DNA of 64,000 bases from Carnobacterium sp. 17-4 (GTDB lineage Bacteria > Bacillota > Bacilli > Lactobacillales > Carnobacteriaceae), in assembly GCF_000195575.1 (NCBI RefSeq), contig NC_015391.1, positions 62,001 to 126,000 on the forward strand, read 5' to 3'. Positions 1-64,000 of this stretch are shown here, piece by piece; positions within the stretch are counted from its first letter, which is position 1, and each line of letters opens with the position of its first letter. The notes beneath the pieces are model-generated. The model worked only from the letters and a program-made list of their open reading frames with translations, ran no database searches and was not told the DNA's origin. The position numbers and the translations under genes are program-made.

Positions 1-786
1 GGTACAATGTTGATTTCACCAATGGCGAGTGGAGCATTATTAAATTTCGCTTCAATGGAAGTTATTTTTTCAATCGATGTTCTTACTGCAATACTGGCTA
101 TAGTCATGTTGCTTTTTTTCTTAGATATTCCTACACATAAAAAAGCGGAACAAATTCAAGTGAATTCTTATTTTACAGACCTTAAATTAGGGTTTTCTTA
201 TATTGACAATCAAGTATATTTGAAAAAATTATTTCGTTACTTCTCACTGGCTTATTTATTAGCTGCTCCAGTTTCTTTTTTAACACCATTGCAAGTGACA
301 CGAACCTTTGGGGAAGACGTATGGAGGTTGACTACAATTGAGGTAGCTTTTTCAATAGGGATGATACTAGGAGGCTTTTTGATAGCCTTTTGGGGAGGTT
401 TTAAGAATCGAATGCACTCGATCACTTTTTCTATCTTAGTGATGGGTGTATGCACGGTTCTTTTAGGAGTGATTCCTAATTTTTTGATATATTCACTTCT
501 TATGGCTGTCTTTGGTATCGTTATGCCACTGTTAAATGCACCAACAATCGTGATATTACAAGAAAAGGTACCAGAGGATTATTTAGGAAGAGTATTTGGT
601 GTGCAAACCATGATAGCTACAGCAATGATGCCATTGGGAATGTTAGTGTTTGGGCCACTTGCAGATCTTTTCCGAATTGAATGGCTTCTAGTGATCTCTG
701 GTGTACTGTTGTTTATCCTGACGTTATTTATGTTTAAAGATGAACAGCTTTTGAAAGCCGGCATACCAAAAGAAGAGCATGATTAG
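1..786 (+). CDS. MFS efflux transporter, C-terminal part (5' end outside window)
   Basis: The frame is open from the first base, so the gene starts upstream of the window; about 260 residues are visible. They hold six or more hydrophobic segments and end in a short hydrophilic tail. The pattern (a GMILGGFLIAFWGG-type segment followed by an EKVPEDYLGRVFG loop) is that of the macrolide-efflux (MefA-like) group of 12-TM major facilitator proteins, which export drugs or other small molecules by proton antiport. The substrate cannot be inferred. The loop EDYLGRVFG is a typical conserved cytoplasmic loop of this subgroup. Confidence 0.8.
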   Translation, partial: GTMLISPMASGALLNFASMEVIFSIDVLTAILAIVMLLFFLDIPTHKKAEQIQVNSYFTDLKLGFSYIDNQVYLKKLFRYFSLAYLLAAPVSFLTPLQVTRTFGEDVWRLTTIEVAFSIGMILGGFLIAFWGGFKNRMHSITFSILVMGVCTVLLGVIPNFLIYSLLMAVFGIVMPLLNAPTIVILQEKVPEDYLGRVFGVQTMIATAMMPLGMLVFGPLADLFRIEWLLVISGVLLFILTLFMFKDEQLLKAGIPKEEHD

Positions 787-902
787 ATTTCAATTGAACA
801 TTAGAAAAAATCTTATCTTCTGACAAAGGATGCAATACGGGCAATAAAGCTTTATACTAATGAAAGATAATAATTTGAAAAAGCTTGTGGAGGGTTAATA
901 AG

Positions 903-1427
903 ATGAACAATAATGATCGATTAGTAAGATTAAGATATGCTTTAGATATCAAAGATACAGAGATGGTAGAAATTTTTAAATTAGGCGGTTTAGAAATAGC
1001 AAAAGAAGATGTAAAGAAACTGTTGGATAAATCAAAAAAACAAAATTCTGATAATACAAAAGAAAATGAATTCCAAGAAAATGAGTACGTGAAAAACTGC
1101 TCTAATCAAACGTTGGAATCTTTTTTAAATGGCTTAATTATTTTTAAAAGAGGTAGACAAGAGCCAACTTTAAACGAACCAGAAAAACCAGCTCCAATGG
1201 TGATAAATGATAAAAATGTAAACAATATGTTGCTTAAAAAAATTAAAATAGCTCTTTCCCTTTCAAGCGAAGATATGTTAGGTATTTTAGGCAATGCGGG
1301 AGTTCAAATATCAAAAAGTGAATTAAGTGCGGTCTTTAGAAAAGAAGGGCACCGAAACTACAAAGAATGTGGCGATCGATACGCCCGAAACTTTTTAAAA
1401 GGTCTAGCTATAGCTTGGCGCGAATAG
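903..1427 (+). CDS. DUF1456 (YehS-like) protein
   Basis: A 174-residue soluble protein with two similar halves, each beginning with a segment like NDRLVRLRYAL or NNMLLKKIKIALSLSSEDM and ending in an F-LNGL / F-LKGLA helix. This two-repeat architecture is that of the DUF1456/YehS family, whose function is unknown. The start at 903 is chosen because GGAGGG lies at 889-894; a TTG 18 bases upstream overlaps that ribosome site. It stands alone between the MFS gene and the AlkZ-like gene. Confidence 0.75.
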   Translation: MNNNDRLVRLRYALDIKDTEMVEIFKLGGLEIAKEDVKKLLDKSKKQNSDNTKENEFQENEYVKNCSNQTLESFLNGLIIFKRGRQEPTLNEPEKPAPMVINDKNVNNMLLKKIKIALSLSSEDMLGILGNAGVQISKSELSAVFRKEGHRNYKECGDRYARNFLKGLAIAWRE

Positions 1428-1515
1428 TCAGTTGATTGAAAGTGCCTACTCTAACTGCATGAAACAAATACAAAATCCCGACTCATGATTTGTTTGAATC
1501 AAGGAGTGTGATGAT

Positions 1516-2610
1516 ATGGATGTAACAGATATTTCTTACCAACGTTTGCATGCTCAGAGAATTGAAGGAGAGCACTGTCAATCGGCTGCAGAAACTGTAG
1601 AATGGATGGGTGCTATTCAAGCACAAGATTACAACCTAGCTCTTTGGGCTATTGGACTGCGGACACCAGGAAGCACTAAATCAGAAGTGGAGCAATCTAT
1701 TTTTGAGAAAAAAATTGTTCGAACATGGATAATGCGTCATACCATTCATTTTGTTTCTTTGCAAGATGTTCGATGGATGCTTGAACTTTCGTCTGAACGT
1801 ATGATAAAGAAGTACTTAAATCATGTAGAAAAGAGCACAGGTTTAACTGTAAAACAGTTAAATCAAGCTACAGAAATTCTTTACCTGGCTTTGAAGAAGC
1901 ACCAACAATTAACAAGACCTGAAATACGAATAGTGCTTGAAAATGCAGGTATCCCTACAGGGCAACAAGGTCTGTATCATATTTTATGGTATGCAGCTCA
2001 AAGTGGCATGGTTTTTATCGGGCCAATGAAAGGTAAACAGCAAACGTTTCTATTAATTGAAGATTGGATGCCAAAAAGCACACCTCTTACTCAAGAGGAA
2101 GCCTTGAAAAAATTAACGATTCGTTATATAACGAGTCATGGACCAGCTACCGTTCACGATTTTGCTTGGTGGTCAGGGCTGACAATCTCAACGGCTAAAA
2201 AAGGTATGCAATTAGCTCATAAAGAAGTTTTTAAAGAAACACGCAATAAAAAAGAATATTGGTCATCCGTAAACACACTAACAGCCAGTAAGGGTGACGG
2301 ATTGAATCTAACCTTTTTACCAAGCCTTGATGAATACTTGATAGGATATAAAGACCGTATAGATGTCATTTCTGCAGAAGCATATGCAAAAATTGATCCA
2401 CAAAAAAATGGTATTTTTTTTCCTCTAATCGAAAGTGGCCAGGTTGCGGGTAGTTGGAAACCAAAACATAAAGCCGCAGTCATTAATTTGACTATTCGAT
2501 TGGTACCAACTGTTTCTATCTCAAATGAGCGTCTAAAAATAGCAGCTGAACAGTATTGTTATTTTTTTGAAAAGTCATTAGGTGAGCTTACGATTGAAAC
2601 CATTCTATAA
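1516..2610 (+). CDS. winged-helix AlkZ/YcaQ-like DNA-binding protein
   Basis: A 364-residue soluble protein with the features of the HTH_42/AlkZ-like family: an N-terminal segment ending in MGAIQAQDYN (the Gln-Ala-Gln stretch that in AlkZ-type glycosylases carries the catalytic polar residues), a TWIMRHTIHFV segment, and a C-terminal domain with LPSLDEYLIGYKDR. Characterised AlkZ proteins unhook interstrand crosslinks and remove alkylated bases. This member belongs to the broader AlkX/AZL group where activity varies, so DNA repair is inferred and not shown. GGAGTG at 1502-1507 precedes the ATG. Confidence 0.7.
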   Translation: MDVTDISYQRLHAQRIEGEHCQSAAETVEWMGAIQAQDYNLALWAIGLRTPGSTKSEVEQSIFEKKIVRTWIMRHTIHFVSLQDVRWMLELSSERMIKKYLNHVEKSTGLTVKQLNQATEILYLALKKHQQLTRPEIRIVLENAGIPTGQQGLYHILWYAAQSGMVFIGPMKGKQQTFLLIEDWMPKSTPLTQEEALKKLTIRYITSHGPATVHDFAWWSGLTISTAKKGMQLAHKEVFKETRNKKEYWSSVNTLTASKGDGLNLTFLPSLDEYLIGYKDRIDVISAEAYAKIDPQKNGIFFPLIESGQVAGSWKPKHKAAVINLTIRLVPTVSISNERLKIAAEQYCYFFEKSLGELTIETIL

Positions 2611-2623
2611 TACGAAAAATGCC

Positions 2624-2669
2624 AGTCTGAATTTCTGTACTCAAAAGCAGAAGTTCAGACTGCTTTTTT
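2624..2669 (+). terminator. intrinsic terminator after the AlkZ-like gene
   Basis: AGTCTGAATTTCTG pairs with CAGAAGTTCAGACT (one wobble), followed by a run of seven T. It ends transcription from the left. Confidence 0.8.
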
Positions 2670-2816
2670 AATACGATTACTAAATTCATAGAGAAAATAC
2701 ATTGATTATAAATAATAAAGCACTATAATTGAAAAGGATGTAAAAATAGGACATTAGTTTCGAGCAAGATGTAATTGAACTTATTTATTCTTAATAGTAG
2801 TTAGAAAATAAAAACC

Positions 2817-2849
2817 GTTAGTACGACAAAAATCGTCTAACTTTTTTTT
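2817..2849 (+). terminator. hairpin with T-run upstream of the DUF1846 gene
   Basis: GTTAGTACGA pairs with TCGTCTAAC around a short A-rich loop and is followed by eight T, 50 bases before the next start. It could be a terminator of an upstream transcript or an attenuator for the next gene; no antiterminator was recognised. Confidence 0.5.
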
Positions 2850-2899
2850 GTTTAAAAAGGCAGCTGCTAAAATCCAGCAATAATACAGGGGGAAAGCAT

Positions 2900-4408
2900 A
2901 TGAAAAAAATAGGATTTGATCCACAGAAGTACATTGAAGAACAATCAAAATATATCTTAGAACGAGTAAATGACTACGATAAATTATATCTTGAATTTGG
3001 TGGCAAACTGATTGGTGACAAACATGCTAAACGTGTATTGCCAGGATTTGATGAAGATGCAAAAATTAAGTTGCTGCAAAAACTAAAAGATCAAGCTGAA
3101 ATCATTATCTGTGTTTATGCTGGAGATATCGAACGCAATAAAATTCGTGGCGATTACGGGATTACTTATGATATGGATGTATTAAGATTAATAGACGAAC
3201 TAAGAGGATACGGATTAGAAGTTAACAGTGTAGTTATTACTCGCTATAACGGTCAACCTTCTACAAAACTTTTCATTAATAAGCTAGAAAGAAGAGACAT
3301 CAAAGTCTTCACACATGCTTCAATTGAAGGGTATCCATCTGATATCGACAATATCGTAAGCGATGAAGGATTTGCAAAAAATGACTATATTCCAACAACT
3401 AAACCAATTGTAGTCGTTACCGCTCCTGGTCCAGGAAGTGGAAAATTAGCAACTTGCTTAAATCAGCTTTACCATGAACGCCACCAAGGCAATACAGCCG
3501 GATATTCAAAATTTGAAACATTTCCAGTTTGGAATGTTCCATTAAAACATCCGCTTAACATTGCTTATGAAGCAGCTACTGTAGACTTGAAAGATGTAAA
3601 TATGATTGATAATTTCCATTTTGAAAAATACAATCAAGTGGCGGTTAATTATAATCGTGATCTTGAAACGTTTCCTGTTATTAAACGAATTATTGAAAAA
3701 ATTACTGGTAAAGAATCGGTATACCAATCTCCAACAGACATGGGTGTTAACCGTGTGGGATTTGGTATCATTGATGATGAAGTGGTTAAAGATGCTTCAA
3801 AACAAGAAATTATTCGTAGAAGTTTTTTAACAGAATGTGATTTTAAAAAAGGTTTAATCGATGAAGAAATTCTTAATCATATGAAATTGATTATGGAAGA
3901 AGTCGAATTGAAAAAAGAAGATAGAGTTCCTGTGGCACCTGCCCGTAAATATGCTGAAAAGATAAGAGAACATTCAGAAGTTACAGATATGCCTGCAGTT
4001 ATCGCATTTGAATTACCAGACGGTCAAATTGTGACAGGGAGAACGACTGAGTTAATGGATTCATGCTCTACAGCTATTTTAAATTCGATTAAAGTTTTGG
4101 CTAAGATCTCAGATGAAATTCATTTGTTATCTCCCAATATTTTAGAAACTATTCAAAAATTAAAAGTAAATGATCTTCATAGTAAAATGACGGCATTGAA
4201 TGCCAATGAAGTTTTGATTGCTCTTGCAATTAGTGCAGTAACGAATCCAACAGCTCAATTAGCTTACAATAAACTAGCTGAGTTGCAAGACGTTCAAGCA
4301 CATTCAACGGTAATGTTGAATAAAGATGATGAACAAACACTTCGTAAATTAGGATTGGATATCACATGTGATCCATTCTATCCATCAGAAAATTTGTATT
4401 ATATTTAA
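2900..4408 (+). CDS. DUF1846 (UPF0371) family protein
   Basis: A 502-residue soluble protein with the full-length layout of the DUF1846 family common in streptococci, enterococci and clostridia. Conserved stretches are [18 protein letters not shown] near the N-terminus, [20 protein letters not shown], the glycine-rich [19 protein letters not shown] (a P-loop-like element around residue 175) and [10 protein letters not shown]. The family's biochemical role is unsettled. GGGGGAAAG lies just before the ATG. It is monocistronic, with a terminator following. Confidence 0.85.
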
Positions 4409-4480
4409 CTATAAAAAGTGATTCGGGGCTGCTTTTTGGAGCGCCTTTTAGAATAAACATTCGTATACAGTATAGAGAAG

Positions 4481-4510
4481 AGGTTGGGATTTTGTCCCAG
4501 CCTTATTTTT
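4481..4510 (+). terminator. intrinsic terminator after DUF1846 gene
   Basis: AGGTTGGGA pairs with TCCCAGCCT across TTTTG, followed by ATTTTTT. Confidence 0.8.
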
Positions 4511-4677
4511 TCGTCCTTCTAAAAATAGTAGTTCCATTAAATGGACAAATAAAAGATTCATTATAAAATAAAGAAGTAAAAAGAAGCAGGTAAATCATGA
4601 AAGCGGTTAATAATAATAATTATAAAAAAGAGGTTGACCTCTGTAAAAAATTTGATTATACTAATCCATGCAGCTGA

Positions 4678-4714
4678 GTATCATATTATGAAACGTACTT
4701 TTGTAATATGATAC
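4678..4714. promoter_or_regulatory. 11-bp perfect inverted repeat upstream of MFS gene
   Basis: GTATCATATTA and TAATATGATAC are separated by 15 bases. The 424-base gap 4409-4832 otherwise holds the terminator and a short dyad at 4631-4642. The repeat may be an operator or an mRNA hairpin for the MFS gene 118 bases downstream; no regulator gene is adjacent. Confidence 0.4.
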
Positions 4715-4832
4715 GAAGGTTCTAGAAAAACAGGATTTGTTTTTTATGAAATGATAAAGAGAATAAGTAAGCAAAAATTATTATTTTGTTTGAAATGAAA
4801 GCCCATACTTTAATTATGGAAGGAAATGTAAA

Positions 4833-6080
4833 ATGAAAAAAGAACACTATAGAATGGTTATTGCAGGTATGTTGTTGATGCTAGGATTAGGCATCCCAAT
4901 CAATGGGATGGGCGTATTCACAGTTCCAGTAACAACAGCATTAGGATTTACTGTTTCCCAGTTTAGTATTGTAAGCAGTTGCTTGAGTCTAATTGGTATT
5001 GTTAGTATCCCAGTTTTATCCAAAAGCATGATTCCAAAAATAGGATTAAGAAATACTGCTTTTATAGGTGGAATTACAGGGGTTTTAGGATTTATTTGGA
5101 TGGCAAATAGCACATCTATATGGTCATTCTATCTTGCATCATCTCTAATTGGTTTATTGTTAATGGTTTCTACAAGTATGGTAGCCGTAACAATGGTAAA
5201 TAATTGGTTTGTGAAAAAACATGGAACTATAATGGGTATAATTGCAGCAACGATGGGTTTAAGTGGCGTTATTGTAAACGCTGTTATTCCATCTGTTGTA
5301 GAAAATAATGGTTATAGCACAGGTTTTTATGTAATGGCAGCCTTATATGGGGTAGCTGTTATTGGTGGAGCTTTACTTCTTAGAGATAAACCTGAAGATT
5401 TAGGAACAGTAGCTTATGGTAAAGAAGAATCAGCCATTAAAGAACCGAATGCAGCAATGGTAACCAACGAATCAGAAGAAGCTGTACCTGAAGGCTTAAC
5501 ATTTGCTGAAGCAATCCGTTCACCTATCTTCTACTTTGCAGCAATTGCCTTTATCTCATTTGTAATGGTTAGTACATTTACCCAACAATTACAAGTATTC
5601 CTAGTTTCAACTGGAATTAACATTGTTCAAGTTGGTGCTATGATGTCTATGGCTTCAATTGCTATGATCATATCTAAAATTGCAATGGGATCTATAAGTG
5701 ATAAAATTGGTTCGAAAACGACGTATATTGGCTTAGCAATTATATTTACTACGGCCTTCATTATTTTCTTTTCAACAAGTTCACCAATCATTTTATTTGT
5801 AGCATTACTTATGTATTACATGTGTGCAGGTACGCCAAATGTTTTACATCAATTGATTACCTTAGATTTATTTGGGAAAAAAGACTTTACCGCTATTTGG
5901 GGAATGCTAGCTGTTGCAGCAAATATCGGTTTAGCGATTGGGAATCCAATTTTAGGTCTAATGTATGACTTAACTGGAACTTACCAATTAACCATTACTG
6001 TATGTATTGTATTGATGATCATTTGTATGGTATCGTTCTTCCTTGCAAATCATACTAAAAAAAGAAGTCAAATTCGTTAA
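4833..6080 (+). CDS. MFS transporter (OFA/monocarboxylate-like)
   Basis: A 415-residue protein with twelve predicted membrane segments and a central hydrophilic loop around residues 190-225. The N-terminal GMGVFTVPVTTALGFT followed by a VSQFSIVSS helix is typical of OFA-type carriers (oxalate/formate, bile-salt and other carboxylate transporters). Such proteins move small organic anions across the cytoplasmic membrane; the substrate is unknown here. The start has AAGGAAATG nearby. It is monocistronic. Confidence 0.8.
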   Translation: MKKEHYRMVIAGMLLMLGLGIPINGMGVFTVPVTTALGFTVSQFSIVSSCLSLIGIVSIPVLSKSMIPKIGLRNTAFIGGITGVLGFIWMANSTSIWSFYLASSLIGLLLMVSTSMVAVTMVNNWFVKKHGTIMGIIAATMGLSGVIVNAVIPSVVENNGYSTGFYVMAALYGVAVIGGALLLRDKPEDLGTVAYGKEESAIKEPNAAMVTNESEEAVPEGLTFAEAIRSPIFYFAAIAFISFVMVSTFTQQLQVFLVSTGINIVQVGAMMSMASIAMIISKIAMGSISDKIGSKTTYIGLAIIFTTAFIIFFSTSSPIILFVALLMYYMCAGTPNVLHQLITLDLFGKKDFTAIWGMLAVAANIGLAIGNPILGLMYDLTGTYQLTITVCIVLMIICMVSFFLANHTKKRSQIR

Positions 6081-6111
6081 AAAATACTTATAATTAATTA
6101 ATTATGAGTAG

Positions 6112-6157
6112 AAAAGTAGCCAGTACTCGTTTATTTTGAGTAAGGGCTACTTTTTTA
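6112..6157 (+). terminator. intrinsic terminator after MFS gene
   Basis: AAAAGTAGCC pairs with GGGCTACTTTTTT; the loop is ACTC-rich. Confidence 0.8.
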
Positions 6158-6328
6158 TGTTCTACATTTTTTAGGGTATCAAAATTAAAGTCAGATAACA
6201 TACCTGACATGAAAGCGTTACAATTATGTTGTGGTAAACAAAGGAATTCTATATAATTAATTTTAAGTAATAGAACTATGAGTTTTTGGTGTGGGTTATT
6301 TTAGCATATAAAAGAAATGAGGGTGAAG

Positions 6329-7120
6329 ATGGACTGGAATAAGGAAATACAAGGCTTAGAAACTGATTTTGCATCCTATATGGAAAGTGGAATTTACATC
6401 CATGATGGAATGCAACTGTTATTTAGTAAAAACAAAGAAGAGTTATTTCCTTCAGCAAGCATTATTAAGCTTCCTATTTATCTCTACTATTATGAACAAG
6501 CAATTCAAGGCAAACTCAATTTAATGGATAGAGTAAACGTATCAAAAAAAGGGCGTGCTAATGGATCTGGAGTAATGCACGTTTTGACATCTATTGAAGA
6601 CTGGAGTATTGAAGAACTCTTACAGTTAATGATTGCAGTTTCAGACAATGAAGCAACAAATCAGCTAATTTCTTATGCAGGGTTAGAGAACTTGCAAGTA
6701 TGGATGAAAGAAAAAACATGGAATGAAGGAGTAGCTTTAAGACGATACTTGATGGATTATGAGTCTGGTTTAGTCAATGAAGTGACACCACAAGGAGCTG
6801 TGTCACTTTTAAAAGAGATCATGGAACTTGGAAGTAATCATCCATTATGGAAAAACCAGATAGAAAAACCATTTTTATTGCAGCAGTTTCGAACAGGTCT
6901 TCCAGGATATTTAGATGAGAGAGAGATTCCTATTCTAGAGATGTTAAATAAAACTGGCGAAGACAATGAGATCCGTCATGACGTTGCTTTATTTCGGTAC
7001 AATAATCGAGTAGTGTACATCGCGGCCTTAAATAAAAATGTAAAAGAAGAAGCAAAGGCAATTGAATGGATGCAAGAATTAGGGAAATTAGCGTTTAAAT
7101 TTTTAACGAATGCTGACTAA
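6329..7120 (+). CDS. class A beta-lactamase-like serine hydrolase
   Basis: A 263-residue protein with the three penicillin-recognising motifs in order: Ser44-Ile-Ile-Lys47 (SxxK nucleophile), Ser105-Asp-Asn107 (SDN) and Lys208-Thr-Gly210 (KTG). There is no signal peptide, so it probably acts in the cytoplasm and is unlikely to be a resistance lactamase. The start at 6329 is preferred to the ATG at 6317, since the latter overlaps the GAGGGTGA ribosome site. It lies 57 bases before an NlpC/P60 peptidase and an oligopeptide-binding protein, which suggests work on imported peptidoglycan peptides. That role is an inference. Confidence 0.8.
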   Translation: MDWNKEIQGLETDFASYMESGIYIHDGMQLLFSKNKEELFPSASIIKLPIYLYYYEQAIQGKLNLMDRVNVSKKGRANGSGVMHVLTSIEDWSIEELLQLMIAVSDNEATNQLISYAGLENLQVWMKEKTWNEGVALRRYLMDYESGLVNEVTPQGAVSLLKEIMELGSNHPLWKNQIEKPFLLQQFRTGLPGYLDEREIPILEMLNKTGEDNEIRHDVALFRYNNRVVYIAALNKNVKEEAKAIEWMQELGKLAFKFLTNAD

Positions 7121-7177
7121 TCATCATTCTTCTTGCTGATAGCATCGGAAAATTGACAGTAAGGAGTAAACAATTAA

Positions 7178-8065
7178 ATGAAAAAAATGGTTAATGTTGC
7201 TACAACTTTTTTATGGTCAAAAAAAAATGATCATCCAATTCAGGAAAAAATTAAAAAACAACAGACAAAAAAACAGTTTTATACATTATCAGATGAGGAG
7301 GTTTTAAGCCTTTATAAGGATCGTTTGGTAGATTCAGAATTGCTTTATGGGGATGTTGTTGAAGTCTCTGAAATTGTAGGAGAATATGCAAAGGTAAACG
7401 TTCCAAAACAAGCTTTTAAAAACGAACCTAAAGGATATCCTGGCTGGGTGATGGATAAAGACCTTGTTCCTGTGCCACAGGAATGGTCAGAAGAATTAGA
7501 AAAAATTGCTGTCAATCAACCTATAGCAGAAATTCTATTTACCGACGATAAACAAATTTTTCAATTCGTTTCTATAGGGACTATTTTATCTTTAATGGAA
7601 GAAACACCTAGTCAATACAAAGTTATTACACCAGATGGGATTGGATTTGTAGCAAAAGAAGATGCTCATTTAGTTGAAAACTCTTCAATCAATGCTGTTG
7701 AACAACTCATTGGTCTCGCAAAATCATTTTTAGATTTGAGATATGTTTGGGCGGGAACAAGTGCTGCTGGATTTGATTGCTCCGGATTTGTCTATACCTT
7801 GTTTCGAACGTTTAATGTTTGGGTAAGCAGGGATGCTCAAGAACAAGTTTTTGAAGGAGAAGTTCATTCCTATGAAGAAGCAATACCTGGAGATCTGTTG
7901 TTTTTTGCTTATCAAGAAGGCAAAGGAGAAGTTCATCATGTAGGTATTTATTTAGGAGAGGATCAAATGATCCATTCACAAACTCCCGGATCAAAAGTGA
8001 TCATAACAAAGCTTGAAGGGACTAAGTATCAAAAAGAATTATGTGCAGTCAGACGTTTTTTTTAA
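7178..8065 (+). CDS. C40 (NlpC/P60) peptidase, YkfC-like
   Basis: A 295-residue protein without signal peptide. Residues about 45-165 form SH3-like modules (GYPGWVMDKDLVP is a typical end of such a module), and the C-terminal NlpC/P60 domain carries Cys201 (FDCSGFV), His254 (HHVGIYLG) and His266 as catalytic residues. Cytoplasmic enzymes of this architecture, such as Bacillus YkfC, cleave gamma-D-glutamyl-diamino acid bonds in recycled cell-wall peptides. It lies between the serine hydrolase and an oligopeptide-binding lipoprotein, consistent with a muropeptide recycling operon. AAGGAG precedes the ATG. Confidence 0.85.
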   Translation: MKKMVNVATTFLWSKKNDHPIQEKIKKQQTKKQFYTLSDEEVLSLYKDRLVDSELLYGDVVEVSEIVGEYAKVNVPKQAFKNEPKGYPGWVMDKDLVPVPQEWSEELEKIAVNQPIAEILFTDDKQIFQFVSIGTILSLMEETPSQYKVITPDGIGFVAKEDAHLVENSSINAVEQLIGLAKSFLDLRYVWAGTSAAGFDCSGFVYTLFRTFNVWVSRDAQEQVFEGEVHSYEEAIPGDLLFFAYQEGKGEVHHVGIYLGEDQMIHSQTPGSKVIITKLEGTKYQKELCAVRRFF

Positions 8066-8098
8066 AATTATAAAAAGAAGAGGAAAGGGTGAAAATAA

Positions 8099-9772
8099 AT
8101 GAACTATCAAATAAAAGGTTTGGGAATACTTAGTTTAGCCGTTTTATTAACAGCATGCGGAGGCACAGAAACAAATGGGTCATCAACGGATATCAATTCA
8201 GCTGATGGAGACAAAAACTTAGCAGACACTCAAGAACTGCGTTTAACTGCAGCGTCAGAGATTCCCTCTATGGATACAGCTTTAGCAACCGATTTAACCA
8301 GCTTTACTGTTATGAACAATGTGTTTGAAGGATTATATGTTTTAGGACCAGATGCAGAGCCTGTCTTAGGTGTTGCAGCTGAAGAACCTAGCATTAGTGA
8401 AGATGGAAAAACGTACACTTTTAAGCTACGAGAAGATGCTGTTTGGTCCAATGGAGAACCTGTAACAGCGGATGATTTTGTCTATGCCTGGCAAAAAGTT
8501 GTGGCACCTGAAACAGCTAGTGGGTATGCATATATGTTTGACGGCTTAATTCAAAATGCTACTGAAATTATCAATGACGAAATGGACCCAACTGAGTTAG
8601 GGATTAAAGCGCTGAGCGATACCGAGTTAGAAATCACATTGATGCAGCCCACCTCTTATTTTGATCAATTATTGACTTTGCCGTTTTTCTTTCCTCAAAA
8701 TAGAGCATTTGCTCAAGAACAAGGGGATGAATATGGTAATACAAACGAAACTCTCGTTTATAATGGACCTTTTGTATTAGAAGGATGGGATCAAGCAAGT
8801 AGTGTTGGATGGACATTTGAAAAAAATGAAGATTATTGGGATGCTGATTCAGTTGTTTTAGATACGGTAACAGTTGATGTAATCAAGGAAGTGACAACGG
8901 AGCTAAACCTATTTGAAAATGGCAGTACAGATATAGCCTTTTTATCAGGAAGCTTTGTGTCTCAATATAGTGAAGACCCTAATTTTCACTCCTCGTTAAA
9001 TGCGACAACATTCTATATTGAAATGAACCACTTAAATAACGAGGAAGAAACAGAATTAAGCAATGCAAATATTCGTTTAGCGATTGCATCTGCAATTGAT
9101 AAAGATGGGTATGTTGATAACGTCTTACAAGATGGATCAGCGTCTATCGATGGATTTGTTCCAGCTGGTTTAGCAAGTAATCCAACAACAAAATCAGATT
9201 TCCGTGAAGATGCTGAAAATTTATTGCCTTATGACTTAGAAAAAGCTACAGAAGCTTGGGATGAGGGTTTATCTGAATTAGGAACAAATAGTATTGAATT
9301 AGAGTTGATTACCTCAGATACAGAAGATTCAAAACGTTTGGCTGAATATCTACAGGACCAATTGCAAAAGAATTTACCAGGATTGACTGTTACATTGAGA
9401 AGTATGCCTTTCAGTATGAAATTAGAAACAGTACGTGAAGGAAACTATGATATGGCTGTCAACTCATGGATCGCTGATTTTGCAGATCCAATCAATTATG
9501 TAGAACGTTTTGATACAGACATCAATCGTATGAATTATTCGAACTCAGATGTAGATGCTTTAGTAGATACAGCAAAGGCAACGTTTGATGATGACGAAGC
9601 ACGTTGGGAAACACTAGTAGAGATTGAAAAGGTTTCTTTAGGTGAAGATGCAGCTTTGGCACCGTTATACCAATCAGCTGATTCTTACTTATTGAATCCA
9701 AAAGTTAAAGATTATTATAAACGTGTTTTCGGTCCTGACAGTTACAAATGGACCTGGATAGAAGCAGAATAA
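8099..9772 (+). CDS. oligopeptide ABC transporter substrate-binding lipoprotein (OppA/MppA-like)
   Basis: A 557-residue family 5 solute-binding protein. The N-terminus has a lipoprotein signal with lipobox LLTAC at residues 17-21. The mature part shows PSMDTALATD, DAVWSNGEPVTADDFVYAWQ and ANIRLAIASAIDK, all hallmarks of OppA-type receptors. It captures peptides at the outer face of the membrane for an Opp permease, but no permease or ATPase genes are adjacent, so it must share a transporter encoded elsewhere. The upstream NlpC/P60 peptidase ends 34 bases before; murein peptides are the likely cargo (inference). Confidence 0.9.
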   Translation: MNYQIKGLGILSLAVLLTACGGTETNGSSTDINSADGDKNLADTQELRLTAASEIPSMDTALATDLTSFTVMNNVFEGLYVLGPDAEPVLGVAAEEPSISEDGKTYTFKLREDAVWSNGEPVTADDFVYAWQKVVAPETASGYAYMFDGLIQNATEIINDEMDPTELGIKALSDTELEITLMQPTSYFDQLLTLPFFFPQNRAFAQEQGDEYGNTNETLVYNGPFVLEGWDQASSVGWTFEKNEDYWDADSVVLDTVTVDVIKEVTTELNLFENGSTDIAFLSGSFVSQYSEDPNFHSSLNATTFYIEMNHLNNEEETELSNANIRLAIASAIDKDGYVDNVLQDGSASIDGFVPAGLASNPTTKSDFREDAENLLPYDLEKATEAWDEGLSELGTNSIELELITSDTEDSKRLAEYLQDQLQKNLPGLTVTLRSMPFSMKLETVREGNYDMAVNSWIADFADPINYVERFDTDINRMNYSNSDVDALVDTAKATFDDDEARWETLVEIEKVSLGEDAALAPLYQSADSYLLNPKVKDYYKRVFGPDSYKWTWIEAE

Positions 9773-9903
9773 GCAAAAATAATAAAAAAGTAGCCGCCCT
9801 TCAATAAGTGGAAAAAGACTTTTCTAGCTTGACTAAGATTACGATCGACATAAGCTGTTCCTCCTTTTAGTTTCTTTCGAGGCTGGGATAAAAAGGTCTC
9901 TCG

Positions 9904-9959
9904 AAAAAACACACTCGCACTAATGAACTATTTTGTTCATTAGTGCGAGTGTGTTTTTC
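9904..9959. terminator. long bidirectional terminator hairpin
   Basis: AAAAACACACTCGCACTAATGAAC pairs with GTTCATTAGTGCGAGTGTGTTTTT around a short loop, with A and T runs at both ends, so it can stop transcripts from both sides. It is nested inside a wider inverted repeat, GCTGGGATAAAAA near 9882 and TTTTTATCCCAGC near 10010. Confidence 0.85.
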
Positions 9960-10048
9960 TCTCTATTTATTAAAACTAACTAAAGTGGGACTACCATTTT
10001 CACGAAAATATTTTTATCCCAGCACGTAAGAATAATCGACTCTTTTTC

Positions 10049-10237
10049 TTACTTATCTAATCGTCGGCGAAGCACTAGAGCGGAAATAGCGAATATAAAG
10101 AAAGCTGTTAGTGAACCAGCAGTAACTATCTTTAATGCATTTCCTATTGGAGGGTTGAATAATAGAGCAACCGAGATGATTAGGACGGCACCAGTTAAGC
10201 CCATCCCTAAAATTAAGAATGCTAAAATTTTATTCAT
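10049..10237 (-). CDS. small membrane protein, copy 1
   Basis: A 62-residue protein with two membrane segments (residues about 4-28 and 36-55) and a basic RRRLDK tail. It is nearly identical to the protein at 18016-18204, and the DNA around both copies is also shared up to the recombination site on the right. GGTGGTGA precedes the ATG. Function unknown; its presence in two cassettes of the site array suggests an accessory membrane or immunity role, which is only a guess. Confidence 0.7.
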   Translation of the reverse strand: MNKILAFLILGMGLTGAVLIISVALLFNPPIGNALKIVTAGSLTAFFIFAISALVLRRRLDK

Positions 10238-10300
10238 TCAATCACCACCTTGTATATAGAATGTAATTGCTCAGATTTTTTTGATACTCAAAGGATAACA

Positions 10301-10330
10301 TATACAGTAAATTATATGGAGATATGTATC
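10301..10330 (+). repeat. cassette site S1
   Basis: Arms TATACAGT and TATGTATC with a 14-base spacer. A weak hairpin (AATCTTG / CAAGTT) at 10334-10352 follows, as at other sites. Left arm degenerate. It is the leftmost copy of the array. Confidence 0.6.
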
Positions 10331-10384
10331 TAGAATCTTGTTTTAACAAGTTTCCTGTTGCTACTACTTATAGTGATATTTAAG

Positions 10385-10500
10385 AAAATAATAGCATTTT
10401 TAATACTGTCTTGTTGATTGGATTAAATTAGAAATTGCATTTCTAGACAATCTTTTATTTTATCCACCATTACTAATACAGGGTTATTATTGATGCATAT
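10385..10500 (-). pseudogene. decayed copy of the 51-residue protein at 19251-19406
   Basis: On the minus strand this stretch aligns with most of the small gene at 19251-19406, including the segments for LETKFL, QDSIENAI and the N-terminal VDVNVP region, but it contains stops and lacks a ribosome site. It fills part of the 395-base gap 10238-10632. Confidence 0.6.
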
Positions 10501-10632
10501 ACGGTTACTGGTGATAGGATATTCATTATAACTACTAGCAAAAAACAGCCTAAGAATGTTACCCTATAAATAGTGAATTATTTATAAAGTATGTGTGTTA
10601 ACTGAAAAAAAACAAAGATTATATATTTTATA

Positions 10633-10953
10633 GTGTTAAGCATAGCGTTAATTCTCTCAATTTTCATTTTTGTTATTCCTATTCATACAACTCATTATGG
10701 TTGGGTAGAAATAACAGATAAAAAGATAGAGAATGATAATTACCATTTATATGCTGATCTAGGCAGTTTAGCGATCGATATTAAAACTGACGAGAAGGAT
10801 AGCTTTGTTTATGAAGCAATTCTTCAAGAATCAGAGGAAGTATCTATCAACAAAATTTGGGGTCTAATTAAACCAGATAATAAGTATTTTGTGCGTATAA
10901 AAACTAATATATTTAAATCTACTTACCGTCTTGAGAAAATATATGGATATTGA
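10633..10953 (+). CDS. possible broken small secreted or membrane protein
   Basis: A 106-residue reading frame from GTG with one N-terminal hydrophobic segment and a polar remainder; no family recognised. The same frame reads Lys-Lys-Thr-Lys-Ile-Ile upstream of the GTG, which looks like the true N-terminus, but a TGA stands where the start should be, next to a run of eight A (10605-10612). A one-base slip in that run would restore a start. No ribosome site is evident, so the gene is probably inactive or phase-off. Confidence 0.4.
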   Translation: MLSIALILSIFIFVIPIHTTHYGWVEITDKKIENDNYHLYADLGSLAIDIKTDEKDSFVYEAILQESEEVSINKIWGLIKPDNKYFVRIKTNIFKSTYRLEKIYGY

Positions 10954-11107
10954 TACATACTGAAAAATAAGTAGCTGTTTTTTTAGGAACCTTACTTTTC
11001 TTTCAATACGTATTCGTTTCTTTAAAATAGTTAAACAAATAATTTTTCTGATAACTTTAAAATAGTAACTTTCTCAATACATACTAATATATTATTTTAT
11101 AAAATAG

Positions 11108-11132
11108 TAGTAGCAACCACTAGTTGCTACTA
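11108..11132. repeat. inverted repeat related to the 39962 palindrome
   Basis: TAGTAGCAAC and GTTGCTACTA around a 5-base loop, followed by TGTAAACCAATGAGTTCTTT. The right half matches the right half of the 51-bp palindrome at 39962-40012. Apart from this repeat I see nothing in the gap 10954-11255. Confidence 0.6.
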
Positions 11133-11255
11133 TGTAAACCAATGAGTTCTTTTAAATAAAGACTATGTAGTAGATAATAAGGTATCACTTAGAGGGATGA
11201 AATGTAATTCTGAAAAATGATAATTGATCAATGAATAAACTATAAAGGAGATCCT

Positions 11256-12158
11256 ATGGAATTTAATGTAGAAATAAGTCATTTAAGTAAAATCATCGGT
11301 AAAAAAAAGATCATTAAGGATTTATCTCTTAATATAAAAAAAGGAGAAGTATTTGGGCTTCTTGGACCTAATGGAGCTGGAAAAACGACAACTATTAGAA
11401 TGATTGTTGGCCTAATCGACATAACTGCGGGTAGCGTAAAAATCTGTGGTCACGATGTGCAAAATAATCATAAAGAAGCATTAGAAAATGTTGGCGCAAT
11501 AGTCGAAAATCCTGAAATGTATCCTTTTTTATCAGGATTAGAAAATTTAAAATACTTTAGTAGAATGGATCTAAAGAGCTCAACTGAAAAAATAAATGAA
11601 CTCATAGAGTTTGTAGATTTAAAAAGTAGAATAAATGATAAAGTTAAAACCTATTCTTTAGGGATGAGACAACGGTTAGGTATCGCTCAATCTTTATTAA
11701 ATGATCCGAAAGTTTTGATATTGGATGAACCAACTAATGGGCTAGATCCGGCAGGAATAAAAGAATTAAGACAATATGTTCAAACATTAGCTCATGAAAA
11801 AGGCGTAACTGTCATTGTATCGAGCCATTTGCTCAGTGAAATCGAATTAATGTGTGATCGAGTAGCGATTATTAAAGAAGGTGAATTAATAGCTATTGAA
11901 AACTTAAAAGAAAAGAATGAGGATAAATATTATCAATTCAGGGTAACTCCTATTGATAAGGCTCAGGAATTACTGTTTAAGGAATATCAATTACCTAGTG
12001 AAGTCATTGAAGGATTACTTGAATTCCAATTATCTATTTCAAATTTAGAAATTCCTGAAATAGTTACATTATTTGTTGAAAATAATATAGCTATTTACAG
12101 TATTGAACCAAAAGAGAATTCATTGGAAGATCGATTTATGAATCTGACAATGGAATAA
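11256..12158 (+). CDS. ABC transporter ATPase (BcrA/immunity type)
   Basis: A 300-residue single-domain ATPase: Walker A GPNGAGKTT near residue 37, signature SLGMRQRLG, Walker B VLILDEPTNGLDP and the switch histidine in SSHLLSE. The C-terminal 80 residues form the extension typical of the bacitracin/lantibiotic-immunity group (BcrA, NisF-like). It energises export or membrane clearance with the permease that starts 14 bases downstream. AAAGGAGA precedes the ATG. The pair forms one cassette between S1 and S2. Confidence 0.9.
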   Translation: MEFNVEISHLSKIIGKKKIIKDLSLNIKKGEVFGLLGPNGAGKTTTIRMIVGLIDITAGSVKICGHDVQNNHKEALENVGAIVENPEMYPFLSGLENLKYFSRMDLKSSTEKINELIEFVDLKSRINDKVKTYSLGMRQRLGIAQSLLNDPKVLILDEPTNGLDPAGIKELRQYVQTLAHEKGVTVIVSSHLLSEIELMCDRVAIIKEGELIAIENLKEKNEDKYYQFRVTPIDKAQELLFKEYQLPSEVIEGLLEFQLSISNLEIPEIVTLFVENNIAIYSIEPKENSLEDRFMNLTME

Positions 12159-12171
12159 GAAGGAGTAAACT

Positions 12172-13161
12172 ATGTTAAATCTAGTGGTTAATGAATGGAA
12201 TAAAGTCTTTTTTAGAAAAAATAACTATGTAACATTGATCATTATTTTAGGAACATCGGCCTTATTAAGCCTAATGCCATTATTGTTTAATGATGAAGCC
12301 GCATTTGAAGATATTTCGTATGGTAAGGACTGGCAAGATCAAGCAGCGAATCAAATTACTACCTTAGAGGAAGAAAATACAAAACTATTAACTAGTGAAT
12401 CAGAGGTATCATTTGTCGATGAAATTACGGCTAGCGAAAAGCAAGGTGAAATAGAACGATTAAACTATCACCTAAAAGAAGATATTAAGCCCCCGGCTAC
12501 AAACAATCTCTATGATTCTCTAGTAGGTACGTCTAGTTTGAATTTGTTGATAGGTATTTTCGTTACGATTATAGCAAGCGCTATGGTTTCGAAAGAATTT
12601 TCGATGGGAACGATAAAACTATTGCTGATACGGTCGTACTCTCGCTCAAAAATATTGACCTCTAAGTATATTGCTACACTACTAATAACCGTGACTTACT
12701 ATATGAGTTTATACATAGGAACAATTGTAGTTGCACTGTTTACTTCGGAAATCAACTCGACTACTGAATATGTCTATCTATCATCAGATTGGACTTATAT
12801 GCATTCTAATTTTTGGTTGTATTTTTTAGGAATACTAGCAAGTAATTTAATTTATTTCATTATCATTGCGACTATTGCTTTTTCTCTTTCGACGATTAGT
12901 AGAAATACATCATTATCTTTAGGTGCTACATTAGGAATATTATTTTTAGGACCACTATTAACGCTCTATTTATTCTCTAAAACAGAGCTAACCAAATATT
13001 TATTAATGGCTAATTGGAATTTGACAAACTACTTACCAGGTAACAATCCTTCTATGGAAGGTATGACGCTTCCTTTTTCGATGATAATAAATAGTCTTTA
13101 CCTTATTTTACTATTATTTGTAGCATATTATTCCTTTAATAAAAAAGATATATTGGCTTAG
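12172..13161 (+). CDS. ABC-2 type transporter permease (BcrB-like)
   Basis: A 329-residue membrane protein with a first segment near residues 20-37, a long extracytoplasmic part (about 45-115) and five further membrane segments. The sequence MVSKEFSMGTIKLLLIRSYSRSKI is the conserved loop of ABC-2 permeases of the bacitracin or bacteriocin-immunity class. It forms the membrane part of the transporter with the ATPase just upstream (shared operon, GAAGGAG ribosome site). Likely role is protection from a membrane-active peptide; substrate unknown. Confidence 0.85.
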   Translation: MLNLVVNEWNKVFFRKNNYVTLIIILGTSALLSLMPLLFNDEAAFEDISYGKDWQDQAANQITTLEEENTKLLTSESEVSFVDEITASEKQGEIERLNYHLKEDIKPPATNNLYDSLVGTSSLNLLIGIFVTIIASAMVSKEFSMGTIKLLLIRSYSRSKILTSKYIATLLITVTYYMSLYIGTIVVALFTSEINSTTEYVYLSSDWTYMHSNFWLYFLGILASNLIYFIIIATIAFSLSTISRNTSLSLGATLGILFLGPLLTLYLFSKTELTKYLLMANWNLTNYLPGNNPSMEGMTLPFSMIINSLYLILLLFVAYYSFNKKDILA

Positions 13162-13250
13162 ATCAGATAGTAAGAGCTTCTTTATCAGTTGTATTTCTTG
13201 TGCTAAGGCTAAGAGTCCAATAAAGTAATAACAATTATAAATTAACTTTG

Positions 13251-13280
13251 AATACACGAAATCGCTTAAAAGTAAGTATT
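13251..13280 (+). repeat. cassette site S2 with terminator
   Basis: Left arm AATACACG, 14-base spacer, decayed right arm TAAGTATT. The terminator AACCTTG-TTTAAT-CAAGGTT plus T-rich tail follows at 13284-13312. Confidence 0.75.
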
Positions 13281-13369
13281 AATAACCTTGTTTAATCAAG
13301 GTTATTTTTTATTTTATTTTATTTTCTACTCTACTCCATAAGAAAACAATACTATAAGTAGATAGTTAA

Positions 13370-13475
13370 TTACTAAAGGTAAATTAGTTACAGAATCATT
13401 CGCAAAATGGCCTAATAGGTTTTATATAGTTCCATTGTTAACTTTATCATTTTACAATTATGTCAAAAAGGGCGT
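13370..13475 (+). pseudogene. remnant of small membrane protein like 20997-21200
   Basis: Bases here match the part of the gene at 20997-21200 that encodes GESSAKWSNMFYIVSLLML, but without start or open frame. It is the content of the otherwise gene-free stretch 13281-13544. Confidence 0.55.
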
Positions 13476-13544
13476 TCTTGAACTTATGTTCGTTTAGGAG
13501 TATAATTCTTATGAAATACGATAGATCAATATAGGAGGCTAAAT

Positions 13545-13922
13545 ATGTTAAGTAAAACTTTTTTTGAAGTTGTCAAACACGAAGGTGTGGTTTCTGTTAC
13601 GTCATGGGGAAGCAGTGAGACCCCACATGTTCGTTGTACTTGGAACTCATATTTACGTATAACTAACGATGAACGCATTTTAGCTCCAATCGCTGGATTT
13701 ACCAGCGTTCAAGCAGATATGATAAAAAACGACAAAGTTATCTTAACTCTAGGTAGTCGAGAAGTTGAAGGTTTCAATAGTTATCAAGGAACAGGATTCT
13801 TAATTGAAGGACGGGCACGTTTCCTCGATACTGGCGAAGAATTTGACCAAATGAAAGAGGACTATCCCTTTATGAATAAATTACTTGAAGTTACCGTAGA
13901 ATCTCAAAAACAATTGCTTTAA
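13545..13922 (+). CDS. pyridoxamine 5'-phosphate oxidase-like (FMN split-barrel) protein
   Basis: A 125-residue protein of the PNPOx-like split-barrel family: EGVVSVTSWG near the N-terminus, VRCTWNSYLRI and LTLGSREVEGF, with EGRARFLDTG as the late beta-strand. Such short proteins bind flavin and reduce small substrates, but a substrate cannot be named. AGGAGG lies 7 bases before the ATG. It follows S2 and could be cassette-borne or resident; no site was found between it and S3 at 16090. Confidence 0.8.
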   Translation: MLSKTFFEVVKHEGVVSVTSWGSSETPHVRCTWNSYLRITNDERILAPIAGFTSVQADMIKNDKVILTLGSREVEGFNSYQGTGFLIEGRARFLDTGEEFDQMKEDYPFMNKLLEVTVESQKQLL

Positions 13923-14017
13923 TCTCTAATTGCAAGTTTGGTTATTATGAATTACTATATTTCTAAAAGGGGTAATCGTTTAAGAGATATGAAAATCAGT
14001 AAAATGATGCATTGATT

Positions 14018-14062
14018 AAAAAAAGGACTTTACCGCTTAAACAGCGGCAGAGTCCTTTTTTA
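14018..14062 (+). terminator. terminator after FMN-binding gene
   Basis: AAAAAAGGACT and CCGCT pair with AGCGG and AGTCCTTTTTT. Two more hairpins fill the gap 13923-14344: one at 14093-14118, oriented to end leftward transcripts, and one at 14297-14329, a palindrome with A/T runs that can end the gene at 14345. Between them (14150-14290) I see only a short minus-strand reading frame with no clear start. Confidence 0.75.
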
Positions 14063-14344
14063 TCTGGATTGTAAGTAGAACGAAAATAAAAAACCGCTCT
14101 ACAAAAATGTAGAACGGTTCCATTACTTACAATTAATTGAAAAGTCCAAATCCACCATTCTAGCTAATCTTTTCAGCGCAATCTAGAGTAGCGAAAACTT
14201 GGTTCTTAATATCTGCAACTAAAACAGTTGTTTGGTGGTCCCCACCAATAGTTTTGCTGGAACAATTTTCAAGATGCTCTCTACACAAGAGAGCTGTCTA
14301 ACAAAAAAGAAGCTTCTTTTTTTGTTAGATTTATGTTTATTTAA

Positions 14345-15031
14345 TTAAAACAAGCCGCTAAAAAGTTGTGTAAACCAGTTGCCTTCTGTTTCTTCTGACT
14401 CTGCGTTTACTTCTTCAGTATGTGTGTCCTGTTCTTCTTTATGTCCTTCTTCTTCATGTGCTTCATCATGATCTTCTTCGAATAAGTGGGTGAACGTGAC
14501 ATAGTTTTCAACATAAGCACGGCCTGCCTCTGTGTCACCAGTTTCAAAATTTTTGGTTTCAAGTAGATCAGTAAATACTTCTTCGACGTGCTCGCGGTTG
14601 TCTTCGGTCACAAAGCCTGCTTCTTCTAATGGGGCTAAGCTTTCTTGTTCGATACTCTCATCAGCAGCTGCCACTCCAGGATCAACCGGCTCATGACTGA
14701 TTCCTGTGTAAGGAGCGCCTTCGCTAGAACGGTGGATACGGACAAAGTTTTCAAAGAGGTAATCATCAGCTAAGTCGTTAATTTCTGCATCTTTTGTTTT
14801 ATTTTTCACGGACATTGTACGCTCAAAGTACGTTTCTAATTCTGCTTCTTCCGCTTCTGGCACCCAGTGTGCGATATAGTCAAAGTTTCTTTCCTCTAAA
14901 GACGTTTGGAGGGCGTCATAGACTGGTCCTTGTTCCGTATCACAGTGTGCTTCTGCAGTCAGTGGATTGGCTAAAAACAAACCTGCGCTAACTGCTGTAA
15001 CTCCGAGTAACTTTTTAAAATTCTTTTTCAT
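14345..15031 (-). CDS. secreted acidic DUF6448-like protein
   Basis: A 228-residue exported protein. The N-terminus is basic, then hydrophobic, with a predicted cut after NPLTAEA; the mature chain starts at HCDTEQGPVYD. The body resembles the DUF6448 family (HWVPEAEEAELETYFE, FVRIHRSSEGAPYTG), and the C-terminus is a His/Glu-rich low-complexity tail (HDEAHEEEGHKEEQDTH), which suggests metal binding. The upstream ATG at 15046 overlaps the GGAGGA ribosome site, so 15031 is chosen. Function unknown. Confidence 0.75.
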   Translation of the reverse strand: MKKNFKKLLGVTAVSAGLFLANPLTAEAHCDTEQGPVYDALQTSLEERNFDYIAHWVPEAEEAELETYFERTMSVKNKTKDAEINDLADDYLFENFVRIHRSSEGAPYTGISHEPVDPGVAAADESIEQESLAPLEEAGFVTEDNREHVEEVFTDLLETKNFETGDTEAGRAYVENYVTFTHLFEEDHDEAHEEEGHKEEQDTHTEEVNAESEETEGNWFTQLFSGLF

Positions 15032-15213
15032 CTTTGTTTCCTCCATATTTTTTATATTTTAGTCACTGATGACTTCTTCAACAACTTGACTATAGTATAT
15101 AAGAAACTTATCAGAAGAATATTGATCCTAATCAACAATGGGCAAAAAGTTATTTTTCTTACGCAGTGCGTGTTCCGTGCGTCAAACGAAACATAAGTAA
15201 TTCGCGCTAAAAT

Positions 15214-15362
15214 TTAGAACAAAAGTTCAGCAAGCAGCTCTATCGATTGCTTTCTGTCTTCCGAATCGAAGGTATAGGTCACCAAAACCAGCTCATCAGA
15301 CCCGCTGGACTCCGCAAACCAGAGTCGCTTAAACCCTAATTTATCTAATACTGAAAATTGTG
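15214..15362 (-). pseudogene. luciferase-like monooxygenase with internal deletion
   Basis: The minus-strand frame reads DKLGFKRLWFAE, like the N-terminal KLGYKRFWVAEHH element of LLM flavin monooxygenases, and then passes directly to DELVLVTYTFD and LLAELLF-stop, like their C-terminus. The roughly 250 residues in between are missing and stops lie upstream, so it is a deletion remnant. The rest of the gap 15032-15537 holds only the terminator below. Confidence 0.5.
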
Positions 15363-15481
15363 ATGTTTGCTATATTTATTTTCCACCTTGAAGGGTTGTT
15401 TTTTAAATATAGATATATCATGAATGATATTGCTAAAGCATTTTATAAAGTCATTGAAGTTAAATTTGTATAGCTAATAGA

Positions 15482-15529
15482 AAAAGTCCCTCACAATTAG
15501 ACTATTTAGTCTGATTGTGAGGGACTTTT
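15482..15529. terminator. bidirectional terminator
   Basis: AAAAGTCCCTCACAAT and ATTGTGAGGGACTTTT are perfect complements around a 16-base partly paired loop; T-rich on both strands. Confidence 0.85.
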
Positions 15530-15537
15530 CTTTTTGT

Positions 15538-15891
15538 TTAAGAATCGCTTTCTAATAACTTGCGGGCACGGTAACGAAAGAACATAGAGCTAGCATAATA
15601 AGAGAAAAGACAAATCCATACTATGTTGGGAATACGATTTGATAAAGAGCCACCTAGCAAAAATAAAGTAATTAAAATATGTAAAATTTCGTTTGAAATG
15701 ACTAAATATTTAAACTGTTTCTCTTTTTCTTTATTTTCAGATAAATTTTTGAGTTGACTTGGAAAGACAGAAGCCACAGTAAAATAGCGTACAAAAACAG
15801 AAGTGTATTTTCCTAACAAAACATTTAAAATACTAACTAAACTCCAAGCTATTATTATAATAACAAGAAGGTAAGCTATGTAATCTATCAC
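15538..15891 (-). CDS. four-segment membrane protein, paralog of 40318-40662
   Basis: A 117-residue hydrophobic protein with four predicted membrane segments. The SILNVLLGKYTSVFVRYFTV stretch matches GILNILLGRYTSPFVGYFTV in the protein at 40318-40662. No known family recognised. In small-gene accessory regions such proteins are often bacteriocin-immunity-like, but nothing here proves it. Confidence 0.65.
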   Translation of the reverse strand: MIDYIAYLLVIIIIAWSLVSILNVLLGKYTSVFVRYFTVASVFPSQLKNLSENKEKEKQFKYLVISNEILHILITLFLLGGSLSNRIPNIVWICLFSYYASSMFFRYRARKLLESDS

Positions 15892-15906
15892 AATAAAATC
15901 CCCTTT

Positions 15907-16002
15907 TCAATTTAAAATAGGTAATAAAGACACTAGTATGTAAATAATAACTCCTACTAAACATCCTATTAAAAAAATAATTAAATTCCTTCTATTTTTC
16001 AT
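15907..16002 (-). CDS. 31-residue single-segment membrane peptide
   Basis: ATG preceded by GGGAGG at 7 bases. The peptide starts MKNRRN, has one hydrophobic helix (residues 7-28) and ends in LPILN. It is just upstream of the 117-residue membrane protein, on the same strand, and probably co-transcribed. Function unknown. Confidence 0.6.
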   Translation of the reverse strand: MKNRRNLIIFLIGCLVGVIIYILVSLLPILN

Positions 16003-16089
16003 TTTAAAACCTCCCATAAATAAGGCTATCACAACTAAAAAAAGTAAGTAGTAGAACGAGAAAATTTTAATTATATTATCACTAATTTT

Positions 16090-16123
16090 AATACATGTAT
16101 AAATTTGCTTGAATTAATGTATT
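16090..16123 (+). repeat. cassette site S3 (18-base spacer variant)
   Basis: Arms AATACATG and AATGTATT, spacer 18 instead of 14, then AGAACC and a weak hairpin. It is the left border of the cassette that is duplicated at 25289-26270. Confidence 0.7.
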
Positions 16124-16161
16124 TAGAACCTGTTTTACTAAGTTTTTGTTATTAGTATGTT

Positions 16162-16581
16162 TCAAGGAGCAAATCCATAATATAAAATTTCAAAAACAGG
16201 TTGTCCCAGTATTAAAATTCCAACCAATGCACCTACATAAAAAAATTGGAAGATTCTTTTCAATAAGAGGAATTGATCTTGTGCATCTATTTTTTTTAGT
16301 CCATACCATGCAAAAACAACTAACTGGGGTATAAACAACACAAAATAGGAAGTAGTCACAAATGTGGAAAAATCTTCATATGTTTTAAAACCTACATTTT
16401 GGGTAGTCATTAAAAAGACTGATTTTTCAAACCAAAGAAAGAGAAATGACAATTGTAAAAGAGATGAAAAAATAGTAATGCTATAAGAAATGAACTTCTT
16501 TTCTTTTCTGACTAATAAATAAATACTTCCGATATAAACGATTCCCACTACGATAGCGTAAAATGGTTGCATTGCAAACAA
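16162..16581 (-). CDS. four-segment membrane protein of duplicated cassette
   Basis: A 139-residue hydrophobic protein with four predicted membrane segments and a basic loop LVRKEKKF near residue 25. The TTG at 16581 is favoured because GAGGCGG is 8 bases upstream of it; the ATG at 16572 is further away. A frameshifted copy is at 25359-25774. No family recognised; the size and layout resemble EbsA/YxeA-type or immunity membrane proteins, unproven. Confidence 0.6.
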   Translation of the reverse strand: MFAMQPFYAIVVGIVYIGSIYLLVRKEKKFISYSITIFSSLLQLSFLFLWFEKSVFLMTTQNVGFKTYEDFSTFVTTSYFVLFIPQLVVFAWYGLKKIDAQDQFLLLKRIFQFFYVGALVGILILGQPVFEILYYGFAP

Positions 16582-16705
16582 GAATACCGCCTCTTTTCTT
16601 TAGCTAAACACCATTAATTTTATCCCATTATAGTTAATACACATATTCTAAAAAATAGTTTTATTTATGTGAATTAGTGTGGTCCAACAAAAAAGATTAT
16701 TACTC

Positions 16706-16780
16706 TCATTTTTTTTGTTTATTTTTTGTGATAGCTATAATAATCATAAGAAAGCAAAAGATTGATATACCTACACTCAT
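16706..16780 (-). CDS. 24-residue membrane peptide
   Basis: AGGAGG lies 8 bases before ATG. The peptide begins MSVGIS, has a single hydrophobic stretch and ends in a basic tail KNKQKK. It is upstream of the 139-residue gene, on the same strand. The sister cassette at 25319-26240 has lost exactly this gene by a deletion between short TTTATTTA repeats. Confidence 0.5.
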   Translation of the reverse strand: MSVGISIFCFLMIIIAITKNKQKK

Positions 16781-16799
16781 TTAAAAACCTCCTTCTACT

Positions 16800-17018
16800 T
16801 TATTTACTGATCTTATGTTTTTTAGATAGTAATGAAAAAGCACCTAATATAATGCTTGCGAATACAACAATATATAACTCTTTATAAGTAATACTAATGA
16901 TTGAGTTGTTTCTTACAAAGAAATAGTTATATAAAATTAAAAGAAGAAAAAAATTTGCCATAAGGCTCGACGTTTTTTCAAAAAAAAGTTGTATAACATT
17001 AAAGTAACTGTGCTTCAT
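16800..17018 (-). CDS. 72-residue two-segment membrane protein
   Basis: Two membrane segments (about residues 18-35 and 47-64) and a basic tail KKHKISK. The start at 17018 follows GAGAGGA; an upstream in-frame ATG at 17036 has no ribosome site. A copy with a one-base deletion lies at 25856-26073. Probably the first gene of a three-gene leftward unit with 16706-16780 and 16162-16581. Confidence 0.6.
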   Translation of the reverse strand: MKHSYFNVIQLFFEKTSSLMANFFLLLILYNYFFVRNNSIISITYKELYIVVFASIILGAFSLLSKKHKISK

Positions 17019-17138
17019 GTGTAACCATCCTCTCAACTATAGAAAAACTTACTTTGTCACTAGTATTATCTCTGATTTTAACTGAAAAGTAACGCACCTT
17101 TTGATTTACAACTAGCAACCATTGGTTTACATTTATCA

Positions 17139-17179
17139 AATAAGGACTCTATTGCTTTTTAAACAATAGAGTCCTTATT
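17139..17179 (+). terminator. terminator hairpin near S4
   Basis: AATAAGGACTCTATTG pairs with CAATAGAGTCCTTATT. The copy at 26200-26235 in the sister cassette is partly decayed. Confidence 0.7.
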
Positions 17180-17185
17180 ATATTA

Positions 17186-17215
17186 AACACACGATTCCAC
17201 ATAGAATAATGTATC
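17186..17215 (+). repeat. cassette site S4 with terminator
   Basis: Arms AACACACG and AATGTATC, 14-base spacer. Terminator CCTTATTTTAATAAGG follows at 17221-17236. Right border of the duplicated cassette. Confidence 0.75.
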
Positions 17216-17271
17216 TGGAACCTTATTTTAATAAGGTGATTTTTCACATTTATTATTAGGTATTTCGTAAG

Positions 17272-17781
17272 TTACAGAGAGTATAGATCAATTATTTTAT
17301 CTATAGACTCTTGATTATGAGTACTCATATCAACAAAATAAGGTAATTGCCATTTTTGAGTGTTCAGTGCTTGTTTGCTAATTGGTGTATCCCAACTAGG
17401 ATAGACTCTTATAGCCATTTTTCCTGTAGTAGAGGGAGAACGAAGTATATTTTTTTCAACAAGAATTTCTTTTGGAAAAACAAATTGACCAAATTCGGTA
17501 TTATTTTTAAAAGTTGTTACAACTAATAATTCTGGTGCTTCTTCAGATAAAAAAGGACGGTTTTTATTGTTGCTATTTTTTTCCCAGAAAGCAACAAATT
17601 GCCCTATTTTTGTTGGTGTAATTTTTGAGACCCTAAATCGAATCGTTTTAGAAGATAATCGAAATACACCTGCACCATATTCAGCATTTTGTTTTTCTTC
17701 TTGAATAGATTCTACTGTTAATTGTTTCGGTTCATAAATTGTTTGGTTTATATATCGCAAAGCTTCTTGAAAATGATTCAC
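17272..17781 (-). CDS. MepB family protein
   Basis: A 169-residue soluble protein of the MepB family. Typical elements are AEYGAGVFRL near residue 35, RFRVSKITPTKIGQFVAFWEK, the NRPF segment and GKMAIRVYPSWD. MepB of Staphylococcus aureus is encoded next to the MepA efflux pump but has no settled activity; the fold is small and basic. It is the only full gene between S4 and S5, so it forms one cassette. The ATG has a weak upstream ribosome site (AAGGAGCGAT). Confidence 0.85.
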   Translation of the reverse strand: MNHFQEALRYINQTIYEPKQLTVESIQEEKQNAEYGAGVFRLSSKTIRFRVSKITPTKIGQFVAFWEKNSNNKNRPFLSEEAPELLVVTTFKNNTEFGQFVFPKEILVEKNILRSPSTTGKMAIRVYPSWDTPISKQALNTQKWQLPYFVDMSTHNQESIDKIIDLYSL

Positions 17782-17852
17782 TATATCGCTCCTTAGAGTT
17801 TTATTAAACGTATTTTATTATGGATAAAAGTAGTTTTTGTATTTACTAAATT

Positions 17853-17882
17853 AATACATGAAAATCTATAAAAACGGGTATA
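17853..17882 (+). repeat. cassette site S5 with terminator
   Basis: Arms AATACATG and CGGGTATA, 14-base spacer. Terminator AACCTTA-TTAATT-TAAGGTTTT at 17886-17907. Confidence 0.75.
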
Positions 17883-18015
17883 CAGAACCTTATTAATTTA
17901 AGGTTTTCTGTTGGTCTTTAATTGACATTACTACTGTGTAAAGTTTGATCCCTGAGAGGCTAAAAAGGGTCAGAGAGAACAGGCATGAAAAATATCGGAA
18001 TAGCCGGCTTTTTTC

Positions 18016-18204
18016 TTACTTATCTAATCGCCGCCGAAGCACTAGAGCGGAAATAGCAAATATAATGAAAGCTGTTAGTGAACCAGCAGTAACTATCTTC
18101 AGTGCATTTCCTATTGGAGAGTTGAATAATAGAGCAACCGAGAAGATTAGGACGGCACCAGTTAACCCCATCCCTAAAATTGAGAACACTAAAATTTTAT
18201 TCAT
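18016..18204 (-). CDS. small membrane protein, copy 2
   Basis: A 62-residue two-segment membrane protein differing at only a few positions from the one at 10049-10237 (for example Ser for Pro in LLFNSPIGN). The flanking DNA on the right, CAAAGGATAACATATAC, is also shared with the first copy and runs into site S6 here and S1 there. The only clear gene of cassette S5-S6. Function unknown. Confidence 0.7.
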   Translation of the reverse strand: MNKILVFSILGMGLTGAVLIFSVALLFNSPIGNALKIVTAGSLTAFIIFAISALVLRRRLDK

Positions 18205-18265
18205 TCAATCACCACTTGTATATAAATTTTAATTACTCAGTTTTCTTGATAATCAAAGGATAACA

Positions 18266-18295
18266 TATACATGAAATTGGATAAATTCATGTATT
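18266..18295 (+). repeat. cassette site S6 with long hairpin
   Basis: Arms TATACATG and CATGTATT; the pairing extends to nine bases, ATACATGAA / TTCATGTAT. A perfect long terminator, AAACAAGAGCTCTAACACT with its complement, follows at 18299-18345. Confidence 0.8.
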
Positions 18296-18343
18296 GTAAA
18301 ACAAGAGCTCTAACACTTTTCATTATAGTGTTAGAGCTCTTGT

Positions 18344-18547
18344 TTAGTTAATTATACGATTTTCAGCGATTTTATAGACGGTTTCTTTATCTCTTTTTCC
18401 AATAATAACAACTTGGATCACTTCAAATTTACCTTGTACTTCTCTAAAAATAACACGAAGTCCCATTTTTTTATTTTTCAGTTTATTACATTGAGCTAAA
18501 GAGCCATGCAACGAATAGGCCTTCTGATGTACCGCAACTAAATACAC
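18344..18547 (-). pseudogene. RelE/YafQ-like toxin, N-terminally truncated
   Basis: The last 45 residues (KLKNKKMGLRVIFRE, then VVIIGKRDKETVYKIA) match the C-terminal half of RelE/ParE-type mRNA interferases, which cut mRNA on the ribosome. The usual N-terminal 40-50 residues are absent, no ribosome site is seen before the first ATG, and no antitoxin gene is adjacent. It is probably an inactive remnant. Confidence 0.55.
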
Positions 18548-18596
18548 AACGAATAAGCTGTAATTAAGCGAGAAAGTTAATTAATCGCACTTTCTA

Positions 18597-19100
18597 TTAT
18601 TCATTAATCACCAAACGACGTGTATAAACGGCTTGTCCTGAATGCATAACGGCATCGTCAATAATAGAAATAAGTCGAGCTTGATGAGTTACTGGTGGGG
18701 ACCAATTTTCATCAACAATTTTATCTAAAGTATCTTCATTTAAATTATCTAGATAATCCTTTGCTAATTTGATACTGACATCTAAATAATCACTTAAGAG
18801 ATTTTTGTCAGAAACGGTGACTTGTTCAGCTTCCTCTGATGTATGTTTGTATTCGGGCGTATCATCTGGGAGTGGCAAATCAAAACGTTTATTCCACCCA
18901 TTACTTGTATACATGGCTTCTTCGCCTTTTAGATCAGAAATCTGCATATCAATTTCACGAGCAGTATGCCAAAAGAGCCAAGTTACTGATTTAAGTAAAG
19001 GATGTGGCATTTTATTGGCCTCTTCTACCGTCATTTTGTCCAAAGTTTCTTCAAAACGTTCTTGAACACGATCTAATAGTTCTACTTGTATAGTTGTCAT
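18597..19100 (-). CDS. DinB family protein
   Basis: A 167-residue four-helix DinB/YfiT-type protein. WLFWHTAREIDMQ (residue about 46-58) and the later DDAVMHSGQAVYTRR supply the three histidines that bind a divalent metal in this fold. Members act as metal-dependent thiol S-transferases (bacillithiol-linked) or are uncharacterised. The start at 19100 follows AAGGAGTGAT; an in-frame ATG further up overlaps no ribosome site. Lies between S6 and S7 with the small gene at 19251. Confidence 0.85.
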   Translation of the reverse strand: MTTIQVELLDRVQERFEETLDKMTVEEANKMPHPLLKSVTWLFWHTAREIDMQISDLKGEEAMYTSNGWNKRFDLPLPDDTPEYKHTSEEAEQVTVSDKNLLSDYLDVSIKLAKDYLDNLNEDTLDKIVDENWSPPVTHQARLISIIDDAVMHSGQAVYTRRLVINE

Positions 19101-19250
19101 CTCTATCACTCCTTGAGGTGATTTTACCACCAACCAAAAGATTTGTTAATTAAAACGCTAGAAAAAAAAGTGAATTTTTCTCTATTATCAAATAATCTAA
19201 AGTGCAAAAGCAGTTCTCAATTGAAGTGTTCCTCTTTTCTTTATATAAAG

Positions 19251-19406
19251 TTAATTTAGTTGAGATTTTAGGGCAACAATTGCATTTTCAATACTATCTT
19301 GTTGAGTAGCCTGAATCAGAAATTTCGTTTCTAGACACTCTTTAATTTCTTCAACGAGTACTAAAATAGAGCTATTAATTGGCACATTAACGTCTACTAT
19401 TGACAT
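19251..19406 (-). CDS. 51-residue soluble protein
   Basis: GGAGGTGAATATC leads to an ATG with an open frame of 51 codons. The protein begins MSIVDVNVP, is predicted helical (VLVEEIKECLETKF) and ends in LKSQLN. A decayed relative lies at 10385-10500, so the gene has been copied within the array. No family recognised. Confidence 0.65.
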   Translation of the reverse strand: MSIVDVNVPINSSILVLVEEIKECLETKFLIQATQQDSIENAIVALKSQLN

Positions 19407-19476
19407 GATATTCACCTCCTGTCTGTTATAAGTAATAACGAATAGGAGGTGGATAAGTGTTACCTAGACTTCTTTC

Positions 19477-19506
19477 AATACATGAAATTGCTTATAATCG
19501 TGTATA
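19477..19506 (+). repeat. cassette site S7
   Basis: Arms AATACATG and CGTGTATA, 14-base spacer. The following AAAACCTTTT hairpin is decayed. Confidence 0.75.
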
Positions 19507-19628
19507 CAAAACCTTTTAAAAATGGACTTTTTGTAGTTTCATTTTATGTAAATTAAAATGATATGTTGATATAGAATATAATGAGAAATGGTATAATATT
19601 TGATAACAACTCGTTAGGAGAAAATTCA

Positions 19629-19740
19629 ATGTTAACTAAACTGTTAGAAAGAATTAAAAAAAAATTGGATTAATAGAAAATGGCTCATTTATGGAGCTAC
19701 CTTTGCCTTCTTGATTAATTACCTTTTAAAATTATTTTAA
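19629..19740 (+). pseudogene. small membrane peptide interrupted at a nine-A run
   Basis: TTAGGAG precedes an ATG at 19629. With eight instead of nine A at 19656-19664, the frame would run 36 codons to the TAA at 19738-19740 and give a one-segment membrane peptide with IYGATFAFLINYLLKLF at its end. As written it stops after 14 codons. Either decayed, a sequencing slip, or phase-variable. Confidence 0.5.
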
Positions 19741-19762
19741 ATAAGGACAGGAGAAAATCGAT

Positions 19763-19957
19763 ATGAAAATAATGAAAATACTCGTTCATTTGGTTGCAAT
19801 TACGTTGTTAATTTTACTTGGATTTGTATATGCTGCATATGCCAAACGTGACGGTAGCTTATTATGGATCCCGGGTATTTTACTCTTTTTTGGTATTTGC
19901 TTTAATTGGTATCTCTATTCGAGATTATTTAATAAATTAAGTAAGGATAAAAAATGA
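19763..19957 (+). CDS. 64-residue two-segment membrane protein
   Basis: Two hydrophobic helices (about residues 7-27 and 36-53) separated by YAKRDGSLLW, basic tail KLSKDKK. ACAGGAG lies before ATG. It follows the interrupted peptide by 22 bases, and together they make up cassette S7-S8. Function unknown. Confidence 0.65.
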   Translation: MKIMKILVHLVAITLLILLGFVYAAYAKRDGSLLWIPGILLFFGICFNWYLYSRLFNKLSKDKK

Positions 19958-19970
19958 AAAACGTATAAAA

Positions 19971-20000
19971 GATATATGAAATTACATAAAGTTATGTATT
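19971..20000 (+). repeat. cassette site S8 with terminator
   Basis: Arms GATATATG and TATGTATT, 14-base spacer. Terminator AGAACCTTG-TTCTAG-CAGGGTTCTTTTTTT at 20002-20030. Confidence 0.8.
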
Positions 20001-20192
20001 CAGAACCTTGTTCTAGCAGGGTTCTTTTTTTATAAAATTATACGATAATTCTACCATTTTAAATTTTTAATGGTTATGACCACAGTAAAAGGATAAAAAA
20101 ATATGCTCATTCATTTAAACTATTGTATCTACTCTGATAAATGATATAATTTACTTATTGTAATATATATTTGTCATATCTGGAGGAATAAT

Positions 20193-20390
20193 ATGGCTAA
20201 GAATTTAAGATTAAAGGCAGCACGAGCAAAGAATGATCTATCTCAACAGCAATTGGCAGATGCTGTCAATGTTACTCGACAGACCATCAGCGCTATTGAA
20301 AGAGGAGATTACAATCCGACAATCAATTTGTGCAGAGAGATTTGTAAAAAATTGGATTTAACTTTAAACGATTTATTTTGGGAGGAATAA
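20193..20390 (+). CDS. XRE-family regulator (short, Cro-like)
   Basis: A 65-residue helix-turn-helix protein: RLKAARAKNDLSQQQLADAV, then VTRQTISAIERGDYNPT and LDLTLNDLFWEE. It is the compact YozG/Cro type often paired with a membrane protein. GGAGGAATAAT precedes the ATG, and the downstream membrane-protein gene starts 2 bases after its stop. It most likely represses its own operon. Confidence 0.9.
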   Translation: MAKNLRLKAARAKNDLSQQQLADAVNVTRQTISAIERGDYNPTINLCREICKKLDLTLNDLFWEE

Positions 20391-20392
20391 AC

Positions 20393-20836
20393 ATGAAACA
20401 ATACGATGAATACCAGAAATTAATGCGATATAAATATGGCTATTATTCGTTTATTTATTTAATCAGTCTATTAGCACTAAATTATATCCTTGGCTTATTT
20501 TTTAATTTTCAATGGGGAGCAACCAAAGAGACAGAGATGTTGATTATAATGTTTGTAGTCGCCATCTTTTTTGCGAATATAAGTGTCTATCATAATGCCT
20601 ATTTTCGTAAAAAAGATGATAAAAAAAGCTACTCTTGGCTACTTTTAATTGTAGGATTGTTAGGCCTATATACAACTTATCAAACTTTTTTAGTTAGACC
20701 TGAAGAAATAATGATAAATGGAAAAATAAATGAAGGCGCTACTCAATTTTTTTCAGGACTTCTGTTTGTATCTATCCCCATTACTTACTTTATAAAAAAT
20801 AAAATAGATGAAAAAAGAGAGAGAAAAGAAGGGTAA
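20393..20836 (+). CDS. membrane partner of XRE regulator
   Basis: A 147-residue protein with four predicted membrane segments and charged ends (KKDDKKSY between segments 2 and 3; DEKRERKEG at the end). The ATG at 20393 uses GGAGG that lies inside the end of the regulator gene, so translation is coupled. Such HTH plus four-segment membrane pairs recur at 26424-27078. Their function is unknown; stress or membrane-peptide protection is plausible only by context. Confidence 0.75.
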   Translation: MKQYDEYQKLMRYKYGYYSFIYLISLLALNYILGLFFNFQWGATKETEMLIIMFVVAIFFANISVYHNAYFRKKDDKKSYSWLLLIVGLLGLYTTYQTFLVRPEEIMINGKINEGATQFFSGLLFVSIPITYFIKNKIDEKRERKEG

Positions 20837-20853
20837 ATATTCAGCAAGTAAAT

Positions 20854-20883
20854 AATACATGAAATTAGATAAATTCATGTATC
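20854..20883 (+). repeat. cassette site S9 (near-perfect) with terminator
   Basis: Arms AATACATG and CATGTATC; the pairing extends to ATACATGAA / TTCATGTAT. It is the best-preserved copy besides S19. Terminator GCCTTG-ATCTTA-CAAGGTTATTTTTT at 20888-20912. Confidence 0.85.
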
Positions 20884-20996
20884 TGTAGCCTTGATCTTAC
20901 AAGGTTATTTTTTGCTGGTTTTATTGTTTTTTTACTCTAAATTAAATAAGTCCGTTCATCTTTGATATACTAAAAATAAAAAAGGAGACATCAACT

Positions 20997-21200
20997 ATGA
21001 AAAACGAAAGTAAAATGGAAAAATCAATAGGAGAATCATCTGCAAAATGGTCTAATATGTTTTACATAGTTTCATTACTAATGTTATCAATCTATCAGTA
21101 TATTAAAACGAGTGTTTTAGGAACTGAATTTATCTTACTTACAATTGGCTTGGTAATATTTTTTATCACTTACTTTATAAAAGCAAAAGGCAAACAGTAA
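20997..21200 (+). CDS. 67-residue two-segment membrane protein
   Basis: AAAGGAGA precedes the ATG. Polar N-terminus with GESSAKWSNMF, two hydrophobic helices, basic tail KAKGKQ. A decayed relative lies at 13370-13475. Function unknown. It heads a run of small rightward genes up to 21764. Confidence 0.65.
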   Translation: MKNESKMEKSIGESSAKWSNMFYIVSLLMLSIYQYIKTSVLGTEFILLTIGLVIFFITYFIKAKGKQ

Positions 21201-21230
21201 ACTATAATTAGTCATAGAAGGAGCTTTTTT

Positions 21231-21401
21231 ATGAGAACTAAGAAATAGATCTTTAGTGTAATAATATTAATAATTTCTGCAATCACTCTAAAAAGTACTA
21301 TAGGTTTTACGTAGGTGGTAGATAGTTTAGTTATGTTATTTTTTGTATTATTAGGCTGCTGGTTTACTTATGATAATGCTAAAAGAAAAGATCAATCCTA
21401 A
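21231..21401 (+). pseudogene. small membrane protein with two amber stops
   Basis: GAAGGAG precedes an ATG with 56 sense or stop codons to a TAA. Two in-frame TAG codons occur at positions 6 and 28; otherwise the frame gives two hydrophobic helices and a basic tail NAKRKDQS. The intact ribosome site and frame show recent loss. Confidence 0.6.
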
Positions 21402-21460
21402 TTACAGTTGAGAGAAATAGTGTTATATGCAGTATATTTTTATAAGGGGAGTTGTTTAGG

Positions 21461-21640
21461 ATGAAATGGGTTAAAAGAATAGCCTTTACGTTTATTTACC
21501 TTGTAGTAGCTCTTTATATTATATGGGAGACTCCTATTCCTCCAGTTATAATTCTTTCATTTGTTGTAATTTTTAGTCCTTTTATTTCTAAGAACGGCGT
21601 GCTGGCAGATTTAGAAAAATTTTTTAAAGAAGCTGGGTAA
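21461..21640 (+). CDS. 59-residue membrane protein
   Basis: The ATG at 21461 follows AAGGGGA; a TTG at 21452 is too close to the ribosome site. Two hydrophobic segments (FIYLVVALYIIWE, then VIILSFVVIFSPF) and an amphipathic tail LEKFFKEAG. Function unknown; co-transcribed with 20997-21200. Confidence 0.6.
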   Translation: MKWVKRIAFTFIYLVVALYIIWETPIPPVIILSFVVIFSPFISKNGVLADLEKFFKEAG

Positions 21641-21641
21641 A

Positions 21642-21764
21642 ATGCTAAATAAAATTAAGCTTTTCTACCAACAAGACCATAGACTGATCAGTCTGTTAAT
21701 TAAATTTAATAGGAATCAAAATCGATTTTTAACTTATTTACATGTCAATATATCTCAAGGATAA
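21642..21764 (+). CDS. 40-residue peptide, possibly coupled
   Basis: ATG one base after the previous stop, open for 40 codons to a TAA inside the following terminator. The peptide is polar, with KLFYQQDHRL and NRFLTYLHV; no family recognised. No separate ribosome site apart from the GCTGGG region of the previous gene, so expression would need coupling. Confidence 0.35.
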   Translation: MLNKIKLFYQQDHRLISLLIKFNRNQNRFLTYLHVNISQG

Positions 21765-21800
21765 AATTTCATCAGGAAATTTATCCTTGAGATATATTTT
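21749..21800 (+). terminator. strong terminator hairpin
   Basis: ATATATCTCAAGGATAAA pairs with TTTATCCTTGAGATATAT and is followed by TTTTTATT. Confidence 0.85.
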
Positions 21801-21840
21801 TATTCTTACATAAAACTACAGATATATTAAGATAAAGACT

Positions 21841-21870
21841 GTTGCACCAATAGTGTAACACGTTTGTTGC
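21841..21870 (+). promoter_or_regulatory. conserved element upstream of XRE-membrane gene, copy 1
   Basis: GTTGCAC and GTGTAAC form an imperfect dyad, followed by ACGTTTGTTGC. The same block occurs at 23831-23860 before the paralog, although much of the surrounding DNA has diverged, so it is probably the regulator's operator. Confidence 0.55.
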
Positions 21871-21924
21871 TTTTATTTTTTTCTGAAATTAAGTAAGCTA
21901 ATAATTATAAAGGAGATAAGCCAA

Positions 21925-22476
21925 ATGTCACTAGGTCAGTCGCTAAGAGAAGCACGAGCAGCAAAGGATCTCACTCAAGAAGATATCGCTAAAGTATTAT
22001 ACGTTACTCGACAAACTGTTTCGAGGTGGGAACAAAATAAAACACTTCCTAATATTTTTGTTTTACAAGAATTAAGTAGCCTCTATGGACTGTCGATTGA
22101 CGAACTGATTTCTGAAACAAAAAAATCTATCCAAAAGAAAGAGGAGGAAATATCTATGAAAAAATTCAATTGGTTTGCGTTAGCTGGGGTACTCTTGTTC
22201 AATTTACTGTTATTTTCAGTAGTAGCTTTAACAATTATCTTACTCGTTTTTTCCCTTTGGTTAATTACAGGAACTTTTATTGTATCGCCACTTTTACTTC
22301 TAGGAGCTAATGTAACCGGGATACAAAACTTTTCAATATTCCAATCATTTGCAAGTATCTTTTTATGTCTCGCTGGACTCGTTCTTTATCCACTGGCTAA
22401 AAAGACTACTCAAACCTTAGTTGATTCTCTTACAAAATACGTAAAATACAACAAAAAAATGGTTTATAGCGAGTAG
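21925..22476 (+). CDS. XRE regulator fused to membrane domain, copy 1
   Basis: A 183-residue protein. Residues 1-65 are a helix-turn-helix domain (SLGQSLREARAAKDLTQEDI, then VTRQTVSRWEQNKTLPN); residues about 88-160 form three membrane helices. The layout suggests a membrane-tethered repressor. The paralog at 23914-24465 is about nine-tenths identical. The ribosome site AAAGGAG is clear. Likely self-regulated through the dyad at 21841. A membrane signal might free or trap the DNA-binding domain; this is inference. Confidence 0.8.
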   Translation: MSLGQSLREARAAKDLTQEDIAKVLYVTRQTVSRWEQNKTLPNIFVLQELSSLYGLSIDELISETKKSIQKKEEEISMKKFNWFALAGVLLFNLLLFSVVALTIILLVFSLWLITGTFIVSPLLLLGANVTGIQNFSIFQSFASIFLCLAGLVLYPLAKKTTQTLVDSLTKYVKYNKKMVYSE

Positions 22477-22492
22477 TCATCTTTTATCAAAA

Positions 22493-22588
22493 AAAAATTA
22501 ATTGGATAATTTCCTGTATTGGGAACCCTAATAACCCAAAAGTAAAAAAAGAATCCTCCCCACCTTTTTGGTAGAGGGATTCTTTTTT
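22493..22588 (+). terminator. decayed site remnant plus terminator
   Basis: AATTGGATAATTTCCTGTATT followed by GGGAACCC at 22499-22528 matches the right two-thirds of a cassette site whose left arm has been lost. A terminator, AAAGAATCC with GGGATTCTTT and T7, follows at 22544-22588. The same pair follows the paralogous gene at 24486-24578. Confidence 0.6.
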
Positions 22589-22627
22589 TATAACCTCTTA
22601 GTATACTTTTGGTAACTAAAGAACTTG

Positions 22628-22657
22628 GATACATGAAATTGTTTAGAATAGTGTATG
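22628..22657 (+). repeat. cassette site S10
   Basis: Arms GATACATG and AGTGTATG, 14-base spacer. The hairpin AATCTTG-TAAAATCAATCTTTTT behind it is weak. Confidence 0.75.
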
Positions 22658-22909
22658 TGGAATCTTGTAAAATCAATCTTTTTATTTAGTTAATTATTTG
22701 TAGTAAATTTAAATTCCTTTTCATTAAGCATAACTCTATGTATACTCCAACGGGGGTGAAATACAAGCTCGTCGTTTTTTTGTCTTTATACTAGCATTCT
22801 GTATGTAAAAGTAGCTCTATTTTATTATCTATCATTGTGCTTACGAACTTCAAAATAAAGTGAAAGAAATGCAACCATGGTTAATATATAAAAAGCGATA
22901 AATATTATT

Positions 22910-22928
22910 AATACATAAAGTCGTGTAT
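22910..22928 (+). repeat. cassette site S11, internally deleted
   Basis: Arms AATACATA and TCGTGTAT with only 3 bases between them, then AAAACCTTG. The spacer has lost about 11 bases, so it is probably non-functional. The stretch 22658-22909 has no intact gene, only a possible minus-strand fragment of a membrane peptide ending near 22835. Confidence 0.55.
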
Positions 22929-23012
22929 ATAAAACCTTGTTAAATCAAAAATTATTTTACCCTTTATAACTAGTAAACTCGATTTTAGTACACCCTATTT
23001 CAGATGATAGTT

Positions 23013-23102
23013 TTAAGGTAATAGAGCAATTACGATAGTAGAAATCAAATCAAATATAGCTTCAATAAATTTTTTAGTAGAATAAGTTAATTTTTTGAAC
23101 AT
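23013..23102 (-). CDS. 29-residue membrane peptide
   Basis: GGAGG lies 9 bases before the ATG. The peptide starts MFKKLTYSTKKFIEA and ends in a hydrophobic ISTIVIALLP. Basic, amphipathic, then hydrophobic: the shape of type I toxin or small stress peptides, but no antisense RNA was identified. It is the only gene of cassette S11-S12. Confidence 0.55.
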   Translation of the reverse strand: MFKKLTYSTKKFIEAIFDLISTIVIALLP

Positions 23103-23134
23103 ATTTTCAAACCTCCATTCTTTTTATATTTACA

Positions 23135-23164
23135 GATACATAAAATAAGATAGAAACGTGTTCT
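23135..23164 (+). repeat. cassette site S12
   Basis: Arms GATACATA and CGTGTTCT, 14-base spacer. A hairpin AAAATAGAGC / GCTCTATTTT follows at 23172-23210. Confidence 0.65.
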
Positions 23165-23223
23165 TTAAATAAAAAATAGAGCTCCTAATTATGGGTGCTC
23201 TATTTTATTATCTAATGTTCATT

Positions 23224-23556
23224 TTATACTTTATTACATATGTAAAAAAATAACAATAGATACATAAAAGTACTTAAATATACAAGTACAACACAGATTT
23301 TATTAAAAATGGTTAAACTATTAAAGTTTAGTTTAACTGAAAAGATAATGATCGAACAAATATTCATGATAGATAAAATTAGTAAAATAGCTGAGTTCTT
23401 TCCTATAAATGGGTCAAGTAGCCCTAAAATAAATGGCGCTATTAATGAAAACCAAAACATAAAAAATAATAATTTATTTACGAAACCTTTCCTTTCATTA
23501 CTATTGAATAAAATTAAACCACCTATGATACCTGTAAACGGTAATATTTCTAACAT
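23224..23556 (-). CDS. 110-residue membrane protein
   Basis: Three to four hydrophobic segments with a short polar loop NSNERKGFVNK at residues 18-28. No family recognised. A weak ribosome site (GAGGTAG) precedes the ATG. It is the only gene between S12 and S13 and so forms one cassette. Composition is clearly more AT-rich than the core genes. Confidence 0.55.
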   Translation of the reverse strand: MLEILPFTGIIGGLILFNSNERKGFVNKLLFFMFWFSLIAPFILGLLDPFIGKNSAILLILSIMNICSIIIFSVKLNFNSLTIFNKICVVLVYLSTFMYLLLFFYICNKV

Positions 23557-23734
23557 ATTCTATCTACCTCACATTCTGATTACCTATAGTTTATAATAAT
23601 TAGTAGTCTGTTGTCTAAGTATTTTGAATTATGGTCAGTATAGCGGTACTTTTAGACTCCGTTAAGAGATAACACTATTCTTCAAAGTGCGATTAATTGT
23701 AAACATATCCCTTTTACAAATGTTAAACTAATCT

Positions 23735-23764
23735 AATACATTAAATTATATAAAATCTTGTAAA
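23735..23764 (+). repeat. cassette site S13, degenerate
   Basis: Arms AATACATT and CTTGTAAA, 14-base spacer; left arm and spacer (AAATTATATAAAAT) are well conserved, right arm decayed. Confidence 0.55.
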
Positions 23765-23830
23765 GATAACTTTTTAATACTATCTCTATATAAGTAAGTG
23801 GAATTTTTATGAATTTGTGATGAAAATGCT

Positions 23831-23860
23831 GTTGCACCAATAGCGTAACACGTTTGTTGC
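23831..23860 (+). promoter_or_regulatory. conserved element upstream of XRE-membrane gene, copy 2
   Basis: Same GTTGCACCAATAG-GTAACACG-TTTGTTGC block as at 21841-21870, one base different. Candidate autoregulatory operator. Confidence 0.55.
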
Positions 23861-23913
23861 TTTAATTTTTTACTGAAATAAGTAAACTACTAACTATAAA
23901 GGAGATAAGCAAA

Positions 23914-24465
23914 ATGTCATTAGGTCATTCGCTAAAAAAAGCAAGAGCAGCAACGAATCTCACTCAGGAAGATATTGCCAAAAAATTATATGTTACTCGA
24001 CAAACCGTTTCGAGGTGGGAACAAAATAAAACACTGCCCAATATTTTTGTTTTACAAGAATTAAGTAACCTCTATGGACTATCGATTGACGAATTGATTT
24101 CTGAAACAAAAAAAGCTGTACAAAAGAAAGAGGAGGAAGTGTCTATGAAAAAATTCAATTGGTTTGCGTTAGTTGGTGTACTATTGTTCAATTTAATTTT
24201 ATTTTCAGCAGTAGCTCTAACAGCTATCTTACTCGTTTTTTCACTTTGGTTAATTACAGTAACCTTTATCATATCACCAATATTACTTCTAGGCGCTAAT
24301 GTAACGGGTGTGCAAAGTTTTTCAATTCTCCAATCTTTCGCAAGTATCATTTTATGTCTCACTGGAATAGTTCTTTACCCGTTAGCTAAAAAGATTACTC
24401 AAACCTTAGTTGATTTTTTTACAAAATATGTAAAATATAACAAAAAAATGGTTTATAGTGAGTAG
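23914..24465 (+). CDS. XRE regulator fused to membrane domain, copy 2
   Basis: A 183-residue paralog of the protein at 21925-22476, with the same helix-turn-helix (VTRQTVSRWEQNKTLPN) and three membrane helices; most differences are conservative changes in the membrane part. Both copies are intact, which argues that each is still selected. AAAGGAG precedes the ATG. The duplication covers the regulatory dyad, the gene, the decayed site remnant and the terminator, and runs into S14. Confidence 0.8.
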   Translation: MSLGHSLKKARAATNLTQEDIAKKLYVTRQTVSRWEQNKTLPNIFVLQELSNLYGLSIDELISETKKAVQKKEEEVSMKKFNWFALVGVLLFNLILFSAVALTAILLVFSLWLITVTFIISPILLLGANVTGVQSFSILQSFASIILCLTGIVLYPLAKKITQTLVDFFTKYVKYNKKMVYSE

Positions 24466-24485
24466 TCATATTTTATTTAGAATAA

Positions 24486-24578
24486 AATTTAATTGGATAG
24501 ATCTCTGTATTTGGAACCCTGAAAAATCAAAGGTGAAAAAAGAATCCTATCTACCTTTTTGGTAGAGGGATTTTTTTT
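24486..24578 (+). terminator. decayed site remnant plus terminator, copy 2
   Basis: AATTGGATAGATCTCTGTATT followed by TGGAACCC is a left-arm-less cassette site. The terminator AAAGAATCC/GGGATT with T-run lies at 24535-24578. Confidence 0.6.
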
Positions 24579-24614
24579 ATAACTACTAGTATACTTTTGT
24601 TAACTAAGAACTTT

Positions 24615-24644
24615 GATACCTGAAACTGCTTAAAAGTGTGTACT
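24615..24644 (+). repeat. cassette site S14 with terminator
   Basis: Arms GATACCTG and TGTGTACT, 14-base spacer. AAGAACTTTGTTTAATCAAGG and a T-run follow to 24673. Confidence 0.75.
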
Positions 24645-24819
24645 AAGAACTTTGTTTAATCAAGGATCTTTTTTTTATTAAACAGTTACCATTTATTTTT
24701 CGCTCTACTCCTTGATAAAATTAGAAAAAGAGTGACTGAAGCCATCCTTTTCTAAAAAAGATTTATCCAACAATCGTTCTCGATTGAAAATAGTAACTTA
24801 TAATAAAAACGGCTAAGTG

Positions 24820-25122
24820 CTACCTAGACTGAATACTCCATCCATATGTTTTAAGCTTTTTTATATAATCTTCAACACGAATTTTTTCAACTTCAATTGC
24901 TAACGGCACCAAGGAAACAAAGCACTCATTTAAAGTATAATTTATTGTAACTTTCACCACCTCGTATCCATTATGAAAGCCTGAATCAAATCCAGGATCG
25001 TCAATTATATCTCCTACTTGAGGGCGAAAGTCAGATTCAAAGGTTTTCACTAATGATTGAGTATTTTCCACTGTAGGTTCTTGATTAATTGACGAGATAA
25101 ATAATATTAAACTTATATTCAA
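24820..25122 (-). CDS. membrane-anchored small protein
   Basis: About 100 residues: an N-terminal hydrophobic helix (ISLILFISSI) and a polar domain with RPQVGDIIDDPGFDSGFHNGYEVVKV. The TTG at 25122 has AAAGGTGG 8 bases upstream; a GTG at 25134 overlaps that site. No family recognised. It is the only gene between S14 and S15. Confidence 0.55.
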   Translation of the reverse strand: MNISLILFISSINQEPTVENTQSLVKTFESDFRPQVGDIIDDPGFDSGFHNGYEVVKVTINYTLNECFVSLVPLAIEVEKIRVEDYIKKLKTYGWSIQSR

Positions 25123-25288
25123 AACAATTACCACCTTTCTATGCTAGTTAAATAATCTTTATTTTTATTCTATAGTTTTTATGATTGATTGCAAAATAAA
25201 TTTTAGGTTTGTTCCTTATTTGCTTGCTTATTATGGTTATACCTACTAGAAAAAACAAACAATAAGGCTATTGTAAATTTATCGGTTT

Positions 25289-25318
25289 GACACACTAATT
25301 TAGATAAAGTAGTGTATT
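25289..25318 (+). repeat. cassette site S15
   Basis: Arms GACACACT and AGTGTATT, 14-base spacer: ACACACT/AGTGTAT pair almost fully. A decayed AAACCTTATT hairpin follows. Left border of the second copy of the duplicated cassette. Confidence 0.75.
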
Positions 25319-25358
25319 GAAAACCTTATTGTATTAAGAAATTTTTAATCAGTCTATT

Positions 25359-25774
25359 TCAAGGAGCAAATCCATAATATAAGATTTCAAAGATAGGTTG
25401 TCCCAGTATTAAAATTCCAACTAATGCACCTACATAAAAAAATTGGAAGATTCTTTTCAATAAGAGGAATTGATCTTGTTCGCCTATTTTTTTATTCCAT
25501 ACTATGCAAAAATAACTAACTGGGGTATAAACAAGACAAAATAGGAAGTAGTCACAAATGTGGAAAAATGTTCATATGTTTGAAATCCTACATTTTGGGT
25601 AGTCATTAAAAAGATTGATTTTTCAAACCAAAGAAAGAGAAATGACAACTGTAAAAAAGATGGAAATATAGTAATACTATAAGAAATGTAATTCTTTTCT
25701 TTTCTGACTAATAAATAAATACTTCGACATAAACGATTCCCACTAAGATAGCGTAAAATGGTTGCATTGCAAAC
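25359..25774 (-). pseudogene. frameshifted copy of the 139-residue membrane protein
   Basis: About nine-tenths identical at DNA level to 16162-16581, but bases are lost near 25490 (the T-rich run before CCATACTATGC) and near 25724, which breaks the frame. Confidence 0.8.
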
Positions 25775-25855
25775 AAGAAGACCGCCTCTTTTCTTTAGCT
25801 AAACACCATTAATTTTATCCCATTATATTTAACACACATATTCTAAAAAATAGTT

Positions 25856-26073
25856 TTATTTACTAATCTTATTTTTTTTAGATAGTAATGAAAAAATACC
25901 TAATATATTACTTACGAATACAATAATATATAATTCTTTGTAAGTAATACTAATGATTGAGTTGTTTCTTACAAAGAAATAGTTATATAAAATTAAAAGA
26001 AGAAAAAATTTGCCATAAGACTCGACGTTTTTTCAAAAAAAAGTTGTATAACATTAAAGTAATTTTGCTTCAT
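25856..26073 (-). pseudogene. frameshifted copy of the 72-residue membrane protein
   Basis: Matches 16800-17018 along its whole length but lacks one A in the run near 26007. The intervening 24-residue gene present in the first copy is deleted here. Confidence 0.75.
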
Positions 26074-26240
26074 ATGTGACCATCCTCTCCACTATAAAAA
26101 ATCTTAATTCGTCTCTAGTAGTATCTCTTATTTTAATTGAAAAGTAACGCACCCTTTGATTTACAACTAGCAACCATTAGTTTACATTTATAAAAAAAGG
26201 AATCTATTGCTTTTTAAACAATAGAGTCTTTATAGCATTA

Positions 26241-26270
26241 AACACACTGCTCTACATAAAGTAGTGTATC
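26241..26270 (+). repeat. cassette site S16 with terminator
   Basis: Arms AACACACT and AGTGTATC, 14-base spacer. AAGAACCTTT-TTCTGA-TAAGGTTCTTTTTT follows to 26300. Right border of the second cassette copy. Confidence 0.8.
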
Positions 26271-26341
26271 AAGAACCTTTTTCTGATAAGGTTCTTTTTT
26301 CACTTTTAAATAATTTTTATTAACTAAAATGCAAATAACTA

Positions 26342-26401
26342 TTGACAGTCTATTCTGTTATCATTAAAATGTGAAGTGAGCTTCATGTGAAGTTTGCTTC
26401 A
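26342..26401 (+). promoter_or_regulatory. promoter with two tandem operators
   Basis: TTGACA (26342-26347), 17 bases, TAAAAT (26365-26370). Directly downstream are two dyads, TGAAGTGAGCTTCA (26372-26385) and TGAAGTTTGCTTCA (26388-26401), placed over the start point. They are ideal autorepression sites for the XRE regulator that follows. Confidence 0.8.
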
Positions 26402-26423
26402 TTAAAAAAGGAGAAGATTCATT

Positions 26424-26636
26424 TTGAAAAATAGAGTAAAAGAGTTTAGGACTATACGCAATATGACTCAACAACAATTAGCTGATTTAGTATTTGTTTC
26501 TTCAAGAACCATTATTTCTTTAGAGAAAGAAAATTATAATCCTTCTCTTATGCTCGCTTATAAAATAGCTCTTGTTTTTGGAACAACAGTCGAAGAATTA
26601 TATTGTTTGGAGGAGAATGTAGAAAATGAAAAATAA
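26424..26636 (+). CDS. XRE-family regulator (short)
   Basis: A 70-residue helix-turn-helix protein with RVKEFRTIRNMTQQQLADLV, VSSRTIISLEKENYNPS and a tail FGTTVEELYCLEENVENEK. The start is TTG, with AAAGGAG about 13 bases upstream. The two TGAAG-TTCA dyads in its promoter are the probable binding sites. It overlaps the membrane-protein gene by 11 bases, so the pair is translationally coupled. Same organisation as 20193-20836. Confidence 0.85.
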   Translation: MKNRVKEFRTIRNMTQQQLADLVFVSSRTIISLEKENYNPSLMLAYKIALVFGTTVEELYCLEENVENEK

Positions 26637-27078
26637 AATTTATAATAAAAAAACGTTTTGGTTAGGGATATTTTTTTTATTGCTCTCTTTAGTTTCTGTA
26701 AGGGAATTAATTTTTTTCTTTGACAGTATGAGTGGTGGGAAAATTGTAAGAGTCCTTATGCATCTGGTATTTGATACGTTTGTTGGATTTTGGCTTGTTC
26801 AGGAAAGCTTAAATTATAAGCAAACAATAAGAGCGGAACAAGAAAAAGACGAAAGAGAAGAACTCGTCAATTTAAAATCTGCTCATGCCTCGATTATAAT
26901 TATTCAAATCGCTTCTTTAATTCTTGTGATTGTTGCTGTGATTGTATGGTATTTAGGTAGAATAGATGGACTTATCGGAGCAGCACTTCTCGGTTCAGCT
27001 GTAGCTTTCGGGATTGTTTTCATTCTCACTTTTTTTTCACAACTAGTTACATATCTTTATTACTATAATAAAATTTAG
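26626..27078 (+). CDS. membrane partner of XRE regulator (DUF2178-like)
   Basis: A 150-residue protein with four predicted membrane segments. A charged loop, RAEQEKDEREELVNLKSAHASI, in the middle matches the DUF2178/DUF3796-type proteins usually encoded behind short XRE regulators. Function unknown. Start overlaps the end of the regulator gene and uses GGAGG at 26611-26615. Confidence 0.75.
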   Translation: MKNKIYNKKTFWLGIFFLLLSLVSVRELIFFFDSMSGGKIVRVLMHLVFDTFVGFWLVQESLNYKQTIRAEQEKDEREELVNLKSAHASIIIIQIASLILVIVAVIVWYLGRIDGLIGAALLGSAVAFGIVFILTFFSQLVTYLYYYNKI

Positions 27079-27106
27079 CTGTAGATCCATATTATGTTCA
27101 AAAGTT

Positions 27107-27136
27107 AATACATGAAACTAGATAGAATAGTGTGAA
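27107..27136 (+). repeat. cassette site S17 with terminator
   Basis: Arms AATACATG and AGTGTGAA, 14-base spacer. Terminator ATAACCTTGATTTATCAAGGTTAT (about 10-bp stem) plus TTTTT at 27138-27166. Confidence 0.75.
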
Positions 27137-27290
27137 AATAACCTTGATTTATCAAGGTTATTTTTTGTTTATCAAGAAATTAGTTATTAATTAGATATTC
27201 AACTGAGGAGAAAGAGGAGAATTTATTCTATTTTTAAAACATGTTAATTAAGTTATCTTTTTTATTAAATTAATCAACCAACTAATCCAT

Positions 27291-27320
27291 TTTACATGAA
27301 ATTCTATAGAATAATTTATT
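27291..27320 (+). repeat. cassette site S18, left border of bacteriocin cluster
   Basis: Arms TTTACATG and AATTTATT, 14-base spacer AAATTCTATAGAAT; right arm decayed. A hairpin, AAAAGGATTCTATCGCTT with AAGCAGTAGAGTCCTTTT, follows at 27325-27364 and also ends the leftward Rgg transcript. No gene lies in 27167-27290. Confidence 0.6.
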
Positions 27321-27437
27321 GAAAAAAAAGGATTCTATCGCTTAAAAGCAGTAGAGTCCTTTTGGCTTCTAAGTATAATCTAACGTACTTAATCAATTAC
27401 GTTAGATTATTATTTACTTGAAGTTAGGCACTAAGTA

Positions 27438-28304
27438 CTATGTAATCTGATTATTGCTCTTTACTACTTCAAATAATGAAGTACATTGGAATTCTTTTAA
27501 TGGCATATCTAAATAGACAAATAAAGAAATAATTTTTTCTATATTTTTATTATTATAATTCTTTGAACTCATTATAGTTACTAATTCTTTAAAAAAAATC
27601 ATCATTGTTTTTTCATACATTGTATTAATAGTTTCAGACATATTATTTTTAAGTTCCTCATAGAAAAAGCAAGATTTGTTAATATTATTTTTTTTAATAA
27701 AAATAACTAAAATATTTGATAACAACGAAAAAATTTCATTATTATACTTTCTTAACATTTTAAAGTGTTCTAGTTTACTTTTAGTTCTTTTATATAGTAA
27801 CAATATTTGTTCTTCGGAAAATAAATCTAATGAATTGGTAAATAAAACTATTTCATAATAGGTCCAGTCTTCACAATTAAGAAGGTAAGATTGTAGAATA
27901 TCTAGACTTTTTGAATTGGGTTTTTCATTTAAGATATAACTAATTGTTAAATCAGTTAGCACTGAATAATGAAAGAGTTTTATTTGATTATTAACTTTAT
28001 ATTTTTCTTTAAGACTAATTTTCAACTTTTTTAAATTTTCAATATCATTTTGATAAAAATATTGGGAATATTTACTAAGGAAAGTGTGTTCATCATCTAA
28101 GTTGTAATTGTTATAAATAAGGTAGAATTCATCTAAAGAAACGTTTAAATTATTTAGTATTTGAAATAGTTTTGTAGAAGTAGTATCACTGAGCCCCTTT
28201 TCAAATTTTGAAATTGCAGGACGACTTAAAATGTTGCTATATGTATTTGATGTTTTTATTTTTTTTGACGTTCTAATAGTTTTTATTACTTTTCCTATTT
28301 TCAT
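27438..28304 (-). CDS. Rgg/GadR/MutR-family transcriptional regulator
   Basis: A 288-residue protein: an XRE helix-turn-helix (residues 3-60, with the diagnostic LSRPAISKFEKGLSDTT, typical of Rgg proteins) and an all-helical TPR-like remainder that in the family binds a short peptide pheromone. It is transcribed away from the bacteriocin genes, and a 15-codon peptide gene ending in Gly-Gly lies divergently 114 bases away. The layout is that of Rgg-SHP systems, in which the imported peptide switches the regulator to activate the operon. The ribosome site is AAGGAGC before the ATG. Confidence 0.9.
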   Translation of the reverse strand: MKIGKVIKTIRTSKKIKTSNTYSNILSRPAISKFEKGLSDTTSTKLFQILNNLNVSLDEFYLIYNNYNLDDEHTFLSKYSQYFYQNDIENLKKLKISLKEKYKVNNQIKLFHYSVLTDLTISYILNEKPNSKSLDILQSYLLNCEDWTYYEIVLFTNSLDLFSEEQILLLYKRTKSKLEHFKMLRKYNNEIFSLLSNILVIFIKKNNINKSCFFYEELKNNMSETINTMYEKTMMIFFKELVTIMSSKNYNNKNIEKIISLFVYLDMPLKEFQCTSLFEVVKSNNQIT

Positions 28305-28328
28305 ATAAGCTCCTTATTTTGTTTCTTA

Positions 28329-28380
28329 TTGTTAACATTTTAACATATAAATTATGAATACTATATGTTATTTATAGTAT
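28329..28380. promoter_or_regulatory. two dyads between Rgg gene and peptide gene
   Basis: TGTTAA-CATT-TTAACA (28330-28345) and ATACTATA-7-TATAGTAT (28358-28380, eight perfect base pairs per arm). They sit in the divergent promoter region, where Rgg proteins bind, and are candidate Rgg boxes for the peptide gene and bacteriocin operon. They do not match a published Rgg box exactly. Confidence 0.55.
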
Positions 28381-28417
28381 GAAAAATTAAGAAATATATA
28401 TATAGGAGGAAAATACG

Positions 28418-28465
28418 ATGTCAGAAACAATCAATATTTTAGTATGGGATGTTATTGGTGGATAG
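28418..28465 (+). CDS. candidate short peptide pheromone of the Rgg regulator
   Basis: AGGAGGA at 28404-28410 leads at ideal spacing to ATG and a 15-residue peptide, MSETINILVWDVIGG, then TAG. Hydrophobic C-terminus, an internal Asp and a terminal Gly-Gly resemble the mature SHP pheromones of streptococcal Rgg2/3 systems (short, Asp/Glu-containing, ending in GG). It is divergent from the Rgg gene and upstream of the bacteriocin operon. It is unlike classical SHP precursors in lacking a Lys-rich N-terminus and being shorter. Precursor processing and import (Eep- and Opp-type) would be encoded elsewhere. Confidence 0.7.
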   Translation: MSETINILVWDVIGG

Positions 28466-28625
28466 TCGAATTACTTTGGTAAAGCTTTATAATTTATTAT
28501 CTATATAAGAAAATAGTATCAGTAGTGATTTATTAATATGTATTGTTTATAGTTTTATAAAGATTGTATTAACAGTTTGAACAATTTATTGATAGGAATC
28601 TAACTATAACTAAAGGAAGAAAAAA

Positions 28626-30170
28626 ATGTTAAATATAATTTTGGCTAATCATATAATGTACTTCAGAAGTAATTTAAATATTCTATTTTCAGATTATTAC
28701 TTTAGTAAGAAAAAAATTCTTTATTTTACACTTAGCATAACTTGTATATGTTTATTTGTAAGTCTGATTATAGGGTTTTCTTTAATTCAAATTTTAGGTA
28801 AGGAGAGCTACAACAGAGTTATTGAATTTTTTTTACTATTTTATTTTCTATACTTATCTAGTTCTAATATAAAAAAATCAACCTATCGATCAAAAAAGAA
28901 GTTTTATTATTTTCTTTCTGAAGAAGGCTCAAAACTAAAAAAAATAGTATGGTTAAAATTTATAGATGACAGAATAAGTTGGGTAATTGTAGTTTTTTTT
29001 CCTATATTCGTAGGACTAATTTTAAATCTTTCAGTAGTAGAATTATCACAATATGTATACTTCTTTGTACTTTTTTTTTCAGCTACTTTTGTTTCAATAT
29101 TCATTAGAGTAATGTTCATAAGTAGATTTCTACAAGGAGAAAAAATTATAAATAGAAATAACTTACTTTCGAAAATAATTCTATTTTTCTTTATGAATAT
29201 CTTTTTTTCCCTATTGCTTTACTATATAATGGACTATTTTTATAAAAATAGTGAACTAAATTTTCTTATAGTTAGTAACATAGTTAGTTTTTTTAAACCC
29301 CAAGGTACCTTAGTAATTTCTTTAGTGATGATACCGATTACTTATTATATATCTAATATATATATAAAAAAATATATCTTTTTAATACTCAAAAAAGGCT
29401 ACAAAGGAAATTTAAATAAACAAAAGAAGGTTCTTTATAAACCATATAGTGATGTAATGAATTTTATCAAAAAAAATGAAATTCAGATTAGTAGAAGCAA
29501 TGGAACTAGAATATTTTATTATAAAAAGTTATTTTTCTTTTTTACTTTTATAGTTACAACTACTATATTTTTTAAAAATATAAATATTGAATTGGGAGTT
29601 TTACATTCTCTTTTAACTTTAGCACTGATAATATTCATAAGTAATTTGTTTGATACATTTGAAGAAACCCATGGAATTGACAAAGAAAGTCAGATGATTA
29701 CAATCATGATGTACTTATACCGAAGACCGTATGAATTTTTAAAAATAAAGTCTACAGAAATATTTTTAATGAGTTTAATACCAAGTATAGTTCTTTCTAT
29801 TGTGATTTTTATAATACTACAAGATATTAGTTTATTACTAACATATTTAAATATAAGTTTTACTACATCTTTAGTTCATACATGCAGTTATATAATAAGC
29901 GTTATTATATTTCCTAATTTTAGAAATAGAATTGAAGAGGGTAAAAACATTGCGAGATCATTTGTGTCATCGTTTTTAATCATTGGATATGAACTTTTAT
30001 TAGTTACTCAAATAATATCGTTAAATTTATTTGTATATGTAGATAGAATAAATGAAATTTCAGCATTTGCTATTTCAAATTTAAGTATTTTATTTGTTGG
30101 AACGATATATTTTGTGATTTTCTTTAGCTTAATAATAAAAATTAAATGGGAGAAATGGATTAATGGATAA
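28626..30170 (+). CDS. circular bacteriocin large membrane protein (CclB/As-48B-like)
   Basis: A 514-residue, very hydrophobic protein with about eleven predicted membrane segments and short basic loops. It is the first large gene of the bacteriocin operon, at the place held by the B protein in carnocyclin, uberolysin and AS-48 clusters. That protein is required for maturation, cyclisation or secretion, though its chemistry is unproven. Membership is argued from size, topology and neighbours; sequence similarity to those proteins was not tested. AAAGGAAG precedes the ATG, and its end overlaps the ATPase gene by 8 bases. Confidence 0.65.
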   Translation: MLNIILANHIMYFRSNLNILFSDYYFSKKKILYFTLSITCICLFVSLIIGFSLIQILGKESYNRVIEFFLLFYFLYLSSSNIKKSTYRSKKKFYYFLSEEGSKLKKIVWLKFIDDRISWVIVVFFPIFVGLILNLSVVELSQYVYFFVLFFSATFVSIFIRVMFISRFLQGEKIINRNNLLSKIILFFFMNIFFSLLLYYIMDYFYKNSELNFLIVSNIVSFFKPQGTLVISLVMIPITYYISNIYIKKYIFLILKKGYKGNLNKQKKVLYKPYSDVMNFIKKNEIQISRSNGTRIFYYKKLFFFFTFIVTTTIFFKNINIELGVLHSLLTLALIIFISNLFDTFEETHGIDKESQMITIMMYLYRRPYEFLKIKSTEIFLMSLIPSIVLSIVIFIILQDISLLLTYLNISFTTSLVHTCSYIISVIIFPNFRNRIEEGKNIARSFVSSFLIIGYELLLVTQIISLNLFVYVDRINEISAFAISNLSILFVGTIYFVIFFSLIIKIKWEKWING

Positions 30171-30789
30171 AACAATTAAAGTAGAAAGCTTATCTTTTGC
30201 TTACTCACAAGAAGAAAAGATCTTGGATAATATTTCCTTAGAAATTAAAGAAAAAGATATAGTAGGACTAATTGGGAAAAATGGTTCTGGAAAAACTACT
30301 TTACTAGAATGTCTGTACGGTTCTTTAATTTTTGATGGAAAAATTTCCAGTTCATTTGAAAAAAAGCTATTTCTACCAACTGATTTAGAATTGTTTGGGA
30401 ATTTGACTTCAAAAGAGATGATAGATTTACTATTAAAGTTACATAAAAAAAATTTTAAGGATACAGAAAATGAAATTGATCTTTTAGTTAATTCTCTTGG
30501 TTTAGAGAATAAAATGTCTATCTTAATAAATCAACTCTCCTTTGGAATGAAAAATAAAATAAAAATTATGCTAGCATTATTGCTCAAACCAGATCTGCTA
30601 TTACTAGATGAACCAATGGTTGGTTTAGATTTACAATCACAGATTCATCTGAAAAAAATACTTAAAGAGATAGCACAAAAAAATAACATAGGGATAGTAA
30701 TTTCTTCTCATGATATGAACCTAATAGAGGATATTTGTACTGAAGTTATAGAACTAAATGCAGGAAAATTAAGATATTCCCCAGTCTAA
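30163..30789 (+). CDS. ABC transporter ATPase of bacteriocin cluster
   Basis: A 208-residue ATPase: Walker A GKNGSGKTT near residue 39, signature LSFGMKNKI, Walker B LLLLDEPMVGLD, H-loop SSHDMN. It overlaps the preceding membrane-protein gene and probably powers it, corresponding to the D/T ATPase of circular bacteriocin clusters that supports export and part of self-protection. Confidence 0.85.
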   Translation: MDKTIKVESLSFAYSQEEKILDNISLEIKEKDIVGLIGKNGSGKTTLLECLYGSLIFDGKISSSFEKKLFLPTDLELFGNLTSKEMIDLLLKLHKKNFKDTENEIDLLVNSLGLENKMSILINQLSFGMKNKIKIMLALLLKPDLLLLDEPMVGLDLQSQIHLKKILKEIAQKNNIGIVISSHDMNLIEDICTEVIELNAGKLRYSPV

Positions 30790-30819
30790 AGTCACTAGGC
30801 TATTAATGGAGTGAACAAA

Positions 30820-31347
30820 ATGAAAAGGTTGCTGAAAGGAACTGTAGTATTATTTATAGTGTTTTTCTGTATAGGTATATTTACTCGATTTTTTATTATC
30901 GATTATAATGTATTTCAATACGGGGAATTTGAAGAAATAAAGTTTCTAGATTATTTTACTAATAATATAAAAGTGGCATGTAGTCTAATGCTTGGATTTT
31001 TTTCTTTAGGTATTACAACATTTATAATTTTTTCGATAAATGCAATCTTTTTTGGAGTAGGAATTGCTGCTCAAATTAGTGAATCTGGAATAATAGATTC
31101 ATTGTTTTATATTTTTCCACACGGTCTTTTTGAAATACCTGCACTAATAATCAGTGCGTGTATTGGTTTTTATCCAATATATTTTATCTTACAGATTATT
31201 AAAAAGGAATCTTCATTAATGATAGTTAAGGAAGAATTAATAAAAATGGTTTTTTTAATATTAGTTGTTATATTGTTAGTTACTATAGCAGCTATGTTGG
31301 AAGCAACAATGACTCCATACTTAATAAAAATGGTTATAGGGGGTTAG
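30820..31347 (+). CDS. SpoIIM/DUF95 membrane protein of bacteriocin cluster
   Basis: A 175-residue protein with four to five membrane segments, including ACSLMLGFFSLGITTF, NAIFFGVGIAAQIS and FPHGLFEIPALIISACIG, the last being the defining motif of the stage II sporulation protein M (DUF95) family. DUF95 proteins occur in nearly all circular bacteriocin clusters and are needed for production and often immunity. The ATG at 30820 has GGAG 8 bases upstream; a GTG at 30811 lies within that site. Confidence 0.9.
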   Translation: MKRLLKGTVVLFIVFFCIGIFTRFFIIDYNVFQYGEFEEIKFLDYFTNNIKVACSLMLGFFSLGITTFIIFSINAIFFGVGIAAQISESGIIDSLFYIFPHGLFEIPALIISACIGFYPIYFILQIIKKESSLMIVKEELIKMVFLILVVILLVTIAAMLEATMTPYLIKMVIGG

Positions 31348-31351
31348 GTTC

Positions 31352-31933
31352 TTGGAAGATTTTAGTATAAAAAGAATTATTAAAAAAAATGATTTGCCAA
31401 ATTTAATGTTCGCTATTAGTATTGCATATGCATTATTTAGTATGTTTATTGCCTATGATGAATCCGAGAAACTACTAAATAATAGTTTTCCTACATTACT
31501 TGTATTGGATAATACAATGGGTATAAAAGCGATAATAAGTATTATTGTATTTATCTTATCGTTTTTTTTCCCTATTATTATGTCATTCTTTACTTCGTTA
31601 GTATTGAAAATCATTTTTTTGATTTTTAGAATCGAACTGAAATTTAATGAAATATTTTATGTTATATTTATATCATTTTTTCCATATGTATTTTATCAGA
31701 TAATAAAATCATTTTATGTGATGTTTTTTAATAGTATGTTTATTATTGATTTCTTAAATGTTCCCTTTTCATATTTTAGCGATAATCAGATACTAAATAA
31801 TTTTTCAATAGTAGGTTTTGTCTCAACCATCATTCAGATTATTATTTTTAGAGAAAGTGTTGAAAGCGGAAGGTGGAAAATAGCATATATTATAGGATTA
31901 GTTTATCTAGTAACAATGTTAATACCTAATTAA
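31352..31933 (+). CDS. membrane protein of bacteriocin cluster (C1/D-like)
   Basis: A 193-residue protein with five predicted membrane segments. It starts at TTG behind GGGGGTTAGG, four bases after the DUF95 gene, and ends 87 bases before the structural gene. Its position and topology match the Yip1-like membrane proteins (C1 in AS-48, D in carnocyclin clusters). A role in export or immunity is inferred from context. Confidence 0.65.
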   Translation: MEDFSIKRIIKKNDLPNLMFAISIAYALFSMFIAYDESEKLLNNSFPTLLVLDNTMGIKAIISIIVFILSFFFPIIMSFFTSLVLKIIFLIFRIELKFNEIFYVIFISFFPYVFYQIIKSFYVMFFNSMFIIDFLNVPFSYFSDNQILNNFSIVGFVSTIIQIIIFRESVESGRWKIAYIIGLVYLVTMLIPN

Positions 31934-32020
31934 TATTAAATATATCGTGGTTTATAGGGTTATCCATTAGCACCTTAAAAAAGGAAAAACCCTAAATATA
32001 TCGAAAGGAGGAGTTCTTAA

Positions 32021-32239
32021 ATGATTGAATTAACTATGGAGTTAATGAATTCAATGAATATTGGTCGCAGTACAGCAACGCATGTTATTGATTTAGCAGT
32101 AGCGGGTGCATCTGCATGGGCTATTGTAGCATCTATTGCAGCTGGCGGAGGTATTATCGCAATTGGAGCAGTTGCAGTTCGTACTTTGATTAAGTCTAAA
32201 TTGAAAAAACTAGGTTATACTGCATTAGTTGCATGGTAG
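32021..32239 (+). CDS. circular bacteriocin precursor (uberolysin/amylocyclicin-like class I)
   Basis: A 72-residue precursor behind AAAGGAGGAG. It is cationic and hydrophobic, with a helix-rich core, Gly42-Gly-Gly44 in the middle, the basic run SKLKKLGY and a C-terminal VAW. Aligning LMNSMNI with the LASTLGI start of amylocyclicin, and MIELTME with the MDILLE leader of uberolysin, places cleavage at Glu7/Leu8. Leu8 would then be joined to Trp72 as a 65-residue circle; an aromatic C-terminal residue is typical (AS-48, uberolysin and amylocyclicin end in Trp). It permeabilises Gram-positive membranes by family analogy. The core differs throughout from carnocyclin A. Confidence 0.85.
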   Translation: MIELTMELMNSMNIGRSTATHVIDLAVAGASAWAIVASIAAGGGIIAIGAVAVRTLIKSKLKKLGYTALVAW

Positions 32240-32260
32240 TTTAATACACAGTTTGTAGAG

Positions 32261-32305
32261 TAGGTGGTTCCATAACTATTAATGGAGTCACCTATTTGAT
32301 TTTTA
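32261..32305 (+). terminator. hairpin after the bacteriocin structural gene
   Basis: TAGGTGGTTCCA pairs with TGGAGTCACCTA (two wobbles), followed by TTTGATTTTT. It may be a leaky terminator that lowers expression of the downstream genes, or a 3' stabiliser of the structural-gene mRNA. Confidence 0.65.
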
Positions 32306-32404
32306 TAAATTATATTTAAATCTTACACATAAAATAGTGAATGGTTAATTGTTTCATATTATTATTTAGTGTATTAACCATAAAATTATTTTGGAGGAAT
32401 AAGA

Positions 32405-32944
32405 ATGAATGAGGAAGTAATAGAGAATAAAAAGTTTCCATGGGGAGCAATGATAGTTTATATAGTAATTTTTCTGAGTGGGATATTTTTCACAACATTT
32501 ACAATAGAAGTGATACCTTTAGAAGGTTTCGAGGAAGTAGAACCTTTTTCAATAATGAGTACATTGGTAGGCGGAATTATAGGTGCTATTGGAGGATTGA
32601 TAATTTTAGGTATTCAATACGTTTTTACTAAGTTTCCGACTCAGTGGATATCAAAAGAAAAAAAGGTTTATAAATACGACATCTGGTCAGCTTTATTTTA
32701 TTCTAGTGCTATAGGAATCGTGATAAACCTCTTAGTACAGGAGTTTAGTATTCAAGATAATTTAACGATTGCCTTATTAGTTGATGTCATTACGACAGGT
32801 TTATTCCTGTTTTTCTATTTTTCAGGCGAAGAGAAAGAAGCACATGTCAAGAAATCTATTACGATTGTTCAGATAGCTTGGCTGGCTATAGAAATTATCT
32901 TTACTGTGATTTCAATAATGCTATTAAGTAATCTTGGGATTTAA
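32405..32944 (+). CDS. membrane protein of accessory immunity unit (As-48E/CclE-like)
   Basis: A 179-residue protein with five to six membrane segments and an acidic N-terminus. It lies 165 bases after the precursor gene and 18 before the adaptor, in the place of the E protein of the EFGH transporter that gives extra self-resistance in AS-48 and carnocyclin producers. No clear family motif, so the assignment is positional. TGGAGG precedes the ATG. Confidence 0.6.
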   Translation: MNEEVIENKKFPWGAMIVYIVIFLSGIFFTTFTIEVIPLEGFEEVEPFSIMSTLVGGIIGAIGGLIILGIQYVFTKFPTQWISKEKKVYKYDIWSALFYSSAIGIVINLLVQEFSIQDNLTIALLVDVITTGLFLFFYFSGEEKEAHVKKSITIVQIAWLAIEIIFTVISIMLLSNLGI

Positions 32945-32962
32945 AAGAAAGTAGGTATAAAT

Positions 32963-34198
32963 GTGAAAGCAAAAGACAAAAAAATGCCGAACCGTTCATT
33001 CTTGAAGCGGATTGGCGAAAGAAAAGGACTCCTCGCTGTCGGAATTATAGTGGTACTTATACTGATTTTCTTTATTGTTCAGTTCTTTCAGAGCTCTGGT
33101 GTGCAAATTGAAGCAGAGGAGATGTATTCAGTACATATTGTGAGAGAAGAAGATCCAATCTTGTTTGAGGGAATGGTAAAGGCTTCAGAGGTTCATGAAG
33201 AGTACTATGATCCGTCAAAAGGCGTGATCGCTGAAATTCTGGTGGAAGAGGGACAGGAAGTAGAAGCAGAAACGGAACTATTTACTTATACAAATGAAGA
33301 AAACCAACGATTGCTAAATGAACAGAATCGTCAACACAATCGACTAAAAGAACGTCGATCTGAAGCAGAAACAGAACTAGCAAATGCCAAAAATACGTTG
33401 GCTACGGCGAATGCAAACATAAAAAAAAACAATCAGAATGTGCAAGCGCCTGTTGAGACAGAAGAAAATTTAGATATGAATGCAGAATTTGAAGCTGCAC
33501 AAACAGACCTGATGGAATATGAATCAGATAAAGCAGAAGCGGAAGCAATAATCGAAAGTGTTGAGGTGAGTATTCGAGATCTAAATGATCAAATGGAAGA
33601 TATTGAGTATGAGATTGAAAACTTAAGAAATGCTGTCACGACAACCGTTACAGCAGATTTTTCAGGAGTCGTTGAACTGAACAATACGAATGCGGCAAGT
33701 CTAGAGTCTAGTGAACAGCCTATTATTCGCTTATTGTCTAAAGACGTAAAAGTCGAAGCGTCTGTTTCTGAATATGATTACAATAAAATAAAAGAAGAGA
33801 GCCTCGTGCAAATCAGTTTGATGAGCTCTGATAAGCAAGTGAACGGGAAAATCAATCAAATCAGTTCTCTACCTATGCAAGCTGATGCAGAAGGCTCTTC
33901 TTCTTCAAGATACCAATTTACAGTTATACCAGAAGAGCCTATTCAATATGGATTCTCTGTTCAAGTTGGTTTCAGTGAAGGTGTCATCTATCTGCCGCAG
34001 TCTGCTGTGATTAAAGAAGATGGAACTAAAATCGTCTTTGTAAATGTTGACGGAATCGTTGAACGGCGAGAAGTCGAAGTTCGAGAAGAGAGTAATTTCT
34101 ATATTTTAGATGCTGGATTAGAGATAGACGAAGAATTACTGCTAGACCCAAGTCCCGAGATTGCTGATGGTGATGAAGTTATGGTGATGTATGATTAA
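32963..34198 (+). CDS. HlyD/MacA-like efflux adaptor (As-48F-like)
   Basis: A 411-residue protein: cytoplasmic basic N-terminus, one membrane anchor (residues about 21-43), a lipoyl-like half (GVIAEILVEEGQEVEAETELF), a long coiled coil (about 105-215, rich in E, Q and A), the second lipoyl half (TVTADFSGVVELNN) and a beta-barrel ending in GDEVMVMYD. It bridges the extracellular side to the MacB-like permease, as As-48F does. Start is GTG. Its stop overlaps the ATPase gene by 8 bases. Confidence 0.85.
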   Translation: MKAKDKKMPNRSFLKRIGERKGLLAVGIIVVLILIFFIVQFFQSSGVQIEAEEMYSVHIVREEDPILFEGMVKASEVHEEYYDPSKGVIAEILVEEGQEVEAETELFTYTNEENQRLLNEQNRQHNRLKERRSEAETELANAKNTLATANANIKKNNQNVQAPVETEENLDMNAEFEAAQTDLMEYESDKAEAEAIIESVEVSIRDLNDQMEDIEYEIENLRNAVTTTVTADFSGVVELNNTNAASLESSEQPIIRLLSKDVKVEASVSEYDYNKIKEESLVQISLMSSDKQVNGKINQISSLPMQADAEGSSSSRYQFTVIPEEPIQYGFSVQVGFSEGVIYLPQSAVIKEDGTKIVFVNVDGIVERREVEVREESNFYILDAGLEIDEELLLDPSPEIADGDEVMVMYD

Positions 34199-34865
34199 GC
34201 TAGAAAAAATCAGGAAAGCTTATAAAGCAGATAAAGAGTGGATTCCTGTATTGAAAAATGTCGAAATGGAGGTCAAACAAGGAGACTTTTTAGCGATTAT
34301 GGGGCCATCTGGTTCAGGTAAATCTACTTTGCTGAATTTAATTGGATTTGTTGACCGTAATTATGATGGAAACTATTTTCTAGAAGGAACTATCGTTACG
34401 TCAAAAAATGATGCGGATCTATCTAAACTTAGAAATCAGCGAGTCGGTTTTGTATTCCAGCAATTCAATCTGATTGAGACATTGACGATTGAAGAAAACG
34501 TAGAGTTACCTTTGCTGTATGATGGATGGAACTATCGTCAAACTAAAGACAAAGTAACGGAACTCCTTGGAAAGCTGGGAATAGGTGATAAAGGTAAAAA
34601 AATGCCTAAACAATTATCAGGTGGGCAACAGCAGAGAGCTGCAATTGCTAGAGCTATTATCAATAATCCGGATTTCATCTTAGCAGATGAGCCCACTGGA
34701 GCGCTTGATACACATACATCCAGAGATATTATGAATATATTCAAACAGTTGAATGAAGAAGAAGGAGTTACTATTATTCTAGTCACGCATGATCCGAAGA
34801 CTGTTGAATATTGTAACCGTATAGTCCGTATGCAAGATGGCGTATTGACTGAAGAAGTGAGGTGA
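34191..34865 (+). CDS. MacB/LolD-type ABC ATPase (As-48G-like)
   Basis: A 224-residue ATPase: Walker A GPSGSGKST near residue 39, Q-loop VFQQFNLI, signature LSGGQQQRAAIARAI, Walker B FILADEPTGALD, H-loop THDPKT. It drives the FtsX-type permease encoded 4 bases downstream. The tight overlap with the adaptor gene shows a single functional unit; by analogy with AS-48 EFGH it clears the bacteriocin from the producer's membrane. Confidence 0.9.
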   Translation: MIKLEKIRKAYKADKEWIPVLKNVEMEVKQGDFLAIMGPSGSGKSTLLNLIGFVDRNYDGNYFLEGTIVTSKNDADLSKLRNQRVGFVFQQFNLIETLTIEENVELPLLYDGWNYRQTKDKVTELLGKLGIGDKGKKMPKQLSGGQQQRAAIARAIINNPDFILADEPTGALDTHTSRDIMNIFKQLNEEEGVTIILVTHDPKTVEYCNRIVRMQDGVLTEEVR

Positions 34866-34869
34866 AGAA

Positions 34870-36075
34870 TTGAGCCCGTTAGTGTTCTTTAAAGGTGCAT
34901 GGAATGCACTGCTTAAAAATAAAAAAAGAAGCTTTCTGACGATGATTGGTATCGTAATTGGAATTGCAGCTGTTAGTACGATTATGTCCATTGGTAGAGG
35001 TTTTGAAAACTATGTCGTAGAATCTTTAAATCCTGATGAAGGAGAATTGCTGACAGTAGACATTCAGTTTCAAGCAGACGATGTTGATTGGATGCTTGAA
35101 ACCAATGAAGATTTTTTTTCTGATATGGACTTTCGAATGATTGAGAATATCACCGGCGTTCAAAGTGTGGAAATAATCAGTATGAATTCAGATTTCGCTT
35201 CATTTGATACTGTGATTGAGGGTAAAGAAAATTACATAGAAGCGTCCTTGACAGAGGATAAAGGAAAATCAGTAATTGCTGGGAGGTCACTTGACTTTAT
35301 CGATAATGAAAAAGAAAATCGTGTGGTTGTTGCGCCATTTTCTCTTGTTGAGAGTCAGTATGAGACTGAAGAAGCAGCTATAGGGAAAGGGCTATTCTTA
35401 GGAGATCAACTGTATACAATAGTGGGAATATATGAAGAAGACGTTGATTCTTCAGGTATTTTTGCTGATTTTCTTCCTCAGGAAATCGAAATCCCGAAAA
35501 ATAGCTACAATCGTTATCATGAAGAAGATTTGATAGAAGATCAGATCAGTATAACAGTTGCCAGAGGCTCACTCCCTTCTGATGTAGCGGAAGCAAGTAT
35601 TTCGCTACTGGAAGAAGAAGGGTCAATGAATTATAGAGGTACGTATACGCATTTCGACATGTCTGCTCTGGACGATGGATTATCTCAAGTATTAAGAGGT
35701 ATAACACTATTTATCGCAAGCGTTGCAGGTATATCTTTATTTATTGCTGGAATCGGCGTGATGAATATGATGTACATTTCTGTTTCTGAACGTACAAAAG
35801 AAATTGGGATTCGTCGTGCACTGGGTGCTTCTCAGAAAAGTATTCGAGCACAATTCGTTTTAGAAGGCGTTATGATGACTAGTATAGGAGGTATACTTGG
35901 ATACTTACTTGGCTGGCTATTTTCTTCCATTGCGTCATTCTTTTTACCATTCTCTACAGGATTAGACTTGTTAACGATTCTTGTATCTATAGGAGTCTCT
36001 GCACTAGTAGGACTGATTTTTAGTTACGCACCAGCGAATGCGGCAAGTAAGAAAGAAATTATTGATATCATTTAA
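34870..36075 (+). CDS. MacB/FtsX-type permease (As-48H-like)
   Basis: A 401-residue protein with the four-segment MacB topology: a first helix (LTMIGIVIGIAAVSTIMSIG), a large extracytoplasmic domain (residues about 50-270), and three C-terminal helices with VSERTKEIGIRRALGASQKSIRAQFVLE split across the coupling loop. TTG start after GAGGTGAAG. It is the last gene of the bacteriocin region; the gap 36076-36346 to site S19 holds no convincing gene. Confidence 0.9.
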   Translation: MSPLVFFKGAWNALLKNKKRSFLTMIGIVIGIAAVSTIMSIGRGFENYVVESLNPDEGELLTVDIQFQADDVDWMLETNEDFFSDMDFRMIENITGVQSVEIISMNSDFASFDTVIEGKENYIEASLTEDKGKSVIAGRSLDFIDNEKENRVVVAPFSLVESQYETEEAAIGKGLFLGDQLYTIVGIYEEDVDSSGIFADFLPQEIEIPKNSYNRYHEEDLIEDQISITVARGSLPSDVAEASISLLEEEGSMNYRGTYTHFDMSALDDGLSQVLRGITLFIASVAGISLFIAGIGVMNMMYISVSERTKEIGIRRALGASQKSIRAQFVLEGVMMTSIGGILGYLLGWLFSSIASFFLPFSTGLDLLTILVSIGVSALVGLIFSYAPANAASKKEIIDII

Positions 36076-36346
36076 ATTTCAAAAACGAGAGAAGATGATT
36101 TTTAAATGGAAAACTATATTCACTTCATGTTAAATAGTTTTTTAAGATAACGATAATTATTCAAAATAGCTGATATTTTTTTCTTTGGTAGTGTAAAATA
36201 TTTTGTGTAAGATACTAAAAAGCTAATAAAAAGCCAACTAAGACTCCTAACCCAACTAATAAAGTTGTTGAATATTGAGTAAAGTAGAATATCATCGGCG
36301 TAACTTACACTCTGGTTGAGTTTTACATATTCATAATACTTTGTTA

Positions 36347-36376
36347 GATACACGAAATTATATAAAAACGTGTATC
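36347..36376 (+). repeat. cassette site S19 (best preserved) with terminator
   Basis: Perfect arms GATACACG and CGTGTATC around 14 bases (AAATTATATAAAAA). Terminator GAGAACCCTG-TCTTAA-TAGGGTTTTTTT to 36405. It is the right border of the bacteriocin cassette and the first full site next to the recombinase gene. Confidence 0.85.
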
Positions 36377-36416
36377 GAGAACCCTGTCTTAATAGGGTTT
36401 TTTTATATCGCCCGCC

Positions 36417-36456
36417 AATACATGATTTCGTGGTATAATAAATAAAATCATGTATC
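36417..36456 (+). promoter_or_regulatory. variant site S20 over the recombinase promoter
   Basis: AATACATGATTT and AAATCATGTATC form an 11-bp perfect pairing with outer arms like the cassette sites, but with a 24-base spacer, ten more than usual. The spacer contains an extended -10, TGGTATAAT (36431-36439), so the start point falls in the right arm. It could be the attI-like primary site, an autorepression operator, or both. Confidence 0.7.
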
Positions 36457-36483
36457 ACTTTTGTGAGGGGAGAGGGCTTTTAA

Positions 36484-37035
36484 ATGAGTTATAACGTCCA
36501 ACCATTAAGAACGCAACAAGAAATAAACGACTTTTTATTTTGTTTAAGACGCAATAAAAACGCAGATCGGGATGTTTTTCTGTTTTTGATCGGCATTAAT
36601 AGCGGTTTGCGCATGTCGGATATCGTTAAATTAAAGAAACAAGACCTTATTTCCTCAAAAAATCCCCGTATTGTCGAGAAAAAAACAGGAAAAACTCGCA
36701 TTTTGTATTTGAGTAGCCTGCAGGACTTGATCCAGGAGTATACGAAAGACTTAAAGCCAGAGGATTATTTGTTTCCTAGCACCAAAGGTGGTCATGTAGA
36801 AGTGAATACGGTCTATCAGATGTTTCAAAAGGTCGCTAAGCTGTTAGGAAGAGACGATATTGGCACGCACACGCTGCGTAAGACGTTTGGTTACCACTAT
36901 TACAAGAAAACCAAAGACGTGGCCACTCTGATGGAAATATTCGGTCATAGCAGCGAAAAGATCACCAAACGCTATATTGGGATCAATGAAGATGAAATTA
37001 GCGAGACATTGCTTAATTTTAGATTAGGATTTTAA
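36484..37035 (+). CDS. single-domain tyrosine recombinase (cassette integrase candidate)
   Basis: A 183-residue protein consisting almost only of the catalytic domain of tyrosine recombinases: Arg43 (SGLRMSD), a lysine in the EKKTGKTR hairpin, His129-x-x-Arg132 (HTLRKTF), His155 (FGHSS) and the nucleophile Tyr164 (RYIG). The usual N-terminal SAM-like arm-binding domain of XerC/D is absent. GAGGGGAGAGGG precedes the ATG. All cassette sites lie on its upstream side, as in integrons. Base composition is less AT-rich than the array. It is the obvious enzyme for the sites, but this is untested. Confidence 0.9.
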   Translation: MSYNVQPLRTQQEINDFLFCLRRNKNADRDVFLFLIGINSGLRMSDIVKLKKQDLISSKNPRIVEKKTGKTRILYLSSLQDLIQEYTKDLKPEDYLFPSTKGGHVEVNTVYQMFQKVAKLLGRDDIGTHTLRKTFGYHYYKKTKDVATLMEIFGHSSEKITKRYIGINEDEISETLLNFRLGF

Positions 37036-37121
37036 TGCTACGCACTTTTTTAGCGTGTTTACTTGAGTTAAAGGGTTCTCTTTCGTTAACATTAGAGACA
37101 CTATGAAAGGACTGAAATAAC

Positions 37122-37727
37122 GTGATAGACAATTATTTAGACCACTATAGAAGATTACTTTCAATAGCTGAAGCGGGGCTATTTTATGGGAAAGATTTAT
37201 TTGATAAAGAACGATATGAAGAATTACAAGAACTATCATTAAAGTTAATAAGCAATTTGAGCAATGAACCGATTGAAAAATTGAAAAAAATTGTTGATTC
37301 TAATGAAGGATACCCTACTCCTAAAATAGATGTTAGAGGTTATATAAAAAAAGATGAAAAAATCTTACTTGTAGAAGATGCTAAGACAAAAAAATGGGCT
37401 ATGCCGGGTGGTTATGCAGAAGTAGGATTAACGCCTAAAGAAAATGTTATAAAAGAAGTGCTTGAGGAAACTGGATTAATTGTTGAGTCATGTGAGTTGA
37501 TAGCGGTATTCGATACCAATTTGAGAAAAGATATTCCTCAAATGTTTCAATATTATAAACTAGTTTTTGATTGTACTGTCAATGATGACGGACTATTCAA
37601 AGAAAATATAGAAACTTCTGATATGGATTTTTTTACGTTAGATGACTTACCTCCACTATCTTTAAATAGAACAACTAAAGAACAATTAACTAAATTGTCT
37701 AGTAGTAAAAATGTCTATTTTGATTAA
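37122..37727 (+). CDS. NUDIX hydrolase with N-terminal helical domain
   Basis: A 201-residue protein. Residues 1-60 are the helical domain typical of YjhB-type enzymes (ADP-ribose pyrophosphatase-like); then VRGYIKKDEKILLVEDA and the Nudix box GGYAEVGLTPKENVIKEVLEETG. The subgroup's box has Lys in place of the usual Arg and lacks the first Glu, as in its relatives. It hydrolyses nucleoside diphosphate linked compounds. The start is GTG, 86 bases after the recombinase. Confidence 0.85.
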   Translation: MIDNYLDHYRRLLSIAEAGLFYGKDLFDKERYEELQELSLKLISNLSNEPIEKLKKIVDSNEGYPTPKIDVRGYIKKDEKILLVEDAKTKKWAMPGGYAEVGLTPKENVIKEVLEETGLIVESCELIAVFDTNLRKDIPQMFQYYKLVFDCTVNDDGLFKENIETSDMDFFTLDDLPPLSLNRTTKEQLTKLSSSKNVYFD

Positions 37728-37840
37728 TGAATAGTGCTCATACTCTGAATTAAAGGATTTCTAAAATAGATCCCAATTGTTAGCTATCTTCAAGTAAATT
37801 GAATCTATAAATAAGAATCACGTTACATAAAACTCAGTAA

Positions 37841-37882
37841 GCAAATAAGCCCCTCCATAATAAAATGGAGGGGCTTATTTGC
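37841..37882. terminator. perfect 17-bp hairpin
   Basis: GCAAATAAGCCCCTCCA and TGGAGGGGCTTATTTGC around an 8-base A/T loop; bidirectional terminator after the NUDIX gene. Confidence 0.8.
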
Positions 37883-37890
37883 TTAAATAC

Positions 37891-37985
37891 TATTATAAAA
37901 AGGCAATGACGTGGATACTCTGATAATAATGTTTGGTCACGCAACAAAAAATTCACGAAAGTTTATATCGGGATAAATGAAATGT
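37891..37985 (+). pseudogene. remnant of a second recombinase, C-terminal part
   Basis: Codons for YYKK, then DVDTL, FGHA and a YI-G-N-like end align with YYKKTKDVATLMEIFGHSSEKITKRYIG of the intact enzyme, but stops and frameshifts interrupt it. It shows that another such recombinase once stood here. Confidence 0.65.
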
Positions 37986-38075
37986 AAAATACTTTTATTG
38001 CTATAATAGCAGTATTATAAACACTTTTGATAGTGAAACTTCTAAAAATTAACTAAAGTAAATGTAAGGAAATAT

Positions 38076-38502
38076 ATGAAAATAGCGACTAGATTAAAAC
38101 AAAGAAGGAACAATCTACAGACGACACAAGAAGAGACAGCAGAAAAAAATACATGTATCACGGCAAACGATTTCAAGTTGGGGAAATGGCCGGAACTTAC
38201 CTGATCTCAATAGTCTTCTTTTAATTAGCGAGATTTATTCTATTTTTTTAGATGAATTAATGAAAGGAGATCCTAAAATGGTTAAACAGTTAGATGAAAA
38301 AATAAGAAAAGGTAACTATTTTATGTTCTTAGCTGCCTTAAGTGGAGTATTTATTTTATTAACTATTTTTCATTTAATTAGTCCTGGAGAAGTCACTGCG
38401 ACTTTATTATTTTTTGTAACACTAATAATCGTCTTTTTCTTAGCTATCTTGCTAATTCTTTGGGGACTAATAGGTATAAAAGGTAAAATAAACAACCTAT
38501 AA
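38076..38502 (+). pseudogene. XRE regulator with membrane domain, broken by one base
   Basis: The ATG at 38076 opens a helix-turn-helix frame (RLKQRRNNLQTTQEETAEK). Removing one A from the A-run near 38142-38148 restores HVSRQTISSW-GNGRNLPDLNS-LDELMKGDPK and continues into an 80-residue part with two membrane helices. As written, only the membrane part (from 38260 or 38278) could be made. It belongs to the same HTH-plus-membrane type as 42527-43045. Confidence 0.65.
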
Positions 38503-38509
38503 TTGTTGT

Positions 38510-38683
38510 CTACCTTACCTTGGTTTTAATGGCATTGAATGCTTGATAGCCTATTACTAGAAATACAATTAGTGAAGCCCCCAAGAATAGCAGTAATGGT
38601 GATAAATTTAGAGTTAAACCGCCAAATAAAACGATTAAAAATACCGTTCCAAAAATAATTATTGATTTTAAAATATCATTCAT
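38510..38683 (-). CDS. 57-residue two-segment membrane protein
   Basis: GTAGGTGGGA precedes the ATG. MNDILKSIIIF starts a hydrophobic helix, LLLFLGASLIVFLVIGY forms the second, and the tail is basic (AIKTKVR). Convergent with the broken regulator. Function unknown. Confidence 0.6.
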   Translation of the reverse strand: MNDILKSIIIFGTVFLIVLFGGLTLNLSPLLLFLGASLIVFLVIGYQAFNAIKTKVR

Positions 38684-38718
38684 ATTCCCACCTACTTTCT
38701 AGATTAAAGTATTTTTTA

Positions 38719-38910
38719 CTATAAAGTTAAAGCAAAGTAACTAAAAACGTATAGTGCTACTGAAACAGTTGTTAGTATATACATTGTTTTTTCGAATGAT
38801 GTTAGTGTTTGGATCTTTCGTTTACTTCGTAAACTTCTATAATAAATGAGTGTACATAGAAGCAGTAAGAGTGTTGCTACTGTTTTTAAATTTTCTAATA
38901 AAGTAATCAC
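38719..38910 (-). CDS. 63-residue membrane protein
   Basis: GTG start about 12 bases after AAAGGAGA. Two hydrophobic helices flanking a basic loop RSLRSKRKIQ. Together with 38510-38683 and 38971-39174 it forms a leftward run of small membrane proteins. Function unknown. Confidence 0.55.
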   Translation of the reverse strand: MITLLENLKTVATLLLLLCTLIYYRSLRSKRKIQTLTSFEKTMYILTTVSVALYVFSYFALTL

Positions 38911-38970
38911 TAGTAATTCAGTTCTCCTTTTCGTACCTTTATCGTTTTTTAGTAGAGTATTATAAATAAA

Positions 38971-39174
38971 TTATTTTTTGCGATTGTAAATAAATTGTTT
39001 GATTGAAATTTTAAGTAGTTTATATATAAAAAAGATTAGTCCAAGGGCTAAAGCTAAGTAACTTAATTGCATTAAAAATTTACCTATAGTCGTCTGAAGT
39101 ACATTATTTAAAACAAATGTTACAGCTGCATATAAAAATACTAGGATCCAAAAAAAGCTCTTGTTTATTTTCAT
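38971..39174 (-). CDS. 67-residue membrane protein
   Basis: AAAAGGAGTG precedes the ATG. Two hydrophobic helices and a very basic tail (KISIKQFIYNRKK). No family recognised. I see nothing else in 39175-39410. Confidence 0.6.
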   Translation of the reverse strand: MKINKSFFWILVFLYAAVTFVLNNVLQTTIGKFLMQLSYLALALGLIFFIYKLLKISIKQFIYNRKK

Positions 39175-39410
39175 CGTATCACTCCTTTTAAGGCGACCTT
39201 ACGACAGAGTCTAATTTGTGGTTATGGCTTTTTTAGCCAGATGAAAATTTGGTTGCTTAAAAATTTTTTTATTCAAAATAATCCTCCTAAAACAAAGTGT
39301 ACATCTTACATTAAGTAAACCATAGAATAAATTTGGGATAATTCAGGTCCTATTAAATTGTTTTAAAAGTAGTGTAACATTTATTTATGCTATTTTCAGT
39401 TGAATAGGGT

Positions 39411-39662
39411 TCATTGTCTTTTCGAGACATCTGAAATAATTAATACTCCTCCAATTAGCAAACCAATAAACAGCCATAATCCTAAGATAGTAAGGATAAC
39501 TACTCCAATTACATACCTTGGTGCGTGGCTTAATTCATGGAACAGTTGACTTGTTTCTCCATAATCAAAAATAAGATTTTTGATTCCCTTGAATCCTATG
39601 TAAAGTAAGGCATATAAAAACCCTTCTTTTAATCGGCTTACTTTAGTTTTTTCCATTTTCAT
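39411..39662 (-). CDS. 83-residue membrane protein downstream of XRE gene
   Basis: The ATG at 39662 follows AAAGGAG. Basic N-terminus (MKMEKTKVSRLKEG), two hydrophobic helices, tail SDVSKRQ. It follows the XRE regulator at 39698-39898 by 35 bases on the same strand, so the pair repeats the regulator-membrane protein theme. Function unknown. Confidence 0.65.
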   Translation of the reverse strand: MKMEKTKVSRLKEGFLYALLYIGFKGIKNLIFDYGETSQLFHELSHAPRYVIGVVILTILGLWLFIGLLIGGVLIISDVSKRQ

Positions 39663-39697
39663 TGCCACTCCTTTATTCTTCAATTTGTTCTATTTTA

Positions 39698-39898
39698 TTA
39701 GGAATTCTCTTTTAATAAATGGTCAGTTGAAACTTGATAATAGGTACTTAATTTAACCAGGTTATCTAAGTCAGGATAGCTGATGTCATTTTCCCATTTT
39801 GAAATGGATTGTCTTGAAATATGTAACTCTTCTGCCACATCGTTCTGAGAAAACCCTTTTTTGACTCGACTACTTTTTAATTTTTCGCCTAATAACAA
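39698..39898 (-). CDS. XRE-family regulator, SinR-like short form
   Basis: A 66-residue helix-turn-helix protein: LGEKLKSSRVKKGFSQNDVAEELHIS, RQSISKWENDISYPDLDNL, STYYQVSTDHLLKENS. It is almost the same as the N-terminal domain of the protein at 42527-43045, and the promoter regions of both share a GAAAGTAA..TTATTG..CATAA block. GGAGGAGG precedes the ATG. Confidence 0.85.
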   Translation of the reverse strand: MLLGEKLKSSRVKKGFSQNDVAEELHISRQSISKWENDISYPDLDNLVKLSTYYQVSTDHLLKENS

Positions 39899-39961
39899 TG
39901 ATCCTCCTCCTTATCTTTACTTATTTCTATTATACTGAAAGTAAGGTTTATTGCCTATAAT

Positions 39962-40012
39962 GCAGTGGTTTACATAGTAGCAACCAATGGTTGCTACTAT
40001 GTAAACCACTGC
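39962..40012. repeat. 51-bp perfect palindrome
   Basis: Two 25-base arms that are exact complements around a single central A (39987). The left arm starts GCAGTGGTTTACATAGTAG and the inner part reads CAACCA-A-TGGTTG. It lies between the XRE gene (leftward) and a small membrane-protein gene (rightward) and is followed by GTTCTTTT. Related but decayed sequences occur near 11108, 17110, 26160 and 41750. Confidence 0.85.
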
Positions 40013-40093
40013 GTTCTTTTAATTTCATGAAATTAAATAGATAATAGAATTATGAATTAGACAGTTAGGAGATTAGCTATGGGAGATAGTATA

Positions 40094-40249
40094 ATGAAAA
40101 AAGTAACTAAAAGAAGTTGTTACCAGGTTGTATCAATTCTTATTTTTTGTGGGGCTATTTTGGCTGTGTTAAACAACAACCTTATTTTTGGTTATTTTTT
40201 AATTATTATGGGCTATTGTTTCCTGCGAAAATCAGATTCAGAATATTGA
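40094..40249 (+). CDS. 51-residue two-segment membrane protein
   Basis: ATG at 40094 after GGGAGAT (an earlier in-frame ATG at 40079 overlaps that site). MKKVTKRSCYQ, then VVSILIFCGAILAVL and FGYFLIIMGYCFL, tail RKSDSEY. Function unknown. A longer overlapping frame (40117-40308) lacks a ribosome site and is rejected. Confidence 0.6.
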   Translation: MKKVTKRSCYQVVSILIFCGAILAVLNNNLIFGYFLIIMGYCFLRKSDSEY

Positions 40250-40317
40250 GGAATCTAATTAATCCTGTCTATCGAATAACAAATAAACTGTATAAACAAA
40301 TGAATTGAGGTTTTTTT

Positions 40318-40662
40318 TTGATAAATACTATAAATACTACCTTTCTATCGCTACTTATTTTAGGTAAATTGATTGGCATATTAAATATTTTATTGGGTAG
40401 ATATACCTCTCCTTTTGTAGGCTATTTTACGGTATCTCCTATTAAATCATACCAAATTAGCCATTTAACTAAAGAAAAACAGACTAAATTTAAACTTTTA
40501 TCTATCTTAAGTGGATTAATAGATATCTTTGTTTCTATCGTTGTGATTCTAGTTCTCTCAAAAGTAGAAACAGAAGTGATCCTACTCTTAGGATTTCTTC
40601 TCTATGCAAATGGTTCTTTTTTTTCTAAATATATGGAAAAAAATTTAAACTTCAACTATTAA
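40318..40662 (+). CDS. four-segment membrane protein, paralog of 15538-15891
   Basis: A 114-residue hydrophobic protein sharing ILNILLGRYTSPFVGYFTV with the cassette protein at 15538-15891. Start is probably TTG after TTGAGG; the spacer is a T-run. No known family. The presence of one copy inside and one outside the site-bearing array links the two regions. Confidence 0.6.
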   Translation: MINTINTTFLSLLILGKLIGILNILLGRYTSPFVGYFTVSPIKSYQISHLTKEKQTKFKLLSILSGLIDIFVSIVVILVLSKVETEVILLLGFLLYANGSFFSKYMEKNLNFNY

Positions 40663-40823
40663 TTGGACTATCAAAAACTATTATATGAGTATTACTGACA
40701 GTGTAAGGATGGATTATATTAGAGAATTATCTAAAAAAAGCACTTGAAAAACGATGAAATCAAAAGAAAAGTGGTTGTAACTAAATACAAAATGAAGTAA
40801 CTATATAGGTTAGAGGTGAGGTT

Positions 40824-41021
40824 ATGTTTAATAAATATAAAGAATTTACAGAAAAACATCCATATACTTATGTCATACTAATAATGGTATTTACTAGTTT
40901 TATTGGTATTTCAATAGAGTATCTAGTAAATAAAGACTTTATTGGTGTAGGACTATATAGCTCCCTAGGGATTACTTTAATTGAAATTTTAAGAGTCAGA
41001 AAAAGTAGACAAAAGAGATAA
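40824..41021 (+). CDS. 65-residue membrane protein
   Basis: TAGAGGTGAGG precedes the ATG. Polar N-terminus (MFNKYKEFTEKHPY), two hydrophobic helices, basic tail RVRKSRQKR. Function unknown. The preceding gap 40663-40823 has only a short interrupted frame. Confidence 0.6.
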   Translation: MFNKYKEFTEKHPYTYVILIMVFTSFIGISIEYLVNKDFIGVGLYSSLGITLIEILRVRKSRQKR

Positions 41022-41071
41022 ACGTCCAAATAATGGCTATATAGATTTTTACTATTTAAGGAGTTGTAACA

Positions 41072-41242
41072 TTGAAATATACTAGTATTATTATCTGGGT
41101 TTTTTTAGTTAGTTATAATAGTGGAGAAATATATAACTTAAACCATGATATATATTATTTTATTATTACCGGTATTTTAAAATTTGTTGGGGCTTTTTTT
41201 TTACTATATGTCTTTGAGAAAAAACAAAAAAATAACCACTAA
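41072..41242 (+). CDS. 56-residue membrane protein
   Basis: TTG start behind AAGGAG. MKYTSIIIWVFLVSY, then a polar loop NSGEIYNLNHD and a second helix TGILKFVGAFFLLYVF, basic tail EKKQKNNH. It contains a nine-T run but is in frame. Function unknown. Confidence 0.55.
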   Translation: MKYTSIIIWVFLVSYNSGEIYNLNHDIYYFIITGILKFVGAFFLLYVFEKKQKNNH

Positions 41243-41310
41243 GAACTAACTATCGTCCAGTTTTTAAAACAGCAATTTTATTTTAGGATACTTAACATAA
41301 TATCAACAGT

Positions 41311-41349
41311 AAAAAGGCCATCATTCATATATATGAATGATGGCCTTTT
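41311..41349. terminator. bidirectional terminator
   Basis: AAAAGGCCATCATTCATAT pairs perfectly with its complement up to GGCCTTTT. Confidence 0.85.
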
Positions 41350-41474
41350 GTAATGAAATCAGTTTATCTTTCACTGGATTAAAAGTTAGAATGCTCCTTA
41401 AAATAATTGTTAATTCTAAATCAATAATAAACTATTTTAAGTATTTAAGTTACTATTACATGTTCTTTTTAATT

Positions 41475-41693
41475 CTAAGAATCAATTAAAGTTGCTTTAA
41501 TATTCTTATAAAGTTCTTTTGCTTCTTCCTGTTGTTCAAGTATCGATCGTTCTTTCTCATATGTGTCAAAATAGATATAGTCAATTTCGTTTAATAAATT
41601 TTCAAGTAATATATTCTTTTTGTTGGGACTTAATTTTTCTGAAAGAATAATTGAATTATAATTAGAACGAAAATCTTCAATTGTCGGCACCAA
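41475..41693 (-). CDS. 72-residue helical acidic protein
   Basis: GTG start after AGGGAGA. Predicted fully helical and soluble (LSPNKKNILLENLLNEIDYI, ILEQQEEAKELYKNIKA), which resembles the size and helix content of class II bacteriocin immunity proteins, but no specific motif is seen. The gap 41694-42040 behind it holds no gene. Confidence 0.5.
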   Translation of the reverse strand: MVPTIEDFRSNYNSIILSEKLSPNKKNILLENLLNEIDYIYFDTYEKERSILEQQEEAKELYKNIKATLIDS

Positions 41694-42040
41694 AATCTCC
41701 CTCTTTCTTTTAAATTACTACTTTAAGACTATCAATAATAGTGATTGTTTCCTATCAACCAGTGGTTGCTTTTTAGCACCTATTGATTTACATCAGGATA
41801 AGAACAATCAAAAAGAGTTCTCAGTAATGAGCTACTCTATAAAGTACAAAGCATAAGAAGTAGTGGTGCCACTTGTTCAAAAAAGGAAATAATTAAGCAT
41901 GCTCCTGTTGATTTTTCAATTACAAATTTTTTATGACATTAATAATTAATAATTGCTCATTTAAATAAAATAAAGCGTTATTAATACAATCTAATCTGTT
42001 ATATTTTATATGTTACTAAAAAATGTATGGAGGGATTCAT

Positions 42041-42523
42041 TTGAAAAAAATAGTTTTTCTTTTAGGTTGGTTCACTTTTTTTAGTTTTATCACTACTGCA
42101 AAGGTACATGCTGAAGAAAATGTTTCCTCATTAGAAGATAGTGTCGTTTATGACATGAAACAAGGTGGAGTAAAGCAATTCGAAGTTGAAGATGATCAAG
42201 GAGAGACCTACACTATTACCATTGAAGAAGAACCCCAATTTTCCATTATGGCAACTAGTGTCAAGAATGGTACATATAAAATTACGAAAGAAAAAGCTTT
42301 ACAATGGAAAGCAAGTTATAAGATTGACGTAAGTAACCATAAAATTACAAGAGCCCATTCTGCTTCGGCAGTAGCCTACACAGGGAGGTTTAAGAGTTCA
42401 CAATTGAAAGTAGATAACGCTACACAAGCCACCTATTATTTGAAACGAAAGTTACTAATTGGCGAAGCATCCACAAACTTAAGAGCTAAATTATCTGGCG
42501 GCAGTATTTCTATAACCTATTAA
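42041..42523 (+). CDS. secreted DUF5626-like protein
   Basis: A 160-residue exported protein. The TTG at 42041 follows TGGAGGG; the ATG at 42023 lies upstream of that site. Signal peptide with a cut after KVHA, then an acidic linker (VVYDMKQGGVKQFEVEDDQGETYTI) and a basic C-terminal domain with YKIDVSNHKITRAHSASA. This linker-domain order matches DUF5626 proteins of enterococci and relatives, whose role is unknown. Confidence 0.65.
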   Translation: MKKIVFLLGWFTFFSFITTAKVHAEENVSSLEDSVVYDMKQGGVKQFEVEDDQGETYTITIEEEPQFSIMATSVKNGTYKITKEKALQWKASYKIDVSNHKITRAHSASAVAYTGRFKSSQLKVDNATQATYYLKRKLLIGEASTNLRAKLSGGSISITY

Positions 42524-42526
42524 GGG

Positions 42527-43045
42527 CTACTCGCCAAGATACTCAACAGTGGTTGTTCCTCCCCATCCTAAAGTATCTGTTACAAGACTATAAATAACGA
42601 ATAGATTAACGAGCAAACAACAAGCACACGCAAAATAAATAATCTTATGTAGTGTGTTTGTTTTTTTATTTCGTTTGATTACAATTGGGGCTACAAAGAT
42701 ACCATATGGAGCAATTAGAAAACCCACAAAAGTAAGAATCAACAGTATTAGACCTTCGTCTTTATCTGTATCTCCATGAATAAAAACTAATTTGTGAACA
42801 TTATTTTCAGTTTCCCCTTTATTTTCCTCTATTTCTTTTTTTAGTTTCTGATCCTCTTTTAATAATTCGTCAATTGAAACGTCGTAATAGGTACTTAACT
42901 TTGCTAAATTATCCAAATCAGGGTAACTATTGCCATTTTCCCATTTTGAAATAGACTGTCTTGAAATATGTAAATGCTTTGCTACATCTCCTTGCGAATA
43001 CCTTTTATTCATTCTACTTTGCTTTAATCGTTCTCCTAATACCAT
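42527..43045 (-). CDS. XRE regulator fused to membrane domain
   Basis: A 172-residue protein: helix-turn-helix (GERLKQSRMNKRYSQGDVAKHLHIS, RQSISKWENGNSYPDLDNL) over residues 3-62, a charged linker (KKEIEENKGETENN) and two membrane helices (residues about 100-122 and 135-158). It is the intact form of the gene broken at 38076-38502. Probably a membrane-associated repressor controlling itself through the promoter block shared with 39698-39898. GGAGGAAG precedes the ATG. Confidence 0.8.
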   Translation of the reverse strand: MVLGERLKQSRMNKRYSQGDVAKHLHISRQSISKWENGNSYPDLDNLAKLSTYYDVSIDELLKEDQKLKKEIEENKGETENNVHKLVFIHGDTDKDEGLILLILTFVGFLIAPYGIFVAPIVIKRNKKTNTLHKIIYFACACCLLVNLFVIYSLVTDTLGWGGTTTVEYLGE

Positions 43046-43168
43046 CTGTCTTCCTCCTTTTTTTCCTTATTGCTCTATCATACCGAAAGTAAAGATTATT
43101 GACCATAAGCTAAAAGTTACAAGGTGGCAACCAATTAGCTAAGTGTCATTTTTAAAATTATTGGGAAG

Positions 43169-43195
43169 TTGTTGAATTTCAGATTAGGATTTTAG
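43169..43195 (+). pseudogene. last nine codons of a recombinase gene
   Basis: TTG TTG AAT TTC AGA TTA GGA TTT TAG encodes LLNFRLGF-stop, the same end as the intact recombinase at 36484-37035 (23 of 27 bases equal). It marks the right edge of the accessory region, or the scar of another element. Confidence 0.7.
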
Positions 43196-43213
43196 TATAC
43201 TTCAGGTCATTTT

Positions 43214-43252
43214 GGTTAGACCTTTAAAAATTTAATCTTTAAAGGTCTAACC
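43214..43252. terminator. perfect hairpin terminator
   Basis: GGTTAGACCTTTAAA pairs with TTTAAAGGTCTAACC, followed by TTTTCT. Confidence 0.8.
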
Positions 43253-43340
43253 TTTTCTATTGATATGCTATTATTTAAATGATAATATATTCATGTATAA
43301 ATCTAATTTAACTTGCTCTTCTGAATGAGAGCTACTTAAA

Positions 43341-43463
43341 TCTGAACAGGCGGTGTACCTATTGAGGTATGTGCAGCCGGATCACCGGTGTGTGATAGCA
43401 GAGTAGTGCCAAAAAGGTACACCTGTGGGACAGTAATACTGTGCTATAGGTATGCCTTTTTTT
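43341..43463 (+). promoter_or_regulatory. NiCo (czcD) riboswitch with terminator
   Basis: The aptamer core is clear: CTGAACAGGC, GTGCAGCCGG, an AGCAGAG junction and CTGTGGGACAG (43423-43433), with the helices between them closing as in the published cobalt/nickel-sensing fold. The last aptamer strand also pairs with CTGTGCTATAGGTATGCCT to form a terminator with T8 (43414-43463), so metal binding should prevent termination. It controls the P-type ATPase 71 bases downstream. Confidence 0.85.
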
Positions 43464-43533
43464 GTTTTTATTTTTATTGAGAAGGGAAAATCTAGCTACT
43501 AAATGGATAATATTTATAGAAAGGAAGAGGGAA

Positions 43534-45369
43534 ATGTTGAAATTTTTAAGTAACACACGTTCAGGTCAATTTTTAATGATTGGAATTTTTTTTACGATTA
43601 GTGGTTTTGTTTTGAATTCATTAGGAGGATTTTATAGTCAATTTTCCTTTTACTTTGCAATTTTATTTTTAGGTTTCTTTTCGGCAAAAAAAGCCCTAAT
43701 AGAAACAATTCATTCTAAAGCTCCAAATGTTGATTTGCTTATGATTTTAGCGGCTTTAGGTGCATGCTTAATCAGTTATGAATCAGAAGGAGCTATACTA
43801 TTATTAATTTTTGCAGGATCAGAAGCCTTAGAATCATATGCTACTAATAAATCGAAAAGTGCTATTTCTGAATTAATGTCCCATGTTCCAGCTGTAGCTC
43901 AATTACTTAAAAAAAATGGTGAAGTTGTTGAGGTACCTACTAACACCTTAAAAGTTGGTGATACCGTAGTAATTTCGAAAGGAGCTCAAATACCTATCGA
44001 TGGGTATACGGATCGGAAGACACAAATCAATGAAGCAAGTCTTACTGGAGAATCATTACCTGTTGAAAAGGAAAACGGAGATGAAGTTTTTTCTGGGACC
44101 TTCAATGAAGGTAATGCATTTCATCTTAAAGTGAATAAAACGAGTGATCAAACTGTTTTTTCAAATATTATTCGCATGGTGGAAGAAGCACAAAAAAGAC
44201 CCTCGAAAATCTCAAAAATTATTGATCGATTTGAAACGAAATATGTAATTGCTGTTCTAATTATTGTACCCATTTTTATTGTTATCCTCTATACTATTAA
44301 TGGATTTAGCTTTCAAGAAGCTTTTTACCGAGGAATGGTTTTACTAACCGTTGCTAGCCCATGTGCTTTGGTCGCTTCTGCTACACCAGCAACCCTTAGT
44401 GCCATAAGCAATGGGGCAAAAAATGGGGTACTAGTTAAAGGTGGGGCAGCGATGGAATCTTTGAACACGATGGATATTTTGTATAGTGATAAAACAGGGA
44501 CATTGACACTTGGTGATTTCACAGTATTAGATTATGAAGTTCCAGATGATGTTCTTAATGAAGTAATCTATATGGAACAACAATCTAATCATCCTATAGC
44601 CAATGCGATTGTTGCAGCTTTCAAAGATAGAACCTTTAAAGACGTTGATACTACAGAACCTGTGGAAGAAATAGCTGGATCAGGTGTTAGAAAAGGAACA
44701 ATCACAATAGGCAAACCAAGCGATTTTTGTGAGTACTCTGATAAAAATCATTATCTTGATAAATTAACAGAAGAAAATACGACTATTATTGTAGCAAAGG
44801 GCACAGAAATTGTTGGATATATTTCTCTTTCTGACCAAATACGATATGAAGCAATAAAAGCAGTAGCAGGTTTTCAAAAAGCAGGCGTTCAAGTATTGCT
44901 ATTAACTGGTGATAATGAAAAAGTAGCTTCAAAAGTTGCTAAAGAAGTCAAAATAAATGACTATGTAGCAAACTGTCTGCCAGAAGATAAAATCAATTAC
45001 ATTTTAAAAAGCCAGCAAGATAAAAAGGTAGTTGGAATGGTTGGAGACGGAATCAATGATGCACCAGCATTAGCGAATGCTGATATTGGTATTGCTATGG
45101 GTAGCGGCTCCTCAGTAGCAATAGAATCTGCTGATATCGTAATCGTAAAAAATGATTTAGCTAAATTACTTTACACTTATCATTTAAGTAGACGATTAAA
45201 CCGTATTATTAAGCAAAATATTATCTTTTCAATCAGTGTCATTGTCATTTTGATTTTCTTAAATCTTTTAGGGTATTTAGATTTACCATTAGGTGTTGTT
45301 TTCCATGAAAGTTCAACAATTTTAGTTATCTTGAACGGACTACGCTTATTGCAAAAGGAGAAAAAGTGA
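43534..45369 (+). CDS. P1B-4-type heavy-metal exporting ATPase (Co/Ni, possibly Zn/Fe)
   Basis: A 611-residue P-type ATPase with no N-terminal metal domain. Ser275-Pro-Cys277 in the membrane and His591-Glu-Ser-Ser-Thr near the end are the marks of subgroup P1B-4; the phosphorylated Asp319 is in DKTGTLT, with TGES, GDGINDAPAL and an HP motif (SNHPIANAI) also present. It pumps divalent metal out of the cytoplasm. Cobalt or nickel is strongly suggested by the NiCo riboswitch upstream. The start at 43534 (after GGAAGAGG) is chosen over an ORF start inside the riboswitch terminator. Confidence 0.9.
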   Translation: MLKFLSNTRSGQFLMIGIFFTISGFVLNSLGGFYSQFSFYFAILFLGFFSAKKALIETIHSKAPNVDLLMILAALGACLISYESEGAILLLIFAGSEALESYATNKSKSAISELMSHVPAVAQLLKKNGEVVEVPTNTLKVGDTVVISKGAQIPIDGYTDRKTQINEASLTGESLPVEKENGDEVFSGTFNEGNAFHLKVNKTSDQTVFSNIIRMVEEAQKRPSKISKIIDRFETKYVIAVLIIVPIFIVILYTINGFSFQEAFYRGMVLLTVASPCALVASATPATLSAISNGAKNGVLVKGGAAMESLNTMDILYSDKTGTLTLGDFTVLDYEVPDDVLNEVIYMEQQSNHPIANAIVAAFKDRTFKDVDTTEPVEEIAGSGVRKGTITIGKPSDFCEYSDKNHYLDKLTEENTTIIVAKGTEIVGYISLSDQIRYEAIKAVAGFQKAGVQVLLLTGDNEKVASKVAKEVKINDYVANCLPEDKINYILKSQQDKKVVGMVGDGINDAPALANADIGIAMGSGSSVAIESADIVIVKNDLAKLLYTYHLSRRLNRIIKQNIIFSISVIVILIFLNLLGYLDLPLGVVFHESSTILVILNGLRLLQKEKK

Positions 45370-45386
45370 AGCCTAATCAAAATAAA

Positions 45387-45422
45387 AAAACAGAACTCCA
45401 AATTAATGGCGTTCTGTTTTTT
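45387..45422. terminator. terminator after metal ATPase
   Basis: AAAACAGAACTCC pairs with GGCGTTCTGTTTT with flanking A and T runs. Confidence 0.8.
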
Positions 45423-45668
45423 GCGTTCCTTTGAAATAAAATGAGAAAATAGCCAAATATAAAAAAAACAAACTAATAAAAAGAAATATTGAATAAATTT
45501 TTCACATAATTTAAGTAGAAAAAGTTATTTTAAGATTTTATTGAAATTTAAGCTTATCCAAAAGGAAAAACGACTTTAAAGTACTGTTATAAATAGTGAA
45601 TAAATAAAAGGAATTCGTTTAATAGTGAATTTTATAGTTGTATTGTGAAAAAAATACGAGAAACATAA

Positions 45669-47303
<1,635 letters not shown>

Positions 47304-47413
47304 GACCTAGCGGGAATAAATCGTTATTTTTGAGTAATTTAAGATTTAAAGATAGAATGGAAAAGCGCATCTTTTATTTAGGATGTTCTTTTTCATTCTA
47401 TTTAAACTGTTAA

Positions 47414-48988
<1,575 letters not shown>

Positions 48989-49031
48989 ACTTTAATCACA
49001 GGTGTTTAAAATAGTTAGAGGAGGAAATAAT

Positions 49032-50696
49032 ATGGCATTTTCAGCAAAAACTAGACAAGAAAATATCGAAAAATTAAAATCCACTCAACTGGATCTACTC
49101 ATTATAGGAGGGGGCATCACTGGTGCTGGGATCACTGTAGAAGCTGGAGCTAAAGGTTTAGCAAATGGTTTAATTGAGATGGGCGATTTTGCATCGGGTA
49201 CAAGTAGCCGTTCAACAAAATTGATTCATGGTGGATTACGTTATTTGAAACAGTTTGATGTGGAAAATGTTGCAGAGGTTTCTAGAGAACGTGAAATTAT
49301 CTATAACAATGCTGCACATATTGTTCATCCCACACCTATGATATTGCCTATCTATGATGAGCAAGGGGCTTCATTTTCTTCATTTTCTGCAGAAGTAGCT
49401 TTGAAATTATATGATGAATTATCGGATGTTCAAGAAGAGTACAAAAATTATTTTTTAGATAAAGACGCAACCTTAGAACGTGAACCAGCGCTTAAAAAGG
49501 AAGATTTGTTACAAGCTGGAGTTTATCTAGACTACACTTCGGATGATGCCAGAATCACGACAGAATTAATGAAAAAAGCGAATGAATTTGGTTCTATTAT
49601 TGCTAATTATGTTAAAGCTGTTGATTTTATATTTGATGATCAACAAAAAGTAGCTGGCGTAAAAGCCCAAGATGTAGTGACTGGGGAACAATTTGACATT
49701 AAAGCTGACATTATTATGAATGCTACCGGCCCATGGTCAGATGAAACCAGAGAAAAGAGTGCAGCAGAATCTGAACAAAGAATGCGCCCAACGAAAGGGG
49801 TTCATTTAGTTGTTCCTGAAGAACGTTTGCATGTGAATGGTCCTATTTATACTGATTCTAGTTTTTTCGATAATCGTATGATTTTTATTATTCCACGTAA
49901 TGGGAAAACATATTTTGGAACAACGGATACGGACTATACTGGTGACATCAATCATCCAACAGTTTCCCAAGAAGATATCGATTACTTGTTAAAAGCGGTA
50001 AACTATCGATTTCCAGAAGCTAAATTAACCGCATCAGATATTGAAGCAAGTTGGGCTGGATTGAGACCCTTGATTGCAGAAAGCGGCGGGAAAAATCCAT
50101 CAGCAGTATCTAGAGGAAGTTCATTAACAGAATCTGAAAATGGGTTAATCACGATTGCGGGAGGGAAATTAACCGATTACCGTAAGATGGCTGAGGGATC
50201 GTTAAAATTAATTTCAAAACGTTTGAAAGAAAAAACGGGTAAAGAATACCCTGAAGTAGATACTAAAGTAGTTAAATTATCAGGCGGAGATGTTCCTTTA
50301 GGAAGTAAGTTTGATGCTTATGTTGAAGAACAAGCTAAAAAAGGAATGGAAACAGGTCTTTCAAAAGAAGAAGCAGAAAAATTAGTCAGATGGTTTGGTT
50401 CAAATGCTAGCGAAATTTTTGATCGAGCTAACTCTTTCACAAAACCTGCTAACTTAGATTTAGGGGATGCGCTATTTCTTATCTACACTTTAGAAAATGA
50501 AATGGCTCTAACACCTACAGATTTCTTTGATCGTAGAACAGAAAGCATTTTATTTGATCATCATCATGTTCTTGAGACAAAAGAAGCTGTTGTTGAATTT
50601 ATGACTTACTATTATCAATGGGATGCAACAACAAAAGAAAAAATGGTTGCAGAATTAGAAGAAACGATTGCTGAAGCTGATCTTTCAAATTTATAA
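49032..50696 (+). CDS. glpO: FAD-dependent glycerol-3-phosphate oxidase/dehydrogenase
   Basis: A 554-residue flavoprotein that oxidises glycerol-3-phosphate to dihydroxyacetone phosphate. FAD-binding IIGGGITGAG near residue 23, then GTSSRSTKLIHGGLRYL, NATGPWSDE, TTDTDYTGD and GLRPLIAE. The length lacks the roughly 50-residue insert of enterococcal GlpO and is closer to GlpD, so whether oxygen or quinone accepts the electrons is open. The start follows GAGGAGG. Third gene of the glycerol operon. Confidence 0.9.
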   Translation: MAFSAKTRQENIEKLKSTQLDLLIIGGGITGAGITVEAGAKGLANGLIEMGDFASGTSSRSTKLIHGGLRYLKQFDVENVAEVSREREIIYNNAAHIVHPTPMILPIYDEQGASFSSFSAEVALKLYDELSDVQEEYKNYFLDKDATLEREPALKKEDLLQAGVYLDYTSDDARITTELMKKANEFGSIIANYVKAVDFIFDDQQKVAGVKAQDVVTGEQFDIKADIIMNATGPWSDETREKSAAESEQRMRPTKGVHLVVPEERLHVNGPIYTDSSFFDNRMIFIIPRNGKTYFGTTDTDYTGDINHPTVSQEDIDYLLKAVNYRFPEAKLTASDIEASWAGLRPLIAESGGKNPSAVSRGSSLTESENGLITIAGGKLTDYRKMAEGSLKLISKRLKEKTGKEYPEVDTKVVKLSGGDVPLGSKFDAYVEEQAKKGMETGLSKEEAEKLVRWFGSNASEIFDRANSFTKPANLDLGDALFLIYTLENEMALTPTDFFDRRTESILFDHHHVLETKEAVVEFMTYYYQWDATTKEKMVAELEETIAEADLSNL

Positions 50697-50703
50697 CGAA
50701 TTA

Positions 50704-50738
50704 GGAGAGGGTGAGATAAAAGTCTCATTCTCTTTTTG
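50704..50738 (+). terminator. terminator of the glycerol operon
   Basis: GAGAGGGTGAGA pairs with TCTCATTCTC plus T5. A second hairpin, AAAACTTGC..GCAAGTTTTT, at 50770-50812 faces the leftward gene. Confidence 0.8.
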
Positions 50739-50834
50739 TGATCCTAGTACTTATTTTAGTATGTGTTCAAAAAAAAACTTGCTTTCCATGAAAAAGGAAA
50801 GGCAAGTTTTTAGTATCATTTTAATGATACGATC

Positions 50835-51359
50835 TTAATCAAAATCTATAGAAGAGTTGTCTTCTGCAATCGTGTTTTTTTCTTGACGTGCATGCAATTT
50901 TTTCATAACAAATCGTGCAGGTGGTTGAGCAATCAAAAGCTCACAAAATAAAGCGATACAAAAATTTCTAGGCCAATGTGATAATGATTCAAATGAAGAT
51001 AAGGCGAAACCTTTTCCAAGCATAGTGCCAATGACTGTCATAATCAATGACATCCCAATAACAGTAAAAAAGATGGTAAATAATATTTTTGCGTTAAATC
51101 CATCGGTGTCATCGGAAAAAGTTTGCACTAATTTTTCTGCAATACGTCCAATAACGAGTACTTCTAGCAGCATAGCAATGATCAAGATAATAGGAAAAGA
51201 TTTAAGAATAATCATGAATACTTCTGTATCAAGTTTTCCAAATTCTAGACCAATGTTTACTGTGCTCATAACTATAACAGTTATAGTGCAAATAATAAGA
51301 CCGTATAACATTCCTTCTTTAGCATTGTGGGGCAATCTGTTTTCTTTTACTTCTTTAAT
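50835..51359 (-). CDS. DUF2798 membrane protein
   Basis: About 170 residues with four membrane segments, arranged as two similar halves (KEGMLYGLIICTITVIVMSTVNIG and KILFTIFFTVIGMSLIMTVIGTMLG), the DUF2798 pattern. Function unknown. There is no ATG. TTG at 51335 has no ribosome site, whereas an ATT at 51359 is 9 bases after GGAG and would add IKEVKENR, so AUU initiation is considered. Monocistronic, between the glycerol and Dha operons. Confidence 0.7.
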   Translation of the reverse strand: MKEVKENRLPHNAKEGMLYGLIICTITVIVMSTVNIGLEFGKLDTEVFMIILKSFPIILIIAMLLEVLVIGRIAEKLVQTFSDDTDGFNAKILFTIFFTVIGMSLIMTVIGTMLGKGFALSSFESLSHWPRNFCIALFCELLIAQPPARFVMKKLHARQEKNTIAEDNSSIDFD

Positions 51360-51476
51360 AGTAAAAAACTCCTTTTTTGTGTATCTATAAGAAGTGTATC
51401 AGACATTATAGCTCTTTCGTAAGTAAAATTTTCATGAAAATTACATGAAAATATAAATACGTTTTTCAACCAAAAT

Positions 51477-51513
51477 AAAGAACCGCTCTCCATTATAGAG
51501 AGTGGTTCTTTAT
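51477..51513. terminator. terminator of dhaKLM
   Basis: AAAGAACCGCTCTC pairs with GAGAGTGGTTCTTT around an AT loop. Confidence 0.8.
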
Positions 51514-51527
51514 TTAGTTAAATGGTA

Positions 51528-51902
51528 TTATTTTATTTTTAAGGTGATCAATTGTTCTTCAATAGCATCTAATGGAGCTTCCGCTTGCAATAAAGCAGCT
51601 GCAGTATAGGCACTTTCAATTAAAGCAGTGTCATATAAATTAACGGTCTTATCAGAGGTCTCAATCGCTAGTTCTAAATTCATTTTAGCACTGCCTAAGT
51701 CATAAAAAGCCAGAATCTTTTCTTCGTTAAATGAAGATAAAACTTCTTCAATTCGATCAAAGCTGGTTCCAATTCCACCTTCTGGAGTTCCACCAGCACT
51801 TTTAACAGTGACATCTTTAGCAACTTCACTGATTAACTTCGCTAAGCCATCGGCAATTTCGGATACGTGAGAAACTATCAATACGCCATACTCTTTACTC
51901 AT
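51528..51902 (-). CDS. dhaM: dihydroxyacetone kinase phosphotransferase subunit DhaM (EIIA-Man type)
   Basis: A 124-residue EIIA-Man-like protein. His12 in VLIVSHVSEIADG takes the phosphate from HPr; AGGTPEGGIGTSF and FYDLGSAKMN are typical. It passes phosphate to the ADP held by DhaL. The ATG at 51902 overlaps the last codons of dhaL, giving coupled translation. Short Gram-positive form without the HPr and EI domains of E. coli DhaM. Confidence 0.95.
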   Translation of the reverse strand: MSKEYGVLIVSHVSEIADGLAKLISEVAKDVTVKSAGGTPEGGIGTSFDRIEEVLSSFNEEKILAFYDLGSAKMNLELAIETSDKTVNLYDTALIESAYTAAALLQAEAPLDAIEEQLITLKIK

Positions 51903-52482
51903 CGTAAACACCTGCTTTCATCATTGTTTTAAACAGATAGCTGCTAGACATAGCACCTGGGTCAATATGGCCGATAGAGCGTGCGCCTAAATATGATGCA
52001 CGTCCTTTAGTAGCTTTCATATCTATCGTTTTTTCAACAGTTTCGTCAATAAAAGAACTCGTTAAAGTTTTTGATTTTACAGCTTCAACAACCGGAATCC
52101 ACTCGTCGACCATGGTTTTTTCTCCTGCCACAGCTTTACCACGTTTTTGGATGCCTTCTAATCCGGCTTCTAAGACGGTAGCTAGGTCATCACTGTCTTG
52201 GCTAGCCTTAGCCATGTTAATGAAAGCAGAACCTAGTAGTGGGCCTGAAGCTCCTCCAACTTTGCTGACCAGAGTCATTCCGGTTACTTTAAGAAGGTCA
52301 GGTAACGTTTCAGGGTTTTTAGTTTGTAACGCTTCAGTTAGTGCGTTAGCTCCGCGAGCAAGATTGTTTCCGTGGTCACCATCCCCAATAGCAGTATCTA
52401 ATTCACTAAGATAATCTTTATTTTCTAAAATTTGTTCAATAAAAAGGTCAATCCATTTTTTTGCAGTTTCTTGAGTTAACAT
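51895..52482 (-). CDS. dhaL: dihydroxyacetone kinase subunit DhaL
   Basis: A 195-residue all-helical subunit that holds ADP and two magnesium ions. TAIGDGDHGNN at residues 30-40 provides the metal-binding aspartates; GGASGPLLGSAFI and ATKGRASYLGARSIGHIDPGA (in two parts) are family signatures. The start at 52482 follows AAAGGGGA. Middle gene of dhaKLM. Confidence 0.95.
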   Translation of the reverse strand: MLTQETAKKWIDLFIEQILENKDYLSELDTAIGDGDHGNNLARGANALTEALQTKNPETLPDLLKVTGMTLVSKVGGASGPLLGSAFINMAKASQDSDDLATVLEAGLEGIQKRGKAVAGEKTMVDEWIPVVEAVKSKTLTSSFIDETVEKTIDMKATKGRASYLGARSIGHIDPGAMSSSYLFKTMMKAGVYDE

Positions 52483-52502
52483 AAATTTTTGTTCCCCTTT
52501 CT

Positions 52503-53492
52503 TTACCAAGCAATTGTTGTTACGGGTGCATTTAAATACTCTAACCAACTAGAATCTTCTAATTTGACCAAAGTCAGAGAAAGACCTTCCATATCAATAG
52601 AAGTCATGTAGTCGCCAACTTTTCTGAAGTCTAACGTTAGTCCTTCATCTGTTAACAATTGTTTCACATCATTCATAAAAATAAATTGTTCCATCAATGG
52701 AGTTCCACCCATACCGTTAACTAAAACGGCAAAGGAATCCCCTTTTTGCCATTGAAATTCTTTTTTCAATTGATTCACCAATTCTTTAGCTAAGGTAGCA
52801 GAAGGTTGAAGTTTTTCTCTGCGGTAACCTGGTTCGCCATGAATACCTACGCCGAATTCAATTTCATCAGCTTCTAATTCAAATCCTGGTTTACCAACTT
52901 CTGGTACAGTTGCAGGATTTAATGCAACACCTAAAGATTTTACAGTTGGGATAAGTTTGTCTGCTAATGTTTTGATTTCTGTTAAAGATAAGCCTTCTTC
53001 AGCAGCGGCACCTAAAATTTTGTGAACTAAAACAGTACCAGCAATTCCACGCTTTCCAGCAGTATATGTGCTGTCTTCAACGGCAATATCATCATCTACT
53101 ACGATATAATCAACTTCAATGTCTTCCATTTCTGCTAACTCTTTAGCCATATCAAAGTTCATAATATCTCCAGAATAGTTTTTAATAATTAAGAATACGC
53201 CTTTTCCTTCATCACTAGCCTTAATGCCTTCTAATATTTGGTCAGGAGTTGGAGAGGTGAATACCTCACCACAAACGGCAGCTGACAACATCCCTTTTCC
53301 GACAAAACCAGCATGAGAAGGTTCATGTCCGCTTCCGCCACCACTTACTAAACCAACTTTTCCTGTATGTTCAACTTTACGATGAATGACAGATGTTTCA
53401 GGTAAGCGTTCAACTAAATCTTCATAGGCAAAGACTAATCCACTGAGCATTTCATCTAAAATATTTGATGGATCATTGATGATTTTTTTCAT
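52503..53492 (-). CDS. dhaK: dihydroxyacetone kinase subunit DhaK
   Basis: A 329-residue subunit that binds dihydroxyacetone covalently through His218 (GVGIHGEPGY); GGGSGHEPSHAGFVGKG with His56 lies near residue 50. With DhaL and DhaM it makes dihydroxyacetone phosphate at the expense of PEP. First gene of the leftward operon; a cre-like box is 47 bases upstream. No glycerol dehydrogenase gene is near. Confidence 0.95.
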   Translation of the reverse strand: MKKIINDPSNILDEMLSGLVFAYEDLVERLPETSVIHRKVEHTGKVGLVSGGGSGHEPSHAGFVGKGMLSAAVCGEVFTSPTPDQILEGIKASDEGKGVFLIIKNYSGDIMNFDMAKELAEMEDIEVDYIVVDDDIAVEDSTYTAGKRGIAGTVLVHKILGAAAEEGLSLTEIKTLADKLIPTVKSLGVALNPATVPEVGKPGFELEADEIEFGVGIHGEPGYRREKLQPSATLAKELVNQLKKEFQWQKGDSFAVLVNGMGGTPLMEQFIFMNDVKQLLTDEGLTLDFRKVGDYMTSIDMEGLSLTLVKLEDSSWLEYLNAPVTTIAW

Positions 53493-53538
53493 TTGTTCCA
53501 GACCCCCTAGAGTATTTTTTGATTGACTTCATTATCAT

Positions 53539-53552
53539 TGTAATCGTTTTTA
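53539..53552 (-). promoter_or_regulatory. candidate cre box of dhaKLM
   Basis: TGTAATCGTTTTTA matches the CcpA consensus at 13 of 14 positions, 47 bases before the dhaK start. The rest of the divergent gap (to 53743) shows no further hairpin. Confidence 0.6.
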
Positions 53553-53743
53553 AAGCAAAGAACAAAGCAAACGATTGGTGAGGTTGACAAATCAGCCGAT
53601 TTATAAAAAAGGCGTTCCAATTATAAACAGAATGGAAAAATAAAGGGCTGGTTTCAAGTTGTTTTGGTATACTAGTAATAGATACCTTAATTAGGAATCA
53701 AAAGGATTGTGCGTGGTAATAAAGGGTGAGAGGAGAGCTTACG

Positions 53744-54781
53744 ATGGATAATCAAATGCAGTTGTATTCGCTTGTGAAAAAACTTTATCAAGCTGGTTTC
53801 TGGGAAGATTATTGGGATAATGATATCATTGGTATACAATTGGTTGGTTATAAGGAACCAGTTTTTATTTCCGTTTTAGGGAAAGCTGAACAGAATTTCG
53901 GTTTCTTAATTTATCGTAATTTAGAAGAACTGTCTTATTTTTTTGAAACACGCAAGAGAGCTGAGTTTCGTGAATTTAGTTCGGTAATGGAGATGCTCCA
54001 AACTCAAAAATGTATTTCTTTACACTTTGAAGATCGTCAAAAAATTCCCAAAGAAGAATATAAAAAAATAAAAGCTAGCGGCATAACTTTTAGAGGGAAA
54101 AAAGCATGGCCGGTCTTTACAGACTATAAACCAGGGTATTACCCGTTTACAATAGAGGAAAACGATGTCCCTTTCTTGATAGCTGTTTTTGAAAAGCTAA
54201 TGGAAACAGCACGGGATTTCCGAGCATCTTTACAGGTTTATGAAAAGGAACAAGAAATCTACGAAGTTTTAATGCGGAGCTATAAAACAGACGGTTCATA
54301 TAAAGATGGTTTTTATGTAGTTCCAAAAGCGATTGTAGAAGGGATAGTTGATAATGAAATAAACTATGCCACTATTAAGCTGACAGAATTTGAGATGAAG
54401 CGAGCGAATACTCAAAAAATGGAACATACTATTTGGGAATTAGATATTGATTTTGTTGGAGTACCTGTTGTTCCGCCAAGTGGAGGGCGGCCAATTTTTC
54501 CTTGTTTGCTATTGGTAGCAGATAGTCAAAAGGGTGAACTCATTTGTAGTGAATTTATCAAACCACAAAATATTGAAAAAATTCAACGTATTGTTCTCCA
54601 ACTCATCGTGGTGCAAAATGGTAGACCACCAAAGATTGTCATAGATGCAGATCGGTATGTTAAAATTGCAACGTATTTAGAAAGAATGTTAACGACATTA
54701 GATATCGAATTGGTACCAATTCAAAAACTACCTTTATTATCCGTTGTTAAAGAAGACATGTTAGAATATTTTAAAGAGTAA
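53744..54781 (+). CDS. uncharacterised 345-residue protein (DUF6930/7309-like)
   Basis: A soluble protein whose N-terminal half reads LVKKLYQAGFWEDYWDNDIIGI and LGKAEQNFGFLIY, and whose C-terminal half has FPCLLLVADSQKGELI and GRPPKIVIDADRY. This split (an N-terminal domain and a domain predicting exposed activity on plant-type or SEC-C associated proteins) resembles DUF7309/DUF6930 proteins of unknown role. The start at 53744 is favoured by GAGAGGAGAG. It is probably co-transcribed with the next two genes. Confidence 0.6.
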   Translation: MDNQMQLYSLVKKLYQAGFWEDYWDNDIIGIQLVGYKEPVFISVLGKAEQNFGFLIYRNLEELSYFFETRKRAEFREFSSVMEMLQTQKCISLHFEDRQKIPKEEYKKIKASGITFRGKKAWPVFTDYKPGYYPFTIEENDVPFLIAVFEKLMETARDFRASLQVYEKEQEIYEVLMRSYKTDGSYKDGFYVVPKAIVEGIVDNEINYATIKLTEFEMKRANTQKMEHTIWELDIDFVGVPVVPPSGGRPIFPCLLLVADSQKGELICSEFIKPQNIEKIQRIVLQLIVVQNGRPPKIVIDADRYVKIATYLERMLTTLDIELVPIQKLPLLSVVKEDMLEYFKE

Positions 54782-54811
54782 TTTTTAAGCAATCAAAAAT
54801 GGAGGCCAATA

Positions 54812-55504
54812 ATGAAAACTCTAGTAATCCTATCTCATCCTGAAATTAAGGAGTCGGGAAGTCAGCAGTATTTGCTGAGTTCAATTCCTGAAAATAAAAA
54901 TATAACCGTTCATCATTTGGAATCTATTTATTCTGATTTCAACATAGACGTAGAAAAAGAACAAGAGCTGTTAAAAAGACACGATCGAATCATTTTTCAA
55001 TTTCCTTTTTACTGGTATACAGCTCCTGCATTATTGAAAAAATGGCAAGATGATGTACTGGCAGATGGTTTTGCCTATGGTAAGAAAGGGAAAGCATTAA
55101 TAGGAAAAGAATTTGGGTTAGTATTGAGTATTGGTGTGAAAAAAGAAGAATACCAACCTGGAGGACGTGAAGGATTCAGTATTGATGAATTAACAAAACC
55201 CTTTCAAGCGATGGCACTGAAGACTGGAATGATGTTTCTTAAAACATTGCCTATTTTTCAATTTAGTTATTTAACAGAAAATCAGAAAATGAGTCTATTG
55301 ATTCGCTACCAGCAATATTTAACTCGTGAAAAAGATGATAGTTTAGAAGCTCGAGAAAGATGGTTTATCCAAGAACTATCAGAGACGGATGTGACTAAAT
55401 TAAATAATGGAGATCAATTCGTTCTGGATCAAGCAATAGAATTTATAGAAGAAAATAGAGATACAATAGATGAATTGAAGATTGTTTTAGATCAAATGAA
55501 TTAG
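54812..55504 (+). CDS. NAD(P)H-dependent oxidoreductase, flavodoxin-2 fold (KefF/MdaB-like)
   Basis: A 230-residue quinone reductase type flavoprotein. VILSHPEIKESGS at the N-terminus is the FMN phosphate loop, and FQFPFYWYTAPALLKKWQDDVL is the signature of the family, followed by the KGKALIGKEFGLVLSIG strand. It reduces quinones or nitro compounds with NAD(P)H. TGGAGG precedes the ATG. Confidence 0.9.
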   Translation: MKTLVILSHPEIKESGSQQYLLSSIPENKNITVHHLESIYSDFNIDVEKEQELLKRHDRIIFQFPFYWYTAPALLKKWQDDVLADGFAYGKKGKALIGKEFGLVLSIGVKKEEYQPGGREGFSIDELTKPFQAMALKTGMMFLKTLPIFQFSYLTENQKMSLLIRYQQYLTREKDDSLEARERWFIQELSETDVTKLNNGDQFVLDQAIEFIEENRDTIDELKIVLDQMN

Positions 55505-55529
55505 CTTGTTAAGGAGGTCGGTAAATGAA

Positions 55530-55712
55530 ATGGAACAAAAAGAGTGGTTGATTCAAGAGTTGGAACGACTAATTCAAACAAGTCGTGATTACAAGCAAAA
55601 AGCATTATTAAAAGCTGTGATTGCTTTAATTGATGAGCAAGTTGAACGAATTAGACAAATGGAAGGCGAATTGGATGGAACCTTATGGAGTCCGCGCAAT
55701 TGGAATGAGTAA
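55530..55712 (+). CDS. 60-residue coiled-coil protein
   Basis: AAGGAGG lies 12 bases before the ATG. Entirely helical and charged (WLIQELERLIQTSRDYKQK, EQVERIRQMEGELDGTL). It follows the flavoprotein by 25 bases and is probably in the same operon. Function unknown. Confidence 0.6.
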   Translation: MEQKEWLIQELERLIQTSRDYKQKALLKAVIALIDEQVERIRQMEGELDGTLWSPRNWNE

Positions 55713-55732
55713 GATAAGACAAAAAAAGCTAT

Positions 55733-55771
55733 AAAAAACAGGCAACCATAAACATGGCTGCCTGTTTTTTA
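55733..55771. terminator. bidirectional terminator
   Basis: AAAAAACAGGCA-CCAT pairs with ATGG-TGCCTGTTTTTT. It ends the operon on the left and the ABC-F gene on the right. The region 55772-55875 has no gene. Confidence 0.85.
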
Positions 55772-55875
55772 TAGCAAGAACTGATTTTTACTGTTGGTCT
55801 AATTCTCAATTTTTTGTACGAAGAGAATCTAGAAAGAAGCGGTTATGAGAAACGATAATAAATAAAGGAACCATT

Positions 55876-57495
55876 CTATTCTTTCAGTTTTGATCGGACA
55901 TAAGAATAGTTTCCTAGATATTTTACAAGGTGTTCATTTTGCAAAAGATAAGTTGTATCAAAAAATTTATCTAAAAAATAGCGATCATGTGAAACAGCAA
56001 TAATCGTTCCTTTAAACTGGCTTAAGGCTTCTTCAATCATTTCTTTGGAGTCAATATCCAAATGGTTAGTAGGTTCATCCAAAATAAGAACGTTATGATT
56101 TAAATGAACGAGCTGTGCCCACCTTAAACGCATTCTTTCCCCACCAGATAGTTGATTCATTTTTTTAAAGACATCTTGTCCGTAAAATAAAAATTTTGCT
56201 AAAATATGCCTTGCTGCACCTTCTGAAACGGAAATTTTATCGCGAAACTCTTCGATCACTGTAAATTGAGTAGACATTTCAAAGGCATGTTGGGAGAGAT
56301 AGCCGATGGACAGAGAAGAGCCTACTTCAACGCTTCCAGTATCCGGTTTGATTTTTCCGAGTAATAGATTTAGTAAAGTGCTTTTTCCAGTTCCGTTGGC
56401 CCCAACAATGGCGATACGATCTTGATAGTGAACGTGAAGTTCAAGATTTTCAAATAATAACTTCTCTCCATAGTGTTTACTGACTCCATTTAACTGAAAG
56501 AGATCTTTACTAGACCGCTTTTTAGTCGTTAATTGAACCTCCATTTTATGTTGCTCAAGAAGTGGTTTTTTGACTAACTCAATTCTAGCCAAAGCCTTTT
56601 CCATATTTTTTGCACGGCGGTGCATTGCATCGCTTGGTGGATTAGAACGGTTTGCCCATTCTTTTAAGCGTTTGATGGCTTCTTTCATTTTTTTTATTTT
56701 TTTCTGCTGATCTTGATAATCTTGAAATTCGTTTAGTATTCGTTTTTCTCGTTCCTTAACATAATCAGAGTAATTTCCAAAATAATAATGCAGTTCTCCT
56801 TGTTCAATCTCAACAATCTCCTGTACAACATCATCTAAAAAGTAGCGATCATGTGAAACTATGATGATTGCTCCATCATAGTTCTTCACAAACTGAGTCA
56901 ACCATTCAATAGCTAGAATATCTAAATGATTTGTGGGTTCATCAAGCAAAAGTAAATCAGGGTGTTCCAGTAAAATTTTTGCTAAACCAACTTTTGTCCG
57001 TTCTCCGCCACTCAAGGTTTTCCACTCTTTTTCCAGTAGAGCGTCAATGTGCAAGCCACTTGTTACGCGGCGAATGGAAGCATCAACCTCGTATCCGCCT
57101 AGTTCTTCAAAATCTTGCTGCAATTGTCCATATTGATCTAAAAGCTTTTCTAAAGGAGCGTTAGGGTCTGACATTTTTAAACTGAGTTGCTCCATTTTAT
57201 TCTCCAAAAGAAAAATGTCAGCGAAGCTTTTTGCTAAAATTTTATATACCAATAGATGATCATCTTGTTTTGGAAGTTGAGCAAGCATGCCAACGGTTAA
57301 GTTTTTTTGCCAAGAGATCTTGCCATTACTAGGCTGCTCAATACCAGCAATGAGTTTGAGTAAGGTTGTTTTTCCTTCACCATTTTGTCCAATCAAACCA
57401 ATCTTTTTTGAGGTAGTAATATCCAGACTTAAATTACTAAAAATCGTGTCAGCTCCATAAGTTTGTGTTACATTTTTCATATTAAATAGACTCAT
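55876..57495 (-). CDS. ABC-F family ATPase (ribosomal protection type)
   Basis: A 539-residue protein with two ABC domains and no membrane part: Walker A motifs GQNGEGKTT (about 38) and GANGTGKST (about 370), signatures LSGGERTKV and LSGGERMRL, Walker B LLLLDEPTNHLD and VLILDEPTNHLD. The linker of about 85 residues (EWANRSNPPSDAMHRRAKNMEKA) is long and basic, as in antibiotic-resistance ABC-F proteins that enter the ribosomal E site. An upstream leader peptide and terminator support drug-induced attenuation. Alternatively a housekeeping ABC-F factor. Confidence 0.85.
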   Translation of the reverse strand: MSLFNMKNVTQTYGADTIFSNLSLDITTSKKIGLIGQNGEGKTTLLKLIAGIEQPSNGKISWQKNLTVGMLAQLPKQDDHLLVYKILAKSFADIFLLENKMEQLSLKMSDPNAPLEKLLDQYGQLQQDFEELGGYEVDASIRRVTSGLHIDALLEKEWKTLSGGERTKVGLAKILLEHPDLLLLDEPTNHLDILAIEWLTQFVKNYDGAIIIVSHDRYFLDDVVQEIVEIEQGELHYYFGNYSDYVKEREKRILNEFQDYQDQQKKIKKMKEAIKRLKEWANRSNPPSDAMHRRAKNMEKALARIELVKKPLLEQHKMEVQLTTKKRSSKDLFQLNGVSKHYGEKLLFENLELHVHYQDRIAIVGANGTGKSTLLNLLLGKIKPDTGSVEVGSSLSIGYLSQHAFEMSTQFTVIEEFRDKISVSEGAARHILAKFLFYGQDVFKKMNQLSGGERMRLRWAQLVHLNHNVLILDEPTNHLDIDSKEMIEEALSQFKGTIIAVSHDRYFLDKFFDTTYLLQNEHLVKYLGNYSYVRSKLKE

Positions 57496-57525
57496 TTTTT
57501 AATTCCTCCGTTTACCGGAAACAGC

Positions 57526-57557
57526 AAAAAAAGAGAGGGGAAAAGACCTCTCTTTTT
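57526..57557 (-). terminator. attenuator terminator before ABC-F gene
   Basis: Read leftward, AAAAAGAGAGG and CCTCTCTTTTTTT form a hairpin with a T-run ending 31 bases before the ABC-F start. With the leader peptide upstream it is the likely off-state structure. Confidence 0.75.
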
Positions 57558-57674
57558 AGAAACAACGGCGTATAAAAATACTCCTTAAAGAAGTACAACG
57601 TGTCGTAAAAAGATGCTTTTTCTGGCTTTTCCATTTTAATTTAGTTAAAAAAGGGCATACTTCACCAATTTCTA

Positions 57675-57758
57675 CTAAACAGCGGAAAATTCGGCACGGA
57701 TAACATATAAAAATGCTGTTTCTTTATTTGTTATAACGTTCCAACCAGTCATTAACAT
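57675..57758 (-). CDS. 27-residue leader peptide of ABC-F gene
   Basis: AAGGAGGTGAAAAG leads to ATG and a 27-codon frame beginning MLMTGWNVITNKET and ending in EFSAV-TAG. It lies about 180 bases upstream of the ABC-F gene, with the terminator in between. This is the layout of ribosome-stalling attenuators of resistance genes such as vmlR or erm. Antibiotic specificity is unknown. Confidence 0.7.
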   Translation of the reverse strand: MLMTGWNVITNKETAFLYVIRAEFSAV

Positions 57759-57972
57759 CTTTTCACCTCCTTAAATTCTAATCATTTATTCATTATAGTA
57801 TACTATATAACTGGCATTAGTAAAAGAAATTGGGGGAAAACTAACTCAAGAATGATAAAACCAATAGAATACTAGTATTCTATTTTCTGTTATTGGGTAA
57901 ATCTTTGTGAATTTTGGTATCGATTGTTTGTAAAAAACAGGTATAATAGGAAAAAAAGGAGGAGTAGAGAGA

Positions 57973-60321
57973 ATGAAAAGAGAAAGTACAGCAGACTATG
58001 ACATAAAAATGGAAAATGTCCGTTATTCTGCTCCTCAACGGTATTATGGAACAAGAATCTTATTTGTTATTAAAGGATCTGCAACTATTTCATTTGGAGG
58101 ACGTAATTTTGAAATGGAAGAAAATGATATTTTAATTGTTAATCGTACCAATAACTATTCCGTAATGGGAAGTGAAGATAATTGCATTATTTCACTTAGC
58201 ATTTCTAGTCAGTTTTTTGTGACTCATTATAAGGAATACTTTCATTACAATTTTTTCTGTTTTTCACAGGAATTAGATCCTGGCAGAGAAGGAATGATTG
58301 CTCAATTAAGACGATGGCTATCTGAAATCATGATTGCAGATTCTAGGAAAGATGAGAGCAATACGCTGGAGATTCGGAGCAACTTGTATCAAATTATGTT
58401 ACTGATGACTCGCTTTTTTAAAAGAGAAGCTCCACATTGGAAAGGTGTGGATACAAGTGATGAACGAATCGCACGAATTATTCAGTTAATTGAACAGAGG
58501 TATGCAGAACCGCTGACCCTTTCTGAGTTAGCAGAACATGAAAACCTGTCTTCTTCATATCTATCGCGCTATTTCAAGCAAATGACAGGTATGGGATTTT
58601 TAAATTACCTAAATCAAGTTCGTTTAAAACATAGCCTAGATGACTTATTGTATACTTCAGATAATTTATTTCAAATAGCGATGAAAAATGGTTTTTCGAC
58701 TGCAAAAAACTACACGGTCGTTTTTAAAACGATTTATAACCAAACACCTGCTCAGTATCGAAAAGAACACCAACATGAACAATTAGAACAGCATGAAGCA
58801 TTGATCAACAAAGTTGAAGCTCACACAGTTCTTGATTCTCCTGCTATTTTAGATAGACTGGCTAGTTATTTAGATGAAGGAATAGATCAAAGTTATACGA
58901 TAGATGAAGAACACCTTGAAGAACGTAGAATTGTTCTAAATAGTGAAGGTGAGCAAGAGTTAAAACATGAAAAGCACATCATATTTATTGGTGAATTAAA
59001 AGAATTATTAAATGAAAATGTTAAAAAACAATTAATTTTAACCAAGCAACAAATGCGTGTAGACTTTGTAGGGATTCAAAAACTCTTTGAAGAGACGATA
59101 CCTTTAACTGAAACTGATCTATCTGAAGGGGCTGGTAGTTCTACTGCATATGCGAATTCTGATATTGTTCTGCAATTTTTAAAAGAACAAGGAATCCATT
59201 TATTCTTAAAGTTAGAGTACAAGCAAATTAGTCAGAACGAAGATTATTACTTTAAAAAAATTGATCAATTCATTCAACATGCTTTGCAAGGTTTTGGGCG
59301 TGATTTTGTAGAAAAATGGCAAATTCTATTTTATAGTAAAGAAGATTCTTCAATAGAAGCAACAGAGTTAGAGCGCGTTTATTTAAAAGTCTGGCAAGTA
59401 ATCAAAAATAAATCTAGCAAAATGAAAGTGGGAGCATTTTTTCCATATGATGAACAAAAAGAAGAGCTTCCAGAAAATCAACAGTGGCAAATCGAGCATG
59501 CAAGTAAAATTGAATTTATCGGTTATGAAGCAGACCAAAACGACGTTATTAATTTTCATGATATTAATGTGGAAGAATTTTCTAAGAGTCATCGTTACAT
59601 TATCGATAAAACGAAAAAAATTAAATCGTTTATGCAGCAAAAGCAAATCGATCGACCAATGTTTTTGACTAACTGGAACATGTTATCTGGAAATACTCGA
59701 TATATCAATGGGAATTTCTTTAGAGGAGCGCTAATTTTAAAAAAGGTTTTAGAATTAGAAAATGACGTAGAAGGAATCGGTTTCTGGATCAATAGTGAAA
59801 TTCATGAGCGATTACAAGATTGTTCTAATAATCTAATCGATAGTTTAGATTTGTTTCATTTCTTTAATGAAAAAAGACCGACCTTTTATACTATGCGTTT
59901 TAAAGAAAGGTTAAGAGGAATGGTCATTGCACGGGGATCAGACTATCTAATGACTGAAAATGAAGACGGATATCAACTGATTATTTTCAATGAGCGACAA
60001 TTTAGTCCCCGATACTCAATTGATGAACTATTTGTAAAAAATCGAAGCAAAGAATTACACATTCATCTCAAAGGGATTAAGCCAGGTAATTATCAAATCC
60101 GTACGTTCAAATTCGATCGAGATAACGGAGGATTATACTCTAAGTGGTGGAATCTGAATAGTAAGTACGGTATTGATCATGAAATGATGGATCATATTGT
60201 TCAATCTCTTAGTCCAGCACTGGATATCAAAGATGAATATTTAAATGAAGAATGGTCTTTTTATTCTTTATTGACAACTAATGCAATCCATTTTATTGAG
60301 TTCCGTAAGGCCATTGAATAG
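57973..60321 (+). CDS. AraC-family regulator with cupin and GH39-like domains
   Basis: A 782-residue protein. Residues about 5-110 are a cupin-like sensor (SATISFGGRNFEMEENDILIV), about 165-275 the AraC DNA-binding domain (LSELAEHENLSSSYLSRYFK, then NGFSTAKNYTVVFK-YNQTPAQYR), and about 310-780 a domain related to family 39 glycosidases. The usual acid/base NEP motif of active GH39 enzymes is not evident, so the last domain may only sense a sugar. It likely controls a sugar operon elsewhere. GGAGGAGTAGAG precedes the ATG. Confidence 0.8.
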   Translation: MKRESTADYDIKMENVRYSAPQRYYGTRILFVIKGSATISFGGRNFEMEENDILIVNRTNNYSVMGSEDNCIISLSISSQFFVTHYKEYFHYNFFCFSQELDPGREGMIAQLRRWLSEIMIADSRKDESNTLEIRSNLYQIMLLMTRFFKREAPHWKGVDTSDERIARIIQLIEQRYAEPLTLSELAEHENLSSSYLSRYFKQMTGMGFLNYLNQVRLKHSLDDLLYTSDNLFQIAMKNGFSTAKNYTVVFKTIYNQTPAQYRKEHQHEQLEQHEALINKVEAHTVLDSPAILDRLASYLDEGIDQSYTIDEEHLEERRIVLNSEGEQELKHEKHIIFIGELKELLNENVKKQLILTKQQMRVDFVGIQKLFEETIPLTETDLSEGAGSSTAYANSDIVLQFLKEQGIHLFLKLEYKQISQNEDYYFKKIDQFIQHALQGFGRDFVEKWQILFYSKEDSSIEATELERVYLKVWQVIKNKSSKMKVGAFFPYDEQKEELPENQQWQIEHASKIEFIGYEADQNDVINFHDINVEEFSKSHRYIIDKTKKIKSFMQQKQIDRPMFLTNWNMLSGNTRYINGNFFRGALILKKVLELENDVEGIGFWINSEIHERLQDCSNNLIDSLDLFHFFNEKRPTFYTMRFKERLRGMVIARGSDYLMTENEDGYQLIIFNERQFSPRYSIDELFVKNRSKELHIHLKGIKPGNYQIRTFKFDRDNGGLYSKWWNLNSKYGIDHEMMDHIVQSLSPALDIKDEYLNEEWSFYSLLTTNAIHFIEFRKAIE

Positions 60322-60386
60322 GTGAATGAGATTTCTTTACAAAGTACAACTCAATGGCTATACTGTAATTTGGTAGGAGGTAGACC

Positions 60387-60644
60387 ATGAAAAAAGTAAT
60401 TATTGCTAGCATTAAAGGCTATCAAAAAGGCATTTCTCCTTTATTTCAGCCAAGTTGCCGCTATTATCCAACCTGCTCGCAGTATGCAATCGAAGCGATT
60501 GAGAAACACGGTGCAGTCAAAGGTACAGTAATGGGAACAGCCCGTATTTTAAGGTGTCACCCTTTTATTAAAGGTGGATATGATCCAGTTCCAAAAAAAT
60601 TTACTTTAAGAAAAAATAGAGAAATAAAAACAATAAAAAATTAG
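60387..60644 (+). CDS. yidD: membrane protein insertion efficiency factor YidD
   Basis: An 85-residue protein with the whole YidD signature: [22 protein letters not shown] (cysteines 24 and 31 region), [27 protein letters not shown]. It assists YidC-dependent insertion at the inner membrane. Here it stands alone, not next to rnpA or yidC. TAGGAGGTAG precedes the ATG. Confidence 0.95.
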
Positions 60645-60645
60645 A

Positions 60646-60680
60646 ATAAGCTGATAAATGTTAAATTTGTCAGCTTATTT
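60646..60680 (+). terminator. terminator after yidD
   Basis: AATAAGCTGA pairs with TCAGCTTATT. Confidence 0.75.
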
Positions 60681-60825
60681 CATGCGTTCAAAACTTTTTT
60701 TTAGAAACATAGAAAAGACAAACTATTTTAAGGGTTTTCATGAAAAGGTACGAATAACTTTGACAAACCTTTTAATATAGTGTAAATTGTCTTAGGGACG
60801 AAATATTAAGAAAACAACGATAAAT

Positions 60826-60838
60826 AATGTTCGTGTTT
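60826..60838 (-). promoter_or_regulatory. candidate PurR box upstream of guaC
   Basis: On the minus strand AAACACGAACATT fits the lactococcal PurBox AWWWCCGAACWWT at 11 of 13 positions, 72 bases before guaC. No purine riboswitch was recognised. Confidence 0.45.
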
Positions 60839-60909
60839 TTGACTCCCTTTAAAAATAATGATTAATAGCCTAAAAATTAGAGCCATAACAGAAAGAGGTT
60901 AAGGGAAAA

Positions 60910-61884
60910 ATGAAAGTTTTTGACTATGAAGATGTTCAACTCATTCCTAATAAAAGTATTGTAAGCAGCAGATCTGAATGTGATACAACAATTGAATTTG
61001 GTGGTAGAAAATTTAATTTACCAGTAGTACCAGCTAACATGCAAACGGTTATTGATGAAACATTAGCTATCTGGTTAGCAGAAAATAACTTTTTCTATGT
61101 GATGCACCGTTTTGATGAGGAAGACAGAATTCCTTTTATTCAACGAATGAATGAAAAAGGGCTATATTCTTCGATTAGTGTAGGTGTTAAAGCAGCAGAA
61201 TACACATTTATTGAAACTTTAGCGAAAGAAAATTTAGTACCAGAATACATTACGATTGATATTGCTCATGGACACTCTGACTTAGTAATCAATATGATTC
61301 ACCATATCAAGAAGTACTTACCTGGAACATTTTTGATTGCAGGGAATGTTGGGACTCCAGAAGCTGTTCGCGAATTAGAAAATGCTGGGGCTGATGCGAC
61401 TAAAGTAGGTATTGGACCAGGAAAAGTATGTATTACAAAATTGAAAACAGGATTTGGTACTGGCGGCTGGCAATTAGCTGCGTTGCGTTTATGTGCTAAA
61501 GCTGCAAGAAAGCCATTGATCGCTGATGGCGGAGTACGAGATCATGGCGACATCGCTAAATCAATCCGTTTTGGAGCGTCTATGGTTATGATGGGATCAT
61601 TATTCTCAGGACATGATCAATCTCCAGGAAAAACGATTGAAAAAGATGGTAAAATGTACAAAGAATACTTTGGTAGTGCATCAGAATACCAAAAAGGTGA
61701 ACATAAGAACGTTGAAGGCAAGAAAATTCTTGTAGAATACAAAGGCGATATCGCTGAAACACTATTGGAAATGAAACAAGATCTACAATCTTCTATCTCG
61801 TATGCTGGTGGAAATGATGTAGAGTCGATCCGCAAAGTTGATTATGTAATTGTTAAAAATTCAATATTTAACGGAGATCGTTAG
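60910..61884 (+). CDS. guaC: GMP reductase
   Basis: A 324-residue TIM-barrel enzyme that deaminates GMP to IMP with NADPH, returning guanine nucleotides to the adenine branch. [18 protein letters not shown] at the start, the catalytic cysteine in [11 protein letters not shown] near residue 176, and [15 protein letters not shown] follow the Gram-positive GuaC2 pattern, without CBS domains. AGAGGTTAAGGG precedes the ATG. Monocistronic. Confidence 0.95.
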
Positions 61885-61891
61885 ATAAAAG

Positions 61892-61919
61892 AAAAAAGGT
61901 CCTTTAAAGGATCTTTTTT
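61892..61919 (+). terminator. terminator after guaC
   Basis: AAAAAAGGTCCTTTAAAGGATCTTTTTT region: GGTCCTTT pairs with AAAGGATC, T6 tail. Confidence 0.8.
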
Positions 61920-61999
61920 GCTGTAATGCAAATGATTTGTATCCTCTGATTTCTTTGTTACACTTAACGAGTAAACTGAAATGAGAGGGGTCATGAGTC

Positions 62000-62647
62000 A
62001 TGAAGGTATTAGTAGTAGGTGCAAATGGGCAAATTGGTAAAATAATCGTAGATAAATTACAGGATAGCGACAAGCATTCAGTACGGGCCATGGTTCGGAA
62101 ACCAGAACAAGCTAATGCATTAGACATGAAAGATGTTGAAGCGTGTTTAACAGATTTAGAAGGACCAATTGAAGCGATTCAAAATGCTCTTAAAGGTATG
62201 GATGCCGTTGTTTTCTCTGCTGGTTCAGGTGGGAAAACTGGCTACGACAAAACGTTGTCCATTGATTTAGATGGAGCTGTGAAAGTTATGGATGCAGCAA
62301 AAGAAGTTGGCGTCGACCGTTTTATTATGGTCAGCGCAATGAACTCAGATGATCGTGCAACTTGGGACAATGAAGAAATGAAACCATACAATATTGCTAA
62401 GTATTATGCTGATCGTTGCTTGAAACAAAGTGGATTAACGTACACAATTTTGCGTCCTGGCTTATTGAAAAATGATCCAGCTACAGGAAAAATTGAAGTG
62501 GCCGAAAACTTACCAGGTGGCGCCATCTCTCGTGAAGACGTGGCAGAAGTGGTAGTTGCAAGTTTAGATAATGAAACAACTTTTAATAAAGCCTTTGATC
62601 TTTTAAATGGAGATTTGCCAATAGATGAAGCATTAAAAAATCTATAA
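62000..62647 (+). CDS. NAD(P)-binding atypical SDR (YhfK-like)
   Basis: A 215-residue protein with GANGQIGKII (GxxGxxG dinucleotide loop) at residue 7, VFSAGSGG, and Tyr-x-x-x-Lys in YNIAKYYAD. It belongs to the NmrA-like atypical short-chain dehydrogenases that sense or use NAD(P)H. Substrate unknown. GAGAGGGGTC precedes the ATG. Confidence 0.85.
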   Translation: MKVLVVGANGQIGKIIVDKLQDSDKHSVRAMVRKPEQANALDMKDVEACLTDLEGPIEAIQNALKGMDAVVFSAGSGGKTGYDKTLSIDLDGAVKVMDAAKEVGVDRFIMVSAMNSDDRATWDNEEMKPYNIAKYYADRCLKQSGLTYTILRPGLLKNDPATGKIEVAENLPGGAISREDVAEVVVASLDNETTFNKAFDLLNGDLPIDEALKNL

Positions 62648-62664
62648 AACTACAGTACTAATTA

Positions 62665-62713
62665 AAAAAGCATCAAGATCTCTTGATATAAGAGACCTTG
62701 ATGCTTTTTTTAT
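62665..62713. terminator. bidirectional terminator
   Basis: AAAAAAGCATCAAGATCTCTT pairs with AAGAGACCTTGATGCTTTTTT. Confidence 0.85.
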
Positions 62714-62804
62714 AGATTATTTTGTTTATTTTAGAGCATAAAGTCCAAAACAGACTCGGAAAATTCTACTTTTACGAGTAATCCAACAATGAAATGACCT
62801 TTCA

Positions 62805-62956
62805 CGGAAGAGTGGAGCAGAAAAATAGTCCCACTCTTCCGTTAAACGACTCTTCATGGATAAGTTGAGTCCAAAAAGTTGTTCACTCATCCATGAAACA
62901 GCCCTTCATGGATGAGTTGTACCAAAAAAAGCTGTCACTCTTCCAGGAACAGAATA
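62805..62956. repeat. three consecutive related hairpins
   Basis: CGGAAGAGTGG / CCACTCTTCCG (62805-62841), TTCATGGATAAGT / ACTCATCCATGAA (62853-62897) and a third imperfect one, TTCATGGATGAGT / CACTCTTCCAGGAA (62905-62949). The units share GGA-GAGT motifs. They fill the gap before the leftward dehydrogenase gene's end, where a T-tailed terminator is otherwise missing. Confidence 0.6.
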
Positions 62957-63011
62957 AAATGAGCATTTGCATAAACTAGAACACTTATTTTACTTTCCAC
63001 ATCTTACTTTT

Positions 63012-64000
63012 CTATACCATTCCAGGTTTTAAGATTACTTTTATATTTTGATCTGCTTTTTTATCAAAAATATCATAAGCTTGTGCGGCTTGTTCCAACG
63101 GCATCGTGTGTGTAATGATGTCTGTCGGATCAAAAACGTTTTTCTCAATCATGTCATACAATTTTGGCATAAGGTGAATAACAGGTGCTTGACCAGTTTT
63201 TAAAATAACATTTCGATTGAAAAAGTCATTCATTGGGAAACTAGCAGAAGGTGTCATATAAACTCCAGTAACTTGAACCGTACCAAATTTCTTAACACTT
63301 TCTGATGCGGTAACAAGTGGGCTGATGGTTCCACTTTGAGCGCTTAGAAGAGTCTTAGCTTTTTCTTTGGCAGGCATTACACCATCCATCCCAACACAAT
63401 CAATAACGACATCTGCGCCACCGTTAGTAGTGTCATAAAGGAATTTTCCAACTTCAGTAACGTCTTTAAAATTAACCGTTTCAACATTATTCGTTTTATG
63501 TGCGTGATCTAAACGATGCTTCACGTTATCAACCGCGATAACACGTTTAGCACCTTTCATTTTAGCAAATTTTTGAGCAAAAAGACCAACTGGACCAGAG
63601 CCAATAATTATAACCGTATCACCTTCTTTAATACCGCTACTTTCTACACTCCAGTAAGCAGTAGGAACAATATCGGATAAGAAAAGTACTTTTTCATCTG
63701 GTAGTTCGTTTTCTGGAACAACAAAAGAAGTGAAATCAGCAAAAGGTACGCGTAAAAACTCTGCTTGGCCTCCTGGATAGTTACCATGCATTTTACCAAA
63801 ACCAAAAAGACCACCATTGTCAAAAGAAGGATTTGGATTGGAATTGTCACATTGGCTTTCCATCTCGTGTGTACAGAAATGACATTCGCCACACCCAATG
63901 TTAAATGGAATAACAACTCGATCGCCTTTTTTTACCTTTTTAACACCAGGACCGACTTCTTCAACGATGCCCATTGGTTCGTGACCCACTACATAATCTT
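63012..64000 (-). CDS. zinc-dependent alcohol dehydrogenase (5' end outside window)
   Basis: About 330 residues are visible and the frame stays open to the window edge (DYVVGHEPMG), so the N-terminal 55-60 residues with the first zinc ligand are missing. GHEPMGIVEE holds the catalytic-zinc His-Glu, CGECHFCTHEMESQC gives the four structural-zinc cysteines, and GSGPVGLFAQKFA is the NAD-binding loop. It belongs to the glutathione-independent formaldehyde dehydrogenase-like group; substrate uncertain. Confidence 0.9.
   Translation of the reverse strand, partial: DYVVGHEPMGIVEEVGPGVKKVKKGDRVVIPFNIGCGECHFCTHEMESQCDNSNPNPSFDNGGLFGFGKMHGNYPGGQAEFLRVPFADFTSFVVPENELPDEKVLFLSDIVPTAYWSVESSGIKEGDTVIIIGSGPVGLFAQKFAKMKGAKRVIAVDNVKHRLDHAHKTNNVETVNFKDVTEVGKFLYDTTNGGADVVIDCVGMDGVMPAKEKAKTLLSAQSGTISPLVTASESVKKFGTVQVTGVYMTPSASFPMNDFFNRNVILKTGQAPVIHLMPKLYDMIEKNVFDPTDIITHTMPLEQAAQAYDIFDKKADQNIKVILKPGMV

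What the first reader, a model, noticed from the sequence alone, without database searches (positions are those of the whole stretch)
27438..28465. Rgg regulator and a 15-residue Gly-Gly peptide as pheromone switch of the bacteriocin
A perfectly placed AGGAGGA and ATG encode MSETINILVWDVIGG, divergent from an Rgg-family regulator and directly upstream of the bacteriocin operon, with two dyads between them. The ending Asp-Val-Ile-Gly-Gly resembles SHP pheromones (Asp...Ile-Val-Gly-Gly). Known circular bacteriocins are not, to my knowledge, controlled by Rgg-SHP pairs, and the precursor lacks the usual basic N-terminus, so export or processing may differ.
Basis: partly seen in the sequence, partly recalled or inferred. 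Interest (0 to 1): 0.85.

Follow-up and report, generated by a model that had tools for sequence, protein, structure and literature searches.

The report
Leaderless pheromone switch for circular bacteriocins
A 15-residue peptide without an export leader and the regulator gene beside it form a conserved signalling pair that recurs in four genera next to antimicrobial-peptide genes, mostly circular bacteriocins, whose triggering signals are largely unknown.

Summary
MSETINILVWDVIGG (28418-28465, +) is divergent from an Rgg (27438-28304, -) and opens a circular-bacteriocin operon. Counting the window, the core I-L-V-W-D-V-I-G-G stands upstream of 6 of the 7 orthologous Rggs (57-68% identical) with readable upstream DNA; one more copy lacks such an Rgg. 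Of these 7 peptide loci, 5 hold a circular bacteriocin gene (two families), one a class III lanthipeptide cluster, one an unknown secreted protein. The core is constrained as protein (pN/pS 0.38); the N-terminal residues are not.

A box, TGTTA-N8-TAACA, lies between Rgg and peptide. Within one mismatch its 17-base form occurs only at these loci in nine whole genomes. It recurs before the lanthipeptide genes and, diverged, before the M. kalidii bacteriocin gene beyond the Rgg. It is absent where this Rgg is absent.

The receptor is closest to NrpR and RopB, which read leaderless peptides, not to the SHP receptors Rgg2/Rgg3. Best reading: a long variant of leaderless communication peptide (LCP) signalling that activates bacteriocin genes. 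Export, mature form and activation are inferred.

The parts
27438..28304 (-). Rgg-family regulator, 288 aa, predicted receptor of the peptide
28320..28337 (.). predicted Rgg box TGTTT-CTTATTGT-TAACA (consensus TGTTA-N8-TAACA)
   Evidence: conserved between Rgg and peptide in relatives; only site within one mismatch of the 17-base core in the whole own genome
28373..28378 (+). candidate -10 hexamer TATAGT of the peptide promoter, 35 bases after the box
   Evidence: consensus match 5 of 6; inferred, not tested
28404..28409 (+). Shine-Dalgarno AGGAGG of the peptide
   Evidence: read directly
28418..28465 (+). peptide gene, MSETINILVWDVIGG
   Evidence: conserved core in 6 further loci, pN/pS 0.38 over codons 6-15
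28626..30170 (+). 514-aa hydrophobic protein, first gene of the operon after the peptide
   Evidence: ORF list; no Pfam match at E 0.01
30163..30789 (+). ABC transporter ATPase
   Evidence: PF00005
30811..31347 (+). SpoIIM-family membrane protein (DUF95 type, usual in circular bacteriocin clusters; that usage recalled)
   Evidence: PF01944 73.8 bits
31352..31933 (+). Yip1-like membrane protein
   Evidence: PF04893 22.5 bits, below its cut-off of 28.6
32021..32239 (+). circular bacteriocin precursor, uberolysin/circularin A type, 72 aa; fifth gene after the peptide
   Evidence: PF09221 and TIGR03651 above cut-off
32258..32297 (+). terminator-like hairpin after the bacteriocin gene
   Evidence: 16 pairs and T tail; consensus match only
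32405..36075 (+). 179-aa hydrophobic protein, HlyD-like protein, ABC ATPase and MacB/FtsX-like permease, probable accessory export/immunity transporter (function inferred)
   Evidence: PF13437, PF00005, PF02687/PF12704; none for the 179-aa protein

Best explanation
The pair is a cell-density switch of the leaderless communication peptide (LCP) type. The 15-mer is made without an export leader, leaves the cell, is taken up by neighbours, and its conserved core (about ILVWDVIGG) binds the TPR domain of the Rgg. The loaded Rgg binds the box TGTTA-N8-TAACA just upstream of the peptide promoter and activates it, so that the peptide amplifies its own signal and transcription runs on into the circular-bacteriocin operon. 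In other species the same pair, with the same box, drives other bacteriocin operons, so it is a cassette that can be moved. Shown here: conservation of peptide, receptor, box and antimicrobial context. Inferred: translation, export, import, binding, activation.
For: (1) Peptide core present at 6 of the 7 Rgg orthologues (window included) with readable upstream DNA, plus one copy without that Rgg. (2) pN/pS 0.38 in core codons 6-15, 1.62 in codons 2-5, 7 peptides compared pairwise. (3) Five of 7 peptide loci hold circular bacteriocin genes of two Pfam families (PF09221 in the window and M. kalidii, PF12173 in three Alkalibacterium), one holds LanKC. (4) Box: 8 sites within one mismatch in 7 of 9 genomes, seven beside this Rgg and one before the lanthipeptide genes; a perfect but diverged dyad stands before the M. 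kalidii bacteriocin gene, which lies on the other side of the Rgg from the peptide; none near the peptide in G104, where this Rgg is absent. (5) Receptor closest to NrpR and RopB by sequence of the peptide-binding domain, to NrpR by whole sequence and fold. (6) In S. salivarius the divergent NrpR (RopBss) and its 8-residue LCP drive the adjacent antimicrobial gene cluster through a site just upstream of the -35 of the LCP promoter (PMC10518010, section 7).
Against: The peptide is 15-16 residues (19 in G104), longer than the usual 8-10 of LCPs, and carries Trp and Asp. No expression, secretion or binding data. G012 keeps the Rgg and a perfect box but has no peptide. In G013 the gene after the peptide is an unknown secreted protein, not a recognised bacteriocin. 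The histidine that senses pH in NrpR (H144) is a tyrosine here (Y149). -10-like hexamers do not single out one spacing from the box. The bacteriocin gene is the fifth after the peptide and may also have its own promoter. Whole-fold ranking puts the RopB-SIP complex only 43rd (CTD-only entry). Too few pairs for a covariation test.
Confidence: 0.77

Rival explanations
1. Rgg-SHP system in the strict sense: the peptide is a short SHP precursor, trimmed and exported through the SHP route, and the receptor is an Rgg2/Rgg3-type protein.
For: Core D/N-I-L-x..V-I-G-G recalls SHP2/SHP3 endings (recalled sequences); Rgg144 of S. pneumoniae, an SHP receptor (recalled), is the third fold match.
Against: No leader in any of 7 peptides; C-terminal ends vary (GG, GGN, GGT, TGR, GIG, GGTYRI), unlike a fixed GG end; CTD ranks NrpR 81.6 and RopB 54 bits before Rgg144 39, Rgg2 28 and Rgg3 25.
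Confidence: 0.12
2. The short ORF is a cis-acting leader peptide: ribosome movement over it (Trp codon) controls the operon by attenuation or translational coupling.
For: It is the first ORF of the operon, has a Trp codon, and no terminator-like site parts it from the operon. In J. dankookensis the lanthipeptide genes too lie downstream on the peptide's strand, about 0.7 kb away across the record's origin (coordinates).
Against: Amino acids, not only bases, are conserved across unlike operons; no terminator-like hairpin between peptide and operon for attenuation; in M. kalidii the bacteriocin gene is on the other strand beyond the Rgg and carries its own dyad, and in J. dankookensis a second box stands about 150 bases before the lanthipeptide ORF.
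Confidence: 0.06
3. Intracellular signal: the peptide binds the Rgg inside the cell that made it and is not exported, so the switch senses something other than density.
For: No export leader in any copy; the route by which LCPs leave the cell was not explained in the sections of PMC10518010 that I read.
Against: The LCP of S. salivarius acts through the medium and is re-imported (PMC10518010, section 7).
Confidence: 0.1
4. The Rgg is a repressor (Rgg3-like) that the peptide releases.
For: The box also lies close to the Rgg start codon; one search lists a promoter-like match at 28340-28369 directly after the box.
Against: The box lies upstream of the likely -35 region of the peptide promoter, the place of activator sites for RopB and NrpR (PMC10518010, section 7); in the one locus without this Rgg (G104) the box is missing as well.
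Confidence: 0.12

Closest known systems
NrpR/NIP (RopBss/LCPss) of Streptococcus salivarius, sar gene cluster for salivabactin
   Same: Divergent Rgg-type receptor and leaderless peptide directly before an antimicrobial gene cluster; receptor is the best solved match (30% identity in the fold alignment; 124.8 bits); inverted repeat just upstream of the peptide promoter (PMC10518010, section 7)
   Different: Its LCP is 8 residues and purely hydrophobic; here 15-16 residues with Trp-Asp and usually Gly-Gly; target is a circular bacteriocin, not a PKS/NRPS product; pH-sensing H144 is Y149; other box
RopB/SIP of Streptococcus pyogenes
   Same: Leaderless peptide divergent from the receptor; second-best match of the peptide-binding domain; half site GTTACGTNT (PMC10518010, section 7) shares GTTAC with the box
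   Different: Peptide length and composition, target genes, box layout 9-7-9 against 5-8-5
LasX of lactocin S plasmids (Latilactobacillus)
   Same: Rgg divergent from a bacteriocin operon, 27-33% identical
   Different: Its intergenic region lacks the TGTTA-N8-TAACA dyad as read by eye and holds a 9-residue SIP-like ORF instead; listed as having no evidence of activation by a peptide (PMC12445099, passages)
Rgg2/Rgg3-SHP systems
   Same: Rgg fold, short peptide, Asp...Gly-Gly flavour of the core (SHP sequences recalled)
   Different: SHPs have a leader for processing and secretion (PMC13361665, passages); receptors score lower here
Pneumococcal bacteriocin clusters that switch beside conserved Rgg or TprA regulators (PMC6120550, passages)
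   Same: Conserved regulator, exchanged bacteriocin cargo
   Different: Across strains of one species there; across four genera, with peptide and box conserved, here
Predicted circular bacteriocin of Alkalibacterium AK22 (PMC7132975, passages)
   Same: Same contig as L029/L053
   Different: The paper's main text holds neither 'Rgg' nor 'helix-turn-helix'; the passages describe the bacteriocin only

Membership tests
Leaderless communication peptide (LCP) systems, RopB clan | small ORF divergent from the receptor gene, with a Shine-Dalgarno site | tested here: met
   six of 7 orthologues (window included) with readable upstream DNA
Leaderless communication peptide (LCP) systems, RopB clan | no N-terminal leader | tested here: met
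   six residues before the core in all 7 copies as aligned, no basic-hydrophobic stretch
Leaderless communication peptide (LCP) systems, RopB clan | 8-10 residues, aliphatic and aromatic | tested here: inconclusive
   15-16 codons in six copies and 19 in G104, with Asp and Gly; the paper that defines the class lists longer exceptions and possible precursors (PMC10518010, section 6 part 1)
Leaderless communication peptide (LCP) systems, RopB clan | receptor within the RopB clan | tested here: inconclusive
   CTD ranks NrpR and RopB first, fold ranks NrpR first; no tree with the published clan was made
Leaderless communication peptide (LCP) systems, RopB clan | receptor site just upstream of the -35 of the peptide promoter | tested here: inconclusive
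   5-of-6 matches to TATAAT start 35, 39 and 33 bases after the box in the window, A. olivapovliticus and J. dankookensis, but equally good ones lie elsewhere in two of these; G013 has a 4-of-6 one at 37 by eye; AK22 at 26 or 41
Leaderless communication peptide (LCP) systems, RopB clan | peptide secreted, re-imported, activates target | not testable with these tools
   needs culture work
Rgg-SHP systems | precursor with basic N-terminus and hydrophobic leader | tested here: not met
   all 7 copies lack it
Rgg-SHP systems | receptor of Rgg2/Rgg3 type | tested here: not met
   Rgg2 28 and Rgg3 25 bits against NrpR 81.6 on the CTD
Circular bacteriocins, uberolysin/circularin A type | match to the precursor models | tested here: met
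   PF09221 37.8 against 23.6; TIGR03651 35.9 against 30.7
Circular bacteriocins, uberolysin/circularin A type | head-to-tail cyclised product | not testable with these tools
   needs mass spectrometry

The most novel reading that the evidence does not exclude
A shared pheromone language: Carnobacterium-like bacteria, Jeotgalibaca, Alkalibacterium and Marinilactibacillus read nearly the same leaderless core (ILVWDVIGG), so that different species switch on different bacteriocins, circular and lanthionine, on a common signal, while receptor-only strains such as G012 could listen without speaking. The pair, with its box, moves as a cassette between unlike bacteriocin operons.
Probability: 0.4. Interest if true: 0.8.

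Novelty: new variant of a known kind. Interest (0 to 1): 0.64.

Why it matters
A 2018 review states that the regulation of circular bacteriocins remained largely unknown and that, where kinase/regulator genes are nearby, their activator molecules had not been identified (PMC6131525, passages). Here a peptide, a receptor and a DNA box can be named, each testable with a synthetic peptide of 15 residues. It would give a simple inducer for silent circular-bacteriocin clusters, extend leaderless signalling to a longer Trp-Asp peptide, and offer a case where the signal is conserved across genera while the weapon is exchanged.

Tried and rejected
Tried: genus/family/order searches for the Rgg and for degenerate peptide patterns. 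Of 9 genomes matching the stricter pattern among 395, 6 are peptide loci and 3 (G084, G306, G155) are chance frames; the reversed control pattern matched twice. The looser pattern gave 8 hits in 7 of 18 genomes (control: 3 hits); 2 are peptides and 6 lie in unrelated frames, four of these in one large conserved frame. Viral contigs gave only a 28% partial match. The operon is not in the phage or plasmid collections by megablast. For the distant Rggs L007, L008, L020, L030-L032, L062-L065, L067, L085-L088 I saw no such peptide in the 400-700 bases above the Rgg; L002, L003 and L009-L018 were not looked at; L066 was left out of the scan and L033 did not read as an Rgg. The two AT-rich dyads were set aside as operator because only the upstream box is conserved. 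The tree is weak and in part against a tidy picture: the long-branched LasX and G118 fall in an unresolved fork among the seven full-length orthologues, next to M. kalidii, and only window with G008 is firmly joined (98/93); I do not rest on it. A covariation test of peptide and Rgg was not made: too few pairs. The structure model is middling (pLDDT 78, pTM 0.59, 5 rows); fold ranking is used only beside the sequence ranking. No complex with the peptide was modelled.

Full report
WHAT IS THERE. The short ORF and its ribosome site are as described: AGGAGG 28404-28409, ATG 28418, MSETINILVWDVIGG, stop at 28465. Divergent from it is a 288-aa Rgg (27438-28304, -). Downstream on the same strand, with no terminator-like site between, stand a 514-aa hydrophobic protein, an ABC ATPase, a SpoIIM-family protein, a weakly Yip1-like protein and, as fifth gene, a 72-aa circular bacteriocin precursor (PF09221 and TIGR03651 above cut-off), then a terminator-like hairpin (32258-32297) and an export/immunity-like transporter. 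The genome is 2.69 Mb in two contigs. The first 20 kb of its smaller contig share 91-97% stretches with three Carnobacterium plasmids, and a relative in the same family is titled Carnobacterium sp., so the host is probably a Carnobacterium or near kin (inference).

IS IT CONSERVED? Orthologous Rggs at 57-68% identity were found in seven other places: G008 (= Carnobacterium MAG L026), G012, G013, a Jeotgalibaca dankookensis plasmid, Alkalibacterium olivapovliticus, Alkalibacterium AK22 and Marinilactibacillus kalidii. With the window that is eight. Upstream DNA is readable in seven (the G008 contig ends 89 bases above the Rgg). Six of these seven carry the peptide at the same place with a Shine-Dalgarno site: MSETINILVWDVIGG (window), MSGLIDILVWDVIGGN (G013), MENVIDILVWDIITGR (J. 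dankookensis), MSFIINILVWDVIGGT (A. olivapovliticus), MSFIINILIWDVIGGN (AK22), MLQLMAMLVWDIIGIG (M. kalidii); four of the six start with TTG. The seventh, G012, has none: in 600 bases above its Rgg the only ORF with a ribosome site is an unrelated HTH gene. A further peptide copy, MSLIINILVWDVIGGTYRI in Alkalibacterium G104, has no such Rgg beside it; the only profile match in that genome at E 1e-25 is a distant Rgg at 95 bits.

IS IT CODING AND CONSTRAINED? Over codons 6-15, seven peptides pairwise, pS 0.393, pN 0.149, ratio 0.38; over codons 2-5 pN/pS 1.62. Three of the seven are Alkalibacterium, so the pairs are not independent. A degenerate DNA pattern for I-L-V/I-W-D-V/I-I matched 9 of 395 genomes of the order, 6 of them at peptide loci, with 2 matches of the reversed control pattern; M. 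kalidii, whose core begins with Met, is outside the pattern. For the resampling control see the observation check (run on five of the seven loci, the window and G104 left out).

WHAT DOES IT STAND BESIDE? Circular bacteriocin genes in five of seven peptide loci: PF09221 in the window and M. kalidii (57.4 bits, cut-off 23.6), PF12173 (gassericin A-like) in the three Alkalibacterium (52.7-57.7 bits, cut-off 27). The AK22 bacteriocin was already predicted in print (PMC7132975, passages). J. dankookensis has a class III lanthionine synthetase (670.9 bits, cut-off 575), an ABC transporter and a 45-residue Ser-rich, Cys-ended ORF that is probably the precursor; this ORF starts about 0.7 kb downstream of the peptide on the same strand, across the origin of the record (coordinates). 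G013 has a 257-aa protein with a signal-peptide-like start and no family above cut-off. The operons of the window, M. kalidii and A. olivapovliticus are unlike: between them only the ATPases (24-32% identity) and one weak pair of membrane proteins (E 9e-4) passed 1e-3 in blastp, though each has a SpoIIM-like protein (M. kalidii's below cut-off). So pair and box stay while the cargo changes. Several loci look mobile: AK22 (22-kb contig whose ends split the Rgg, so likely circular), the J. dankookensis plasmid, and, by eye only, transposase-like ORFs near M. kalidii, A. olivapovliticus and G013 and a recombinase-like ORF at 36484-37035 in the window.

THE BOX. Seven of the eight orthologues have GTTACTTATTGTTAACA or a near form close above the Rgg start; in M. 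kalidii only a GTTAAC core is left there. It reads as a dyad, TGTTA-N8-TAACA. In ten sequences totalling about 184 kb the perfect dyad occurs five times: four times at the Rgg and once before the M. kalidii bacteriocin gene (L028 5190-5207, gene at 5264), which lies on the far side of the Rgg from the peptide. One-mismatch dyads are common (seven in the window, one of them the box), so only the longer core is specific. With that 17-base core at one mismatch, nine whole genomes gave eight sites in seven genomes: seven beside the Rgg, one before the J. dankookensis lanthipeptide genes (record position 92, ORF at 259), none elsewhere; the reversed control gave two, both in G013; G056 (M. kalidii) and G104 gave none. 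In its own genome the window box is the only site at up to one mismatch; at two mismatches there are four more, against three for the control, so those four mean nothing. The box thus recurs before antimicrobial genes that start away from the peptide, and is missing in the one locus where this Rgg is missing.

THE RECEPTOR. The family profile matches NrpR (9lth) at 124.8 bits, Rgg144 90.7, Lmo0325 86.4, Rgg3 77.2, RopB (CTD only) 74.9, Rgg2 about 74 (names). The window CTD alone gives NrpR 81.6, RopB 54, Rgg144 39, Lmo0325 28, Rgg2 28, Rgg3 25. Foldseek also ranks NrpR first, though the model is middling and RopB's CTD-only entry ranks 43rd. The alignment sets NrpR H144, its pH sensor (PMC12186490, abstract and passages), against Y149 here (my count), so pH sensing by that residue is not expected. 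The tree is too weak to use.

HOW IT LIKELY WORKS. By analogy with NrpR and its peptide (PMC10518010, section 7): peptide made without leader, released, re-imported, bound by the Rgg, which then activates the peptide promoter from a site just above the -35 and reads through into the operon. In that study import did not need the Opp permease, so the ten oligopeptide-binding proteins found in this genome do not settle the route. The variable first residues and the variable ends of the peptide suggest that the mature signal is the inner core; this is inference.

KNOWN OR NEW. Leaderless Rgg signalling is known, and Carnobacteriaceae are named in its survey (PMC10518010; I read the abstract, section 6 part 1, sections 7 and 9, and passages). 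Its main text holds neither Alkalibacterium, Marinilactibacillus, Jeotgalibaca nor 'bacteriocin', but I could not read its lists, and this pair may be in them. No held paper contains any of four strings of the peptide core or the terms circular bacteriocin, transcriptional regulator and Carnobacteriaceae together. Eight papers hold 'circular bacteriocin' and 'Rgg'; I saw passages of two (PMC6120550, PMC7595303) and only the listing of the other six. Only open-licence papers were searched. Precedents: pneumocyclicin's pfgR regulator (PMC4517551, passages) and pneumococcal bacteriocin clusters switching beside conserved Rgg/TprA (PMC6120550, passages). Other papers, passages only: PMC6131525, PMC7132975, PMC12186490 (also abstract), PMC12445099, PMC13361665. 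Verdict: new variant of a known kind, well supported as a conserved unit, function inferred.

Noticed in passing
L020 7872-7901 (-); same in L085 and L086: Between lasX and the lactocin S gene, divergent from lasX, lies a 9-codon ORF MYLIGLFLL with an AAAGGG ribosome-site-like stretch, much like the leaderless peptide MWLILLFL of S. salivarius (PMC10518010). LasX is listed in print as without evidence of activation by a peptide (PMC12445099, passages); this is a candidate. The three plasmids are near-identical there, so conservation is not tested.
   Followed up: partly
L021 15025-15927: G012 keeps an intact Rgg and a perfect box but no peptide: a possible listener or a decaying copy.
   Followed up: partly
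L088 2423-3283 (Rgg) and upstream: Lactiplantibacillus plantarum pEM7: distant Rgg with a 23-residue SHP-like ORF (MKQSKPMIFIKTAILAFSIWILI) before a ThiF-family gene.
   Followed up: no
L087 1852-3313: Enterococcus raffinosus: distant Rgg divergent from a lactococcin G-beta/enterocin 1071B family bacteriocin gene.
   Followed up: no
window 21925-22476 and 23914-24465: Two very similar 183-aa proteins (XRE-type HTH followed by hydrophobic segments), apparently a duplication (by eye).
   Followed up: no
window 31940-32010: Inverted repeat (AGGGTT...AACCCT) between the Yip1-like gene and the bacteriocin ribosome site; perhaps a processing or attenuation hairpin. Seen by eye, not folded.
   Followed up: no
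L022 3742-4515: G013: 257-aa protein with a signal-peptide-like start and no family above cut-off, directly after the peptide; a possible new antimicrobial.
   Followed up: no
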